Assembly: GCA_947488655.1 (NCBI GenBank)
Contig: CANKZZ010000001.1
Coordinates: 558,001 to 622,000, forward strand
Length of the DNA stretch: 64,000 nt
Reading direction: 5' to 3'
From: an uncultured Psychroserpens sp.
Lineage (GTDB): Bacteria; Bacteroidota; Bacteroidia; Flavobacteriales; Flavobacteriaceae
The notes beneath the pieces are model-generated. The model ran no database searches. It was given only the letters and a program-made list of their open reading frames with translations, and was not told the DNA's origin. Below, piece after piece: positions 1 through 64,000 of the stretch (within the stretch, counting starts at the first letter, position 1; every line of letters begins with the position of its first letter). The position numbers were made by a program, and so were the translations under genes.

Positions 1-116
1 GTCATGCTTCCTATTGTGCGAGTTTTAGAATTTCGGGAAGAATGGGAGTAACTGCAGATTCTGGAACAGACCATACAGGATTTAGAACAGTGGCTACTCC
101 TAATATGTTGAAGTAG
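1..116 (+). CDS. C-terminal fragment of a formylglycine-generating enzyme/SUMF1-family protein (truncated by window start)
   Basis: Reading frame HASYCASFRISGRMGVTADSGTDHTGFRTVATPNMLK*; the 'R.G...D.G..H.GFR' ending is typical of SUMF1/FGE domains. Confidence 0.6.
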   Translation, partial: HASYCASFRISGRMGVTADSGTDHTGFRTVATPNMLK

Positions 117-171
117 TATTAAGAAAGTGATTTTTGGTTACCATACAAATATCGTACAGTTTTAAAACACA

Positions 172-211
172 AAAAACCGTAAAACATTATTAATAAAGTG
201 TTTACGGTTTT
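172..211. terminator. Bidirectional hairpin terminator
   Basis: aaaaaccgtaaaaca...gtgtttacggttttt inverted repeat with A/T tracts. Confidence 0.7.
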
Positions 212-217
212 TATAAG

Positions 218-299
218 TACTCAAGGTGGGAATCGAACCCACACGTCTTGCGACATTGGATTTTGAATCCAACGTGTCTACCAATTCCACCACTTGAGC
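218..299 (-). tRNA. tRNA-Leu (anticodon CAA)
   Basis: Reverse complement GCTCAAGTGGTGGAATTGGTAGACACGTTGGATTCAAAATCCAATG...GGTTCGATTCCCACCTTGAGTA folds as a class II tRNA, anticodon CAA. Confidence 0.95.
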
Positions 300-443
300 A
301 ATTTTGGACTGCAAAATTATAAAATAAATTATTACAATCAATCAAAAATAGTAGGTTTTATGCTTTTTCAGTTCAAATAAATTCCTAAATTTGCACCTCG
401 TTAAAATAATGCGCAGTTTAACAATATAAATAATTCATTACCA

Positions 444-1385
444 ATGCCAAACGGAGTTACAGAAGCAAAAATTTTTGCATGCGGACAAAGTAAAGAACTT
501 GCTGAGAAAATCGCAGTAACTTTTGGTGCGCCTCTAGGTAATGTTATTACTTCAACTTACAGTGATGGAGAATTTCAACCATCATATGAAGAATCTATTA
601 GAGGAACAAGAATCTTTATTATAGGTTCTACACATCCTGGTCCAGAAAACTTGATGGAAATGTTGTTAATGATTGATGCTGCAAAGCGTGCATCTGCCAG
701 ACACATTACAGCAGTTTTACCATATTTTGGTTGGGCTAGACAGGATCGTAAGGATAAACCAAGAGTGCCAATTGCAGCAAAGTTAGTAGCAAAAATGCTA
801 GAAGTTGCTGGAGCTACTCGTATAATTACGATGGATTTGCATGCAGATCAAATACAAGGATTCTTTGAGAAGCCTGTTGATCATTTATTTGCATCAACAA
901 TATTTTTACCATATTTAAAATCACTTAATTTAGAAAACTTAACAATTGCTTCTCCAGATATGGGAGGATCAAAACGTGCATATGCATATTCTAAAGCCTT
1001 AGTAAGTGATGTTGTTATTTGTTACAAACAACGAGCAAAGGCTAATGTGATTTCTCATATGGAATTAATTGGAGATGTTACTGGTAAAAATGTTGTACTA
1101 GTTGATGATATGGTTGATACTGCAGGAACATTAACAAAAGCAGCAGATTTAATGATGGAAAAAGGAGCATTAAGCGTAAGAGCTATTTGTACTCATCCTA
1201 TTTTATCTGGAGATGCTTATAAAAAACTAGAAAATTCTAAATTAGAAGAATTAATCGTAACAGATTCTATTCCTTTAAAACAGAAAAGTGATAAAATTAG
1301 AGTATTGAGCTGTGCAAATTTATTTGCTGAAGTAATGCACAATGTACATTATAACAAATCAATAAGCTCTAAATTTTTAATGTAG
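444..1385 (+). CDS. prs: Ribose-phosphate pyrophosphokinase
   Basis: PRPP synthetase motifs: YFGWARQDRKDKPR, VVLVDDMVDTAGTL. Confidence 0.96.
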   Translation: MPNGVTEAKIFACGQSKELAEKIAVTFGAPLGNVITSTYSDGEFQPSYEESIRGTRIFIIGSTHPGPENLMEMLLMIDAAKRASARHITAVLPYFGWARQDRKDKPRVPIAAKLVAKMLEVAGATRIITMDLHADQIQGFFEKPVDHLFASTIFLPYLKSLNLENLTIASPDMGGSKRAYAYSKALVSDVVICYKQRAKANVISHMELIGDVTGKNVVLVDDMVDTAGTLTKAADLMMEKGALSVRAICTHPILSGDAYKKLENSKLEELIVTDSIPLKQKSDKIRVLSCANLFAEVMHNVHYNKSISSKFLM

Positions 1386-1469
1386 CTTTAACGAGCTCAA
1401 TTGCCAAAATAATCTAGTGTTACTTTGGTAATTAATTACGAATATTAATAATAACTATAAATTTTAAAA

Positions 1470-2123
1470 ATGAAATCAATTACAATCAATGGATCTCAAA
1501 GAGAAAGCGTAGGCAAAAAGGCAACGAAAGCTTTACGTAATGCTGGTCAGGTTCCTTGCGTATTATACGGAGGAGACCAAAACGTGCATTTCTCTGCACC
1601 AGAATTGGCTTTCTCTAAACTTGTATACACGCCTAATGCGCATACAGTTGTGATTGCCATAGAAAACGGTGAAACTTATGATGCTGTCTTACAAGACATC
1701 CAATTTCACCCAGTAACAGATAGAATTCTACACGTAGATTTCTACCGTTTATTTGAAGACAAAGAAATTGCAATGGATATTCCAGTACATGTTATTGGTA
1801 CATCTAGAGGAGTTTTAAATGGAGGTATTCTTCGTAAAAACAGACGTAAATTAAGAGTAAAAGCTTTACCTAAAAATTTACCAGATTTCTTAGAAGCAGA
1901 TATTACACCTCTTAAAATTGGTGGTAAATTATATGTTACTGCTTTAGAAGGAGAAAACTATGAATTACTTCACTCAGATAATACAGTAGTAGTACAAATT
2001 AAAACTGCTAGAACTGCAATTATTGATGATGAAGATGATGAAGATGAAGATGATGCAACAGCAGGAGAAGATGGAGGAGTACCTTCTACTGAAACTGATG
2101 ATGTAGCAGCAGTAAAAGAATAG
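1470..2123 (+). CDS. rplY: 50S ribosomal protein L25 (Ctc form)
   Basis: [35 protein letters not shown]; acidic C-terminal tail. Confidence 0.95.
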
Positions 2124-2145
2124 AACATATTTTTTTATAATATTA

Positions 2146-2178
2146 AAAAGCATTCTATTAATTTAGAATGCTTTTTTA
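2146..2178. terminator. Rho-independent terminator after rplY
   Basis: aaaaagcattctattaatttagaatgctttttt. Confidence 0.8.
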
Positions 2179-2275
2179 TTTTTGAATAAATCATAACACA
2201 ACTATTATCTGGAATTTCATCCGTAAATTATTTAATTTGAATACTACATCTTTTGATGTAGAAGAAACAGATGCC

Positions 2276-2842
2276 ATGAAAAAATTTCTAATTGTTGGTC
2301 TAGGCAATATAGGCGAGAAGTACACAAATACAAGACATAATATTGGTTTTAAAGTTTTAGATGCTTTAGCACAAAAAGAAGATCTTACATTTCAAACTCA
2401 AAAGCTTGGTGACCTAACTTCTTTTAGGTTTAAAGGCAGAACCTTTATTTTATTAAAGCCAAGTACTTATATGAATTTGAGCGGTAAAGCGGTACAATAT
2501 TGGTTAACAAAAGAAAAAATACCACAAGAAAACTTGTTAGTTATTACAGATGATTTAAATCTTCCCTTCGGAAATATTAGAGTTAAGACAAAAGGTAGCG
2601 ATGGTGGACATAACGGTTTAAAAGACATTCAAAATACGCTTCAAACGACAAAATATAATAGATTTAGATTTGGCATAAGCAATGAGTTTAGCAAAGGTAG
2701 ACAAGTAGATTACGTATTAGGAGAATGGACAGATGAAGAAAACCAGAAATTATCTGAACGCTTAGAAAAGTCTGTAGAACTTATTAAATCTTTTGGCACA
2801 GCTGGGATAAACAATACCATGAACACTTTTAATGGTAAATAA
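2276..2842 (+). CDS. pth: Peptidyl-tRNA hydrolase (ORF track start 2237; Met at 2276 fits the family better)
   Basis: MKKFLIVGLGNIGEKYTNTRHNIGF ... SDGGHNGLKDI. Confidence 0.95.
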   Translation: MKKFLIVGLGNIGEKYTNTRHNIGFKVLDALAQKEDLTFQTQKLGDLTSFRFKGRTFILLKPSTYMNLSGKAVQYWLTKEKIPQENLLVITDDLNLPFGNIRVKTKGSDGGHNGLKDIQNTLQTTKYNRFRFGISNEFSKGRQVDYVLGEWTDEENQKLSERLEKSVELIKSFGTAGINNTMNTFNGK

Positions 2843-2843
2843 A

Positions 2844-2874
2844 AAAAGAGAGACCTTAAGTCTCTCCTTTTTTA
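2844..2874. terminator. Bidirectional terminator between convergent genes
   Basis: aaaaaaagagagaccttaagtctctcctttttt. Confidence 0.8.
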
Positions 2875-2893
2875 ACACTTCCGAAGAAAATAT

Positions 2894-5800
2894 TTATTTT
2901 ATAACAATCTTTTTTGTTGCAGAATTTGTACCGTCATTAACATTAACAAGATAAATTCCTGCTTGAATTGCATCTAATTTTACAGTTTGATTAAAGTTTG
3001 AATTAGAAATATAAGCGTTTTCAAAAACACGTCTTCCTCTTATATCAAAAACCGAAATTTTGATTTTCTCTGTACTTGGGTTATTAAAACGAACATTAAA
3101 TTCGCCATTATTAGGATTAGGGTAGATAGAAAATCCTGCGAGCGGGTTGTCTATATCATCAACAGACAATGTTCCTTGAACACAAATTTCTAAACTAAAA
3201 CTATTAAAGGTTCCTCCATCTTGGTTAGCATCATCAACAACCGTTAAAATCCAATCTCCTCCAGACATTTCTCCATAAATTGTAGATAAGTCACCTTCTG
3301 GTATAAAGCTACCTGTAAAAGGTGCAGCTGCATCTAATATAGATCCATCTGTTCCTTCTTGGTCAAATGTCGTATCATTATAATTATCTCCATTAAAACC
3401 ATTATCTGAAGTTAATTCTACAACCGTACCAGCTGGACTAGTAAGTGTAATATCTAAATCTCCAGTCCAAGTATGATCAATATCAATAATTACGTTTACA
3501 TCTGTAATTGGAAAATTAGGACCAATATTAATTGTAGAAGTAATTGTATTTCCTGCACCAGCTGCCGATATGTTTTGTGAAACATCGTCAACAAATACAT
3601 CACAAGTTAAATTAGCAGTAGTAAAACTATAAATTGTTGAAGGCGCTGCGGTAGTACATTGGTTAGAAGCTGTAACTCTCCAAAAATATTCGGTATTTGG
3701 GCTTAAATTTGTTGTTGTGTAAAAACCTACTTGAGTTATTGTAGACTCTACAATTGTTGTAAAACCTATGTCAGACGCTACTTCAACTAAATAATCTTGA
3801 GCATTTGGAGTGGTGTTCCAAACGAGATTGCCATCTGCAGCCACATCAATTTCTCCATCTGCTGGACTTACTAGTGAAATTGGGTTTATACTGTTACTAT
3901 ATACGTTTAATGTAGCATCTGCCGATTTTGTTATTGTGCCAGATGTACCTTGTAAAGTAAAATCGTATGTATCAATAGCTAGTGATCCAATACCAGACAC
4001 TGTTACGGTACCTGTTGTACCATCTGAGGTAGCAGATGTAGGGTTAATTACTGCTGTAGCTCCTCCTGGTAAACCTACGACGCTAAAATTTGTTGTATCA
4101 TTAAATCCTAGAAAAGTGTTATAGGTAAAATTATATACTGCATCATCTGGTGAACATACATCTATTACTGGATTGCTAATAGTTACAACAAATTCTGATT
4201 CTTGTATTGAAAAATTACTAGAATTTACTGCATAAAATATATTGTTATTTCCTTCTACAATTACTCTAGCCATATTTGTGTCTCCACCTGTTAATGGCAC
4301 AGTTACATCTTGAGAGCCATCATTGGCTACATTTGATGCCATTGTAAAAGGGAAAGTTTGTCCGCCATCAATAGATAGTAGTATATTTACTGTTGGTGTA
4401 TTTACAGCACCACCATCTGTACCAGCTACATTCCATGTAACAGTTTGAGTTGAGCCTGCATCCCAATTAACATTTGAATTTTGAGATGTCACCACAAATG
4501 GTCCTGCTGCACCATCTACGGTAACGGTCATTTCATCAAAATCAGATTGAGGACTTTGGCCAATACCTCCAGCCTCAGATCGATCTCTAACTGTAAGAGC
4601 AAAATTCAAATCTCTTCCAACAGTAGATACTGTTTCCCAAGTAGAATTATCTGCAGATTCAACAGGATTAGTTTCTGTTAATTCCCCATCTAATACACGA
4701 TCTAAGATAGGCATATATCTATCTGTAGATGTGCTTGGTGGTCTAGATCTCCACACTGCTCCATTTGTTTTTGTTGGCCCAAAATTACCTGTGTTAGTAA
4801 CACCATCATCAATTTGTTCCCAAGTGTAAGTTAAAGTATCTCCACCATCTGGATCTAAAGCAGCACCTTTTAAAATAAAGGCAGTACCATTTGGTATTGT
4901 ATAATCTATACCAGCATCTGCTACGGGAGGATTGTTAGTAATAGGTGTCGTTACAGCACAATTATTTGGTGCATTTGCAACATTATTTAAAATTTGAGTA
5001 ATACTATAATAATGAAAATAGGGATCACTATGGTCCTGCACATCATTACCACCTGTAATACCTGCGTAACCCATAATTGTTGTTCCACTTCCAGGTTCTG
5101 CATTAACTCCTGTGCCTTCACTAAAGTTAGAATACGTATGATTTGCACCCATTTGGTGACCTATCTCATGAGGTACATAATCTATATCAAAAAAGTCTGC
5201 CATAAACGGTCCACCATCATTATCGACAAATGAATGTGCTGAGAATGCGCTTCCTTTTCCACTTTGGCAAACGCAACCTATACATCCAGCATTTCCGTTA
5301 TTTCCAGCAAATGTAAGTAAGTGGCCAATATCATAATCTCCTTCTCCAACGGTTGCAGTTAAATTATCTTGTAAATCACCATTTAAATCTCCTCCATATG
5401 GGTCTGTGCCAGAGTAAACTAAATCTATTGCTGGGTCATCTGCGGTATCTACTAATACAAAAGTAATTGCCATATCTACTTCAAAAACTTCGTTAGTTCT
5501 ATTAAGTGTTGATATCATTTGAGCCAGAGCATCTGCTTGTGCATCTCCATTGGCATTGTTACCATCATCCCAAAAGCTTGTATATTGAGATGTAACAGAC
5601 ATTGCCATTCTAAAGGTTCTAAGTAATTGATCGTTTGCGTCTCTAGAGATTGCATTACCTACAAGCCTTTTTGAGATATCGATATCTTCGGTTAGACATT
5701 CAAAGGTGTCTGTAGAGTTGATATCTGCATATCTGTTATAAACTAAATACTGTCCGTTAGAAATTTTTGTAACAGGCTGTATGTAAATTACTTCTTTACC

Positions 5801-6229
5801 AGGTTCAGAAATCATAGCTTTTAAGCCTAAAGGTGTAACACTAAATCTCACCCTTGTTCCTGAATTGTCTATTCTAGACCCTAAATATGTTTTAATATTT
5901 GGATGTTGTGCAGCATTGTCTTCCGAAGAAAATATAGAAGTTTCTACTATACGGTATGGTTGCATCTTGCCATCAACACCAGGGAAATTTACTATAGTAT
6001 TAGATACGCCTTGAAATGATTTTCTCAATGGTGCATTAGTAAGTTGTTGCTTAATTTGTTCAATATCTAAATTAAAGACAGCATAATGCTTAGAATCTAA
6101 ATGCTGTAATGATACACCTTGAGTACCATCTATAAATGCAGATTTTAACCATAAACTTTCTTGAGCGAACACGTTTGTAGTCGCTAATAAAAAAGAAAAC
6201 GTTAAAAGGTAGAATAGTTTTGTTTTCAT
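2894..6229 (-). CDS. Secreted reprolysin-like zinc metalloprotease with P/proprotein-convertase domain and T9SS type A sorting domain
   Basis: Signal peptide; HEIGHQMGANH (HExxHxxGxxH); P-domain; C-terminal YPNPNNGEF...IYLVNVNDGTNSATKKIVIK. Confidence 0.9.
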   Translation of the reverse strand: MKTKLFYLLTFSFLLATTNVFAQESLWLKSAFIDGTQGVSLQHLDSKHYAVFNLDIEQIKQQLTNAPLRKSFQGVSNTIVNFPGVDGKMQPYRIVETSIFSSEDNAAQHPNIKTYLGSRIDNSGTRVRFSVTPLGLKAMISEPGKEVIYIQPVTKISNGQYLVYNRYADINSTDTFECLTEDIDISKRLVGNAISRDANDQLLRTFRMAMSVTSQYTSFWDDGNNANGDAQADALAQMISTLNRTNEVFEVDMAITFVLVDTADDPAIDLVYSGTDPYGGDLNGDLQDNLTATVGEGDYDIGHLLTFAGNNGNAGCIGCVCQSGKGSAFSAHSFVDNDGGPFMADFFDIDYVPHEIGHQMGANHTYSNFSEGTGVNAEPGSGTTIMGYAGITGGNDVQDHSDPYFHYYSITQILNNVANAPNNCAVTTPITNNPPVADAGIDYTIPNGTAFILKGAALDPDGGDTLTYTWEQIDDGVTNTGNFGPTKTNGAVWRSRPPSTSTDRYMPILDRVLDGELTETNPVESADNSTWETVSTVGRDLNFALTVRDRSEAGGIGQSPQSDFDEMTVTVDGAAGPFVVTSQNSNVNWDAGSTQTVTWNVAGTDGGAVNTPTVNILLSIDGGQTFPFTMASNVANDGSQDVTVPLTGGDTNMARVIVEGNNNIFYAVNSSNFSIQESEFVVTISNPVIDVCSPDDAVYNFTYNTFLGFNDTTNFSVVGLPGGATAVINPTSATSDGTTGTVTVSGIGSLAIDTYDFTLQGTSGTITKSADATLNVYSNSINPISLVSPADGEIDVAADGNLVWNTTPNAQDYLVEVASDIGFTTIVESTITQVGFYTTTNLSPNTEYFWRVTASNQCTTAAPSTIYSFTTANLTCDVFVDDVSQNISAAGAGNTITSTINIGPNFPITDVNVIIDIDHTWTGDLDITLTSPAGTVVELTSDNGFNGDNYNDTTFDQEGTDGSILDAAAPFTGSFIPEGDLSTIYGEMSGGDWILTVVDDANQDGGTFNSFSLEICVQGTLSVDDIDNPLAGFSIYPNPNNGEFNVRFNNPSTEKIKISVFDIRGRRVFENAYISNSNFNQTVKLDAIQAGIYLVNVNDGTNSATKKIVIK

Positions 6230-6395
6230 TGTAAGTTATTTTTTCTAAAAATATTACAATAGTTATACAACTGATAATTTTTTAACAAATTAATTATGTT
6301 AACTAGTTATAAGTGACAAAGAAATCGATTTTTTTGACAAAAAAAAGAGAGGCTAAAAAATAGCCTCTCTTATATTTAAAAAATTAGTTGTTGTA

Positions 6396-8429
6396 TTATT
6401 CTACAACTATTTTTCTGGTAACATTTTTATCTCCATCTTTAATAGTAACAAGATATAATCCAGATTGAACATTGTTCAATTTTACTAGTTGATTAAAGTT
6501 AGATCCATTAGCATAAGAGTTGTTATAAATTTTACGACCTCTTATATCAAAAACATCTATATTAATATCGTTACCTGAGTTAGAGTTTAATTTTACAGTA
6601 AATTCTCCTTTGTTAGGGTTTGGAAATATTGCAAAACCTTCTAAAGTGTTTTCATCTATTGAAAGTGAGCTATCAGCACAAATCTCTACTGTAAACTCAG
6701 TTATAGCTCCTCCATCTTGATTGAAAGTATCCTCAACTGTTAATACCCAATCTCCAGCAGACATTTCGCCATATAAAGTAGATAAATCCCCTTCTGGTAT
6801 ATATGTTCCTGTATAAGGAGCAGAGCCAGTTGTAATAGAGCTTGATGCTTCTTGATCAAAAACTGTGTTTGTATAATCATCTGCACCTGCAGTACCATTT
6901 GTTTCACTTAACAATACAGAAGTCCCATTAGGACTAGTTAATGTTAAAATTAAATCACTAACGTAAGTATGATTAATATTTACTCTAACATTTACATCAA
7001 GAATTGCTACATCATCTTGAGATGGTATATTTACAGTTGATGTAACAGTTGGTGTTCCTGTTGCAGATATGGTAACTGGAGTGTCATTTGTAAATTCATT
7101 ACACTCAACACAGTTATTAGATAGAGTTACATCTACAGATTTAGTTACAGAGCTCGATGTACCAGTAACTGTAATTGTATAGACTCCAGAAACCGTAGCA
7201 CCTAAATTACCAACTGTCATAGTAAAATCTCCAGGACTATTAAGTGATGCTGGACTAAAACTTACTGTTGATCCAGCAGGTTGTCCTGTTGCAGTAAACA
7301 CTGTAGTCTCACTAAAATCTAGTATAGTAGAATAAGAAAGAGAAAAAGTTGCATTTGTATCTGTTTCAGGACAGCTAAACACTTCATCATCATTTGCTGT
7401 AATATCAAAACTTGGCATTGCAGGTTCACAAACTCCAGGTTTAATAGCAGGAGCAATAACACTTACGATATAAGCATCAACAGCATTCATTTGTTGAGGT
7501 GTAAACATATACATACATGCATCATTAACATAATCCATATAGTTCATTGATAATATTTTTTCTCCAGTTACACAAGCATTTAAAGATCCAGGTGAAGGAC
7601 ATCCAAATGTTTGCTCGCCAGTATTTGGTGTATCTGTGAAACCATCATCAGATGCACAACTTACATTTTGATCATTACCCCAAGTGTGAGCTAAACCATA
7701 AAAGTGTCCAAGCTCATGCGTTACAGTACGACCAAGATTGTATGGAGCTCCAGGTTGAAAACCAGGACATCCAGATCCAGATCCAAATGCGTTAATGTTC
7801 ATAACTACTGCACCACCATTTGCTATACTTCCACCACCTGGTGAATAACCTAATCCACCTATAGGTTTTACTAAGAAGTTCATGTATCCTACAAAATTTG
7901 CATCTTGTTCTGGAAAACCAGATCCATTTGCAAAATTATAACCAATTGTAACTGCTGGCTCACCTTCTAATAATTCTGGGTCAACACCTACTGGGTGATT
8001 TGAAGTTGCTAAACAAAAAGTGATGTTAGCTGCTCCAGGTTGTAAGCCTGGGTAAAAAGGACTTGCTACTGCCCAATTAACTACATCTGTGTTAGTAGCA
8101 GAGTAATCGGCATTTAAAATATCTACTTGATTTTGAGCTAAGGAAACTAAACAATCTCTGTTTGCTTCACTTCCGTTAGGAAAGTGTACAGCAACAGGAA
8201 TAGTTATCGTTGATCCTCTTTGGCTAAAGTCGCCATTTGCTCTTCTGTCTAATTCTGCTTTAAATTTCTTTTGATTTTCTTTGTATTGTGCAGCATATAC
8301 AGGATTTTTAAGAGCCTCTTGCATATATTCGTCTGTAAGGCAAGTTCTATCTTGAGCGTATGTAGAATAACCCAATAGAAGTGTAAATGCAAACATTAAA
8401 GTTCTCGTTAATGTAATTTTTCTTTCCAT
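6396..8429 (-). CDS. Secreted M43/pappalysin-like zinc metalloprotease with P-domain and T9SS sorting domain
   Basis: HELGHFYGLAHTWG plus C-rich met-turn region; FPNPNKGEF...LYLVTIKDGDKNVTRKIVVE. Confidence 0.88.
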   Translation of the reverse strand: MERKITLTRTLMFAFTLLLGYSTYAQDRTCLTDEYMQEALKNPVYAAQYKENQKKFKAELDRRANGDFSQRGSTITIPVAVHFPNGSEANRDCLVSLAQNQVDILNADYSATNTDVVNWAVASPFYPGLQPGAANITFCLATSNHPVGVDPELLEGEPAVTIGYNFANGSGFPEQDANFVGYMNFLVKPIGGLGYSPGGGSIANGGAVVMNINAFGSGSGCPGFQPGAPYNLGRTVTHELGHFYGLAHTWGNDQNVSCASDDGFTDTPNTGEQTFGCPSPGSLNACVTGEKILSMNYMDYVNDACMYMFTPQQMNAVDAYIVSVIAPAIKPGVCEPAMPSFDITANDDEVFSCPETDTNATFSLSYSTILDFSETTVFTATGQPAGSTVSFSPASLNSPGDFTMTVGNLGATVSGVYTITVTGTSSSVTKSVDVTLSNNCVECNEFTNDTPVTISATGTPTVTSTVNIPSQDDVAILDVNVRVNINHTYVSDLILTLTSPNGTSVLLSETNGTAGADDYTNTVFDQEASSSITTGSAPYTGTYIPEGDLSTLYGEMSAGDWVLTVEDTFNQDGGAITEFTVEICADSSLSIDENTLEGFAIFPNPNKGEFTVKLNSNSGNDINIDVFDIRGRKIYNNSYANGSNFNQLVKLNNVQSGLYLVTIKDGDKNVTRKIVVE

Positions 8430-8670
8430 GATCTGATTTTAAATAAATTTTAGATGAGGTAAAAATATTTAAAATTATTTAATATAAGCCTTAACTATTA
8501 AATAAATGTTGGTATTTGAGTGCTTAAAACAGAGAATATTACAGTAATTATTGATAAATACTAATGATTAATATTTTTATAATACAGATGTTTGAGATAT
8601 TAGTTTAATATTTTAATTACTGTTTTTATTTTAATGACGTCAAATAACTACTTTTACAAAAAAAATAATA

Positions 8671-9600
8671 TTGGCATCAAACCCTTTAAATATTGCAGAT
8701 AATCCACCTTCTATAATTACTATTGGAACTTTTGATGGCGTGCATATTGGACATCAAAAAATAATACAACGATTAGTTGCTACGGGAAAAAAGAAGGATT
8801 TAAAATCTATCGTACTTACTTTTTTTCCGCATCCTAGGATGATATTACAACCAGATTTTGATATTAAATTATTACACTCCATTAAAGAACGCCAAGAGAT
8901 ACTGTCTCATTTTGGTTTAGACAGGTTGGTTGTAAAAGAATTTACCAAAGAATTTTCAAACCTATCTGCCCAAGATTATGTAAAGCAAATCCTTGTAGAT
9001 GAGCTAAATGCCAAACACATCATTATTGGCTATGATCATCATTTTGGTAAAAATAGAACCGCAAATATTGATGACCTCAAAATTTTTGGAAAACAATATG
9101 GCTTTACTGTAGAAGAAATTTCGGCTCAAGATATAAAAGATGTGGCTGTAAGCTCTACTAAAGTAAGGCAGTCGCTTTTGCGAGGCGATGTCCAAACTGC
9201 TAACGCTTTTTTGGGCTATCCTTACTTTTTAACAGGAACAGTTATACGAGGAAAAGGTATAGGAAAAACTATAAATTTTCCTACCGCAAACATAAATATT
9301 AGTGAAACGTATAAATTAATACCCAAAGATGGAGTTTATGTTGTAAAAACCTATATTAATACTGAGCAGGTTTTTGGAATGATGAATATTGGTAAAAACC
9401 CAACTTTTGAAGAAAATAAACAATCAATTGAAGTTCACTTTTTTGATATTAATCAAAATTTATACGATCAAAAATTAAAGATTGAAATATTACATTATTT
9501 AAGAGAAGAACATAAATTTGAATCTGTCTCACTACTCAAAAAGCAGCTTAAAGACGACAAAATAAATGCTTTAAAATTTATAGATCAATTAGATGAATAA
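8671..9600 (+). CDS. ribF: Bifunctional riboflavin kinase/FAD synthetase
   Basis: ITIGTFDGVHIGHQKII; GKTINFPTANI; TTG start. Confidence 0.94.
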   Translation: MASNPLNIADNPPSIITIGTFDGVHIGHQKIIQRLVATGKKKDLKSIVLTFFPHPRMILQPDFDIKLLHSIKERQEILSHFGLDRLVVKEFTKEFSNLSAQDYVKQILVDELNAKHIIIGYDHHFGKNRTANIDDLKIFGKQYGFTVEEISAQDIKDVAVSSTKVRQSLLRGDVQTANAFLGYPYFLTGTVIRGKGIGKTINFPTANINISETYKLIPKDGVYVVKTYINTEQVFGMMNIGKNPTFEENKQSIEVHFFDINQNLYDQKLKIEILHYLREEHKFESVSLLKKQLKDDKINALKFIDQLDE

Positions 9601-10915
9601 ATTTTTATTTAAACATATAGATAATAGCGCACTCATTGTGTTTAGATGTCTTTTTGGAGCGTTGATTTTTCTAGAAAGTATTGGAGCAATTTTTACAGGA
9701 TGGTTAAAAAGAACGCTTGTAGATCCAGAGTTTACCTTTAATTTTATTGGCTTTGATTTTTTACAAACAATCCAAGGTGAGTGGATGTATGTACACTATA
9801 TTATTATGGGTATTTGTGGGTTATTTGTAATGGTAGGTTACAAGTATAGAATGAGTATGATAACCTTTACACTGTTATGGGCTGCAACCTATTTTATGCA
9901 AAAATCATCTTATAATAACCACTATTATTTTTTAATGATTTTAAGTGCAATTATGGTGTTTTTGCCAGCACATAAATATGCATCAATAGACGTTAAACAA
10001 AATCCAGATATTAAAAGTTTTTCGATGCCAAATTGGTGTCGTTGGGTGTTTATAATCCAATTATTTATTTTGTACACGTATGCCTCTATTGCTAAGATGT
10101 ACCCAGATTGGTTAGATTTGTCGGTACCTGAGTTGCTCATGAAAAGTAAGAAACATTATTTTCTCGTCGGAAATGTGCTACAACAAAAATTTGTCCATTA
10201 CCTTATAGCCTATGGCGGAATTTTATTTGACGGTCTTATCATCCCGCTTTTGCTATGGAAACGAACCAGGAAAGTAGCATTTTTTGCATCGATATTTTTT
10301 CATCTATTTAACTCGTTTATTTTTCAAGTTGGTATATTTCCGTATTTATCACTTGCTTTTGCGGTTTTCTTCTTTGAACCTAAAGTTATACAAAAGCTAT
10401 TTTTAAAACGTAAGCCATTATTTTCCGAAGAAAAAATTGAAGTACCAGTATATGCAACGGTATTTAAAACTGTTTTTGTGGCATATTTTATTATTCAAAT
10501 TGCCTTACCATTAAGACATCATTTTATAAAGGATAATGTATTATGGACAGAAGAAGGTCATAGACTTTCCTGGAGAATGATGCTGAGATCTAAAAGCGGA
10601 AACACAAGTTTTAGAGTCGTTGATAAAGCCTCTAATGCTGTTATACCTATAAAACTTGAAGATTATCTTAGTAAAAAACAAATACGATCTGTTAGTTCTA
10701 AACCAGATGTAATGTGGCAATTTGCACAACGATTAAAACGTGTTTATGCCGAAAAAGGTATGGATATAGCAGTTTATGTAAGAGCATATGTTAGGGTAAA
10801 TGGAAAAGACAGTAAACAGTTAATTGACCCAAATGTTGATCTTGCTAATGAAAAATGGAATCCCTTTAAACATCACGATTGGATTTTACCATCAAATCAA
10901 GACGAGAATAACTGA
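9593..10915 (+). CDS. HTTM-domain (vitamin K-dependent gamma-carboxylase-like) membrane protein
   Basis: Multi-TM protein; FRCLFGALIFLESIGAIFTGW, overall HTTM pattern; overlaps ribF by 8 bp. Confidence 0.75.
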   Translation: MNKFLFKHIDNSALIVFRCLFGALIFLESIGAIFTGWLKRTLVDPEFTFNFIGFDFLQTIQGEWMYVHYIIMGICGLFVMVGYKYRMSMITFTLLWAATYFMQKSSYNNHYYFLMILSAIMVFLPAHKYASIDVKQNPDIKSFSMPNWCRWVFIIQLFILYTYASIAKMYPDWLDLSVPELLMKSKKHYFLVGNVLQQKFVHYLIAYGGILFDGLIIPLLLWKRTRKVAFFASIFFHLFNSFIFQVGIFPYLSLAFAVFFFEPKVIQKLFLKRKPLFSEEKIEVPVYATVFKTVFVAYFIIQIALPLRHHFIKDNVLWTEEGHRLSWRMMLRSKSGNTSFRVVDKASNAVIPIKLEDYLSKKQIRSVSSKPDVMWQFAQRLKRVYAEKGMDIAVYVRAYVRVNGKDSKQLIDPNVDLANEKWNPFKHHDWILPSNQDENN

Positions 10916-10992
10916 CAATTCATTAATTTTGGCGTTTCAAAATATAGACACCTCATTACATTGATGAGGTAAATTTAATATACAATTTTATC

Positions 10993-12261
10993 ATGTTACA
11001 AGTTGCTTTTATTAGAGATCACAAAGAGGATGTAATTAATCGTTTGGCTAAACGAAATTTTGATGCTACACAATTAATTGATGATGTTATTTCAATGGAT
11101 GAGAAGCGCAGACAATTGCAAACACAATTAGATAATACGCTTGCCGAATCTAATTCACTGTCTAAAGAAATTGGCGACTTATATAAATCTGGAAAAGCAG
11201 CAGAAGCTAATGTGCTTAAAGAAAAAACGTCTCAACTTAAAGAAGATTCTAAGTCTTTAAACGACCAGTTAAACCAAACGTCTAATGCGCTTACAGATTT
11301 GTTGTATAAAATTCCTAATGTGCCTCATGAGAGTGTGCCTAAGGGCAACTCAGACCAAGATAATGAAGAGATTTTTAATGAAGGTGATGTGCCAAAACTT
11401 TTTGAAGGTGCAATGCCTCACTGGGAATTAGCAAAAAAATATGATATCATTGATTTTGAATTAGGAAATAAAATATCTGGTGCTGGTTTTCCTGTGTATA
11501 AAGGAAAAGGCGCTAGGTTACAACGTGCATTGATTGCATATTTTTTAGATAAAAATACAGCTGCTGGCTATACAGAGTATCAATTACCGCATTTAGTTAA
11601 TGAAGCGTCTTGTTACGGTACTGGTCAATTACCAGATAAAGAAGGTCAAATGTATCATGACTCTAGAGACGATTTGTATTTAATACCTACTGCAGAAGTG
11701 CCAGGAACAAACGTGTTTAGAGATGTATTGTTGGCAGAAAGTGATTTGCCAATTGGCATTACAGGTTATACACCATGTTTTAGAAGAGAAGCAGGTAGTT
11801 ATGGTGCGCATGTGAGAGGATTAAATAGGTTACACCAATTTGATAAAGTAGAAATTATTAGAGTGGAGCATCCAGATAATTCATATAACGCTTTTAATGG
11901 TATGATTGAGCATGTTAAAAACATTTTACGTGAGTTAAAATTACCTTATAGAATTTTACGTTTATGTGGTGGAGACACAGGTTTTCCTGCAGCCATGACG
12001 TATGATTTTGAAGTGTTTTCTACAGCTCAAGATCGTTGGTTAGAGATTTCTAGTGTTTCTAATTTTGAATCTTACCAAGCTAATCGTTTGCGTTTACGTT
12101 TTAAAAACAGTGATGGTAAAAATGAATTGGCACATACATTAAACGGAAGTTCATTAGCGTTACCTCGAGTTTTAGCAGGTATTTTAGAGAACTACCAAAC
12201 TGAAGATGGTATAAATATCCCAGAAGTTTTAATTCCATATACAGGATTTGACAAAATATAA
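10993..12261 (+). CDS. serS: Serine-tRNA ligase
   Basis: MLQVAFIRDHKEDVINRLAKRNFD; class II motifs TPCFRREAGSYG, LNGSSLALPR. Confidence 0.97.
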   Translation: MLQVAFIRDHKEDVINRLAKRNFDATQLIDDVISMDEKRRQLQTQLDNTLAESNSLSKEIGDLYKSGKAAEANVLKEKTSQLKEDSKSLNDQLNQTSNALTDLLYKIPNVPHESVPKGNSDQDNEEIFNEGDVPKLFEGAMPHWELAKKYDIIDFELGNKISGAGFPVYKGKGARLQRALIAYFLDKNTAAGYTEYQLPHLVNEASCYGTGQLPDKEGQMYHDSRDDLYLIPTAEVPGTNVFRDVLLAESDLPIGITGYTPCFRREAGSYGAHVRGLNRLHQFDKVEIIRVEHPDNSYNAFNGMIEHVKNILRELKLPYRILRLCGGDTGFPAAMTYDFEVFSTAQDRWLEISSVSNFESYQANRLRLRFKNSDGKNELAHTLNGSSLALPRVLAGILENYQTEDGINIPEVLIPYTGFDKI

Positions 12262-12305
12262 ATGACATATTATTTGTAAGAAAAATAATATGTTTTATCG
12301 TTTAA

Positions 12306-12352
12306 ATGCTAAAAAATGACGTTGTTCAACGATTTTTTAGCATTTTTCTTTG
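12306..12352 (+). terminator. serS terminator
   Basis: aaatgctaaaaaatgacg..cgattttttagcatttttctttg. Confidence 0.65.
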
Positions 12353-12409
12353 TTTTTTAAATTTAAATTAAGAGGTTAGTAATCCAATTGAGAATCAACC
12401 TACTTAATC

Positions 12410-12478
12410 ATGAAAAATATAAAACGAATAGTACTACTTGCAGTTTTAGTAGTTGTGGCGAGCAAAGTTTTTTTCTAA
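12410..12478 (+). CDS. 22-aa hydrophobic micro-ORF (MKNIKRIVLLAVLVVVASKVFF), putative membrane micropeptide
   Basis: Hand translation; basic N-terminus plus hydrophobic stretch; lies between two terminators. Confidence 0.4.
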   Translation: MKNIKRIVLLAVLVVVASKVFF

Positions 12479-12575
12479 AAACTTTTTCTTACCTAAATCT
12501 AATTAAAGAACGCCAAACAGAATAACTGAATCATTTTGTAAAGAATAGATTAATAGCACATTTATTTTGTCGGTA

Positions 12576-12607
12576 ATGCCTAAACTAACGTTTAGGCATT
12601 TTTTTTG
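12576..12607 (+). terminator. Strong Rho-independent terminator
   Basis: tgcctaaactaacgtttaggcatttttttt. Confidence 0.85.
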
Positions 12608-12727
12608 CGCTCTATTTGAGATTGTAAAGAGTAGTGTAATATTAAACCAAAGTCTATATAAATAATTATAAAAACATTCACAATATCTGGATATTACATT
12701 TGTTATATTTACATAAATAAAATTAAT

Positions 12728-14509
12728 ATGCGTCAAATAATATTATGTCTAACCTTATTATCATGTGGTTTTTTGTTCTCGCAAAGCGAACAATTGGCAG
12801 ATGATTATTTTAAACGTGGCGAATTTGATAAAGCACTCTTGTCTTACCAAAAGTTAAATGAGAAAAAAAGAAACTCAAAATATATTGATAAAATAATCGA
12901 AACGTTACAACAACTAGAGCGTTATGATGAAGCTCAAGAGGAGATTTTGAGACGAATGAAAGAGATAAAATATCCTCCATTATTAGTAGAGTTAGGATAT
13001 AATTATCAACTTAAAGATAGTTTAGAATTAGCCAAAAAATATTACCTAGAAGCCATAGCTAAAGTTGAAGAAAGACCAGCATATACATATGGTATTGCTA
13101 AAAAATTTGAGGATCACTCTTTGTTAGATGAAGCACTGCTTACCTATAAAAAAGGTATGGAGCTAAATCCAGATTATAATTTTAATATGCAAATGGCGCG
13201 TATTTATGGAGAGCAAGGTAATATAGAGTTATTGTTCTCTAATTATTTAGATTATGTAGAGTTTAAACCAGAATTTATCTCTACCGCAAAACGAGCTTTT
13301 AGCGATTTTGTGTCTGAGAATAAGGACAATGAAAATAACCTTACCCTAAAAACATTGTTATTAAAAAAATCGCAATCAAATCCACAACCATTCTGGAACG
13401 ATATGTTGAGTTGGCTTTACATACAGCAAAAAGAGTACAACAAAGCATTTATTCAAGAAAAAGCAATATATCGTCGCTCTAGAGAAAGTTTAAGTAGAAT
13501 TATTGATTTAGCTTTAACCACAGTAAAGCAAAAAGATTATAAAAGTGCTAACTCTATTTTTGAGTTTGTTTTAGAAAATTCACAAGATATAAATACGGTT
13601 TTAACTGCACATCAATACATGTTAGAAATTGATATTGAAAATGCAGGTACAAACCAAAAACTTTTATCTGAGATAGATGAAAAGTTTAATAAATTATTTT
13701 TTGAGTTTGGTAAATACGAACAAACAATTGCGCTTCAAATTGCCTACGGAAATTTTATAGCCTTCAATAAACAGCAGCCAAAAGAAGCTAGTGATTTTTT
13801 AAAAAAGAGTTTAGAATTAAATTTATCAACTTTTCAAGAAGCAACTGTAAAGTTAAAATTGGGAGATATATTGGTGTTTCAAGAGCGATTTAATGAAGCC
13901 TTAATTTATTATACGCAAATACAAACCAATTTAAAAAACAGTACAATCTCACAAGAAGCACGTTTTAAAGTAGCTAAAACTAGCTATTATAAAGGCGATT
14001 TTGAGTGGGCAGAATCACAATTAAAAATTTTAAAGTCATCAACGTCGCAATTAATTGCTAATGACGCTTTAGAGTTAAAATTACTTATTAGTGACAACAA
14101 AGATGAAGACTCATTACAAACTGCTTTAAAACTATACTCAAAGGCAGACTTAATGTCATTTCAAAATAAAAATAGCGAAGCCATTACGCTTCTAGATAAA
14201 ATTTTAACTGAACATAAGGGAGAATCTATTGAAGATCAAGCATTATATATGCAGGCTAAACTTTATGAAAAGACTAAGCAAATAGATAAAGCAGTTGCTA
14301 ATTACGAATATATCATCGCAAATTACAGAGACGAGATTCTTGCAGATGATTCACATTTTTACTTAGCAGAACTCTATCAAGATCGTTTAGCACAACCCGA
14401 AAAGGCTAAGGTGCTTTATGAGAATATTATATTTAATCATGAAGATAGTATTTATTTTATAGAAGCGAGAAAGCGTTTTAGGATGTTGCGTGGTGATGCG
14501 ATAAATTAG
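12728..14509 (+). CDS. Tetratricopeptide repeat protein (secreted/periplasmic)
   Basis: Signal peptide and multiple TPR helical pairs (e.g. AKKYYLEAIAKVEERPAYTYGIAKKFEDH). Confidence 0.8.
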   Translation: MRQIILCLTLLSCGFLFSQSEQLADDYFKRGEFDKALLSYQKLNEKKRNSKYIDKIIETLQQLERYDEAQEEILRRMKEIKYPPLLVELGYNYQLKDSLELAKKYYLEAIAKVEERPAYTYGIAKKFEDHSLLDEALLTYKKGMELNPDYNFNMQMARIYGEQGNIELLFSNYLDYVEFKPEFISTAKRAFSDFVSENKDNENNLTLKTLLLKKSQSNPQPFWNDMLSWLYIQQKEYNKAFIQEKAIYRRSRESLSRIIDLALTTVKQKDYKSANSIFEFVLENSQDINTVLTAHQYMLEIDIENAGTNQKLLSEIDEKFNKLFFEFGKYEQTIALQIAYGNFIAFNKQQPKEASDFLKKSLELNLSTFQEATVKLKLGDILVFQERFNEALIYYTQIQTNLKNSTISQEARFKVAKTSYYKGDFEWAESQLKILKSSTSQLIANDALELKLLISDNKDEDSLQTALKLYSKADLMSFQNKNSEAITLLDKILTEHKGESIEDQALYMQAKLYEKTKQIDKAVANYEYIIANYRDEILADDSHFYLAELYQDRLAQPEKAKVLYENIIFNHEDSIYFIEARKRFRMLRGDAIN

Positions 14510-14526
14510 ATCTAGCACGTTGATGA

Positions 14527-14949
14527 ATGAGATTATTTAAAAAGAAACCTAAGTTTGATTACAGAGATTTGCTATCCAAATTAGAGGATGGAGATAAAAA
14601 TGTGATAAATAGCTTATTATGGTCACCAAAAAATAAAGTTGTTAATCATTTACCTATTTCAACAGAGCTTATTCAAAAGCTTAAAGCAAAACAAAATACC
14701 GATAAATTAAAAATTCATAAAAAATTTCAAAAAGGATATTTTGAGTTAATAATTTTAGAAATTACTTATACAGATAGTGACGTCCCATACAGTCCAATAA
14801 TTATAGACAATCGTAATGGTAAAATTATAGGTATTATGTTACCTTTTAATGAATTGATTACGCATTTAACAAATAAGGAAAATAAAGCGATTAATAGTTT
14901 GGCAGTTGAATGGACAAGCTTCGTTATAAACCACAGATTAGGAAAATAA
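14527..14949 (+). CDS. Hypothetical protein
   Basis: 140-aa ORF with normal spacing; family not recognised. Confidence 0.6.
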   Translation: MRLFKKKPKFDYRDLLSKLEDGDKNVINSLLWSPKNKVVNHLPISTELIQKLKAKQNTDKLKIHKKFQKGYFELIILEITYTDSDVPYSPIIIDNRNGKIIGIMLPFNELITHLTNKENKAINSLAVEWTSFVINHRLGK

Positions 14950-15036
14950 AAATAAAATAATGACGTAAGGCAACTACGCATTATCATAAACTGTAAAACT
15001 CACTATTATTTTACGTTACATCATACCTTTTTTAAA

Positions 15037-15544
15037 ATGCCAATAGCGGAAACCAAACGTCTTATCCTCTCTAAAATCACAGTAGATGATGCACCATTTA
15101 TTCTACAATTGATGAATACACCAGATTGGCTTAAATATATAGGCGATCGTAATATTAAAACTGTTGAAGCTGCTGCTGAGTACATAAAAAACAATCAACT
15201 CAAATGTTATGATGAGCATGGTTATGGTTATTACAAAATGCAAATTAAAGCTCAAAACCTAAAAACGATTGTGCGGATTATTAAAACGCGATGAGTTAGA
15301 CCACATTGATATTGGGTTTTCAATGCTACCCAAATATCATGGTCAAGGTTATGGATATGAAGCAGCAAGTCAAGTTTTAAAACTTGCTAAAAATCAATTT
15401 GGGATAAAAAGCATTTGCGCAATTACACTTCTAATAAATAAACCATCTATTCAACTTTTGGAAAAATTAGGCTTATCTTACCAAAAAACAGTAAAACCCT
15501 TTGATGACGACGAAGAACTTCTGTTATTTGCAAAAGATTTATAA
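15037..15544 (+). pseudogene. GNAT N-acetyltransferase, frameshifted
   Basis: ORFs 15037..15294 and 15269..15544 are the two halves of one RimJ/RimL-like GNAT; frame changes at ~15265-15275 (acgattgtgcgga). Confidence 0.75.
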
Positions 15545-15613
15545 TATATACTCTTTCCTCATCATTTCATTTAATGTCATATAAAACCATGAGGAATTTA
15601 CAAAAACAAGACA

Positions 15614-15940
15614 ATGATTATATATAATATTACAATTAATATAGACGATTCTGTTCACGATCAATGGTTAGAGTGGATGAAGACAGAACATATTCCGCAG
15701 GTATTAGGAACAGGGAAATTTGAAAAAGCAACCTTATCTCAAGTTATGGTAGATGAAGAAATGGGAGGTCAAACCTATTCAGTTCAATATCGTTCATACT
15801 CAAGAGAAGCATTAGATGCTTACTATAAAGAAGATGCAGATAGGTTACGACAAGAAGGATTAAAAAAATTTGCAGATAAAATGTTAGCTTTTAGAACTGA
15901 GCTTAAAATTGTAGATGAGTTTAATGTTAAGTTTACTTAA
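15614..15940 (+). CDS. DUF4286-family protein
   Basis: MIIYNITINIDDSVHDQWLEWMKTEHIPQVLGTGKF. Confidence 0.75.
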   Translation: MIIYNITINIDDSVHDQWLEWMKTEHIPQVLGTGKFEKATLSQVMVDEEMGGQTYSVQYRSYSREALDAYYKEDADRLRQEGLKKFADKMLAFRTELKIVDEFNVKFT

Positions 15941-16135
15941 CTAAATTATTAGTCAAAACATAATGTGCAATAGACAACATTATAAGAGACTATAGAATTA
16001 ATTAAATTATAATTTTAAAAGAGTAATAGCTCAATATAAATTTTTTATCTAAGTGTTTTTTAAAAAAAAGATTTAGAGTAAGAAAATAGTAGTATATATG
16101 CGCTTTCGCGATAAAAAACAATAAATTAAAATAAC

Positions 16136-16930
16136 GTGTCAAACAATCATCAAGTAAAAGCAAAAAAACATTTAGGACAACATTTTTTAAATGATGAGAA
16201 TATAGCTAGAGATATTGCAGATACCTTAACTTTAGAAGGTTATAAGCAGGTTTTAGAAATAGGTCCAGGAACAGGTGTTTTAACAAAGTATTTACTCAAA
16301 AAAGATATAAAGACACATGTTATAGAAATCGATTCAGAATCTGTAGAATTTCTTAAAGCAAATTATCTCAATTTGGCAAATCGTGTACATGAAGAAGATT
16401 TTTTAAAATATGATTTAAACCATATTTTTAATAATGAGCCTTTTGCTATTATTGGCAATTTCCCATATAATATCTCTACACAAATTGTCTTTAAAACTTT
16501 AGAGATGCGAGAGCAAATCCCAGAGTTTGCAGGTATGTTTCAAAAAGAAGTTGCAGCAAGAATTTGTTCAAAAGAAGGCTCTAAAGTTTACGGTATTATG
16601 TCTGTATTGGTACAAGCGTTTTATGATGCAGAGTATCTATTCACAGTGCCACCAACCGTTTTTACGCCACCACCAAGAGTTGAGTCTGGTGTGTTAATAC
16701 TTAAACGAAAAGATGACTTTTCATTACCTGTTGACGAAAAACTATTTTTTAGAGTAGTAAAAACTGCATTTCAGCAACGTAGAAAAACATTACGTAATAG
16801 TTTAAAAAGCTTCAATCTTTCAGATAATTTAAAAGCAAATGTTATATTTGGCAAACGTCCAGAACAACTAAGCGTAGATGCTTTTATAGAATTAACGCAA
16901 CGTATTGAAAACGACGATAATCAAGATTAA
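16136..16930 (+). CDS. rsmA: 16S rRNA (adenine1518/1519-N6)-dimethyltransferase
   Basis: [42 protein letters not shown] start. Confidence 0.96.
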
Positions 16931-16969
16931 AAATTTGTCATTTCGGGCAGAGAGAAACTTCAAAACCTC

Positions 16970-18340
16970 ATGATCGAAGAAAGAGAAAATAGTCAATTTG
17001 AATTAACAGATGCTCTTATAGAGCAAGTAGAACTTTGTGTCGAAACTAAAGACGATAAAGAACTCAAACGTGTGCTTAATGAATTCCATTTTGCAGATGT
17101 AGCTGAGATTCTAGACGAATTAGATCTCGAAGATTCTGTTTACGTAATTAAATTACTAAACTCCGAAACTACATCAGAAATCCTTATGGAACTCGATGAG
17201 GATATACGAGAAAAAGTACTTAAAAATCTTTCTACAAAAGAAATTGCCGAAGAGGTAGAAGAGTTAGACACAGATGACGCTGCAGATATGATTGCAGAGT
17301 TGCCAGAAGAGCGTCAAGCCGAAGTAATCTCGCAAATTGAAAATCAAGAACACAGAGAAGAAATTACAGAGCTACTAGCTTATGATGATGACACAGCTGG
17401 TGGTCTTATGGCAAAAGAGCTTGTAAAAGTTTATGAAACCTGGACAGTTGCAGGATGTTTACGTCGTATTAGAGGTCAGGCAAAAGATGTCACTAGAGTA
17501 CACTCAATTTATGTAGTTAATAAAGAAGATAAACTCATAGGACGCTTATCTCTAAAAGATTTAATTGTTGCAAAAAGCGAGCAAAAAATAGCAGATATAG
17601 CCAAAGACACAGTAGATTACGTCAACGTGCATGACGATGCAGAGGTCGTAGCCAAAGTAATGTCTAAATACGATTTAGAAGCTATTCCTGTGGTTGATGA
17701 TAATCAAATTCTCGTTGGTAGAATTACCATTGATGATATTGTAGATGTTTTAAAAGAAGAAGCAGAGAAAGATTACCAAATGGCAGCTGGTATTACAGGA
17801 GATGTCGAGGCAGATGATAGTATAATAGAACTCACCAGAGCAAGACTTCCATGGCTCGTTTTAGGACTCTTTGGAGGATTAGGTAGTGTATTTATTATGA
17901 AAGGATTTGAGGACGTTATGGAAACCGTACCATCTTTATTCTTTTACACTCCATTAATTGCAGCAATGGCAGGTAATGTAGGTGTACAATCAAGCGCAAT
18001 TATAGTTCAAGGTATAGCCAATGACAATGTTAAAGGCAGCATAGGAAGCAGGTTATTAAAAGAAGTAGGCTTAAGTCTCATTAATGGCTTTGTCTTAGCT
18101 TTACTCGTTATACTATTTGGTTTTATTATTGGTCAAAATACAACAGAGAGTCTCGCCATAGCAGTATCAATGATGTCTGTTATTGTAGTAGCAGCACTAG
18201 TTGGCACCTTTGTCCCAATCATACTAGATAAACGAGGTATAGATCCAGCAATTGCAACAGGACCATTTATTACTACTAGTAATGATATATTAGGTATATA
18301 CCTCTTTTTTGTGCTTTCAGGATTAATTATTGGTTTCTAA
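16970..18340 (+). CDS. mgtE: Magnesium transporter MgtE
   Basis: MgtE N domain, CBS pair, TM domain GNVGVQSSAI... Confidence 0.95.
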   Translation: MIEERENSQFELTDALIEQVELCVETKDDKELKRVLNEFHFADVAEILDELDLEDSVYVIKLLNSETTSEILMELDEDIREKVLKNLSTKEIAEEVEELDTDDAADMIAELPEERQAEVISQIENQEHREEITELLAYDDDTAGGLMAKELVKVYETWTVAGCLRRIRGQAKDVTRVHSIYVVNKEDKLIGRLSLKDLIVAKSEQKIADIAKDTVDYVNVHDDAEVVAKVMSKYDLEAIPVVDDNQILVGRITIDDIVDVLKEEAEKDYQMAAGITGDVEADDSIIELTRARLPWLVLGLFGGLGSVFIMKGFEDVMETVPSLFFYTPLIAAMAGNVGVQSSAIIVQGIANDNVKGSIGSRLLKEVGLSLINGFVLALLVILFGFIIGQNTTESLAIAVSMMSVIVVAALVGTFVPIILDKRGIDPAIATGPFITTSNDILGIYLFFVLSGLIIGF

Positions 18341-18349
18341 ACTTTTTTT

Positions 18350-18425
18350 GGCGTTTCCTTTACAGGTCGTGCTCTCGCAAGTCGCTCTCTTTGAGGAGCT
18401 CCAACAATTGCTCCATCACTAACGC
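18350..18425. repeat. Putative dispersed intergenic repeat (MITE/REP-like)
   Basis: ggcgtttccttt...ggtcgtgctctcgc...ctaacgc: GGCGTT...AACGC termini, internal ggagc/gctcc hairpin, GC-richer than surroundings. Confidence 0.45.
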
Positions 18426-18463
18426 AGAAATTCGTAATTTTAAAGTCATAAGTTCTATTAATT

Positions 18464-18829
18464 ATGAAGCCAATCAATATAAAAAATAAACACAAACTTT
18501 TTTCAAAACAATGGCATCCACATCGTATAGCTACGGTAGATAATATGCAAGTTATACTCGCTAAAATAAAAGGCGAATTTGTATGGCATAGTCATGAAGA
18601 CGAAGACGAGTTATTTCAAGTCATTAAAGGCACACTTTATATGCAATTTAGAGATAGGACAGAAGTCGTTAACGAAGGCGAAATTATAGTTGTACCAAAA
18701 GGTGTAGAGCATAATCCATCCACAAAAGATGGCGAAGAAGTACATCTTCTCTTATTTGAAAAACTAAGCACAGCACACACAGGAAAAGTAAAAGCCGACA
18801 TGACACAAACTGTATATCCTGAGATATAA
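18464..18829 (+). CDS. Cupin-domain protein
   Basis: WHSHEDEDELFQVIKGTLYMQF...GEIIVVPKGVEHNP. Confidence 0.88.
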   Translation: MKPINIKNKHKLFSKQWHPHRIATVDNMQVILAKIKGEFVWHSHEDEDELFQVIKGTLYMQFRDRTEVVNEGEIIVVPKGVEHNPSTKDGEEVHLLLFEKLSTAHTGKVKADMTQTVYPEI

Positions 18830-18840
18830 TCATTCTAAAA

Positions 18841-18868
18841 TTCCTTCCCTTTTTTTAAGGGAAGGTAT
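18841..18868. terminator. Terminator-like hairpin
   Basis: ccttcccttttttttaagggaagg. Confidence 0.55.
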
Positions 18869-18925
18869 ATTTCTATTTCTTAAAATTGAAAGACGGAAGG
18901 GTAAAAGATTGTATTTTTATCTAAA

Positions 18926-19912
18926 TTGTTTAACTTAAATATCCCGAAGTGTTCGGAACTGCTTCTACAAATAAACATGAAAATCCTCCACCTAGACTCC
19001 AACCATCCTTTACTCATTGAGCAACTTAATGCACTAGGCTTTACCAATGACGAAGATTATACATCGTCAAAAGAAGTTATAGAAAACATCATTCATCAAT
19101 ACGACGGTTTCATAATAAGAAGCCGATTTAAAATTGACGCGCCATTTCTAGACGCTGCAAAAAACTTAAAATTTATTGGTCGTGTTGGTGCAGGATTAGA
19201 AAATATAGATTGTGACTATGCTCAAAGTAAGGGCATCAAATTAATAGCAGCTCCTGAGGGTAATCGAAATGCAGTTGGAGAGCATAGTTTAGCAATGTTA
19301 CTATCTTTATTTAATAAATTAAACAAGGCAGATCGTGAAGTTAGAGAAGGTAAATGGTTGAGAGAAGATAATCGCGGACTAGAATTAGACGGTAAAACAG
19401 TAGGCTTAATAGGCTATGGTAATATGGGTAAAGCCTTTGCCAAAAAACTTCGAGGTTTTGATGTTGAGGTTATTTTTTATGATTTAATATCAAATATTGG
19501 AGACAACAATGCAACTCAAGTAACTTTAAATGTATTACAAGAAAGAGCAGATGTTCTTAGTTTGCATACTCCAGAAACACCATTAACAATAAACATGGTA
19601 GACGCTAAGTTTATTAATGGTTTTAAAAAATCATTCTGGTTAATAAACACAGCACGTGGCAAAAGTGTAGTTACTAATGATTTGGTTTCAGCATTAAAAA
19701 CAGATAAAATTTTAGGAGCAGGATTAGACGTGTTAGAGTATGAAAAAGCGTCTTTCGAAAATCTATTTACCACAAAAATGCCAGAGGCTTTTAAGTATCT
19801 CATTTCCGCAGAAAATGTGATTTTAACACCTCATGTTGCTGGTTGGACCGTTGAGAGCAAAGAGAAATTGGCGCAAACAATTGTAGATAAAATAAAAGTA
19901 GAATTTTGTTAA
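18926..19912 (+). CDS. D-2-hydroxyacid dehydrogenase (start likely at MKILHLDSNHP, 18977)
   Basis: GRVGAGLENIDCDYA, GLIGYGNMGKAFAKKL, NTARGKSV. Confidence 0.88.
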   Translation: MFNLNIPKCSELLLQINMKILHLDSNHPLLIEQLNALGFTNDEDYTSSKEVIENIIHQYDGFIIRSRFKIDAPFLDAAKNLKFIGRVGAGLENIDCDYAQSKGIKLIAAPEGNRNAVGEHSLAMLLSLFNKLNKADREVREGKWLREDNRGLELDGKTVGLIGYGNMGKAFAKKLRGFDVEVIFYDLISNIGDNNATQVTLNVLQERADVLSLHTPETPLTINMVDAKFINGFKKSFWLINTARGKSVVTNDLVSALKTDKILGAGLDVLEYEKASFENLFTTKMPEAFKYLISAENVILTPHVAGWTVESKEKLAQTIVDKIKVEFC

Positions 19913-19937
19913 CTTTAAACAATTAATACATCTAATC

Positions 19938-20393
19938 ATGACGTCTAAAGCAGCAACTCAAGAGGAGTACATCAATCAATTACCAGAAGATAGAAAAATA
20001 CCAATTACAAAATTAAACGACCTTATCATAAAGCATATGCCTAAAGGCTTAGAAGCTGGAATGGGATATGGTATGTTAGCATATTATGTGCCAAAATCTA
20101 TATATCCAGATGGATATCATTGTAAGCCTTTTCCGCCTTTACCATTTATTAATTTAGCATCCCAAAAGAATTTTATAGCATTGTACCATTCTGGAATGTA
20201 CGCAAAAAAAGAGCTGTATGACTGGTTTGTTGCAGAATATCCAAAACACTGTAAGTACAAATTAGATATGGGCAAAAGTTGTGTGCGTTTTAAAAAGATG
20301 GACGATATACCGTATGATTTGATTGAGCAACTTTTAGGTAAAATGACGGTTGAGGAATGGATTGAAATCTACGAGAAAGCGATAAAAAAATAG
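19938..20393 (+). CDS. DUF1801 domain protein
   Basis: YINQLPEDRKIPITKLNDLI...MGKSCVRFKKMDDIP. Confidence 0.75.
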   Translation: MTSKAATQEEYINQLPEDRKIPITKLNDLIIKHMPKGLEAGMGYGMLAYYVPKSIYPDGYHCKPFPPLPFINLASQKNFIALYHSGMYAKKELYDWFVAEYPKHCKYKLDMGKSCVRFKKMDDIPYDLIEQLLGKMTVEEWIEIYEKAIKK

Positions 20394-20497
20394 AAAAACG
20401 GTTTTGTAGTGGTTACATTTCCGAAGCAAAAAAACATTTAATAAATATATAATTAATACGATTCCCTTTTACGAGGGAATGAAATAAAAATGTACTA

Positions 20498-20884
20498 ATG
20501 AAAAAACGAGTAACAGGAATTGGAGGATTGTTTTTTAAGTCTGAAAATCCAAAGGCATCTAAAGACTGGTACAAAAAACATTTAGGTTTTAATACTGATG
20601 ATTATGGTTCTACCTTTTGGTGGCAGGATAAAGAAGGTAACGATTGCTCAACACAATGGAGTCCTTTTGAGAAAGAAACCAAATATTTTGAGCCTTCGAA
20701 AAAAGAGTTTATGTTTAATTATCGTGTAGAAAATTTGAAAGAATTATTAGCTACTTTAAAAGATGAAGGTGTTACTATAGTTGGTGAAATGCAAGAGTTT
20801 GACTACGGAAAATTTGGTTGGATTTTAGATAATGAAGGTAATAAAATTGAACTTTGGGAACCTATTGATCAGGCATTTAAATAA
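20498..20884 (+). CDS. VOC/glyoxalase-family protein
   Basis: GIGGLFFKSENPKASKDWYKKHLGF ... DNEGNKIELWEP. Confidence 0.85.
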   Translation: MKKRVTGIGGLFFKSENPKASKDWYKKHLGFNTDDYGSTFWWQDKEGNDCSTQWSPFEKETKYFEPSKKEFMFNYRVENLKELLATLKDEGVTIVGEMQEFDYGKFGWILDNEGNKIELWEPIDQAFK

Positions 20885-20985
20885 TCTTGTAACATTTTAT
20901 TGCTTATAACTACTTATAAATAAAAGTGTTCTGTTTTGAGCAATTTTATTAAATTTATAACCTAACCAATAAAAAATTAATTAAT

Positions 20986-21465
20986 ATGTCTAACGATAGT
21001 AAAAATTTAAGTGACGACCTAGATGATATGATAGGTGATGCAAAAGAAGGGGCAAAAAGAGCAGGAGATAAAATTAGTAGTTCTGCTAAAGAGTTTAGTG
21101 AAGATGCAAAAGAGTTTGCTAATGATGCAAAAGAAAAAGCTAATGAATTTGCAGATGATGCTAAACAGGTATTAAGTGATGGTAAAAATGTGGCGATTAT
21201 AGCACATATCACACTTATAGGTTGGATTATTGCAATTATAATGAACAGTTCTAATAAAACAGATTTCGGTTCGTTTTATGTGCGTCAAGTTTTAGGCATC
21301 ATGCTTTTAGGGTTTGTTTGCGGTTTAATACCTGTGATTAATCTTATTGCTTGGATTTTGCCAGTTGCTATGTGGGTAATGAGTTTGATAGGCGCATTAA
21401 GCGGAGAAAAGAAACCAGTATTTTTATTGGGGAACCAATTTCAAGAATGGTTTAAAGGAATTTAA
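20986..21465 (+). CDS. LEA-like repeat N-terminus plus DUF4870/Tic20-like membrane domain
   Basis: (A)KEFSEDAKEFANDAKEKANEFADDAKQ repeats, then three hydrophobic segments. Confidence 0.6.
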   Translation: MSNDSKNLSDDLDDMIGDAKEGAKRAGDKISSSAKEFSEDAKEFANDAKEKANEFADDAKQVLSDGKNVAIIAHITLIGWIIAIIMNSSNKTDFGSFYVRQVLGIMLLGFVCGLIPVINLIAWILPVAMWVMSLIGALSGEKKPVFLLGNQFQEWFKGI

Positions 21466-21534
21466 ATCTCAACCAAGTTTGATTAAATATATATCATGCC
21501 AGAGCAGAAATGCTTTGGCATTTTTAATTATTTG

Positions 21535-22674
21535 TTAATCATCTAGTAAATTATAATCTAGTGGCAACGTATCTCCAACCCTTAATCTAGACATATATCC
21601 CGTAAAGTAAAAAGCACCAATAGGACTGTAATTACCAAAACCATCAACAATGATTTCGGTATTATAATAAGGTGAGTTAGTTGATGATTTATTTTGGTTT
21701 ATTGAAGATAAATGAATGGTATCACCAACTTTAGGTGTATTCTTTTTATTTTTTTTGTTCGTTTGATGTACTGTTTGCGATATCAAAGAAGACTGCAGTT
21801 CATTATTATATAAAACACTTAAAGGCAATCGTAGTTTTACCTTTACAGAGTCTAATGTATTAATGCGCCTTACATTAATATAATTAGAGGGCTCCACAAC
21901 AAAACCATTACTAAAAACCTGATAGCCTTCTGCCAATAAATTTTCATTAGATAAAGCTCTCATAAAATGCAATACAGAGCCTTCGTAGGTTAACTTTCTG
22001 TTTTTTATTGTCGCCTCGTTGATAGTGTCAAGTGATTTAAAAAATGACGTGCCTTTGTAAACTACCGATTGGATTCTAAAAATGTTTTTCTCCAAATTAA
22101 CGCGACTATAATCAATCACAAAATCTCTAATATCAAATTCAATGTCATATTGCAAATTCTCATTTTTAATATGAATAGGTCGCTTTGAGGATACTACAAG
22201 TTGTTTTGTTTTTTTATTAAATCGAAATAATAAATCGTCTTCGTTTAAAATTTTACAAGATTTACCATTAATAGAATTGCCTAAAAATTGCTCCCTAAAA
22301 TGCTTAATTTTTATATCCTTTGGCATTCCGTCAAAGTAAGTAAGATGAACTTCATCCAGAGCATTTTGGTCTTCAACTAATAATATTTTATAGTATTTAT
22401 TGGCACTATAGTTAGGAATTACGATCTTTTCATAACCTAAAAATGAAATAATTAATGGTGAGTTGATACTTGGTTCTACCAATATCGTAAATGAACCTTT
22501 ATCGTTAGTTGATGTGCCAATAGTTGTATTATCAAAATAAACCGATGCACTCTCAATAGGATCATTTGTATTAGCATCTAATACAATACCCGAAATAGAT
22601 TGCGCAAATAAAGACGCTTTGCAAAAGGCAAAGACTAAAAATAATAGTTTAATCTTCGTTATCTCCATTAGCAA
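21535..22674 (-). CDS. Carboxypeptidase-like regulatory domain (CarboxypepD_reg) protein, exported
   Basis: SISGIVLDANTNDPIESASVYFDNTTIGTSTNDKGSF. Confidence 0.75.
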   Translation of the reverse strand: MLMEITKIKLLFLVFAFCKASLFAQSISGIVLDANTNDPIESASVYFDNTTIGTSTNDKGSFTILVEPSINSPLIISFLGYEKIVIPNYSANKYYKILLVEDQNALDEVHLTYFDGMPKDIKIKHFREQFLGNSINGKSCKILNEDDLLFRFNKKTKQLVVSSKRPIHIKNENLQYDIEFDIRDFVIDYSRVNLEKNIFRIQSVVYKGTSFFKSLDTINEATIKNRKLTYEGSVLHFMRALSNENLLAEGYQVFSNGFVVEPSNYINVRRINTLDSVKVKLRLPLSVLYNNELQSSLISQTVHQTNKKNKKNTPKVGDTIHLSSINQNKSSTNSPYYNTEIIVDGFGNYSPIGAFYFTGYMSRLRVGDTLPLDYNLLDD

Positions 22675-24484
22675 ATTTACGTTCTAACTCGGCTTGAAAT
22701 TCCTCCATTACAGGTTTTACAGTGCTTTCTGGTAAGTCTGCTATTTTAATATACATTAAACCATCTACCGAATTATTAAATAGTGGGTCAACATTAAATG
22801 CTACAAGTCTTGCGTTTTGTTTAATATATTTTTTAAGAAGTACAGGTAAACGTAAAGCTCCTGGCTCAATCTCGTCTATAATTTTATCAAACTTATTTAG
22901 ATCTGCTTCGGTTTCATCAAAGACAAAATCTTTATCTGCATCTTTAAGTTTTACTTTAAATTCCTTTTTAGGATGTACATACTGAGCAACATAAGGGTCG
23001 TAATAATGCGATTTCATAAACTCAATCATTAACGATTTTGAGAAGTTTGAGAATTGGTCACTAATACTTACACCTCCAATTAAATATTTGTGTTCTGGAT
23101 AACGTAATGTGGTATGCACAATACCTTTCCAAAGTAAAAAAAGAGGCATTGGTTTTTGTTGGTATTCTTTAATTATAAATGCACGACCCATCTCAATAGA
23201 CTCACTCATCATTTTATAAAGTTCGGGTTCAAACCTAAAGAGATCTTGTAGATAAAAACCGTCAATACCGTAGCGAGCATAGATTTTAGATCCCAATCCC
23301 ATTCTATAAGCTCCAGCAATTTTTTGAGTATCGGTATCCCATAAAAACATATGGTGATAGTACGTGTCAAAACTATCAAGATCGATAGCCTCATTAGTAC
23401 CTTCTCCAATTTCTCTAAAGGTAATTTCTCTTAAACGCCCAATTTCATGCAATATGTTTGGGATAAGTTTGGCCTCGGTTAAAAATACTTCGTAGTTTTT
23501 ACTTTCTAGTAATCTAAAATTCTGGTCTCGTAAAGCATCAACTTCGGCAGCCATTTTTTCTGTGCTAACAGAGCCAACAATTCGCTTTGGTGGTTTGGCA
23601 GGTGGTTTTAAGGTGTTAGATAAATTATCTAAAATTTTAGGTTTATCTTCAAAAGAGTTAGATAAAATATATGTTTTTCGTCTTATAAAATCTGAAAAAT
23701 CAGCTAGGGTTTCATGCTCCTTTTGGTCATTTACAGAAATTGGACGTCCAATTCTAACCTTGATTACTCTGTTTTTTTGCGTCAGCAATTCCGAAGGTAA
23801 TTTTGCAGTTCTAAACGTATCACTTATTTTAGAAAGTTTGTAAAATAACTTGCTGTTTTTTGCATGAAAGTAAATGGGTACAACAGGAACTTCTGCTTTT
23901 TTAATAAGCTTCATTGCTGCTTCTTCCCATGGTTTATCTACTACTAATTTACCGTCTCTGTATGTAGATACTTCACCTGCAGGAAAAACACCTAATGGAT
24001 GACCTTCTCTTAAATGTAAAATTGCATTTTTAAAACCCGCAATACTAGACTTTACGTCTTTTCTATCCTCAAAAGGATTTACAGGCATTATGTAAGGTTT
24101 TAAAGGTTCTATCCTATGTAGAAGAAAGTTAGCTATAATTTTAAAATCTTCTCGCTGCTCAATCATAAGTTTAAGTAGTAAGATGCCATCAATACCACCA
24201 AGTGGGTGATTAGAAACTGTAATATAGGCACCATTTTTTGGTAGACGCTTTAAATCTTCTTCGGGTATTTCAAATTTAATTTTAAAATCATCTAAAATTG
24301 CATCTAAAAATTTACCATCACTTAAGTGCTTGTTACGGTTATAAATTTTATTTAATGTAGATATTTTTAAAATTTTCATTAATCCCCAACCAAAAAAAGT
24401 TCCCAAAAATCCATATTTATCGGCATGAATGGCTTTTGCAACCTCTTTTGCGGTAACTAATCCTGTGTCTTGTTCTTTGGTCAT
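22649..24484 (-). CDS. Bifunctional acyltransferase (PlsC-like N-terminus, GNAT/OlsB-like C-terminus), ornithine/amino-acid lipid synthase OlsF-like
   Basis: SNHPLGGIDGILL (HX4D), FPAGEVST; C-terminal EIGRLREITFREIGEGTNEAIDLDSFD...YHHMFLWD. Confidence 0.75.
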   Translation of the reverse strand: MTKEQDTGLVTAKEVAKAIHADKYGFLGTFFGWGLMKILKISTLNKIYNRNKHLSDGKFLDAILDDFKIKFEIPEEDLKRLPKNGAYITVSNHPLGGIDGILLLKLMIEQREDFKIIANFLLHRIEPLKPYIMPVNPFEDRKDVKSSIAGFKNAILHLREGHPLGVFPAGEVSTYRDGKLVVDKPWEEAAMKLIKKAEVPVVPIYFHAKNSKLFYKLSKISDTFRTAKLPSELLTQKNRVIKVRIGRPISVNDQKEHETLADFSDFIRRKTYILSNSFEDKPKILDNLSNTLKPPAKPPKRIVGSVSTEKMAAEVDALRDQNFRLLESKNYEVFLTEAKLIPNILHEIGRLREITFREIGEGTNEAIDLDSFDTYYHHMFLWDTDTQKIAGAYRMGLGSKIYARYGIDGFYLQDLFRFEPELYKMMSESIEMGRAFIIKEYQQKPMPLFLLWKGIVHTTLRYPEHKYLIGGVSISDQFSNFSKSLMIEFMKSHYYDPYVAQYVHPKKEFKVKLKDADKDFVFDETEADLNKFDKIIDEIEPGALRLPVLLKKYIKQNARLVAFNVDPLFNNSVDGLMYIKIADLPESTVKPVMEEFQAELERKFANGDNED

Positions 24485-24520
24485 ATGTGATTGGTAGTAA
24501 CGGTAAAAATAGTAAATTCT

Positions 24521-25771
24521 TTATTGAGTAACTATTTGCATCGTTTCATGGGTTAACTGCTTTAATAGCAAATCTTTATCCTTTTCTATAGAGGCAATTG
24601 CTTGTTCATTATAATGTCTTACAGTATAAAGACTAACGTTTTTATTAATTGTGACTTTAAATTTTGCTTTAAGATGTTGAAGCAAACGCTCTAAATTATC
24701 ATAAGTATTTTCAAAACATACCGAAAAACTAATTGCAGAATTTTGAATAACATCAACCTTCATTTTATAAAGGTGAAGTAATTTAAAAATTTCACTAATG
24801 TTTTCTTCAACGATATAACTAAAATCTAATGACGATAATGAGATTAATACTTGATTCTTTTTAACAATAAAGCAAGGTACATTAGGTTCTATCCCTATAC
24901 CTTTACCAACACGTGTACCTGCATTTTTTGGATTTAAAAATGATTTAACAAACAAAGGGATTTCCTTTTGTTGAAGCGGTTGTAATGTTTTTGGGTGTAT
25001 TACAGATGCACCATAAAATGCTAGCTCTATTGCTTCTCTATATGAGATATTATTGAGTAGTTGTGCGTTTTCAAAATATCGAGGGTCTGCATTTAGTACA
25101 CCAGGTACGTCTTTCCAAATGGTAACACCTTCGGCATTTAAGCAATAGGCAAAAATTGCTGCGGTATAATCACTACCTTCTCTGCCTAAAGTGGTCGTAA
25201 AGTTATTAGCGTCACTTCCTAAAAAACCTTGAGTTATGTTTAAAACCGTACTGTCAAAGTTTGTTTTTATATTGGTTTGAGTTTGTTCCCAATCTACATT
25301 AGATCTACGATAATAATTATCTGTTTTAATAAACTCTCTTACGTCTAACCAATTATTTTTAAGGCCAATTTCATTTAAATAAGCACTAATTATCGTGGTA
25401 GAGGTTAGCTCTCCATACCCAATAACTTGATCGTAAACAAAGTTATAATCTGGTGATTTATTCCGAAGAAAAAAACTATCTAATTCTTGAAATATTGAGG
25501 ACACCTTTTTAAATATAGGATGTTGTGTATTCTCAAAAAGGTTTATTAAAATATCATTATGAAATTTTTTAACCTCTTGCATAGAGTGTTGTAACTCTGT
25601 TTTGTTCTCAAAATAGTTTTTAATTACTAGCTCAAGAGCATTAGTCATTTTACCCATTGCAGATACAACTACCAAAGTGTTTTCATAACCTACTTCTTGT
25701 AGGACTTTTGCTAAGTTTTTTACACCTTCAGCATTTTTAACTGAGGCTCCTCCAAATTTAAATACTTGCAT
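24521..25771 (-). CDS. Aspartate kinase
   Basis: MQVFKFGGASVKNAEGVKNL; GREGSDYTAAIFA; KDVPGVLNADPR. Confidence 0.92.
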   Translation of the reverse strand: MQVFKFGGASVKNAEGVKNLAKVLQEVGYENTLVVVSAMGKMTNALELVIKNYFENKTELQHSMQEVKKFHNDILINLFENTQHPIFKKVSSIFQELDSFFLRNKSPDYNFVYDQVIGYGELTSTTIISAYLNEIGLKNNWLDVREFIKTDNYYRRSNVDWEQTQTNIKTNFDSTVLNITQGFLGSDANNFTTTLGREGSDYTAAIFAYCLNAEGVTIWKDVPGVLNADPRYFENAQLLNNISYREAIELAFYGASVIHPKTLQPLQQKEIPLFVKSFLNPKNAGTRVGKGIGIEPNVPCFIVKKNQVLISLSSLDFSYIVEENISEIFKLLHLYKMKVDVIQNSAISFSVCFENTYDNLERLLQHLKAKFKVTINKNVSLYTVRHYNEQAIASIEKDKDLLLKQLTHETMQIVTQ

Positions 25772-25798
25772 ACTTATTTCCCTTAATCTTGGGAATTT

Positions 25799-26281
25799 TT
25801 AATTAATGTTATCTATGTAATTTTTAATAGCTTCTTCATTAAGATGTACAACATCCCAATCTCGTTTTACATTCGCACCTTTCTTTTCATAAAATTTAAT
25901 TGCAGGTTCGTTCCAGTCAATAACTTCCCAGCTTATGCGTTTTGCACCTAAGTTGTGACCATACTTTACAACTTGATCTAAAAGAGCAGTGCCTAAACCC
26001 GTACCTCTTTTATTTTGGCTAACAATTAAATCTTCTAAATGTAAAATAGAACCTTTCCAGGTAGAAAAACGGTTGTAAACCAAAGCTATACCTTCTATTT
26101 TTTCTTGGGTTTCTGCAACAAAACATACAAATTGTTTTGGGCTCTCAAAAGCTCCTTTGATTAGATCATTTGTAGTAATGTCTACAGCGTGCGGTTCTTT
26201 CTCAAATACAGCTAATTCTGTGATGAGTTCTAGAACTCTTGGCATGTCTTTTTTTGTGGCTTCGCGAATAGAAAACTCCAT
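25799..26281 (-). CDS. GNAT N-acetyltransferase
   Basis: EDLIVSQNKRGTGLGTALLDQVVKYG...WNEPAIKFYEKKGA. Confidence 0.9.
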   Translation of the reverse strand: MEFSIREATKKDMPRVLELITELAVFEKEPHAVDITTNDLIKGAFESPKQFVCFVAETQEKIEGIALVYNRFSTWKGSILHLEDLIVSQNKRGTGLGTALLDQVVKYGHNLGAKRISWEVIDWNEPAIKFYEKKGANVKRDWDVVHLNEEAIKNYIDNIN

Positions 26282-26396
26282 AATTTTTCTTTAGTCCAAA
26301 TATAGTTCAAACTAAGTAATTTTATAATACAATATTCACTCGAAAACGTTGTAGTTGAACAAAAAAATAAGATATTTGCAGAAACAACAACACTAC

Positions 26397-27401
26397 ATGT
26401 CTCGAAAAAACCAAACTCTAGGAGAATTTATAATTGAAAATCAATCGTCTTTTAAATATACCTCTGGCGAATTATCGCGCCTTATAAATTCTATTCGTCT
26501 GGCTGCAAAGGTGGTTAATCACGAAGTTAATAAAGCAGGTCTGGTAGATATTATTGGTGCTGCAGGAGATACAAATATACAAGGAGAAGATCAACAAAAG
26601 TTAGATGTTTATGCCAATGACAAGTTCATACAAACGATGACTAAACGAAATATTGTTTGTGGTATAGCTAGTGAAGAAGAAGATGATTTTATTGCTATTA
26701 ATAGTCAAGATGAGAATAACCAAAACAAATATGTTGTGCTTATAGATCCCTTGGATGGATCTTCTAATATTGATGTAAATGTTTCTGTAGGTACAATTTT
26801 TTCAATTTATAGACGAGTGACTCCAGTTGGTACACCAGTAACTATAGATGATTTTCTTCAAAAAGGAAGTCAGCAGGTAGCAGCAGGTTATGTGGTTTAT
26901 GGTACGTCAACAATGATTGTGTATACGACAGGAGATGGTGTTAATGGGTTTACATTAAATCCAGCAATTGGTACGTTTTACTTATCGCATCCTAATATGC
27001 GTTTTCCAGAAGATGGTAAAATTTACTCATGTAATGAAGGTAACTATATCCATTTTCCGCAAGGCATAAAAGACTATATTAAATATTGTCAGCAAGAAGA
27101 AGGTGATCGTCCTTATACAAGTCGATATATTGGTTCGTTAGTGTCTGATGTTCATAGAAATATGATAAAAGGAGGTATTTATTTGTATCCTAAAAGTTCT
27201 ACAAATTCTAATGGAAAATTACGTTTACTTTATGAATGTAACCCAATGGCCTTTATAGCAGAACAAGCACATGGTAAGGCTAGTGATGGTTTTACAAGAA
27301 TTATGGATATTGAGCCAACAGAGCTTCATCAACGTGTCCCATTTATTTGTGGCAGTAAAAACATGGTAGAAAAAGCAGAAGAGTTTATGCGTAATGCATA
27401 G
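26397..27401 (+). CDS. fbp: Class 1 fructose-1,6-bisphosphatase (track start 26355; Met at 26397 preferred)
   Basis: [40 protein letters not shown]. Confidence 0.95.
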
Positions 27402-27426
27402 ACACGAGCAATTAATGATATTTATA

Positions 27427-27462
27427 AAAAAAAGCCACTTTTAAAGTGGCTTTTTTTTATTG
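27427..27462. terminator. Bidirectional terminator
   Basis: aaaaaaaagccacttttaaagtggctttttttt. Confidence 0.85.
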
Positions 27463-27500
27463 TAATTAAATATAAATACCTTTTTAAGGTGCTATTTTTT

Positions 27501-27983
27501 TTATCTATTCATTGTTTTTATCTCTTCAGTAAATGTATCTAAATCTACACCGTTACTAACAAGAGTTAATGCTTTATCTACGACATATTTTACATTTTCT
27601 GTAGAGAAACCTAATCCTACTGCAATTTTACGCAATACAATTTCTTCGTGGTCACCTTTAATATGATCTACATAAACCATACGTGCCAAATCATATAATC
27701 TCTCTAAACGATTATCGTATGAAGTTGGAGGGTTTATAGGGTGAGTTTTATAATCTTTTAAGATTGTAGCATAATCATTTTCGCCAATTTCTAAACGTCT
27801 TGCTAAACGGTCTAAAAAAGCTTTTTCTTCTTCGGTAATTATACCATCATCCATTGCCACTCTTACAATTGCTGCAAAATGGTCTTCGTTTCTTCTTTTA
27901 AATCCGCTATCAAATAAATCTGCAAATGACATAAGTTTGTTTTTTTGTGGCACAAAGATAGCTTTATAATTACATTTTAACAA
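27501..27983 (-). CDS. TerB-family tellurite-resistance-like protein (start likely internal, MSFADLFDSG)
   Basis: AIVRVAMDDGIITEEEKAFLDRLARRL. Confidence 0.85.
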   Translation of the reverse strand: MLKCNYKAIFVPQKNKLMSFADLFDSGFKRRNEDHFAAIVRVAMDDGIITEEEKAFLDRLARRLEIGENDYATILKDYKTHPINPPTSYDNRLERLYDLARMVYVDHIKGDHEEIVLRKIAVGLGFSTENVKYVVDKALTLVSNGVDLDTFTEEIKTMNR

Positions 27984-28028
27984 TACTCAATAACACAAAA
28001 ATTTTATCTTTACAAAAAATAAAATGTC

Positions 28029-31000
28029 TTGAGTAAATCTAGTCTCTCGCAAACGTATGCACAGGCTTTGCAACTGCAAAATCTGCGCACTGCCATTGCC
28101 AAACCCCAAAATAAAATACACCTTAAAGGTCTTGTTGGTTCATCTTTATCACTGGTTATAAGTGAAAGTTTTAAACATACAGACTTGCCATATTTGCTCA
28201 TTTTTAATGATAAAGAAGAAGCTGCTTTTTATCTCAATGATTTAGAAGCATTACTTAACGATAAGGATGTGCTTTTTTATCCTGGTAGCTATAGAAGACC
28301 TTATCAAATAGAACAAACAGATAATGCTAATGTGTTATTGAGAGCAGAGGTTTTAAACCGAATTAATTCGCGTAAAAAACCTGCTATTATTGTGACCTAT
28401 CCAGATGCTCTTTTTGAGAAAGTTGTTACACGTAGAGAACTAGAAAAAAACACCTTAAAAATTGCTGTTGGTGATGAGTTATCGTTAGATTTTGTAAACG
28501 AAGTTTTGTTTGAATATAAGTTTAAACGTGTAGATTTTGTTACCGAACCTGGTGAGTTTTCGGTGCGTGGAGGTATAGTAGATGTATTTTCTTTTTCTCA
28601 CGACGAGCCTTATCGTATTGAGTTTTTTGGAGATGATGTAGACAGTATTAGAACGTTTGACGTAGAAACACAACTCTCTACAGAGCAAATTAAAAAAATA
28701 GGAATTATTCCTAACGTTGCAAATAAATTTTTAGAAGAAAGCAGACAAAGTTTTCTTAAATATATTGCACAAAAAACCGTAGTTTTTTCTAAAAATACAG
28801 ACTTATTATTTTCTAGAATTAATGATTTCTTCGGAAAAGCAGAAGACGCATTTAAAAATCTTTCTTCAGAAATTAAACACGCAGCTCCCGACGAATTATT
28901 CTGCAACTCACAAGAATTAAAACGACAATTATTAGAGTTTGGATTAGTAGAATTTGGGGCATCTAGTCTTTTTTCCGAAGAAAAAATAGAATTTAATACG
29001 ACACCTCAACCGTCATTTAATAAACAGTTTAATTTATTAATTGAAGATCTTAACTTACATCATGACAGAGGTTATATAAATTATATAGCATGTGCGAGTG
29101 AGCAACAAGCCAAGCGTTTTCATGATATTTTTGAAGATACCGATGAAAATGTACATTACAAAACTATTGTGCTCTCATTGTATCAAGGTTTTATTGATCA
29201 TGAGCAAAAAATTACTTGCTATACTGACCATCAAATTTTTGAGCGTTATCACAAATTTCAGCTTAAAAATGGATACGCTAAGAAGCAAGCTATAACGCTT
29301 AAAGAACTTACTAATTTAGATATTGGCGATTATGTTACGCATATAGACCATGGTATTGGAAAGTTTGGCGGACTCCAGAAAATTGATGTAGAAGGTAAAA
29401 AACAAGAAGCCATAAAACTTGTTTATGGAGAACGAGATGTGTTGTACTTAAGTATTCATTCGCTTCATAAGATAACCAAGTTTAACGGTAAAGATGGTAA
29501 GCCTCCTAAAATTTATAAATTAGGTAGTAAGGCATGGAAAACATTAAAACAAAAAACAAAATCTAGAGTTAAAGAGATTGCTTTTAACCTAATACAAGTC
29601 TATGCCAAACGTAAATTAGAAAAAGGCTATCAATACAAACCAGATAGTTATTTACAACATGAATTAGAAGCGTCTTTTATTTACGAGGATACGCCAGATC
29701 AAATTTCGTCTACTGCAGATATTAAAGCAGATATGGAAAGTGAACGACCAATGGATCGTCTTGTTTGTGGTGATGTTGGTTTTGGTAAAACAGAAGTTGC
29801 AATTAGAGCTGCATTTAAAGCGGTAGATAACGGTAAACAAGTTGCTGTACTTGTACCTACCACTATTTTGGCTTATCAGCACCATAAAACTTTTTCTGAG
29901 CGACTTAAAGATTTTCCTGTAACAGTAGATTATCTCAACCGTTTTAGAACCGCAAAAGAAAAACGAGAAACCTTAGAAAAATTAGAAAAAGGTCATGTTG
30001 ACATTATTATTGGAACCCATCAACTAGTTAATAAAAATGTGAAATTTAAAGACCTTGGATTACTTATTGTTGATGAGGAGCAAAAATTTGGCGTTGCTGT
30101 AAAAGAAAAATTAAAGACCTTAAAAGATAATGTAGATGTGCTCACTCTAACAGCTACACCAATACCAAGAACTTTGCAATTTAGTTTAATGGCAGCCAGA
30201 GATCTATCTGTTATTAATACAGCGCCTCCAAACCGATATCCTATTGAGAGTCATGTAATTCGTTTTGGAGAAGAAACCATTAGAGATGCTGTGACTTACG
30301 AAATTCAACGTGGCGGACAAGTGTTTTTTATTCATAATCGTATCGAGAATATAAAGGAAGTAGCTGGTATGATACAACGTTTAGTGCCAGATGCTAAAAT
30401 AGGTATTGGTCATGGACAGTTAGATGGTAAAAAGTTAGAAACATTAATGCTTGCTTTTATGAATGGTGAGTTTGATGTACTCGTTAGTACAACTATTGTA
30501 GAAAGTGGTTTAGATGTGCCAAATGCCAATACTATATTTATAAATAATGCCAATAATTTTGGATTAAGTGATTTGCATCAAATGCGTGGTCGAGTTGGTA
30601 GAAGTAATAAAAAAGCATTTTGTTATTTTATTACACCTGATTACTCTGCTATGACCACAGATGCTAGAAAAAGAATTAGCGCCTTAGAGCAGTTTACAGA
30701 GTTGGGAAGTGGCTTTAATATTGCCATGAAAGATTTAGAAATAAGAGGTGCAGGAGATCTATTAGGAGGAGAGCAAAGTGGTTTTATTAATGAAATTGGA
30801 TTTGATACTTATCAAAAAATTCTCAATGAAGCTATTGAAGAACTAAAAGATAATGAATTTAAAGATCTCTATGAAGATGATGGTAAGGAGAAAGATTATG
30901 TAAAAGATATTACTATTGATACAGATTTTGAGTTACTTTTCCCTGATGATTATGTCAATAATATTACTGAGCGATTAAATCTATATACAAAGCTAAACAC

Positions 31001-31358
31001 CCTTAAAACAGAAGATGAACTTCAAAAGTTTGAATCTGAAATTATAGACCGTTTTGGAGAATTACCAGTACAAGTTGTTGATTTGTTTAACAGTGTACGC
31101 CTTAAATGGGTTGCTACAAAAATTGGTTTAGAGAAAATTATTATGAAAAAAGGACGTTTTGTTGGTTACTTTATTAACGATCAACAAAGTGCTTTTTATC
31201 AAAGTTCTAATTTTACCAAAGTGCTTCAGTTTGTGCAAACACATCCTAGAGAATGTAAAATGAAAGAAAAACAAACTAGAAATGGACTTAGACTTCTTTT
31301 AACTTTTGAACACATAAAATCTGTTAAGCAAGCATTAAGTAAGTTACAAGCCATATGA
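28029..31358 (+). CDS. mfd: Transcription-repair coupling factor
   Basis: CarD-like RID, DRLVCGDVGFGKTEVAIRA, DEEQKFGV, TATPIPRTL; TTG start. Confidence 0.96.
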   Translation: MSKSSLSQTYAQALQLQNLRTAIAKPQNKIHLKGLVGSSLSLVISESFKHTDLPYLLIFNDKEEAAFYLNDLEALLNDKDVLFYPGSYRRPYQIEQTDNANVLLRAEVLNRINSRKKPAIIVTYPDALFEKVVTRRELEKNTLKIAVGDELSLDFVNEVLFEYKFKRVDFVTEPGEFSVRGGIVDVFSFSHDEPYRIEFFGDDVDSIRTFDVETQLSTEQIKKIGIIPNVANKFLEESRQSFLKYIAQKTVVFSKNTDLLFSRINDFFGKAEDAFKNLSSEIKHAAPDELFCNSQELKRQLLEFGLVEFGASSLFSEEKIEFNTTPQPSFNKQFNLLIEDLNLHHDRGYINYIACASEQQAKRFHDIFEDTDENVHYKTIVLSLYQGFIDHEQKITCYTDHQIFERYHKFQLKNGYAKKQAITLKELTNLDIGDYVTHIDHGIGKFGGLQKIDVEGKKQEAIKLVYGERDVLYLSIHSLHKITKFNGKDGKPPKIYKLGSKAWKTLKQKTKSRVKEIAFNLIQVYAKRKLEKGYQYKPDSYLQHELEASFIYEDTPDQISSTADIKADMESERPMDRLVCGDVGFGKTEVAIRAAFKAVDNGKQVAVLVPTTILAYQHHKTFSERLKDFPVTVDYLNRFRTAKEKRETLEKLEKGHVDIIIGTHQLVNKNVKFKDLGLLIVDEEQKFGVAVKEKLKTLKDNVDVLTLTATPIPRTLQFSLMAARDLSVINTAPPNRYPIESHVIRFGEETIRDAVTYEIQRGGQVFFIHNRIENIKEVAGMIQRLVPDAKIGIGHGQLDGKKLETLMLAFMNGEFDVLVSTTIVESGLDVPNANTIFINNANNFGLSDLHQMRGRVGRSNKKAFCYFITPDYSAMTTDARKRISALEQFTELGSGFNIAMKDLEIRGAGDLLGGEQSGFINEIGFDTYQKILNEAIEELKDNEFKDLYEDDGKEKDYVKDITIDTDFELLFPDDYVNNITERLNLYTKLNTLKTEDELQKFESEIIDRFGELPVQVVDLFNSVRLKWVATKIGLEKIIMKKGRFVGYFINDQQSAFYQSSNFTKVLQFVQTHPRECKMKEKQTRNGLRLLLTFEHIKSVKQALSKLQAI

Positions 31359-32224
31359 AAGAAACACATCTAAAGCATGTTCTATGGTTAACGGTTGCTA
31401 CAATTTTTATAAGTACATCTGGAGCCTTGGGCAAGTATATAGATATGCCAATTCCTGTTATTATATGGTGGCGATCTGCTTTTGCTGCTTTATTACTTTT
31501 CATATTTTGTAAGTATAAAAAAGTTTCATTTAAGATAAATACAAATAAAGACAAAAGCACTTTTGTGATAGCTGCATTATTTTTAGGCGCACATTGGATC
31601 ACCTATTTTTACGCCTTAAAATTATCTAATGTAGCAATTGGTATGTTGTCTTTATTTACATTTCCTGTGTTTATAGCCATTTTAGAGCCATTATTTTCTA
31701 AAGTTAAATTTGATCCTGTACACATCATTCTTGGTATAATTGTGCTTATTGGTATTTATTTTTTAGCACCAAACTTTAATGTAAAGGATGATGCACTCAA
31801 AGGGATTTTATTTGGTTTGCTATCTGCGTTTTGTTACGCAATTAGAACGCTAATGTTAAAACAGCAGGTTTTAAAATATCATGGCAGCACACTAATGTTT
31901 TATCAGGTTGTAATATTATCTATTGTGCTTTTTCCTGCACTGCCTATTCTAGGTACATCTGCTATTTCTACTCAATATCCATTTGTAATTATGCTCGCAT
32001 TATTAACAACTGCAATTGGTCATACTATGTTTATTATGAGTCTTAAATATTTTAAAGCTAGTACAGCCAGTATTATAGGTAGTACTCAGCCAATTTTTGG
32101 AATTATAATCGCTTTTTTATTTTTAAATGAAATTCCAACATGGAACACCTTTGTAGGCGGATCATTAATAATTTCTACAGTTATTATAGAAAGTGTAAGG
32201 TCAAAAAGTATAACTAAAAGATAA
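31355..32224 (+). CDS. EamA/DMT-family transporter
   Basis: Ten hydrophobic segments, EamA pattern; overlaps mfd by 4 bp. Confidence 0.88.
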   Translation: MKETHLKHVLWLTVATIFISTSGALGKYIDMPIPVIIWWRSAFAALLLFIFCKYKKVSFKINTNKDKSTFVIAALFLGAHWITYFYALKLSNVAIGMLSLFTFPVFIAILEPLFSKVKFDPVHIILGIIVLIGIYFLAPNFNVKDDALKGILFGLLSAFCYAIRTLMLKQQVLKYHGSTLMFYQVVILSIVLFPALPILGTSAISTQYPFVIMLALLTTAIGHTMFIMSLKYFKASTASIIGSTQPIFGIIIAFLFLNEIPTWNTFVGGSLIISTVIIESVRSKSITKR

Positions 32225-32361
32225 ATTTCAGATATTTGGCTTGATATTTGAAATTCAATTTTATAAGGTACATATAGTCGCAATATAACTTAGCTTAAGC
32301 CTTATAGAAATTAAACTTAACATAACACTTCATTATTATGAAGCTCTAAATACACGATTTA

Positions 32362-33672
32362 ATGAAAAAATTACTGTTATTAATCGCATTAGTACCGTCA
32401 TTTATTTTTGCTCAACATAGTATAGACGGTGTTTTTACACCTGCAAAAGACTATTCATATGCATTTTTGTATCATTCGACACCAACAGGTTCAGACTATA
32501 TTAATAGAGCACAATTGGCTGAGGATGGCAGTTTTAGTATCCCTTTTGATTCTACATCTGCACCAGGTATTTATAAGATAGTTTACGCCTTGCCACCAGA
32601 AGATAATAATTTTGATTTTATCTATAATGGTAAAGAAACAGTTGCATTTACATTTAATTTAGAAAACGGTTTAGAATTTACAAATAGTAATGAAAACAAA
32701 TTATGGGCTTCTTATATTAAAAGTATGGATTTGGTTAATAGAACTATAAGCAACTTTTACGCTCAAGAAAGTACAGATAAAAAAGCATACTTAGAGATTA
32801 TAAAAACACTAAGCGATACTCAAAAAGCCTATGAAGACACTTCAAAAGGTACCTTGGCGTCTGTTTTTGTCAAGGCAAACACACCTTATATACCAACTAA
32901 GTATGAAGATTTATCTACTTACTCTAAAAATTTAAAACGCACGTATTTAGAGCATGTAGATTTTGGTCATCCCTTACTGCAAAGCTCAGACTTTTTGGTA
33001 GAACGTGTGATGGCTTATATCTTCGGAATGTCTGCCAATACTAGCAATGATGTCTATAAAAAGGATGTTGATGGCTTAATGACAACTATTGGAGAAGGCA
33101 ATGTAGAAATAAAAACTATTTTGTTCGAAATGATTTGGAGGCGGTTTAAAGCAATAGAGAATGCAGAACTAGCAAACTACGTTACAGATAAGTACCTTTT
33201 AAAATTAACAGAGCTTACCAATTACGAAGCCTTAAAAGAGCAATTAATTATTTATAAAAATAATGCAGTGGGTAAAAGAGCTGCAAATTTTGAATTGTCA
33301 TTTAACGATGATGGTATGATAATTAACTCTTCGTTATATGATTTGGAAAAATTAAATCAATATTTAGTTATTTTTTGGAGTAGCACTTGCGGTCATTGTC
33401 TTGAAGAGTTACCTAAAGTAAAAGATATCCTAGTCGATAAAAAAGACTTAACGGTAATAGCAATTGGCTTAGAAGATGACGCAGAGAACTGGCAAAAAAT
33501 GATTGGAGATTATCAAAGTTTTATTCATGTTTTAGGATTAGGAAAATGGGATAATCCAATATCTAATGCCTATGGGATAGAATCAACTCCTTCTTTCTTC
33601 TTACTTGATAAAGATAAAAACATAATAGCAAAGCCATACGACGCAGAAGCTCTAAGCGCAATTTTAAAATAG
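32362..33672 (+). CDS. TlpA-like thioredoxin-fold lipoprotein/periplasmic protein
   Basis: Signal peptide; FWSSTCGHCLEELPKVKDI. Confidence 0.85.
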   Translation: MKKLLLLIALVPSFIFAQHSIDGVFTPAKDYSYAFLYHSTPTGSDYINRAQLAEDGSFSIPFDSTSAPGIYKIVYALPPEDNNFDFIYNGKETVAFTFNLENGLEFTNSNENKLWASYIKSMDLVNRTISNFYAQESTDKKAYLEIIKTLSDTQKAYEDTSKGTLASVFVKANTPYIPTKYEDLSTYSKNLKRTYLEHVDFGHPLLQSSDFLVERVMAYIFGMSANTSNDVYKKDVDGLMTTIGEGNVEIKTILFEMIWRRFKAIENAELANYVTDKYLLKLTELTNYEALKEQLIIYKNNAVGKRAANFELSFNDDGMIINSSLYDLEKLNQYLVIFWSSTCGHCLEELPKVKDILVDKKDLTVIAIGLEDDAENWQKMIGDYQSFIHVLGLGKWDNPISNAYGIESTPSFFLLDKDKNIIAKPYDAEALSAILK

Positions 33673-33883
33673 AAAAGATTTTAGTTTAAAACAGGCATAT
33701 TTCTGAAGGAAAAATAAAATTTTTAAACTGATATAAAAGGAGTTACCGTAAAAAGTCTAATTACGGTATTAGTGGTGTATTCATATTTTTTTCAATTTTT
33801 TTCAAATTTTAACGTATGATCATTGTGAATTTTATAAAATTTTATTGTTTCTTTAACATAATTAACTATAAACTTTTAAAACT

Positions 33884-36856
33884 ATGAATTACACTTTATC
33901 ATTAAAAGTGCTATTGTTTTCAATTATTTTTATCCCGTTGTTTACCTTTGGTCAACAAGTTAAAGGAACTGTAATTGATGGCGCATCCAACCAACCTCTA
34001 CCTGGTGCTAATGTTGTCATCAAAGGGACAACTACTGGAGCAAACACAGATTTTGATGGAAATTTTACGATCAATATTGACAGTTTTCCTGCCACACTAG
34101 TAATATCTTCATTGGGTTTTGAAACTCAAGAAATTGTTTTAACACAAGTTAGAGATGTTAATGTAACATTACAGGAATCTGCTACGAGCTTAGATGAAGT
34201 GATTATTTCTGGACTTGCATCCACAGTAAAGAGAACCAATGCAGCAAATAGTGTTGCCAGTGTCTCTGCTGCTGATTTGGCAGGTGTAACACCACCACAA
34301 ACTCTAGATGGTGCTTTAGCAGGTAAGTTTACTGGAGCCTTAATTAGTTCTAACTCTGGTGCGCCAGGTGGAGGACTCTCTGTTAAACTTAGAGGTGCAA
34401 CCTCTATTTTTGGTAACTCACAGCCATTATATATTATTGATGGCGTATATGCCGATAATAGTAGTGCAGCTTCTGGAGGTTTAAATGCAGTATCTGGTGC
34501 TTCGGCAGGAGGAAGTGCATCTTCACAAGATAATGCTACAAATAGAATTGCCGATATTAACCCAGATGATATTGAAAATATCGAAATTTTAAAAGGAGCA
34601 TCTGCTTCCGCTATTTATGGATCTCGTGGTGCTGCTGGTGTAATAATTATTACAACTAAAAAAGGTAAAAACGGAAAAACGAAATTGAATTTCTCTCAAT
34701 CGGTTGGATTTAATCAAGTTATTAATTTACAAGGCCAAAGAAATTGGACAGAAGAATTAGCCGAAAGTGAATTTGGTGAAGGAGATTTATATGCTGCAGC
34801 TGCTGCCAACGGAACTCTGCGTGATTACGAAGAAGAAATTTTTGGTGAAAAAGGATTTATTAGCAATACAAATTTAAGTATGTCTGGCGGTTCTGATAAA
34901 ACTACATTCTATGCAGGTTTATCTAGAAATCAAGAAGATGGTATAGTTAAAGGAACAGGTTATGATAAAACATCTGTTAGATTAAATGCAGACCATAGGT
35001 TTACAGATGATATTAAATTATCATTTACAACAAACTATATAAACTCATCTGCCGATAGAGGGTTTTTTAACAATGATAATACTGGTACAACAATTGGTGT
35101 TGCATTAACAGCTACACGTCCTTGGGACTTTTTATTACCAGATGCTAATGGTAATTACCCAGATCATCCAAATAACTCATCAAATCCATTACAAACCAGA
35201 GATTTAATGACAAATAATGAGGCAACAAGAAGATTTATTCTTGGAGCAGGATTAGATGTAAACCTATATAGAGGTGATAACTCAGATTTAAAATTTGTAT
35301 TAAAAGCTGGTACAGATAGTTATACTTCTGTAGGAACTGTAATTTTTCCAAAAGAATTACAATTTATGAGACCAGATCAAGGAGGTGTTAATGGTGTTAC
35401 TGCAAATACAACAACTACCAATACCAATGCCAACTACTCTGCATTTTTAGTTCATAACTATAGAACAGAAAATGATATCAATTTTACAACGCAAGCAGGT
35501 GTTACAAACGAGCAATTTTCTCGAAACACAGTTAGAGTTACTGCATCAGATTTAATTGCTTCAGAAACGAATGTAGACCAAGCAGCAAATCAAACTGTAA
35601 ATCAATTTAGGTTAGAACAAGAAGATTTTGGTTTTTATGTACAAGAATCTGTTAATTATCAAGATAAGCTTATTGGTACTTTAGGTATAAGAGGAGATAA
35701 GTCTACAAATAATGGAGACATTAATGAGCTGTTCTACTATCCAAAAGCATCTTTGGCAGCTAACTTACATAATTTCGGTTTTTGGGGAGAGGATAGCAAA
35801 ATAAATAGACTTAAACCACGTATAGCATATGGAGAAGCTGGTACTTTTGCAGCATTTGGATCTTTGTATACAATTTATGGTAGTTCTTCTATTGATGGTA
35901 ATGTAGGTATTTCGGTACCAATTACGAGAGGTAATTCTAATATTACACCAGAAAGACAAGGGGAATTAGAACTTGGTTTTGATGCAGGTTTATTTGATAA
36001 TAAAGTGTCACTTGAGTTTACATACTACAAAAAAACAGTAGATGAATTATTATTACAAGCTAATATAGAGCCATCAACTGGATTTGGAAATGAGTGGATT
36101 AATGGAGGATCTTTAGAGAATAGAGGTGTAGAGATTGGTGTTAATGTAGCAGCGTTTGAATCTGACGATTTTCAATGGAACTCGGGAGTTACTTGGTATA
36201 AAAACACTTCTGAAATGACAGAATTAAATGTACCAACCTTTAATTTAGGAGGTTTTGGTAACAGTTTAGGACAGTTTCAAATTGAAGAAGGAAAAAGTGT
36301 AACTCAAATTGTTGGTACAACAGGACCAGGAACTCCAGTATCTGTATTAGGTGATGCTGAGCCAGATTTTCAAATGACTTTTAACAATAGACTTGTTTAT
36401 AAAGACTTTACATTATCATTCTTATGGCATTGGAAAAAAGGTGGTGATAACATCAACTTAACAAAATTATTATCTGATTTTGGAGGAACTAGTGCAGATT
36501 ATGATGAGTTTACTGTAGATCCAGAAGGATTAATTAGAAATGGAGATTATAGAATTAACAATGGTATTTTTGCTGGTAATGCAAGACCATTTGTAGAAGA
36601 TGCATCTTATTTAAGATTAAGAGAAGTAGGTTTATACTACAGCATCCCAACAGAAAGTGTAGAAAAATGGTTTAAAGGAACTGTGTCTAACATAAAAGTA
36701 GGATTCTCAGGTAATAACTTAATAAACATCTTTGATTACAACAGTTATGATCCAGAAGTATCAAACTTTGGAGGTAATGGATTATCTACAGGAGTTGAGG
36801 TAACACCATTCCCGTCTTCTAAGAGGTATATGTTCCATTTATCAGCTCAATTTTAA
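33884..36856 (+). CDS. SusC/RagA-family TonB-linked outer membrane protein
   Basis: CarboxypepD_reg domain GTVIDGASNQPLPGANVVIKGT; plug GASASAIYGSRGAAGVIIITTKKG. Confidence 0.95.
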   Translation: MNYTLSLKVLLFSIIFIPLFTFGQQVKGTVIDGASNQPLPGANVVIKGTTTGANTDFDGNFTINIDSFPATLVISSLGFETQEIVLTQVRDVNVTLQESATSLDEVIISGLASTVKRTNAANSVASVSAADLAGVTPPQTLDGALAGKFTGALISSNSGAPGGGLSVKLRGATSIFGNSQPLYIIDGVYADNSSAASGGLNAVSGASAGGSASSQDNATNRIADINPDDIENIEILKGASASAIYGSRGAAGVIIITTKKGKNGKTKLNFSQSVGFNQVINLQGQRNWTEELAESEFGEGDLYAAAAANGTLRDYEEEIFGEKGFISNTNLSMSGGSDKTTFYAGLSRNQEDGIVKGTGYDKTSVRLNADHRFTDDIKLSFTTNYINSSADRGFFNNDNTGTTIGVALTATRPWDFLLPDANGNYPDHPNNSSNPLQTRDLMTNNEATRRFILGAGLDVNLYRGDNSDLKFVLKAGTDSYTSVGTVIFPKELQFMRPDQGGVNGVTANTTTTNTNANYSAFLVHNYRTENDINFTTQAGVTNEQFSRNTVRVTASDLIASETNVDQAANQTVNQFRLEQEDFGFYVQESVNYQDKLIGTLGIRGDKSTNNGDINELFYYPKASLAANLHNFGFWGEDSKINRLKPRIAYGEAGTFAAFGSLYTIYGSSSIDGNVGISVPITRGNSNITPERQGELELGFDAGLFDNKVSLEFTYYKKTVDELLLQANIEPSTGFGNEWINGGSLENRGVEIGVNVAAFESDDFQWNSGVTWYKNTSEMTELNVPTFNLGGFGNSLGQFQIEEGKSVTQIVGTTGPGTPVSVLGDAEPDFQMTFNNRLVYKDFTLSFLWHWKKGGDNINLTKLLSDFGGTSADYDEFTVDPEGLIRNGDYRINNGIFAGNARPFVEDASYLRLREVGLYYSIPTESVEKWFKGTVSNIKVGFSGNNLINIFDYNSYDPEVSNFGGNGLSTGVEVTPFPSSKRYMFHLSAQF

Positions 36857-36874
36857 AAATAAAAAACTATAAAA

Positions 36875-38182
36875 ATGAAAATATTAAGAAAATTTTATAT
36901 TATAATTTTGACCCTAAGCATCACGATATTTACGTCGTGCGAGCTTGAAGGAGGTGAAAGTTTAAATGGAGCAAGTACAACCTCTATATCTAGTGATTTA
37001 TCTAGAGGGGAATTGCCACAAGCCATATCTGGAGTACTATCAGATATGAGATCAAGATTAAATACGCAAGTAGATGTTCAAAGTATATTTGGTAGAGAGT
37101 ACTATTACTTTACAAGTTCAGATCCAAGATTTGAAGGAGACGTAGTAACAGGAAATTTAGATAATAATACGTTTTATACGACTTCTCCTTGGGGCTCTAG
37201 GTATGCAGCTATTAAGGATATTAATTTAACACTTTCAGGTTTAAATAATACAACGTCTGATTTTTCTGCTGAAGAAATTGCTGCTACAAGAGGAGTTTTA
37301 AATACTTTAAAAGCTCACGAATTGTTAATGGTAGCAAATAATCAATATACCAATGGTATTAGAGTAGATGTTTCAGATCCGGATAATTTAGGACCGTTTG
37401 TGAGTTACATGGAAGCACTTACAGAAATTAATGATTTATTAGGTGATGCTGCTACAGATTTGGCAAATGGAGGAAGCAGTTTTCCTTTTAATTTATCATC
37501 AGGTTATACAGGTTTTAATACTCCAGCTGGATTTTTAGAATTTAATAAAGGTTTAAATGCTAGAGTAGAAGCTTATAGAGGTAATTATAACAATGTAGTT
37601 AGTTTATTAAATAGTTCATTTATGAACTTAACAGGAGACTTATATAATGGTGTTTATCATACATTTTCTCTTTCTGGTGCAGACCAATCTAACCCTCTTT
37701 TCATAGCTTTAAATCAAGAAGCAAATGTGCGAGTAGCACATTCTAGTTTTACAGATGATGCTTTACCAATGGATAATAGAGTAAATAAAGTAGTGTTAAG
37801 AGATAGCCCAAGAGAAGCTACTGGTTTAGTAGGTACTCATGATGTATGGATTTATCAATCTAACGTAGATAATGTGCCAATTATGAGAAATGAGGAGCTT
37901 ATTCTACTTTTTGCAGAGGCAAATATTACGTCTAATCCTGACACTTCGGTTTCAGCAATAAATGTTGTTAGAAATGCTGCAGGATTAGGAAATTACTTAG
38001 GTCTTATAACTCCAGCTGCCTTAGAAGATGAAATTCTTTTTCAAAGACGTTACTCTTTATTTGGAGAAGGACATCGTTGGATAGATATGAGAAGATTTAA
38101 TAGATTAAATGAATTACCTAATGACAGAGCAGGTGACTCAGTACCAGATGCTGTGCCAATTCCAGCAAATGAAAATCAATAA
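36875..38182 (+). CDS. SusD/RagB-family outer membrane lipoprotein
   Basis: Lipobox TSCELEGG; PIMRNEELILLFAEANI; RWIDMRRFNRL. Confidence 0.92.
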   Translation: MKILRKFYIIILTLSITIFTSCELEGGESLNGASTTSISSDLSRGELPQAISGVLSDMRSRLNTQVDVQSIFGREYYYFTSSDPRFEGDVVTGNLDNNTFYTTSPWGSRYAAIKDINLTLSGLNNTTSDFSAEEIAATRGVLNTLKAHELLMVANNQYTNGIRVDVSDPDNLGPFVSYMEALTEINDLLGDAATDLANGGSSFPFNLSSGYTGFNTPAGFLEFNKGLNARVEAYRGNYNNVVSLLNSSFMNLTGDLYNGVYHTFSLSGADQSNPLFIALNQEANVRVAHSSFTDDALPMDNRVNKVVLRDSPREATGLVGTHDVWIYQSNVDNVPIMRNEELILLFAEANITSNPDTSVSAINVVRNAAGLGNYLGLITPAALEDEILFQRRYSLFGEGHRWIDMRRFNRLNELPNDRAGDSVPDAVPIPANENQ

Positions 38183-38204
38183 TATCTAATAATTTAATAA
38201 ATGA

Positions 38205-38233
38205 AAAGCCTCAACAATTGTTGAGGCTTTTCT
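38205..38233. terminator. Bidirectional terminator
   Basis: aaaagcctcaacaattgttgaggcttttct. Confidence 0.8.
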
Positions 38234-38284
38234 GCTATTAATCATACCTTTAAAAATAAAAGGTCTTTATTGTTTAGTTTTAAA

Positions 38285-41200
38285 CTATAGCGTAGATTCC
38301 AAATTTGAATGAGATTCTATACTAACCTTATCCTCTTTCTTAAATTTTGTTCTAATCCACATTTTGAGTCGCATTGCTAGATAAAATAATACAGGCACGA
38401 CTATTAAGGTTAAAAATGTTGCAATAAACAAACCATAGATAACTGTCCAAGCTAAAGGTCCCCAAAATATCACGTTATCTCCACCCATATAAATATTAGC
38501 ATCAAATTCATTAAACAGAGAAAAGAAATTGATGTTTAATCCAATGGCTAATGGAATTAAGCCTAAAATTGTAGTTATCGCTGTTAATAACACAGGACGT
38601 AAACGTGCTTTACCAGCTTTAATAATTTGGCCTAATAATTCATCTTTAGGAAGATACTCGTTGTCTTCTAAATCAAGTTCATTTTTCTTTCTATCAATTA
38701 GTAATTGCGCATAATCAAGCAGTACTACACCATTGTTAACAACGATTCCTGCTAATGAAATAATACCCATCATTGTCATTAAAATAACAAAAGAAGAACC
38801 TGTAATAACTATGCCACCAAATACACCAATTAAACTTAGAAATATCGCGATCATAATAATAGTTGGTTTAGAAATACTATTAAACTGAAATATTAAAATG
38901 AAGAAAATCAAAGCAAGTCCAGTAAAAAAAGCACCCATTAAAAACGCCATTTCTTTATTTTGCTCTTCTATCTGCCCAGTATAATCAATCTTCACATTTG
39001 CTGGGAGATCATCAAAATTTTTCATTTCGTTTTTAATCTGTTCTACAACAGCACCAGCATCTACATAACCTGGAGCTAAATTGGAATAGACAGTAACTAC
39101 TCTTTTTGTGTCTCTATGTTTAATTGCACTAAAACCTGAGTTATTTTTTTGTGTCGCAACCGTAGATACAGGTACCTCTTTAATTTGACCAGAAGCCATA
39201 TCTCTAAAAATAATTTTCTGATTAAAAAGTGCATTTGTATTATACCTCAAATCTTCATTAAATCTCACATAAATATCAAAATCGTCTCCATCTTCTTTAT
39301 AAATACCTGCTTTAGCACCAAATAATGAATTACGTAATTGTTGACCTACTTGACCTGTGCTAACACCCAACTCTCCTGCTTTTTGGCGATCAACAACAAC
39401 TTGCATTCCTGGCTTATCTTTATTAACATCTATTTTAAGCTCATCAATTGCAGCAATGTTTTTAGAGTTAATATACTCGCGCATACGCTCTGCAACATTA
39501 ATTAAAGTGTCATAATCTGTTCCTTCAATTTCTATATTTACAGGTGCACCAGCAGGTGGTCCATTTGCATCCTTTTCAACAGAAATTAAAACCCCAGGAT
39601 AAATACCAGTTAAGGCTTCCTGTACCTTTTGGCGTAACACCTCACTGTCCTTACCATTTCGGTATTTATACTCACGCATTGAGGCTGTAATTTTTCCTTT
39701 ATGAGGCATCTCTGCTGCAGATCCACCATCTGTTTGTGGATTTCCTGCGCCTTCTCCAACCTGTGAAACTGCACTTTCTACTAAGAAATTTTGACCATCT
39801 TTAATATATTCTGGATCATTTAAAATGCTATAAACTTTAGTTTCAATTTCACTTGTAATTTCATTGGTTTTTTTAATATCTGTACCTTCTGGATACTCGA
39901 TATAAACAATTATTTGGTTGGGCTTATTATCTGGAAAAAACTCAATTTTAGTTCGTTGACTTGCAACTGACGCTCCAAAGCTACCAATGGCAGCAAAGAA
40001 AAGTATGATAGCTCCAATTGTGATAATTTGAGGAAACCAGCCTTTTAATGAGCGTTTTAAAACACTTTCATAAAAGTTTTCTAGACTTACCAAAGTTTTA
40101 TTTTGAAATCTATTTGCAGCTTTTCTAAGAATTAATCTATAAACCCAAAGCATAATAGCTGTAAAAATCATTACTGTACCAAGACCACGATAATCTCCAC
40201 CAACCAATAAAATTATAAGACCTATACCTCCAATAATGGCAGAAATAGTTATAATTTGTTTCAATGGCATGTCTTTATCTTCTGTAGTCATAAACTGTGA
40301 TACTAATACAGAGTTAAAAAATATTGCCACAACGAGAGATGACCCTAATACAACCGATAATGTTATTGGAAAATACACCATAAATTGTCCCATAACTCCT
40401 GGCCATAAACCTAATGGAATAAATGCAGCAACTGTAGTTGCAGTAGATATTATAATAGGAAAAGCAATCTCTCCAATTCCCTTTTTGGCAGCTTCTACTC
40501 GAGACATGCCCTCATCTTCCATTAAACGATATACGTTTTCAACTACAACAATACCATTATCTACTAGCATACCAAGACCCATGATTAATCCAAAGAGAAT
40601 CATAGTATTCATTGTGTAACCTAAGGCACTTAGTATCATTAATGACATAAACATTGACATTGGGATTGCAAACCCAACAAACAGAGCGTTTTTAAATCCT
40701 AAAAAGAACATTAAAACAGTTACAACGAGAATAATTCCGAAGATAATATTGTTAACTAAATCGTCTACTTGACCAATGGTTTTAGAGGACTGATCATTGG
40801 TAATTGTTAATCTTAAATTTGTTGGAAAAACATTAGCCTTAGCCTCTTTTACAATGGCTTCAATTTTTTCGGCAGCAGCAACCATATTTTTACCTGCACG
40901 CTTTTTAACGTCTAACATTACAACGGTTTCAGCAGTTTCTTCAGCTTGATTAAATTCTCTGGCGTATGTTGTTTTGTCTTTAGGTTTAAAAGTTATTGAA
41001 GCAATGTCTTTTAAGTAAATAGAATTATTGTTTTCAGATTTTACTACAAAATTTTGTAAGTCTTGTGGGTCGTCTATTTCTCCAATTATACGTATGGTAC
41101 GACGTTGACCACTGGTTATAAAATTACCTGCAGACATAGTCATGTTACCATTACCAATGGCATTTGTAATATCCTGAAAGTTAACTTTTGAGGCCATCAT

Positions 41201-41833
41201 TTTATAGACATCAACTGCTACTTCTACCTCTCTCTCTTGAGCGCCACGAATATCTACTTTCTTAATTTCGGGAAGATCTTCAATTTCATCTTCTAAATAC
41301 TCACCAAACTCTTTAAGTTTTTCTACTGGATAATTTCCTGCAATATTTATGTTGAGAATTGGTATCTCTTCAGACATACTCAACTCAAATACATTAGGCT
41401 CAACTTTTGCACCATTAAACGTTGGCCAGTCTTCGCCAGAGGTTTCGCTATCAATTTCATCTTTGACCTTTTGCTTAGCAGCTTCTACTGTTAGAGATTC
41501 ATCAAACTCAACAATTATCATAGAGTAATCTTCTTGTGATGTTGATGTAATCTCAACCACATTACTCACATTTTTAAGTTGATCTTCTAAAGGATCTGTA
41601 ATGAGCTTTTCTATATCTTCTGCAGTGTTTCCTGGAAATAGTGAGCTAATGTAAATTTTAGTTTCTTTAATTTCTGGAAAACTTTCTCTAGGCATACTAA
41701 AGTAGGCAGATCCTCCAAGAAATAATATTAATAAAATAGCCACATACATGGTGGTTTTATTATTAATTGCCCAAGACGATAAGCCAAATTCTTTATCGAC
41801 TTTCTTTTTATTTTTTTTCTTTTTACTAGTCAT
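38285..41833 (-). CDS. Efflux RND transporter permease (AcrB/MMPL-type)
   Basis: RND motifs, GLGMLVDNGIVVVENVYR; LAGIVVNNGVVLLDYA. Confidence 0.95.
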   Translation of the reverse strand: MTSKKKKNKKKVDKEFGLSSWAINNKTTMYVAILLILFLGGSAYFSMPRESFPEIKETKIYISSLFPGNTAEDIEKLITDPLEDQLKNVSNVVEITSTSQEDYSMIIVEFDESLTVEAAKQKVKDEIDSETSGEDWPTFNGAKVEPNVFELSMSEEIPILNINIAGNYPVEKLKEFGEYLEDEIEDLPEIKKVDIRGAQEREVEVAVDVYKMMASKVNFQDITNAIGNGNMTMSAGNFITSGQRRTIRIIGEIDDPQDLQNFVVKSENNNSIYLKDIASITFKPKDKTTYAREFNQAEETAETVVMLDVKKRAGKNMVAAAEKIEAIVKEAKANVFPTNLRLTITNDQSSKTIGQVDDLVNNIIFGIILVVTVLMFFLGFKNALFVGFAIPMSMFMSLMILSALGYTMNTMILFGLIMGLGMLVDNGIVVVENVYRLMEDEGMSRVEAAKKGIGEIAFPIIISTATTVAAFIPLGLWPGVMGQFMVYFPITLSVVLGSSLVVAIFFNSVLVSQFMTTEDKDMPLKQIITISAIIGGIGLIILLVGGDYRGLGTVMIFTAIMLWVYRLILRKAANRFQNKTLVSLENFYESVLKRSLKGWFPQIITIGAIILFFAAIGSFGASVASQRTKIEFFPDNKPNQIIVYIEYPEGTDIKKTNEITSEIETKVYSILNDPEYIKDGQNFLVESAVSQVGEGAGNPQTDGGSAAEMPHKGKITASMREYKYRNGKDSEVLRQKVQEALTGIYPGVLISVEKDANGPPAGAPVNIEIEGTDYDTLINVAERMREYINSKNIAAIDELKIDVNKDKPGMQVVVDRQKAGELGVSTGQVGQQLRNSLFGAKAGIYKEDGDDFDIYVRFNEDLRYNTNALFNQKIIFRDMASGQIKEVPVSTVATQKNNSGFSAIKHRDTKRVVTVYSNLAPGYVDAGAVVEQIKNEMKNFDDLPANVKIDYTGQIEEQNKEMAFLMGAFFTGLALIFFILIFQFNSISKPTIIMIAIFLSLIGVFGGIVITGSSFVILMTMMGIISLAGIVVNNGVVLLDYAQLLIDRKKNELDLEDNEYLPKDELLGQIIKAGKARLRPVLLTAITTILGLIPLAIGLNINFFSLFNEFDANIYMGGDNVIFWGPLAWTVIYGLFIATFLTLIVVPVLFYLAMRLKMWIRTKFKKEDKVSIESHSNLESTL

Positions 41834-41838
41834 TAGTC

Positions 41839-43008
41839 TTAGTTTTGAGATATTATTTTGACTACTTGTCCGTCTTTAACGCTACGTGCACCTTCATCTA
41901 TGATTTCATCATTGTTTTGAAGACCTTCCAAAACTTCAATAACATCTCCTTGTGTCTTTCCTGTTTTTATTATAACCTGTTTAGCAGTGGCTTTTTCTCC
42001 AGTTTTATCAACTAAAACATAGATGTATTGTTCGCCATCGGCATTTTCTGAAATAATACTCTGCGGAATTAATATGGCATTTTCACTAGTATAATCGTTA
42101 ATTTTTAAGCGTGCTGTAAGATTAGGCTTTATTGTTTTATCCTTATTAGGAACAGCAACTTCTACTTTAAAAGTACGATTGGCGGGATTAATAAAGTTAC
42201 CTGTTTGTCTAATTTTAGCATCTAGTTGCTTGCCAAGTACAGGGAAATCTACTTCGACATCTTTACCATTGCTAATGCTTGATATGTAACTTTCTGGCAC
42301 ATCTGTTTCAATATACATATCATCAAGGTTTACAATTCTTATTAATTGTGTTTGACCTGGAGCAACAACACTACCTTGGTCTGTAATTACATCATCTATA
42401 GTCCCAGAAAATGGTGCTCTAACACTAGTTTTAGCTACTTGTTGATTGAGTTGATTTACTCCTTTTTGAGCAGCTTCATATTGAGATTTAGCTTGTAAAA
42501 AAGTAATTTCGCTACCAATTTTTTGATCCCAAAGTCGTTTTTGACGTTCAAAAGTGGTCTTAGCTAAATCTGCCTGAATTTGTAATTGAGCAACCTGTTG
42601 GCTTAATCCTCCATCATCTATCTTAGCTAATAATTGTCCTTTTGTAACCTTGTCTCCTTCTTTTACATAAACACGTTGTAAGATGCCTCCCATCTCTGGT
42701 GTAATTACCAAATTTTGTTTGGTTTCTACACTACCTTGAAGTTCTAAAAAATGCTTAAATTCTTTCTCTTTTGCTGTAAACGTTGTGATTAAAGGTATGT
42801 TACGATCTGGATTAATGTTTTTAAGCTCATCATCTAATAGCTTTATTTTATTCGCAATTTCTTGTTGCTGAGTAACTAAAGCATCTTTTTTAGTTTGAAT
42901 TGCAATAGCATCATTAGAAGCTATGATGTCTTCTACAGTTTGCTCTTTGTTGCCAGAACAAGATGCGATAAGAAGTGATAGGATGAATAATTTATATATA
43001 TGTTTCAT
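41839..43008 (-). CDS. Efflux RND periplasmic adaptor (MFP) lipoprotein
   Basis: LLIASCSGN lipobox; GGILQRVYVKEGDKVTKGQLLAKID. Confidence 0.94.
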   Translation of the reverse strand: MKHIYKLFILSLLIASCSGNKEQTVEDIIASNDAIAIQTKKDALVTQQQEIANKIKLLDDELKNINPDRNIPLITTFTAKEKEFKHFLELQGSVETKQNLVITPEMGGILQRVYVKEGDKVTKGQLLAKIDDGGLSQQVAQLQIQADLAKTTFERQKRLWDQKIGSEITFLQAKSQYEAAQKGVNQLNQQVAKTSVRAPFSGTIDDVITDQGSVVAPGQTQLIRIVNLDDMYIETDVPESYISSISNGKDVEVDFPVLGKQLDAKIRQTGNFINPANRTFKVEVAVPNKDKTIKPNLTARLKINDYTSENAILIPQSIISENADGEQYIYVLVDKTGEKATAKQVIIKTGKTQGDVIEVLEGLQNNDEIIDEGARSVKDGQVVKIISQN

Positions 43009-43020
43009 TAGTAATTAAAT

Positions 43021-44343
43021 TTAATTGTTGATTGGTGAGTTTAATACGGTTTCTAAATGAGCTTTAGAATTGATGACATCTAGCATAGATTGTAATAATT
43101 CTTGTTGCGCTGTATATAATTGGGTTTGTGCTTGTCTAAGCTCAAAACTAGAGGCAATACCTTCAAAAAATTTGGTTTGATTTTTATTTTCAATACGCTC
43201 GGCTAGCGCTAAATTTTTTCGTTTATTATCGTAATCTTCTATGGCAAATTTAAAGTCGCTTTTTGCTGAAGCTATTTGAAGTTTTAATTGTTGTTCGGTT
43301 TCTTTTAAATCATTTTCAGCTTTTTCTAAGTTTATTTTAGCTCGTTGAGTTCTTGCAGTTTTTAAACCTGAACCAAAAATTGGTATACTCATATTAACTC
43401 CAAAAGCTGCAGTACCAACCCAAGGTTGAGAGCTACTTAAAAATCTAAATTTGTCATTATTGCCAATGTACGAAGCTGTTACAAAACCATTAATTGTTGG
43501 TAATGCTTTACTTTGTTCTAGTTTAACTAATAATTCTTTTGAAACTTTATTGTTATTAGCAATTTTATAGTCTATCGTGTTTTCTACATTATTATTACTG
43601 TCTAACAAACCCAATTCCATATTCATTATTGCTAATGTCTCTAAAGAATCTGTTAATGTAGTTTCATTATTTAAATCCAAACCTAATGTTATATTGAGCA
43701 TCTGGTAAGCAATGTCTTTAAGACGTTTGGTATTGTTAAGATTACTCTTTACACCAGTTAATGTGATTTGTAATTGCTCAACGCTTTCTTCTTCTTCTAA
43801 ACCATTTTCATAAATCTTAGTAATTTCAAATAGATTTTTTTCTAAAACATCTACATTACGTTCTAGTATTGTAACGCTTTCTTCTGCAAGTAGCACATTT
43901 CCGTAGGCATTAATAACAGATTTACGAATATCTAAATCTGTTTTAATCTTAGCGTTTTCTGATATCTCTAAGAACACTTTAGCAGATTGTAATCCCACTA
44001 AATAAGATCCATCAAAAATTAATTGATTTAGGGTTACAGATGGTGTGATGTTTTGTTTAGCTCCAATATCTACCAAGCCATCTCCATTAAAATCTATACC
44101 TGGAAATTGTTGTTCTATATTGTTTATATAACTAATTTGACCATCTATTTGTGGTAAACCGCTAGCTATGGTTTCCCATTTTTGCTTTTTTGCAGCTTCT
44201 ATGTCTCTCCCTGCATTTTTAGCAACTCTGTTGTTCTCAATTGCAAATTCTATGGCTTCTTGTAAGCTAAGACTTGTTGGTTGGTCTTGTGCAAAGCCAA
44301 GACTAAAGCAAAAAAGTAGTAGTATTAATAAAGTTTGTTTCAT
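43021..44343 (-). CDS. TolC-family outer membrane protein
   Basis: Signal peptide; LSLQEAIEFAIENNRVAKN; repeated TolC helices. Confidence 0.93.
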   Translation of the reverse strand: MKQTLLILLLFCFSLGFAQDQPTSLSLQEAIEFAIENNRVAKNAGRDIEAAKKQKWETIASGLPQIDGQISYINNIEQQFPGIDFNGDGLVDIGAKQNITPSVTLNQLIFDGSYLVGLQSAKVFLEISENAKIKTDLDIRKSVINAYGNVLLAEESVTILERNVDVLEKNLFEITKIYENGLEEEESVEQLQITLTGVKSNLNNTKRLKDIAYQMLNITLGLDLNNETTLTDSLETLAIMNMELGLLDSNNNVENTIDYKIANNNKVSKELLVKLEQSKALPTINGFVTASYIGNNDKFRFLSSSQPWVGTAAFGVNMSIPIFGSGLKTARTQRAKINLEKAENDLKETEQQLKLQIASAKSDFKFAIEDYDNKRKNLALAERIENKNQTKFFEGIASSFELRQAQTQLYTAQQELLQSMLDVINSKAHLETVLNSPINN

Positions 44344-44345
44344 TA

Positions 44346-44948
44346 TTATGATTGGTTTTTAATAAAGTTGTTGAGTATGGTCATTCCTTTGTTAGATACT
44401 ATGGCGCGTAAATGATATTCTAGATAGCTTTCCATTAGATATTCCATTTGATATTTTTCTGGCGGAAAAAACATGACTTCTTTAATACCTGTCATACCAG
44501 TAAAATACATTCTAGAAATAAAATCTACATCTATAGAGCTTCTAAAGACACCAGTATCTACACCTTGTTGTAAGCTGTCTTTAACAGATTGGTGCATTTT
44601 TTCAAATTGTTTAAATTTTAAAACACTGTGTATTTGTGGGTAGTATTTTTGTAATTGATATTGAGGAGATGATTTTTCGTTTTTTAAATGTTTCATAACA
44701 AACATTTTAATTGCATATAACTCTTCTATAGGGTTTGCAGAGTTGTCACAAATAGAATCTATACCGTCACAAATGGTGTCAAATAGATTAAAGGTAACCG
44801 CTTCTACCAATTTTGTTTTATTTGGAAAATGAACATAAATGGTTTTTTTAGAGATTCCCATTTCATTTGCAATATCATCCATAGTAACGCTCTTGAAACC
44901 AATATTCAAAAACAATTCTGTTGATTTATGTATAATCTTTTCTCTCAT
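44346..44948 (-). CDS. TetR-family transcriptional regulator
   Basis: ELFLNIGFKSVTMDDIANEMGISKKTIYVHFPNKTKLV. Confidence 0.95.
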   Translation of the reverse strand: MREKIIHKSTELFLNIGFKSVTMDDIANEMGISKKTIYVHFPNKTKLVEAVTFNLFDTICDGIDSICDNSANPIEELYAIKMFVMKHLKNEKSSPQYQLQKYYPQIHSVLKFKQFEKMHQSVKDSLQQGVDTGVFRSSIDVDFISRMYFTGMTGIKEVMFFPPEKYQMEYLMESYLEYHLRAIVSNKGMTILNNFIKNQS

Positions 44949-44958
44949 ATGTTACATA

Positions 44959-44970
44959 CCACAATTGTGG
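44959..44970. promoter_or_regulatory. Candidate TetR operator palindrome
   Basis: CCACAATTGTGG, perfect 12-bp palindrome 10 bp upstream of tetR start. Confidence 0.4.
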
Positions 44971-45106
44971 AATAGCTTATTTATTTAAGGCGCAAAAGTA
45001 CAACAGGAAACTTTAAAAACAAAAATAGTTTCCTAAGTTTTAATGTTTTTTTAACATTGCGTTAAAGTGTTGCGGTAGGTTTATTCATTTACATTATTTT
45101 TGCACT

Positions 45107-46081
45107 ATGCAAGACATTTCATCTTATCAAGACGCATTTATAGATTATTTAAATGCTTACGTAGAGCCTAAAGAGCCTAAAAATCTTTATGAGCCAATTG
45201 ACTATATCTTACAACTTGGAGGTAAGCGATTAAGACCAGTTTTAACGCTTATAACTGCCGAAATTTTTAATTGTGACTACAAAAAAGCATTAGATGCAGC
45301 ACTAAGTGTAGAGGTGTTTCATAATTTTTCATTAGTGCATGATGATATTATGGACGATGCGCCTTTGCGTAGAGGTCAAACTACAGTGCATGAAAAATGG
45401 GATATAAACACTGGTATTTTGTCTGGTGATGCTATGCTAATTATGGCGTATCAATTATTCGAGAATTATGATTCTAAGCAGTTTCTAGAATTAGCAAAGT
45501 TATTTAGTAAAACAGCATTAGAAGTTTGTGAAGGACAGCAATATGATGTTGATTTTGAAACACGAGATGATGTTACAATTGCAGAGTATTTAAAAATGAT
45601 AGAATATAAGACAGCAGTCTTAGTTGGTGCAGCAATGAAAATGGGAGCTATTGTTGCCAATGCGTCTCAAGATTGTCAGGATTCTATTTATAACTTCGGA
45701 AAACATCTAGGTATAGCTTTTCAATTACAAGACGACTATTTAGATGCATTTGGTGACCCAAAAACATTTGGTAAGCAGGTAGGAGGAGATATAATAGAAA
45801 ATAAAAAAACCTATCTATATTTAAAAGCGGTAGAGTTTTCTAATGATGATGATAAACTGCAATTAGAACATTTGTATGGTGTAAATCCATCAGATCCTAG
45901 CGATAAAATAGAAACGGTTAAACAATTATTTATATCAAGTGGTTCAGCAGAGGCAACAAAGCAAGAAATTGAGAATTATACTAATAAAGCTTTTTCGGTT
46001 TTAGATTCTCTAAAAATTTCTGAAGAAAATAAAGAAGCACTTAAAGCTTTTGGTAATAATTTAATGAATAGGAATACTTAA
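45107..46081 (+). CDS. Polyprenyl synthetase (isoprenyl diphosphate synthase)
   Basis: GGKRLRPVL; LVHDDIMDDAPLRRG; FQLQDDYLD. Confidence 0.95.
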   Translation: MQDISSYQDAFIDYLNAYVEPKEPKNLYEPIDYILQLGGKRLRPVLTLITAEIFNCDYKKALDAALSVEVFHNFSLVHDDIMDDAPLRRGQTTVHEKWDINTGILSGDAMLIMAYQLFENYDSKQFLELAKLFSKTALEVCEGQQYDVDFETRDDVTIAEYLKMIEYKTAVLVGAAMKMGAIVANASQDCQDSIYNFGKHLGIAFQLQDDYLDAFGDPKTFGKQVGGDIIENKKTYLYLKAVEFSNDDDKLQLEHLYGVNPSDPSDKIETVKQLFISSGSAEATKQEIENYTNKAFSVLDSLKISEENKEALKAFGNNLMNRNT

Positions 46082-46431
46082 TGCAATTACCAGCAAATTT
46101 TGATGACTTAATCTCAAATGTCACAGATTTAAACCTTTATTCTAAACTTGTTAAACAAATTAATAAAGATTTTTTATTAGCTAATATAGATTTAGACTTT
46201 GATGAAGCCATTTTGCCTTCTAGTTTAAAATTTATGCTGCATGAGATTGTATATAAACTCATACAAGAAAAATTTGTGGAGTATTTAAACCTACTTTATA
46301 TAGTTGACGTTTCCGAAGAAAAAGTAAAACAATTAGATGGGAGTGATACCCTAAAGTTGTCTGAGCAGGTCACCTTCTTAATTTTATTACGTGAGTGGCA
46401 AAAGGTTTGGTACAAAAATGCTTATTCTTAA
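46081..46431 (+). CDS. Hypothetical protein
   Basis: 116-aa ORF overlapping the upstream stop by 1 bp. Confidence 0.65.
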   Translation: MQLPANFDDLISNVTDLNLYSKLVKQINKDFLLANIDLDFDEAILPSSLKFMLHEIVYKLIQEKFVEYLNLLYIVDVSEEKVKQLDGSDTLKLSEQVTFLILLREWQKVWYKNAYS

Positions 46432-46440
46432 AGTGATCTA

Positions 46441-46974
46441 TTAAAAATATACTCTAAAAAACGGTGCCCAAGGATCTGCATAAATACTTTTTTCTCTATC
46501 ATAAAGCACATCGTATCTTATCCCAATAGCAACATTGTTAACTCTATATCCAGCACCTAAAAATAAAGCTGGGTACCAGTAGTTATCGTCTTCAAAAATA
46601 TTATTGTCAAAATTTCTGCTCACATTAAGTTGTTCAAATTCGCCAGATAATTGTATTTCGTTGATTGGGTTAAATAAACCAATAATGCTCCCACCAACAA
46701 TTGTAGAGTTATATGAGTTTTTTAAGCTATTATAAGTGCCATTAAGGCCTAACCCTAAAGAAAACTGGTCGTTAAAATCGTAAATTGCACTTGGTGCAAG
46801 CGTACCACTAAAAAAACCATCACCAAAACTCAACCCAATTCCGCCTCCATATCTCACATTCTGCCAAAAATCATTTTGTTGGCTAATATCTTGTGCATTT
46901 GATGGAAAAGAAATTGCACAAAGAAGTGTAATAATAATTGAGAAATTGAGATTTATGCGCTTACAAATTTTCAT
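46441..46974 (-). CDS. Outer membrane beta-barrel-like protein
   Basis: Signal peptide; alternating strands (GGGIGLSFGDGFFSGTLAPSAIYDF...GAGYRVNNVAIGIRYDVLYD). Confidence 0.7.
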   Translation of the reverse strand: MKICKRINLNFSIIITLLCAISFPSNAQDISQQNDFWQNVRYGGGIGLSFGDGFFSGTLAPSAIYDFNDQFSLGLGLNGTYNSLKNSYNSTIVGGSIIGLFNPINEIQLSGEFEQLNVSRNFDNNIFEDDNYWYPALFLGAGYRVNNVAIGIRYDVLYDREKSIYADPWAPFFRVYF

Positions 46975-47088
46975 AATTCTAAATTTGAGTTAAATATGGC
47001 TTATAAATATACCAAAAAGGTATCTATTTTTAGTAATTGTTGTATTTTTGATTAAATTTTGTTGAAGCGAAAACGACAGCACCCATTT

Positions 47089-49845
47089 ATGGATAAATAT
47101 TCCTTTTTAAACGCAGCACATACAGCATACTTTGCTGATTTATACGACCAATACTTAAAAAATCCCGATTCTGTTGAGCCAAGTTGGAGAGCCTTTTTTC
47201 AAGGATACGACTTTGGTAGCGAGAGCTATGGCATGGAAGGTGACATTGTAGAAGGTGTTTCTACACAAGTTCCTGAGCATGTTCAAAAAGAATTTCAGGT
47301 TGTAAAGTTAATTGATGGCTATAGAAATCGTGGTCATTTATTTACTAAAACAAACCCAGTTAGAGATCGTAGAAAATATGAGCCAACTCTAGATTTAGAG
47401 AATTTTGGTTTAACAAAAGACGATTTAGATACTACATTTAATGCTGGTGAAATTTTAGGTATTGGTAAGCAATCACTAAAAGAAATTGTTAGACATTTAG
47501 AAAGTATTTATTGCGATTCTATTGGTGTTGAGTACATGTATATTAGAAAACCTGAAGAAATTCAATGGATTCAAAACAAACTCAATATTAACGACAATCA
47601 GCCTAAATTTTCTTCCGAAGAAAAAAAACATATTCTTAGAAAGTTAAATGAGGCTGTATCTTTTGAGAGTTTTCTTCACACTAAATATGTGGGTCAAAAA
47701 CGATTTTCATTAGAAGGTAATGAGTCATTAATTCCTGCCTTAGATTCTTTAATAGAAAATGCAGCACAGCATGGCGTTAAAGAATTTGTGATGGGTATGG
47801 CGCATCGTGGTCGATTAAGCACGTTAACTAATATCTTCGGAAAAAGTGCTAAAGATATTTTTAGTGAGTTTGATGGTAAAGATTACGAGCAAGAAGTTTT
47901 TGATGGAGATGTAAAATATCACTTAGGTTGGACGAGTAATAGAAATACCGAAGGTGGACATAAAATTAATTTAAGTATTGCACCTAACCCTTCTCACCTA
48001 GAAACTGTAGGCGCAGTGGTGGAAGGTATTGTTAGAGCAAAACAAGATGATAAATATAGTGAAGACCCATCACAAGTTTTACCAATTGTAGTTCATGGAG
48101 ATGCTGCCATTGCAGGACAAGGACTTGTTTATGAGGTTGTGCAAATGGCACAATTAGATGGTTATAAAACAAATGGAACTATTCATATCGTAGTAAACAA
48201 TCAAATTGGTTTTACTACAAATTATCTAGATGCAAGATCAAGTACATACTGTACAGATGTAGGTAAAGTTACATTATCTCCTGTATTGCATGTTAATGCA
48301 GATGATGCAGAAGCTGTTGTACATGCTATGTTATTTGCATTACATTTTAGAATGAAGTTTAAACGAGACGTCTTTATAGATTTATTAGGATATAGAAAAT
48401 ATGGTCATAACGAAGGTGATGAGCCTCGTTTTACGCAACCTAAATTATATAAAGCAATTGCTAAACATAAAAACCCTAGAGATATTTATGCCGAAAAATT
48501 AATGGCAGAGGGTATTATTGGTGACGATTATGTTTCTCAATTAGAAAAGCAATACAAAGATAAACTCGAAGAAAATTTAGAAGATTCTCGCAAAATAGAC
48601 AAGACTATTATTACTCCGTTTATGGCAGATGAGTGGGAAAATTATAATACAGTAATTGAAGATAAAATGCTTCAATCTGTAGATACTACTTTTTCTAAAG
48701 ATGGATTGGCAGAAATTACAAAAGTGATTTCTAATTTGCCAGACGAAAAAAAGTTTATACGTAAAATAGAACGTCTGGTTCAATCTCGTCAAAAAATGTT
48801 TGATGAAGATAAACTAGATTGGGCAATGGCAGAGCATTTAGCTTACGGTACATTGTTAGAAGAGGGTTATGATGTTAGAATTTCTGGGCAAGATGTAGAG
48901 CGTGGTACATTCTCACATAGACATGCAGTTGTTAAAGTAGAAGATAGCGAAGAAGAAATATTATTACTTAATCAAATTAGTGATAAGCAAGGTAAGTTTT
49001 TTATCTACAATTCATTACTGTCAGAGTATGGTGTTGTAGGATTTGATTATGGTTATGCCATGGCTAGTCCTAAAACATTAGTTATCTGGGAAGCACAATT
49101 TGGTGATTTTAGTAATGGCGCACAGATTATGCTAGATCAATACATCTCTGCAGCCGAAGATAAATGGAAACTACAAAACGGTTTGGTGATGTTATTACCA
49201 CACGGTTATGAAGGTCAAGGAGCAGAGCACTCATCTGGTCGTATGGAGAGATACTTACAGTTATGTGCTAAAGATAATATGTTTGTGATGGATTGTACAA
49301 CACCTGCAAACATGTTTCATTTATTACGTAAACAAATGAAAGCACAATTTAGAAAACCACTCATTGTATTTACACCTAAGAGTTTGTTACGTCATCCTCT
49401 AGTTGTGTCATCTGTAGAAGAATTTGCAAATGGTAGTTTTCAAATGGTAATAGATGATGCAACTGCAAAAGCAGATAAGGTTAAAACTTTAGTTTTTGTT
49501 ACGGGTAAATTTTATTATGACTTATTAGAAGAACGCGAGCAATTAGAAAGAGATGATATTGCATTGGTTAGGATAGAGCAACTTTTCCCATTACCAGAAC
49601 AGCAAATAAAAGAAGCGATATCAAAATATAAAAATGCAGATGATATAGTTTGGGCACAAGAAGAGCCAAGAAATATGGGAGCTTACAGCCATATGTTAAT
49701 GCATTTAGATGAGGCTAGAACTTTTAGAGCTGCGACGCGAAGACCTTATGGTGCGCCAGCAGCAGGTAGTAGTGTGCGTTCTAAAAAACGTCACCAAGAA
49801 GTTATAGATTATGTTTTTGATAAGTCTAAAAACAATCAACGTTAA
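47089..49845 (+). CDS. sucA: 2-oxoglutarate dehydrogenase E1 component (track start 47059)
   Basis: MDKYSFLNAAHTAYFADLYDQYLKNPDSVEPSW; GMAHRGRLSTL; HGDAAIAGQG. Confidence 0.96.
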   Translation: MDKYSFLNAAHTAYFADLYDQYLKNPDSVEPSWRAFFQGYDFGSESYGMEGDIVEGVSTQVPEHVQKEFQVVKLIDGYRNRGHLFTKTNPVRDRRKYEPTLDLENFGLTKDDLDTTFNAGEILGIGKQSLKEIVRHLESIYCDSIGVEYMYIRKPEEIQWIQNKLNINDNQPKFSSEEKKHILRKLNEAVSFESFLHTKYVGQKRFSLEGNESLIPALDSLIENAAQHGVKEFVMGMAHRGRLSTLTNIFGKSAKDIFSEFDGKDYEQEVFDGDVKYHLGWTSNRNTEGGHKINLSIAPNPSHLETVGAVVEGIVRAKQDDKYSEDPSQVLPIVVHGDAAIAGQGLVYEVVQMAQLDGYKTNGTIHIVVNNQIGFTTNYLDARSSTYCTDVGKVTLSPVLHVNADDAEAVVHAMLFALHFRMKFKRDVFIDLLGYRKYGHNEGDEPRFTQPKLYKAIAKHKNPRDIYAEKLMAEGIIGDDYVSQLEKQYKDKLEENLEDSRKIDKTIITPFMADEWENYNTVIEDKMLQSVDTTFSKDGLAEITKVISNLPDEKKFIRKIERLVQSRQKMFDEDKLDWAMAEHLAYGTLLEEGYDVRISGQDVERGTFSHRHAVVKVEDSEEEILLLNQISDKQGKFFIYNSLLSEYGVVGFDYGYAMASPKTLVIWEAQFGDFSNGAQIMLDQYISAAEDKWKLQNGLVMLLPHGYEGQGAEHSSGRMERYLQLCAKDNMFVMDCTTPANMFHLLRKQMKAQFRKPLIVFTPKSLLRHPLVVSSVEEFANGSFQMVIDDATAKADKVKTLVFVTGKFYYDLLEEREQLERDDIALVRIEQLFPLPEQQIKEAISKYKNADDIVWAQEEPRNMGAYSHMLMHLDEARTFRAATRRPYGAPAAGSSVRSKKRHQEVIDYVFDKSKNNQR

Positions 49846-50811
49846 ATGAAAAAAATAGTCTTTATATTGAGTTTGTTATCTACGGTGTTTTCGTTTTCGC
49901 AAGAAAAAGAAAACTATAACGTAGTGGCTTCTCAATTTATAGATTTATACAATGCCAAAGATTACAATGGTATTTTTGATTTGTTTAACTTAGATATGCA
50001 AAACGCATTACCAGTTGAAAAAACCAAGGCATTTCTAGAAGATATGCAATTACAATTGGGAGATATAAAAACAATTCAATTTAGTAAACTAAAACAAGGG
50101 GAAGCTCATATATATAAAACCACATTCTCATTAGACGAGCTTAGAGATATTCTATTTTATTTAGACCAAAATGATAAAATTGGAGGTTTGTATATAGCGC
50201 CACATAAATCAAATGATTTACCTGTTTTAAAAAGAAATACAACTAAAATGATATTACCTTTTAAAGAGGAGTGGTTTGTGTCTTGGGGAGGAACTACAGT
50301 AGAACAAAATTATCATGTAGCTTATGAAAATCAGCAATATGCATATGATATATTAATGATTAAGGATGGCGTTTCATTTAAAGGAGATCCAAAAAATAAT
50401 GAAAATTATTATGTCTTCGGAAAAGATATCATCGCACCTTGTGATGCTAAAGTTGTAAAAGTAATAACAGGAGTAATAGATAATGTTCCAGGAGAATTAA
50501 ATCCAAAACAACTCACAGGTAACACCATAGTTTTACAAACTGAAGATGAAGAATATTTACTGTTCGCACATTTAAAAGAAAACTCTATTGTAGTAAAAGA
50601 AGGCCAAATGTTAAAACAAGGTGATGTTATGGGACAATGCGGTAATTCTGGTAATACAACAGAGGCTCATTTACATTTAAGTTTACAAAACGCTGTAGAT
50701 ATGAATATATCAACAGGAGGTAAAATTTACTTTGATCATATAATGGTCAATGGAGAAATAAAGAATGATTACCTTCCCGTAAAGGAAGATTTTATAAAAA
50801 ATATAAACTGA
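49846..50811 (+). CDS. M23-family metallopeptidase with N-terminal DUF3887-like domain
   Basis: GNTIVLQTEDEEYLLFAHLKENS...QCGNSGNTTEAHLHLSLQ. Confidence 0.88.
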   Translation: MKKIVFILSLLSTVFSFSQEKENYNVVASQFIDLYNAKDYNGIFDLFNLDMQNALPVEKTKAFLEDMQLQLGDIKTIQFSKLKQGEAHIYKTTFSLDELRDILFYLDQNDKIGGLYIAPHKSNDLPVLKRNTTKMILPFKEEWFVSWGGTTVEQNYHVAYENQQYAYDILMIKDGVSFKGDPKNNENYYVFGKDIIAPCDAKVVKVITGVIDNVPGELNPKQLTGNTIVLQTEDEEYLLFAHLKENSIVVKEGQMLKQGDVMGQCGNSGNTTEAHLHLSLQNAVDMNISTGGKIYFDHIMVNGEIKNDYLPVKEDFIKNIN

Positions 50812-50842
50812 TACAAACGCTTAAAAATAAAATTACAGAACG

Positions 50843-52123
50843 ATGATTTTAGAAATGAAAGTTCCTTCACCAGGAGAATCAATCACAGAGGTTGAAATTG
50901 CAGAATGGTTAGTAGCCGATGGAGATTACGTAGAAAAAGATCAAGCCATTGCAGAAGTTGATAGTGATAAAGCAACATTAGAACTTCCTGCTGAAGCTAG
51001 CGGAACAATCACACTCAAAGCCGAAGAAGGTGATGCTGTTGAGGTTGGAGCTGTAGTGTGTTTAATAGATACAGCTGCCGAAAAACCTAGTACAGATTCA
51101 GGAAAAGATGTTCCAACTACTTATCAAGGTGGTGGGTCTGAAGGTGGAGCTAATAAGCAAGAAACTAAAGAACTCATGGAGGATCTAGATTCTGGAAAGA
51201 ATAAAGAAAATCATGACAAAGCACCAAATCCATCTCAAAAAACTTATGCATCTGGTACTGCAAGTCCAGCAGCTAAAAAAGTGTTAGCCGAGAAAGGTAT
51301 GGATGCCTCATCAGTTTCTGGTACAGGAAAAGACGGTCGTATCACAAAAGACGACGCTGTAAATGCAAAACCATCTATGGGAACACCAACCGGTGGAAAT
51401 AGAGGAAGCTCACGCAGTAAAATGTCAATGTTGCGTCGTAAAGTTGCAGAGCGTTTGGTAGAGGCTAAAAATACAACAGCAATGTTAACAACGTTTAACG
51501 AAGTTGACATGTCACCAATTTTTGCATTACGTAAAGAATACAAAGAAGATTTTAAAGCTAAGCATGGTGTAAGCCTTGGGTTTATGAGTTTCTTCTCGCT
51601 AGCAGTTGTTAGAGCATTAAAAATGTATCCTGCGGTAAACTCTATGATTGATGGAAAAGAAATGTTGACTTATGATTTTGTAGATATTTCAATTGCAGTA
51701 TCTGGTCCTAAGGGATTAATGGTGCCAGTGATTAGAAATGCAGAAAATTTATCGTTTAGAGGTGTTGAAGCTGAGGTTAAGCGTTTAGCGCTTAGAGCTA
51801 GAGATGGTGATATCACAGTTGATGAAATGACAGGTGGTACATTCACAATTACAAATGGAGGTGTGTTTGGCAGTATGTTATCTACGCCAATTATCAACCC
51901 ACCACAAAGTGGGATTCTAGGAATGCACAATATTGTTGAGCGTCCAGTTGCTATTGATGGTCATGTAGAAATTAGACCAATCATGTACGTCGCTTTATCT
52001 TATGATCATAGAATTATTGATGGTAAAGAATCTGTTGGTTTCTTAGTAGCAGTAAAAGAGGCGTTAGAAAATCCAATTGAGTTATTAATGGATAATGATG
52101 TAAAGAGAGCATTAGAAATGTAA
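50843..52123 (+). CDS. odhB: Dihydrolipoyllysine succinyltransferase (2-oxoglutarate dehydrogenase E2)
   Basis: Lipoyl domain [26 protein letters not shown]. Confidence 0.95.
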
Positions 52124-52151
52124 TTCTCTGTCCTACCGAAATATTAAAACT

Positions 52152-52183
52152 AGCGCAATTCATCTTTTGGATTGCGCTTTTTG
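52152..52183 (+). terminator. odhB terminator
   Basis: agcgcaattcatcttttggattgcgctttttg. Confidence 0.75.
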
Positions 52184-52265
52184 CTATTAAATAGTACAAG
52201 CATTTTGCTTACCTAAAAGACAATTATTGTAGTGTTCTAGTTTCCGAAGAAAACTTAAAAGCATA

Positions 52266-52301
52266 AAAAAGCGCAACTCTATAAATAGAATTGCGCTTTT
52301 T
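52266..52301 (-). terminator. Terminal hairpin (T5) of the minus-strand array
   Basis: Minus strand AAAAAGCGCAATTCTATTTATAGAGTTGCGCTTTTTT. Confidence 0.8.
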
Positions 52302-52326
52302 CTCCCTAATAAAAATAACTAACTAA

Positions 52327-52437
52327 CTAAAAAAAATTCACAAGAATATTGATTGATATTATTAAAATGGCGCTAAATATTAAGCCCGCAATAAACAGTT
52401 TGTTTGTTAAGCTTTGCTTGTTTTTCATTGTTTCCAT
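52327..52437 (-). CDS. 36-aa single-TM small protein METMKNKQSLTNKLFIAGLIFSAILIISINILVNFF
   Basis: Hand translation of the minus strand; charged N-terminus and a ~20-residue hydrophobic helix; lies between T4 and T5 hairpins. Confidence 0.5.
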   Translation of the reverse strand: METMKNKQSLTNKLFIAGLIFSAILIISINILVNFF

Positions 52438-52473
52438 TTTTTTATGTTTTAAATTATACGCTACGTTTTTAAT

Positions 52474-52562
52474 AAAGCTCTGAGTTTTTAATCACTCAGA
52501 GCCTTATATACCCTAATTAATTAATAGAGTTACCTAAAAAAAATCCCTCTAATCTTAATAAC
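52474..52562 (-). ncRNA. Candidate sRNA unit 4 / leader of the 36-aa ORF
   Basis: TTATTAAGATTAGAGGGATTTT...CTATTAATTAATTAGGGTATATAAGGCTCTGAGTGATTAAAAACTCAGAGC; 40 nt downstream of palindrome A; hairpin lacks a U-tract. Confidence 0.45.
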
Positions 52563-52597
52563 TCTGGTGTAAAATTCGCTATTTAAGTCATGCAATA

Positions 52598-52622
52598 CAA
52601 TACGTAACTTTACGTATATTTT
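52598..52622 (-). promoter_or_regulatory. Palindromic operator/promoter repeat, copy A
   Basis: caa-TACGTAACTTTACGTA-tatttt; core 52601-52616. Confidence 0.7.
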
Positions 52623-52652
52623 GACTTTTTACTATAAATATGAACGTTATAA

Positions 52653-52725
52653 AACAAAAAAGCTCTAAGTCATGTGACTTAGAGCTTTAATCCTTTTAAT
52701 AAAAAAAGGAAATTGATTAATAGCA
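52653..52725 (-). ncRNA. Candidate sRNA unit 3
   Basis: CTATTAATCAATTTCCTTTTTTTATTAAAAGGATTAAAGCTCTAAGTCACATGACTTAGAGCTTTTTTG; U-tract hairpin; 37 nt from palindrome B. Confidence 0.6.
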
Positions 52726-52756
52726 ATGCAAATTTTAAAAATTTTATGATATCAAA

Positions 52757-52781
52757 CAATACGTAACTTTACGTATATTTT
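52757..52781 (-). promoter_or_regulatory. Palindromic operator/promoter repeat, copy B
   Basis: caa-TACGTAACTTTACGTA-tatttt; core 52760-52775. Confidence 0.7.
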
Positions 52782-52790
52782 AGTTTTTAT

Positions 52791-52862
52791 TAAAAAAAAA
52801 CTCTAGAATAAAATTATCTAGAGTTCTGCAATATTTAATTTTCCCTATAAAAATTAATAGAC
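52791..52862 (-). ncRNA. Candidate sRNA unit 2
   Basis: CTATTAATTTTTATAGGGAAAATTAAATATTGCAGAACTCTAGATAATTTTATTCTAGAGTTTTTTTTTA; U9 hairpin terminator. Confidence 0.6.
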
Positions 52863-52898
52863 TTCACAAATATCTTAATAATATCTCATAAAGTTTAT

Positions 52899-52912
52899 AG
52901 GTATATATACCT
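52899..52912 (-). promoter_or_regulatory. Variant palindrome upstream of unit 2
   Basis: AGGTATATATACCT, 39 nt from the CTATTAAT of unit 2, same position as the TACGTAA palindromes in the other units. Confidence 0.45.
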
Positions 52913-52919
52913 GTTTTAA

Positions 52920-52994
52920 TGAAAAAAACTCTGAATTCATTACAAATTCAGAGTTTCATAGTTTCTAATTCTCCCTATAAGAATTAATAGATAG
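52920..52994 (-). ncRNA. Candidate sRNA unit 1
   Basis: CTATTAATTCTTATAGGGAGAATTAGAAACTATGAAACTCTGAATTTGTAATGAATTCAGAGTTTTTTTC; U7 hairpin terminator; 37 nt from palindrome C. Confidence 0.62.
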
Positions 52995-53023
52995 GCAAAT
53001 ATGTATATAATATTTAATGAAGT

Positions 53024-53048
53024 CAATACGTAACTTTACGTATATTTT
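53024..53048 (-). promoter_or_regulatory. Palindromic operator/promoter repeat, copy C (abuts regulator stop codon)
   Basis: caa-TACGTAACTTTACGTA-tatttt; core 53027-53042. Confidence 0.7.
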
Positions 53049-53673
53049 ACAAAATATGTTCTTCGTTTTCTTTAACCCAAATAATCAAACTATTTTGTTT
53101 GTGATTAAGGTTTAGTTTTTTAATAATATTACTTTTATGTTTTTCTACTGTTCGTACAGAGATATTCATAGAATCTGCCATCATTACACCAGTTTCATTT
53201 TGAGCTATAAGTTTAAGCACCTTCATTTCGGTAACCGTTAAGCTTTTTAATTCTTCTGGAGTTTCTTTTATTTCTATATACTCAATTAGTTCTGGGCTAA
53301 AATAATTTTGTTCTCGTAATACATTTGCAATACAGATTTCTAATTCTGCAATTGCAAACTCTTTAAGTATATAACCATAGATTCCCAAAGATTTTGCTTT
53401 GTTATAAATTTCTTCACTCTTTTCAAAAGTGATAATGATTATTTTTGTGTCTAGGTTAGCATCTTTACACTTTTCTGCAACTTGCAAACCAGTAAATATA
53501 GGCATTTGAATGTCTAAAATGGCAATATCTGGTTTGTGAGCGTTTATAAGAGTAAACGCTTCTTTTCCGTTTTTGGCGCTTGCAATGACATTAAATTGTT
53601 TTTCTAGCAGAAAATCATTAAGTCCTTTTAAAATAAGTGGATGATCATCTGCAATAATGATAGATGTAGACAT
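53047..53673 (-). CDS. Response regulator, receiver + LuxR/NarL-type HTH (no adjacent histidine kinase)
   Basis: IADDHPLILKGL, ILDIQMPIFTGL, LTVTEMKVLKLIAQNETGVMMADSMNISVRTVEKHKSNIIKKL. Confidence 0.95.
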   Translation of the reverse strand: MSTSIIIADDHPLILKGLNDFLLEKQFNVIASAKNGKEAFTLINAHKPDIAILDIQMPIFTGLQVAEKCKDANLDTKIIIITFEKSEEIYNKAKSLGIYGYILKEFAIAELEICIANVLREQNYFSPELIEYIEIKETPEELKSLTVTEMKVLKLIAQNETGVMMADSMNISVRTVEKHKSNIIKKLNLNHKQNSLIIWVKENEEHIL

Positions 53674-53740
53674 GTTTGCTATTAATGTGAGGGATTTAAA
53701 GCTAAAGATAGTAGATTTTATAAACCAATCTTCTATTTTC

Positions 53741-54181
53741 CTACAATTTTAAGTATAAATATCTCTTATCATAATCTATAACAGCTTTAGATTTTTTTAA
53801 AATATCTGCACCAATAATACCATCAACTGGTTTGGCATTATGAGTTGTTAATGCTGTATTTACGTGAGATAAATTAAAAAGTACCAGTACAACTTTGTCT
53901 TTTTTCCATTTACCTATTTTAATTGAATTCTTTTTTGAAACCTGAGTAAGCATATCAATAGCACCAGCACCAGCAGCTTTTATTTTTGAGTCTTTAGCTA
54001 TAAGTTTAAAAGTTTCTATAGCTTCAAAACCAACGCAAGAGCTAGACGCACCAGTATCTAAAATGAAGCGTCCTTTAACACCATTAATAGAAGCTTTGAT
54101 TTCAAAATGATTAGTTTTTGTAAGCTTTAATTTAATTTTAGTGTAATCTTTATGTAATAAGTATTCTTGTAAAGTTTCCAT
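53741..54181 (-). CDS. Retropepsin-like aspartic protease
   Basis: GRFILDTGASSSCVG; VDGIIGADIL. Confidence 0.88.
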   Translation of the reverse strand: METLQEYLLHKDYTKIKLKLTKTNHFEIKASINGVKGRFILDTGASSSCVGFEAIETFKLIAKDSKIKAAGAGAIDMLTQVSKKNSIKIGKWKKDKVVLVLFNLSHVNTALTTHNAKPVDGIIGADILKKSKAVIDYDKRYLYLKL

Positions 54182-54224
54182 GGCACTATAATTTGTGCAA
54201 ATATAATTCTATTATTTTTGCATT

Positions 54225-54992
54225 ATGATAATAACAGATACTCACACACATTTATATAGTGAAGCTTTTGATGAAGATAGAAGTCAAATGATTGAGCGAG
54301 CTCTAGAACAAAATGTTTCTAGATTTTTTATTCCAGCAATAGATTCTAATTATACAGAGGCTATGTTAACATTAGAAGCAGATTTTCCTAATCATGTCTA
54401 TCTCATGATGGGTTTGCACCCAACATCTGTAAAAGCAAACTATAAAGAAGAGCTGCAACATGTAGAAGATATGCTTGCAAAACGATCTTTTTACGCAGTT
54501 GGTGAGATTGGTATTGATTTGTATTGGGATACATCAACCTTAGATATACAAATAGAAGCTTTTAAGCATCAAATTAAATTAGCCAAACAGTATGGTTTGC
54601 CAATTGTTATTCATTGTAGAGAAGCATTTGATGAAATATTTAATGTTTTAGACGAAGTTAATGATGATAAACTTTTTGGGATTTTTCATTGCTTCACAGG
54701 TACATTAGAGCAGGCTCATAAAGCAATTTCATTAAATATGAAATTGGGTATTGGAGGTGTAGCAACATTTAAGAATGGAAAAATAGATCAATTTTTGGAG
54801 GAGATTGATTTAAAACACATTGTCTTAGAAACAGATGCACCGTACTTGGCACCAAAACCATATAGAGGAAAACGCAATGAGAGTAGCTACATTATAAAAG
54901 TGGTTGAGAAATTAGCTGAAATTTATAATGTTTCCGAAGAAAAAATTGCCGAAATTACAACTCAAAATTCTAAAGATATCTTCGGAATATAA
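54225..54992 (+). CDS. TatD-family DNase
   Basis: DTHTHLYSEAFDEDR; GEIGIDLYWD; HCFTGT; LETDAPYLAP. Confidence 0.94.
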   Translation: MIITDTHTHLYSEAFDEDRSQMIERALEQNVSRFFIPAIDSNYTEAMLTLEADFPNHVYLMMGLHPTSVKANYKEELQHVEDMLAKRSFYAVGEIGIDLYWDTSTLDIQIEAFKHQIKLAKQYGLPIVIHCREAFDEIFNVLDEVNDDKLFGIFHCFTGTLEQAHKAISLNMKLGIGGVATFKNGKIDQFLEEIDLKHIVLETDAPYLAPKPYRGKRNESSYIIKVVEKLAEIYNVSEEKIAEITTQNSKDIFGI

Positions 54993-54995
54993 AGT

Positions 54996-56027
54996 ATGGC
55001 AGCAAATCAACCTAACATATTATTAGTATACACTGGCGGAACCATTGGGATGATAAAGCACCCAGAAACTGGAGCGCTAAAGTCGTTTGATTTTAATAAT
55101 CTTTTAAAAAAAATACCAGAGCTAAAATTATTAGACTGTAATATCGAGACCATATCATTTAGCGATCCAATTGATAGTAGTAATATGAGTCCAAAGTACT
55201 GGGTTAAAATTGCAGAAATTATAGAAGATAACTATTATGATTTTGATGGTTTTGTAATACTACATGGTAGTGATACAATGAGTTATTCGGCATCGGCTTT
55301 GAGTTTTATATTTGAAAACTTAGCTAAGCCTATTGTATTTACAGGATCTCAATTACCTATAGGAGATTTAAGGACAGATGCTAAAGAAAATTTAATTACA
55401 TCTATACAAATGGCTTCTTTACAAAAAGGAGGTAAACCTGTTATACGCGAGGTGGGATTATATTTTGAATATAAATTATATCGAGGAAATAGAACAACTA
55501 AAATAAATGCAGAGCATTTTGAAGCCTTTGAGTCTTTAAATTATCCGCATTTGGCAGAATCTGGCGTGCATTTAAAAGTAGAGTATGATGATTTGTATAA
55601 GCCAAACAATAGAAAAAAATTAGTGGTTCATAAAAAGTTTGAGACAGATATCTTATTAATTAAACTATTTCCTGGTATTAGCGAGTCTGTTTTAAAACCT
55701 CTATTTGAGCTAGTACATATAAAAGGTATTGTATTAGAAACCTATGGAGCAGGAAACACAACAACAGAGTCTTGGTTTATTGACATGCTTAAAGCAACTA
55801 TAAAAAGAGGTGTGCCTATTATTAATGTAACACAATGCTCTGGCGGTAGTGTTTTAATGGGACAATATGAGACAAGTACTCAATTAAAAACTATAGGTGT
55901 AATATCTGGTAAAGACATAACTACAGAGGCAGCATTGGCTAAGTTAATGTTTATGCTAGGAGAAAAAGTATCTATAAAAACTTTCAAAACAATTTTTGAA
56001 ACTTCCTTAAGAGGAGAAATGTCATAG
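54996..56027 (+). CDS. Type I asparaginase
   Basis: ILLVYTGGTIGMIKHPETGAL; VILHGSDTMSYSASALSFI. Confidence 0.94.
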   Translation: MAANQPNILLVYTGGTIGMIKHPETGALKSFDFNNLLKKIPELKLLDCNIETISFSDPIDSSNMSPKYWVKIAEIIEDNYYDFDGFVILHGSDTMSYSASALSFIFENLAKPIVFTGSQLPIGDLRTDAKENLITSIQMASLQKGGKPVIREVGLYFEYKLYRGNRTTKINAEHFEAFESLNYPHLAESGVHLKVEYDDLYKPNNRKKLVVHKKFETDILLIKLFPGISESVLKPLFELVHIKGIVLETYGAGNTTTESWFIDMLKATIKRGVPIINVTQCSGGSVLMGQYETSTQLKTIGVISGKDITTEAALAKLMFMLGEKVSIKTFKTIFETSLRGEMS

Positions 56028-56085
56028 AAAATAACATTTATCTTTTTTAAGAATAAGATGAGTTGTATGTTTACATTCTTAAAAT

Positions 56086-56170
56086 AGAGAGGTGGCCGAG
56101 TGGCTTAAGGCGCACGCTTGGAAAGCGTGTATACTTCACGGTATCGAGGGTTCGAATCCCTTCCTCTCTG
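56086..56170 (+). tRNA. tRNA-Ser (anticodon GGA)
   Basis: AGAGAGGTGGCCGAGTGGCTTAAGGCGCACGCTTGGAAAGCGTG...GGTTCGAATCCCTTCCTCTCTG; class II with long variable arm. Confidence 0.96.
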
Positions 56171-56173
56171 CAA

Positions 56174-56207
56174 TAAAACCTATAACCAAAGTTATAGGTT
56201 TTTTTAA
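56174..56207 (+). terminator. Terminator after tRNA-Ser
   Basis: aaaacctataaccaaagttataggttttttt. Confidence 0.85.
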
Positions 56208-56635
56208 TTGAATGATTTTGTGACTAGTGGTAATTAAAAATCATGACGATTATTTGACCTAAAATGGCTTCAAAATATCAAATCGTTTAGGGATTGTCTT
56301 TTTTTTAACACAAAAAAAAACATATCAGGATTATAAAATATAAATAGGAATAATAAATGCCTAAATTACATGAACGTGAACGATTTGCAAGTTTTAAAAT
56401 TTCAGGAAAAAACATAAGAACGATGTGTAAAAAGTATAGAAATAGTAAGGTGAGCAATAAGTTTTTTATCTTATAGTTAAATAATCCAAAACATTTTATT
56501 TAAATTCGTCTTCCTAATAATTACTAATTCGCCAAAACAACGTTAAAACGTACGACGCAATTAGTATTTTTATTTTTTAATTACATTTTTTTTTTATCTT
56601 TAACACTTTAACTAATAAAATTAAGAACAATCACG

Positions 56636-57412
56636 ATGAAAAGACTTTTTTCAATCTTAGCCATAGTAGGTATCATGGCTTTCGGTACTGTTAATGCAAG
56701 TACAAATGCAAACACAGTTGAAACTGCAACAACAGCAGTTGCCACAACATTTCAAGACGCAGATGAAACAGCAGTAGCTGAAAAATCATTTACTCAACAA
56801 GTAAAAGAACGTTTTATTGAAGGTGGTCCATTTTTTATGGGAATTGTATTATTATGTTTAATTCTAGGATTAGCAATTGCTATTGAAAGAATTATTTATT
56901 TAAATCTTGCAACAACAAATTCAAAGAAATTATCTCAAGATGTTGAGGATGCTCTTAACTCTGGTGGAATTGAAGCTGCTAAGGAAGTTTGTAGAAATAC
57001 AAAAGGACCTGTTGCATCAATTTACTATCAAGGTTTAGATCGTGCAGACGAAAATATTGATGCTGCTGAGAAAGCTGTTGTAGCTTATGGTGGTGTTCAA
57101 ATGGGACAATTAGAAAAGAATGTATCATGGATATCTTTATTTATTGCCTTAGCACCAATGCTTGGTTTCATGGGTACTGTATTAGGTATGATCGATGCTT
57201 TTGATAAAATTGAAGCTGCAGGTGATATGAACCCATCTTTAGTAGCAGGTGGTATTAAGGTAGCCTTATTAACGACTGTATTTGGTCTTATTGTAGCTAT
57301 TATATTACAGATTTTTTACAATTACATTATCTCTAAAATAGACAGTATTGTTAATGATATGGAAGATTCGTCTATCGTATTAATAGATTTATTAGTAAGA
57401 CATAAGAAATAA
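56636..57412 (+). CDS. exbB: MotA/TolQ/ExbB proton channel family protein
   Basis: LAPMLGFMGTVLGMIDAFDKIEA...GIKVALLTTVFGLIVAIILQ. Confidence 0.93.
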   Translation: MKRLFSILAIVGIMAFGTVNASTNANTVETATTAVATTFQDADETAVAEKSFTQQVKERFIEGGPFFMGIVLLCLILGLAIAIERIIYLNLATTNSKKLSQDVEDALNSGGIEAAKEVCRNTKGPVASIYYQGLDRADENIDAAEKAVVAYGGVQMGQLEKNVSWISLFIALAPMLGFMGTVLGMIDAFDKIEAAGDMNPSLVAGGIKVALLTTVFGLIVAIILQIFYNYIISKIDSIVNDMEDSSIVLIDLLVRHKK

Positions 57413-57439
57413 TAACCCAATTATTAAATCAAACATAAC

Positions 57440-57883
57440 ATGAATATTCAAAAAATAATCAAAATTGTTGCTTTAGTAATAGGTCTAATCGCGGTATTCT
57501 TTTTAGTAAGAATAATGATGCTAGGAGATGAAGCTATTGAGGCAGACGTTGCTAACCAAGCTGTACTATCTTGGTTTGCTAATCTTGCATACGTGGTTTT
57601 AGGAATTGCAACAGTTTCTGCGGTTGTATTTAGTTTGGTTAACTTAGTTAGCCAGCCAGGTAAACTTAAAAAAGCATTAATGTCGTTAGGCGTTTTTGCA
57701 CTTGTGTTAGCAGTTGCATGGTTTGCATCTTCTGGACAAGAAAGATTACTAAGTGACGGTACAACGTTAACTGCAGGTCAATCTCAAATGATTGAAGCAG
57801 GAATTAAAGCATTCTATATTTTAATTTTGTTAGCAGCAGGTTTAATGTTGTTTTTCGGAGTTAAAAAGATGCTAAGTAAATAA
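57440..57883 (+). CDS. Hypothetical membrane protein of the ExbB/D operon
   Basis: Four hydrophobic segments; tightly spaced in operon. Confidence 0.75.
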   Translation: MNIQKIIKIVALVIGLIAVFFLVRIMMLGDEAIEADVANQAVLSWFANLAYVVLGIATVSAVVFSLVNLVSQPGKLKKALMSLGVFALVLAVAWFASSGQERLLSDGTTLTAGQSQMIEAGIKAFYILILLAAGLMLFFGVKKMLSK

Positions 57884-57891
57884 TTTAAATT

Positions 57892-58515
57892 ATGGCAAAA
57901 CGATCAGCACCAGAAGTTAATGCAGGTTCTATGGCAGACATTGCATTCTTACTTCTTATATTTTTCTTAGTAACGACGACAATCCCTAAAGATTCTGGGA
58001 TAAATCGTAAGCTTCCTCCAATGGAACCGCCTAACGATGATGAAGTAGTTATTAAGCAAAAAAATATTTTTACTGTTTTAATAAATGGTAAAGATCAATT
58101 ATTAGTTGAAGATGAGTTGATGGAACTCAAAGACTTACGTAAGGCTGCTATTGAGTTTTTAGATAATGGTGGTGGAACAGATGCTCAAGGTAACAAGTGT
58201 GATTACTGTAAAGGTAAAAGAGACCCAAGTTCATCAGATCATCCTGATAAAGCTATTATTTCTCTAAAAAATGAAAGAGAAACATCTTATGCTCAATATA
58301 TTTCTGTGCAAAACGAACTTGTTGCTGCTTATAATGATTTACGTAATAGGAGAGCTTTAGAAATTGGAGCTAGAAGAGGATTTAGTGATATGGATTTTGT
58401 TCTTATGGAAAAAAATTACAAAGACACTAAATTTAATGGAAATAAGGAAAAGCTTAAGGAGGTCATTGACCAAATTAGAAAAGAGTATCCTGAGAAGCTT
58501 TCTGAAGTACAATAA
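57892..58515 (+). CDS. exbD: ExbD/TolR-family biopolymer transporter with cysteine-containing insertion
   Basis: SMADIAFLLLIFFLVTTTIPKDSG; insert NKCDYCKGKRDPSSSDHPD. Confidence 0.9.
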   Translation: MAKRSAPEVNAGSMADIAFLLLIFFLVTTTIPKDSGINRKLPPMEPPNDDEVVIKQKNIFTVLINGKDQLLVEDELMELKDLRKAAIEFLDNGGGTDAQGNKCDYCKGKRDPSSSDHPDKAIISLKNERETSYAQYISVQNELVAAYNDLRNRRALEIGARRGFSDMDFVLMEKNYKDTKFNGNKEKLKEVIDQIRKEYPEKLSEVQ

Positions 58516-58533
58516 ATAAAAAACAAAAACACT

Positions 58534-59010
58534 ATGTCTAAATTTAAAAATAAAAAAGACAATGCTTTACCAGCTGTAAATACAGCTTCATTGCCAGATA
58601 TTGTTTTTATGCTATTGTTTTCCTTTATGGTAGTAACTGTAATGAGAGAAGACACTCTTTTAATTGAAAACAGATTACCACAAGCAGATCAAGTTGAAAA
58701 GCTAGAAAAAAAGTACCCAATTAGTTACATTTATGCAGGTAAGCCTGCTAAAGGTTACGAGAAATTTGGTAATGAAGCTAGATTACAACTTAACGATAAG
58801 TTTATGGATATTTCTGATATTAGAGCTTTCATAAATGCCGAAAGAGCTGCTATTGCGAGAGAAGAATTAGTAGACTTTTTAACAATATCTTTAAAAGTAG
58901 ACAAAGAAGCTAATATGGGTATTGTTGGAGATATTAAAAAAGAACTTAGAGAAGCTAATGCATTAAAAATTAATTATACTGTAGGTACTGGTAGTGCTCT
59001 AGATAATTAG
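58534..59010 (+). CDS. exbD: ExbD/TolR-family biopolymer transporter (second)
   Basis: NTASLPDIVFMLLFSFMVVTVMREDTL. Confidence 0.9.
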   Translation: MSKFKNKKDNALPAVNTASLPDIVFMLLFSFMVVTVMREDTLLIENRLPQADQVEKLEKKYPISYIYAGKPAKGYEKFGNEARLQLNDKFMDISDIRAFINAERAAIAREELVDFLTISLKVDKEANMGIVGDIKKELREANALKINYTVGTGSALDN

Positions 59011-59030
59011 AAATTAACATTAGAAATTAT

Positions 59031-59064
59031 ATAAAAAAGCATCCAGTTATGGGTGCTTTTTTTA
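59031..59064 (+). terminator. Terminator of exb operon
   Basis: aaaaaagcatccagttatgggtgctttttttat. Confidence 0.75.
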
Positions 59065-59112
59065 TGGCCTATTTTTAAAATATTTTAATCTGTATTAAGT
59101 TATATTTGTATT

Positions 59113-59838
59113 ATGAAGCAACTAATCTATCTGTTTTTACTTTTACCATTATTTACCCTATTTGCACAAGACCGTGAAATTAGGCTATCTAATGTTATAG
59201 AAAATGATAGTATTAAAGTTGTAGATGACAATTATAGAGAAGATCAATTTTATGTCTCTGTGACCTATAATTTATTGGGTAATAAACCAGATGGTGTTTC
59301 ACAAAATGGATTTTCTAGTGGTTTTCATTTTGGTTTTATAAGAGACATGCCTCTAAACGAAAGACGTAACGTTGCCATTGGATTGGGTTTAGGGCTTTCT
59401 ACAAATTCTTTTAACCAAACTCTTTTTATTTCTGAAAATAACGGAGTTTACGATTATACAGTACTAGATGATGATACCTCATTTAGTAAAAATAAATTTA
59501 CTACATATCTTATAGAAATCCCTTTAGAGTTTAGATGGCGAACGTCTACAGCTAAAGATTTTGATTTTTGGAGAATATATACTGGTATAAAAATGGGATA
59601 TGTTTTTTATAATTCTTCAAAATATAGAGGAAGTCCAAACGACATATCTTTATCAAACATTAGTGATATTAACAAATTACAAATGGGTCTCACATTTAGT
59701 GCAGGTTACTCTAACGTCAATTTCTATTTGTATTATGCTCTTAATAATATTTTTGGTACCGATGCCATTGTGAGCAGTAGTGCAGAAAATGTAGATATGA
59801 ATGCAATTAAAATAGGATTGATTTTTTACATTTTATAG
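59113..59838 (+). CDS. Outer membrane beta-barrel (porin-family) protein
   Basis: Signal peptide; beta-barrel pattern ending GLIFYIL. Confidence 0.75.
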   Translation: MKQLIYLFLLLPLFTLFAQDREIRLSNVIENDSIKVVDDNYREDQFYVSVTYNLLGNKPDGVSQNGFSSGFHFGFIRDMPLNERRNVAIGLGLGLSTNSFNQTLFISENNGVYDYTVLDDDTSFSKNKFTTYLIEIPLEFRWRTSTAKDFDFWRIYTGIKMGYVFYNSSKYRGSPNDISLSNISDINKLQMGLTFSAGYSNVNFYLYYALNNIFGTDAIVSSSAENVDMNAIKIGLIFYIL

Positions 59839-59847
59839 AACATCGTA

Positions 59848-60453
59848 TTACATCCAATAATTAAATAATATAAGTTGAGGAAGTAACCCAACAAAAAAAC
59901 CTGCAATAAGCTCAATAATTGTATGCGCTTTCATATGAAGTCTCGACGTTGCAATAGCACCTAAAATTATACACATTAAAGCTATAGTGCCATTTATATT
60001 TATTTTAAAATGAATAGCAACAGCTATAGCAAACATAAAAAACCCTGCTGAAGCAATCATATGTATGCTTGCCTTAAAGTTCGCTAAAGCTAGGGCAAAG
60101 CACGTAATAGTTGATATTAATATACCTATGAAGAAAAAATAGAGTTCTGATATTTCATCAAGAGGTAATACTCTTATTAAAATAAGAATAATTATAAAAC
60201 TGTTTATAATTAATGGTAATCTACGCTCTTTCACTGTTTCTAGATGAAATGTGTCTACTTTATTAATAGTTCTCAATAAATAAAATAGTAAAATTGGGAG
60301 TACAATAGTTAGAATCGATATAGAGAACACCTTTGCTTTCATTAAGGATTCTGGTACAAAACGTGGTGTTTTAGAAAAGTAAAATACCACACCAAGTAGA
60401 GGCATTAGTAATGGATGAAAAATGTATGATATGCTTTTGAGGAGTTGGTTCAA
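59848..60453 (-). CDS. Phosphatase PAP2-family membrane protein
   Basis: Multi-TM; ATSRLHMKAHTIIELIAGFFVGLLPQ. Confidence 0.65.
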   Translation of the reverse strand: MNQLLKSISYIFHPLLMPLLGVVFYFSKTPRFVPESLMKAKVFSISILTIVLPILLFYLLRTINKVDTFHLETVKERRLPLIINSFIIILILIRVLPLDEISELYFFFIGILISTITCFALALANFKASIHMIASAGFFMFAIAVAIHFKININGTIALMCIILGAIATSRLHMKAHTIIELIAGFFVGLLPQLILFNYWM

Positions 60454-60463
60454 GACATCTAAT

Positions 60464-60808
60464 CTATTTGCTTAATAATTGAGATTTAAGCATTTCTATA
60501 ATGTCACCTTTTTCCTTTAATCGTATTTCATATTGTTCTTTTAATTGATTTGAAAGTTGGTTAATTACATAAGCATTGTTTGCAACACCTCCTTTTTGAT
60601 TATCGCTAAAAGTGATGTTACTAGACATAAACTCAATAATATCTGTATCTAGTGCATCTGCAATTTTTTGAAGACGATTTAAGCCAAGTTTCGTTTTATT
60701 ATTTTCTAAATCAGAATAGGCACTTTGAGAAATATTAAGACTATCAGCCAAATACTCTTGTGAATAGCCTTTAATTTCTCTTACCCTTTTAATTCGATCT
60801 CCTATCAT
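60464..60808 (-). CDS. XRE-family helix-turn-helix regulator
   Basis: IKRVREIKGYSQEYLADSLNISQSAYSDLENNKTKLGLNRLQKIADAL. Confidence 0.93.
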   Translation of the reverse strand: MIGDRIKRVREIKGYSQEYLADSLNISQSAYSDLENNKTKLGLNRLQKIADALDTDIIEFMSSNITFSDNQKGGVANNAYVINQLSNQLKEQYEIRLKEKGDIIEMLKSQLLSK

Positions 60809-61008
60809 AATTTCATGTTTTTACCAAAGTTAAAAATTATATCGATATGGCTTATATCTTATTGGTAAATCTAATAAGTAACTTCTTGATTAGTGATTAG
60901 TTTTGTGATACTTACTTAATTAATTTTTGTTGACGCTAAATTCTGAGTACTACATCTATTCATGTGAATAGATGAGGCTTTATATAAATAATTTAAACGT
61001 AACAAAAA

Positions 61009-63378
61009 ATGAAAAAATTAAAGTACTTCACACATTTTCTACTATTAATTACAGTTTTGACTTTTACTAATTGCCAGAAGGAGGAACTGTTTGTAGAACC
61101 TGAACAATCTTCAAACGAATTATTATTTCATAAGACTAGATATGCATTCTCAGATGAAATAAATCAAAATAAACTTTTATCAGAAACTTTGTGTGGTCTA
61201 AAGGAAAAGCCATTAAAGTCCAAAAATGATCCGGTAAACAGATTAATTTATAATAGTAATTATGATTTTACTGTTGAAACTGATTTCGCAAAATATATTG
61301 AGTCTATTGATGGTACTTATCATTCTTATACATTCCCAATAATAACTGCTGACGCAGAAGATACGTCTTTAGATAATCTTGTTTTGTTTTCTGAAAATGG
61401 ATCTGATTACAGTGCAAAACTTATAAAATACAATTTAACAGAAGATCAGTTAAATCAATTAACAAACTTTGATCATATAGATTCTAATTTAGAAATGGAA
61501 GTTGTGGATTTAGAGGGTGATTTCAATGAATATTTAGGACGTCTCGACGAGAATAGTTGTGAAAATGAAATACGTGTACATCATTTAACTCCAGATGGCC
61601 AATCGTTTGAGTTTGGAGAAGGTAGTGTTTGCCATCATCAAGGTGAAATGGGCGATGATGATTTTTGTCAGATTACGGTAACTGTAATTATAAATTGTCC
61701 AGCTGATAGTTCAGGCTGAGGTCCAAATGAAAGTAATAATAATGATGGAAATATTGGTCAAAATAACAATTCTAGTAACACAAATACTGGTGGTACAGGA
61801 CCTTCTGTAGGTAGCGGATTTATATATACTGCACCAACTTCTAAAATTGATATAAGATCAGAGATAAAAACATTGATTGGTTTAAATGACTTAGGTATAA
61901 ATAATGATACTGATTTAATAAGTTGGATAAATGAATTTGAGAATGCTTCTGTAGTGGTCTCGATGTACTTTAAAGTTAAAAAAATTAAAGATGAGACTGG
62001 AACTTTATCCCAAGAAATAAAAAATAGTGCAGAAACTACATTAAGAATTATTGCAGGCCTACAAAATCTTGATAGTCTAACAACGACCTTTATAAATAAA
62101 TTTTTCGTAAGTTTTTTAGGAGATGAACTAACTAGTCTAAACGGAATCTTATTTGATGAACATGCAGAGGCATGGAGTAATATAGATCAAGACAACAATT
62201 TAAATTTAGGAGATTGGACTATAATCTCAGCCAAAAGTTATGTCATATATATAGACTATAAGTTAAACGGTAATGAATTTGATCAAGCCAGAGCAGAAAA
62301 AGACTCTGCTTTTATAGCATTATTATCTAATGTGAAATCATTAATAGGAGAACATTGGCCTCAAAACGCAGAACAATGGGAAGCTTTAGGGCAAATATTA
62401 TTACAGTTTTTAGGAGAAATTGGGATAGCATTTATACCTGGTAGTGATATCATTGGTGTAGTTGAAGGATTAGATGAAGGAGATTATGTCGCAGTTACTT
62501 TTGGTATTGCGGGATTATTAGTAGATGCTTTTGGTGGTACAATTTTGAAAGTAATAGGAAAAGTAGCTAAGTTTGGCTATAAATCTTTTAAAATATTTAA
62601 AATTGTATTTCGTTATTTAGATGAAGTTGTAGATTTTATTGCCTTAGGGCATAAAGTAGAGTTATTTGAAGGTACTGTTAGAATTTTGGGTGATTTTAAT
62701 CAAGCTATAGCAAGTATCCAAGACAATGTACTTAAGCTTTTAAAAAATAGTGCTAAGAGCATCATTAAGGTTGCAGATTTAAAACTATTAGATAATATTG
62801 TACCAACAGGTGCTGGACATATTAATGCAAATAAAATTAATAATAAGGCATTGAGAATTGATCCTCAAAATAGTGATTATAAGTCGATAGTTGATGATAT
62901 AAAATTAAATGGAGATCCTCAAGGCAATTTATCTGAAGATATAATGGATGATTTATTGGAACAGGATGGTTTTAAAAAACCTATTCAAAGCGTTGAATAC
63001 CCGAATCTTGATACGGTACAGCTTAATGGTGGTCAGAGATTTGATAATGTTTTGATAAAGCGTGATATAAGTGGGAATATTACTGAGATTATCATTAACG
63101 AAAGTAAACAAGTTTCTAATACAGGAACCATAGATTTAAGTAGTGGTGTTTCTGGTACATTAGATTCTTTATGTTTTAATTGTACTCAAATGTCAACACA
63201 ATGGATTGATGATGTCTTAGTAAGAATGCAAATTCAAGGTGGAGATTTAGGAAATCTTGCTAATGATATTTCTAGTTTTATTGATAGTGGAAATGAAGTG
63301 ACTCAATTAGTGTCAGGAGTCAGCAAAAATACAGGAGAATTGGTCATTTTAAATATAACAGGTTTTTCGACACCATAA
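61009..63378 (+). pseudogene. Lipoprotein-anchored polymorphic toxin, interrupted by an in-frame UGA (61717-61719); C-terminal candidate PD-(D/E)XK nuclease domain
   Basis: ORFs 61009..61719 and 61873..63378 are in the same frame and the sequence between them is open; lipobox FTNCQKE; Asn/Gly linker; pre-toxin region PGSDIIGVVEGLDEGDYVAVTFGIAGLLVDAFGG; RFDNVLIKR...IIINESKQ. Confidence 0.65.
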
Positions 63379-63390
63379 ATACATAATTAG

Positions 63391-64000
63391 ATGTTATCAT
63401 TAGAAGAATATTACCAAAATAGTTTAGTTAGAGAAAAGCAAAAAATAAATATTATTAAAACTAATCCTAATCACAATATCTTAAATATTGCATCAGGTTT
63501 ACGTGAAATAACAGGAACTAAATTTTTGTACCAATATTATATCAATAATAATTTAATAGGAGGAAAACAAGAATTATTTAACTCAGGAAAGTTATTAGAG
63601 TTTATAAATAAACACTCCGGTTTTAAATATTTCCCAACACAAATAAACAGTTTCTTTTTTATTTTGTCTGATAGTCGAGAAGTTTTGGAAAATTTTAAAG
63701 CAATAATTCTTGATGAATTAGGTTCTAACTCATTTAGGATAACTAATGGTCACTGTTTAGGGTATGTAATTCATCAAATATTAAGTAACAATAGTCAAGA
63801 AGCACTAAAGTATTTAGATATTTTTGAAAAAAAACACAAAAATTATGCACTAAAAAGTAAACATATTTTAATATTAAAAGCAATTATAAATAGCAATAAG
63901 CAAGAAGTAGAAGAACTCCTAGAGTTCTTCCTACTTCCTGTTAATCATAATAAGTCTCCAGATAAAGGCATGATTAGCCATAAATTCATCTCTATAGAAG
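63391..64000 (+). CDS. Candidate immunity protein (Imm49-like), truncated at window end
   Basis: Open from ATG 63391 (MLSLEEYYQNSLVREKQKINIIKTNPNHNILNIASGLR...) to the end; 12 bp after the toxin stop; ending PDKGMISHKFISIE resembles Imm49 family. Confidence 0.5.
   Translation, partial: MLSLEEYYQNSLVREKQKINIIKTNPNHNILNIASGLREITGTKFLYQYYINNNLIGGKQELFNSGKLLEFINKHSGFKYFPTQINSFFFILSDSREVLENFKAIILDELGSNSFRITNGHCLGYVIHQILSNNSQEALKYLDIFEKKHKNYALKSKHILILKAIINSNKQEVEELLEFFLLPVNHNKSPDKGMISHKFISIE

Follow-up and report, generated by a model that had tools for sequence, protein, structure and literature searches.

The stretch of DNA analysed in this study (the window, 64,000 nt) carries a tandem array behind a NarL-type response regulator (RR). 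With a probability of roughly 84%, a cluster of trans-acting small RNAs (sRNAs) together with one small membrane protein is the dedicated output of the adjacent RR, and the 5′ hairpin with its AGGG loop is a functional element shared with other regulators. The array RNAs are best read as a new sRNA family whose members act in trans and are addressed by regulators.

Layout of the locus

The source genome (G000, 3.6 Mb) belongs to the Flavobacteriaceae, and the closest named relatives found are Psychroserpens, whose RRs are 75–80% identical. The order on the minus strand is aspartyl protease, NarL-type RR, four tandem units, a 36-aa protein and a terminator, converging on odhB. The RR is presumed to be the activator of the array. 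The parts are as follows.

53741..54181, minus strand: retropepsin-like aspartyl protease upstream of the RR (Pfam Asp_protease_2, 1.6e-10)
53047..53673, minus strand: NarL/FixJ-type RR, 208 aa, receiver plus GerE/LuxR HTH (Pfam Response_reg 3.1e-25, GerE 7.6e-12)
53027..53042, minus strand: putative operator 1, exact palindrome TACGTAAAGTTACGTA, abutting the −33 TTG of unit 1
52922..52990, minus strand: candidate sRNA unit 1 (type A), CTATTAATTCTTATAGGGAGAATTA hairpin and terminator with U7 (fold z −3.8; covariance model match 52918-52994, E 1.2e-6, best in the genome)
52898..52913, minus strand: putative operator 2, variant CAGGTATATATACCTA, geometry as in the other units; kept in Psychroserpens loci as CAGGTAAATATACCTATTG
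52792..52860, minus strand: candidate sRNA unit 2 (type A), CTATTAATTTTTATAGGGAAAATTA hairpin and terminator with U9 (fold z −3.1; covariance model E 1.5e-5)
52760..52775, minus strand: putative operator 3, exact palindrome (repeat search)
52654..52723, minus strand: candidate sRNA unit 3 (type C), CTATTAATCAATTTCCTTTT...AAAAGGA and strong terminator with U6 (fold z −7.2; covariance model E 4.1e-4; subtype the same in relatives)
52601..52616, minus strand: putative operator 4, exact palindrome (repeat search)
52438..52564, minus strand: unit 4, structured leader of the small-protein mRNA (fold z −5.3; covariance model match 52467-52527, E 4.1e-5; kept in relatives)
52327..52437, minus strand: 36-aa single-TM protein METMKNKQSLTNKLFIAGLIFSAILIISINILVNFF (ORF reading; conserved)
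52265..52302, minus strand: terminator of the small-protein mRNA, with AGGGAGAA directly upstream (fold and terminator scan)
50843..52123, plus strand: odhB (gene name from reading of the protein)

The tandem minus-strand array described in the first-pass annotation is real, and with four units it is larger than described. A 33-nt repeat with TACGTAAAGTTACGTA occurs three times on the minus strand (52597, 52756 and 53023), and all three occurrences of the exact 16-mer palindrome in the whole 3.6-Mb genome lie in the array. The palindrome had been assigned to every unit. This holds for units 1, 3 and 4, where the exact form is followed by TTG, but unit 2 has only the variant at the same place. 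The CTATTAAT...AGGGA repeat is found at 52820-52861 and 52950-52991, and unit 3 belongs to another subtype (CTATTAATCAATTTCC...AAAGGA) than the type A units 1 and 2. The 5′ end of unit 1 was placed from the position of the −7 element. Each unit RNA folds as a small hairpin plus a terminator, with z from −3.1 to −7.2 against shuffles, and five strong terminators were found against 0.1 expected in shuffles. Units 1–3 have strong hairpins with U-tracts and predicted RNAs of ~70 nt; the three U-tract hairpins reported earlier were thus recovered. Unit 4 contains a GAGTTA..TAACTC hairpin, AGAGGGA, ATTAATTAGGG and an GCTCTGAG hairpin without a long U-tract. It leads into the conserved 36-aa membrane-protein ORF, which lies just beyond the left edge of the region described earlier and was missed.

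Two side observations were made in the same genome. TAGGGAGAA stands immediately before the terminator of the small-protein mRNA, at 52300-52308 (complement). A degenerate operator with two mismatches is present at G000:C3:36824-36950 (L004, L237), ~95 nt upstream of a promoter-like site; the predicted transcript starts with CTATTAATCAATTT, as in unit 3, and encodes a ~46-aa secreted-looking peptide.

Conservation and promoter geometry

Orthologs of the RR were found in 132 of 301 family genomes (E ≤ 1e-60), and the DNA behind the RR was parsed at 119 loci. With the pattern ACGT-N6-ACGTATT and at most one mismatch, an operator-like site follows the RR at 111 of these loci against 0.45 expected from dinucleotide shuffles. 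The exact operator is present at 89 loci, against 0.05 expected in dinucleotide shuffles of the 119. The RR-linked palindromic promoters proposed earlier are therefore borne out at the level of the operator-like site. The layout of RR, array, small membrane protein and odhB recurs across Flavobacteriaceae; the check for the same architecture next to orthologous regulators found it conserved. A small hydrophobic TM ORF is found in 98 of 102 complete RR–odhB spans, against 15 on the opposite strand, and its product is a 33–45 aa single-TM peptide. The aspartyl protease adjoins the RR in 35 of the 39 loci with upstream sequence. Our own parser detected sRNA-like units in 64 loci, one unit in 49 and two to five in 15; six operators are present in L077. 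The sRNAs are not obligatory, because some RR loci (e.g. L053-L055) carry the operator and the small ORF only, with almost no leader and no sRNA.

Several loci depart from the common layout. Nine model matches occur in ~1.2 kb at one place of G349 (L196, G349:C1:1238814-1239996), five of them equal-scoring at 138-nt spacing, which looks like a recently amplified tandem array. In L194 (G122) and L161 (G199), the module lies between the aspartyl protease and odhB and the RR gene between them is missing; L161 retains an intact operator, and none can be recognised at the first unit of L194. Regulator loss is a possible explanation of both. Two different small membrane-protein ORFs per array are present in L031, L033, L034, L044 and L048, each with its own operator and leader, and sRNA units lie in between.

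The spacing of the promoter parts is nearly fixed. Measured from the operator-linked TTK, the −7 element ends after 28 nt in 126 of 130 units, and CTATTA lies 5 nt beyond that end in 122 of 130. The −7 element, [T/G]AnnTTTR, is a form of the known Bacteroidota −7 element TAnnTTTG. From the fixed spacing we infer that the RNA 5′ end lies near CTATTAAT. As in RsmX/Y/Z-type systems, a palindromic site, here operator-like and at fixed geometry, stands upstream of each predicted promoter. CTATTAAT was also considered as a generic flavobacterial 5′ end, with 22 matches against 6 for the control in the source genome. This idea was rejected, since beyond the array and one or two others almost none of the matches lies at a plausible promoter.

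The window RR and the distant L014 RR have in common the HTH C-terminal variant IIKKL..KQNSL..W and the operator centre AAGT. The other eight RRs of alignment A1 have IR.KL...N..... and mostly GAAC operator centres. The RR tree shows 19 changes of operator type, where shuffling gives a mean of 33 and a minimum of 29. This pattern, which is confounded by shared descent, fits a cognate pair of RR and operator.

The RNA module and its copies behind other regulators

The alignment of 49 units (A2) reads CTATTAATTAGTTCTTAGGGAGAATTAT followed by the terminator, and the 5′ hairpin UUCUUAGGGAGAA hardly varies among dozens of genera. In the terminator, both-side (compensatory) changes are found at 12 of 12 pairs, and none of 500 shuffles reaches the observed values. 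Its pairing is 95.9%, and slid controls drop to about 60% or less. RNAalifold recovered the terminator helix unaided. Hairpin 1 was not recovered because of too little variation; it has a both-side change in one pair only, besides several one-sided changes. Therefore, the structure of hairpin 1 rests on folding and symmetry rather than on covariation. The first-pass annotation had proposed multicopy small RNAs with a conserved 5′ part and divergent terminators. The unit alignment and the terminator covariation support this proposal at the sequence level: the terminator covaries while the 5′ module is nearly invariant, so the 5′ part is correctly described as conserved and the terminators as free.

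The covariance model R1, trained on a set that included units 1 and 2 and excluded units 3 and 4, returned the four window units as its top four matches in the whole source genome. The matches below them (L170, L171) were discarded as ordinary 3′-end terminators by inspection. Matches were found in 101 of 301 family genomes, 1 to 9 per genome, many of them outside the RR locus. In a class-wide sample of 390 genomes, the matches fell in the same family only, bar one weak match (L262), which resembles an ordinary terminator and was rejected. No match was obtained in that sample for g128, a large multi-species genus, which may explain the lack of a report from transcriptomes of better-studied genera. 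A search of Rfam 15 (including Flavo-1) with the window region and seven relatives gave no match near the gathering threshold, and the matches at a lenient threshold were noise only. The comparison with Rfam thus leaves the novelty in place.

The module is also present directly behind a 256-aa PAS-LuxR protein (PAS_3 4e-7, GerE 3e-14), which is often beside murF (named by reading of the protein end). This protein occurs in 43 of 201 genomes; it is absent from the genome of the window and present in the congener G046. In the PAS-LuxR loci L197-L226, a different palindrome (TACTCAAATTGAGTATTG or close) stands at the same 28-nt spacing and the module is found in 30 of 30, with AGGG or AAGG in 28 of them and terminators of differing sequence. 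The PAS-LuxR loci that were read have a single unit with its own terminator and no small membrane-protein gene directly behind. In G280, the RR and the PAS-LuxR protein are in tandem, and behind each of them lie a separate operator and a separate module. In G005 (L178, G005:C3:361900-372000), a TPR histidine kinase and a 221-aa response regulator form a pair that is present twice, and a TTACGG..CCGTAA palindrome and the module stand behind both pairs. The strongest argument that selection keeps the transcribed module, and not the operator or the terminator, comes from these loci, where the module is found behind different regulators with different operators. The earlier view that the copies are clustered at the regulator is correct for the array at the RR, but the copies beside other LuxR-type regulators were overlooked. 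That at least two regulators with distinct operators have the same module suggests that several signals are integrated there. One further copy (CTATTAATCAATTTTTAGGGAGAATTGAG, L187, G262:C5:116546) has no LuxR-type regulator nearby and no recognised operator, and stands beside an apparent toxin–antitoxin gene pair (by reading).

The same loci bear on the possibility that there is no trans-acting RNA and the units are cis elements only, either leaders that cause premature termination or operator decoys for the small-protein gene. Unit 4 is a leader of this kind, and the units resemble duplicated leaders minus the ORF. However, the PAS-LuxR loci that were read carry a lone unit with its own terminator and without their own small membrane-protein gene, and the transcribed module is kept far better than termination or regulator titration needs. 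This explanation is therefore considered unlikely. In many genera the module hairpin, or a related one, is also found in the small-protein leader. The sRNAs may thus have arisen from leader copies without the ORF, or the other way round.

A type I toxin–antitoxin system, in which the hydrophobic peptide is the toxin and the sRNAs are antisense antitoxins, is slightly less probable still. The single-TM peptide in 98 of 102 loci and the neighbouring sRNAs with strong terminators would suit it. In contrast, the sRNAs lie on the same strand and share the leader sequence instead of complementing it, and no complementarity between sRNA and the initiation region of the small ORF was detected (z +0.4). 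In the loci read, the PAS-LuxR copies have no peptide directly behind. Moreover, the sRNA and the peptide gene have a common operator and therefore would be co-induced, which argues against a toxin–antitoxin pair.

Proposed action and known systems

In the mechanism that we propose, the active RR would bind the palindrome by the −33 element of each unit and activate the weak promoter with [T/G]AnnTTTR at −7. Transcription would start at about CTATTAAT and stop at the terminator of each unit to give ~70-nt RNAs, and the last unit would read into the small membrane-protein ORF. The AGGG-loop 5′ hairpin would be the functional part, and the second hairpin would mainly terminate. The PAS-LuxR protein near murF and the TPR-kinase/RR pair would own their copies behind different operators. 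Since other regulators own copies of the module, several signals would feed one RNA effector, as in the Qrr and Rsm systems but without CsrA. Binding and activation by the RR, transcription, action in trans and its mode are all predicted here from sequence. The RNAs would act stoichiometrically through the exposed AGGG(A) loop.

The chance that this loop pairs with C-rich mRNA sites is about even. The tests for a pairing partner gave negative or weak results and no target. The pairing target TTCTCCCTA gave 12 matches in the source genome against 12 for the control, and most of them overlap coding sequence on one strand or the other. Comparison of the sRNA with the whole small-protein leader gave z −1.3, not significant and probably from similar hairpin arms. 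Pairing with the anti-SD (about −1.1) and between types A and C (−0.8) was not significant. A short G-rich loop is unsuited to reliable target prediction, so pairing and protein sequestration are both kept, with a slight preference for pairing.

On the side of sequestration, the RNAs could be sponges for an RNA-binding protein whose further target is the small-protein leader with its similar hairpin, which we regard as a tentative option. It would suit the near-invariance of the hairpin including its paired bases, the 1 to 9 matches per genome and the fact that certain small-protein leaders (e.g. L048, L050 and L070) contain the module. However, no candidate protein was found in the searches, which covered CsrA and RRM_1; RRM_1 (PF00076, RbpB-type) is absent from the source genome, with a positive Bacteroides control. 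By analogy with eukaryotic RRM motifs, an RRM protein was also considered as the reader of the UAGGGA loop and was rejected on the same absence.

The likeness to GacA–RsmX/Y/Z had been pointed out from the start. In RsmX/Y/Z proper, GGA-loop RNAs titrate CsrA/RsmA under a GacA-type regulator, and the LuxR-type RR, the upstream palindrome and the A(N)GGA in the hairpin loops of several RNAs are as expected for it. The earlier remark that CsrA is generally not reported in Bacteroidota agrees with our search, in which CsrA (PF02599) was found in 0 of 81 family genomes including the source genome, with positive E. coli, B. subtilis and T. maritima controls. Membership in RsmX/Y/Z is therefore refuted. 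In addition, the RR scores 78 bits against the NCBIfam cut-off of 280 for UvrY/SirA/GacA, and a single AGGG(A) loop is present per ~70-nt RNA where several GGA loops are expected. This explanation is the least probable of those considered. With CsrA absent and RRM_1 absent from the source genome, a route through Rsm or through RbpB does not fit.

More speculatively, and slightly less likely than the sponge option, one RNA effector may be shared out over several LuxR-type regulators with different inputs, each with a private copy, a private operator and identical promoter geometry. In Flavobacteriaceae it would form a global hub of post-transcriptional control that needs neither CsrA nor RRM proteins, and a new RNA-binding protein would recognise its UUAGGGA hairpin. 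Post-transcriptional control is poorly mapped in this family, whose members are major marine carbon degraders. A compact, widespread sRNA family tied to specific regulators is a directly testable entry point, since operators, promoters, RNA ends and the effector hairpin are predicted to the base. DNA sites are also proposed for two LuxR-type regulators without known targets. Neither the operator nor the array is described in Rfam 15 or in the literature searched, which was mostly open-access, so that an earlier description is possible.

Regulator-driven multicopy sRNAs are a known kind, represented by RsmX/Y/Z, Qrr, CiaR csRNAs and FopS. The sRNAs Qrr1-5 of Vibrio have a conserved functional part, and each has its own promoter driven by a response regulator (studies cited in PMC11697453); their regulator LuxO is of the NtrC/sigma54 type, and they are Hfq-dependent. 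As in the Qrr and csRNA systems, the array has multiple related candidate units, each with its own putative regulator-type site and terminator, and like Qrr1-5 it has a conserved part. It differs from Qrr in its NarL-type RR, its flavobacterial −33/−7 promoters and one module behind several regulators. The RR CiaR of Streptococcus drives several related sRNAs, the csRNAs (cited in PMC11697453), as is proposed for the array; CiaR is of the OmpR type, no shared sequence is known, and the csRNAs are not known to have a second regulator with its own operator. FopS of Bacteroides has 14 paralogs, associated with the RRM protein RbpB, and a 5′ seed described as single-stranded (PMC11697453). Like the array, FopS is a set of multicopy Bacteroidota sRNAs with a conserved 5′ part and a terminator hairpin, but RbpB has no RRM_1 counterpart in the genome of the window and the array has no Rfam match. 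Rfp18 and Flavo-1 are conserved flavobacterial RNAs, and the third stem-loop of Rfp18 is described as its pairing region (PMC9723704). Both are conserved RNAs of Flavobacteriaceae like the array; Flavo-1 gave no Rfam match at the array or its relatives, and Rfp18 is set apart by its description. RsmX/Y/Z of gammaproteobacteria (GacA–CsrA/RsmA) resemble the array in the LuxR-type RR, the upstream palindrome and the redundant short GGA-loop RNAs. They are not homologous to it; the array lies in a family without CsrA, has its copies at the regulator, and has other regulators with copies. What sets the present system apart from the known ones is that the array lies at the regulator, that a small membrane protein is linked to it, and that several regulators privately own the module in a family without CsrA.
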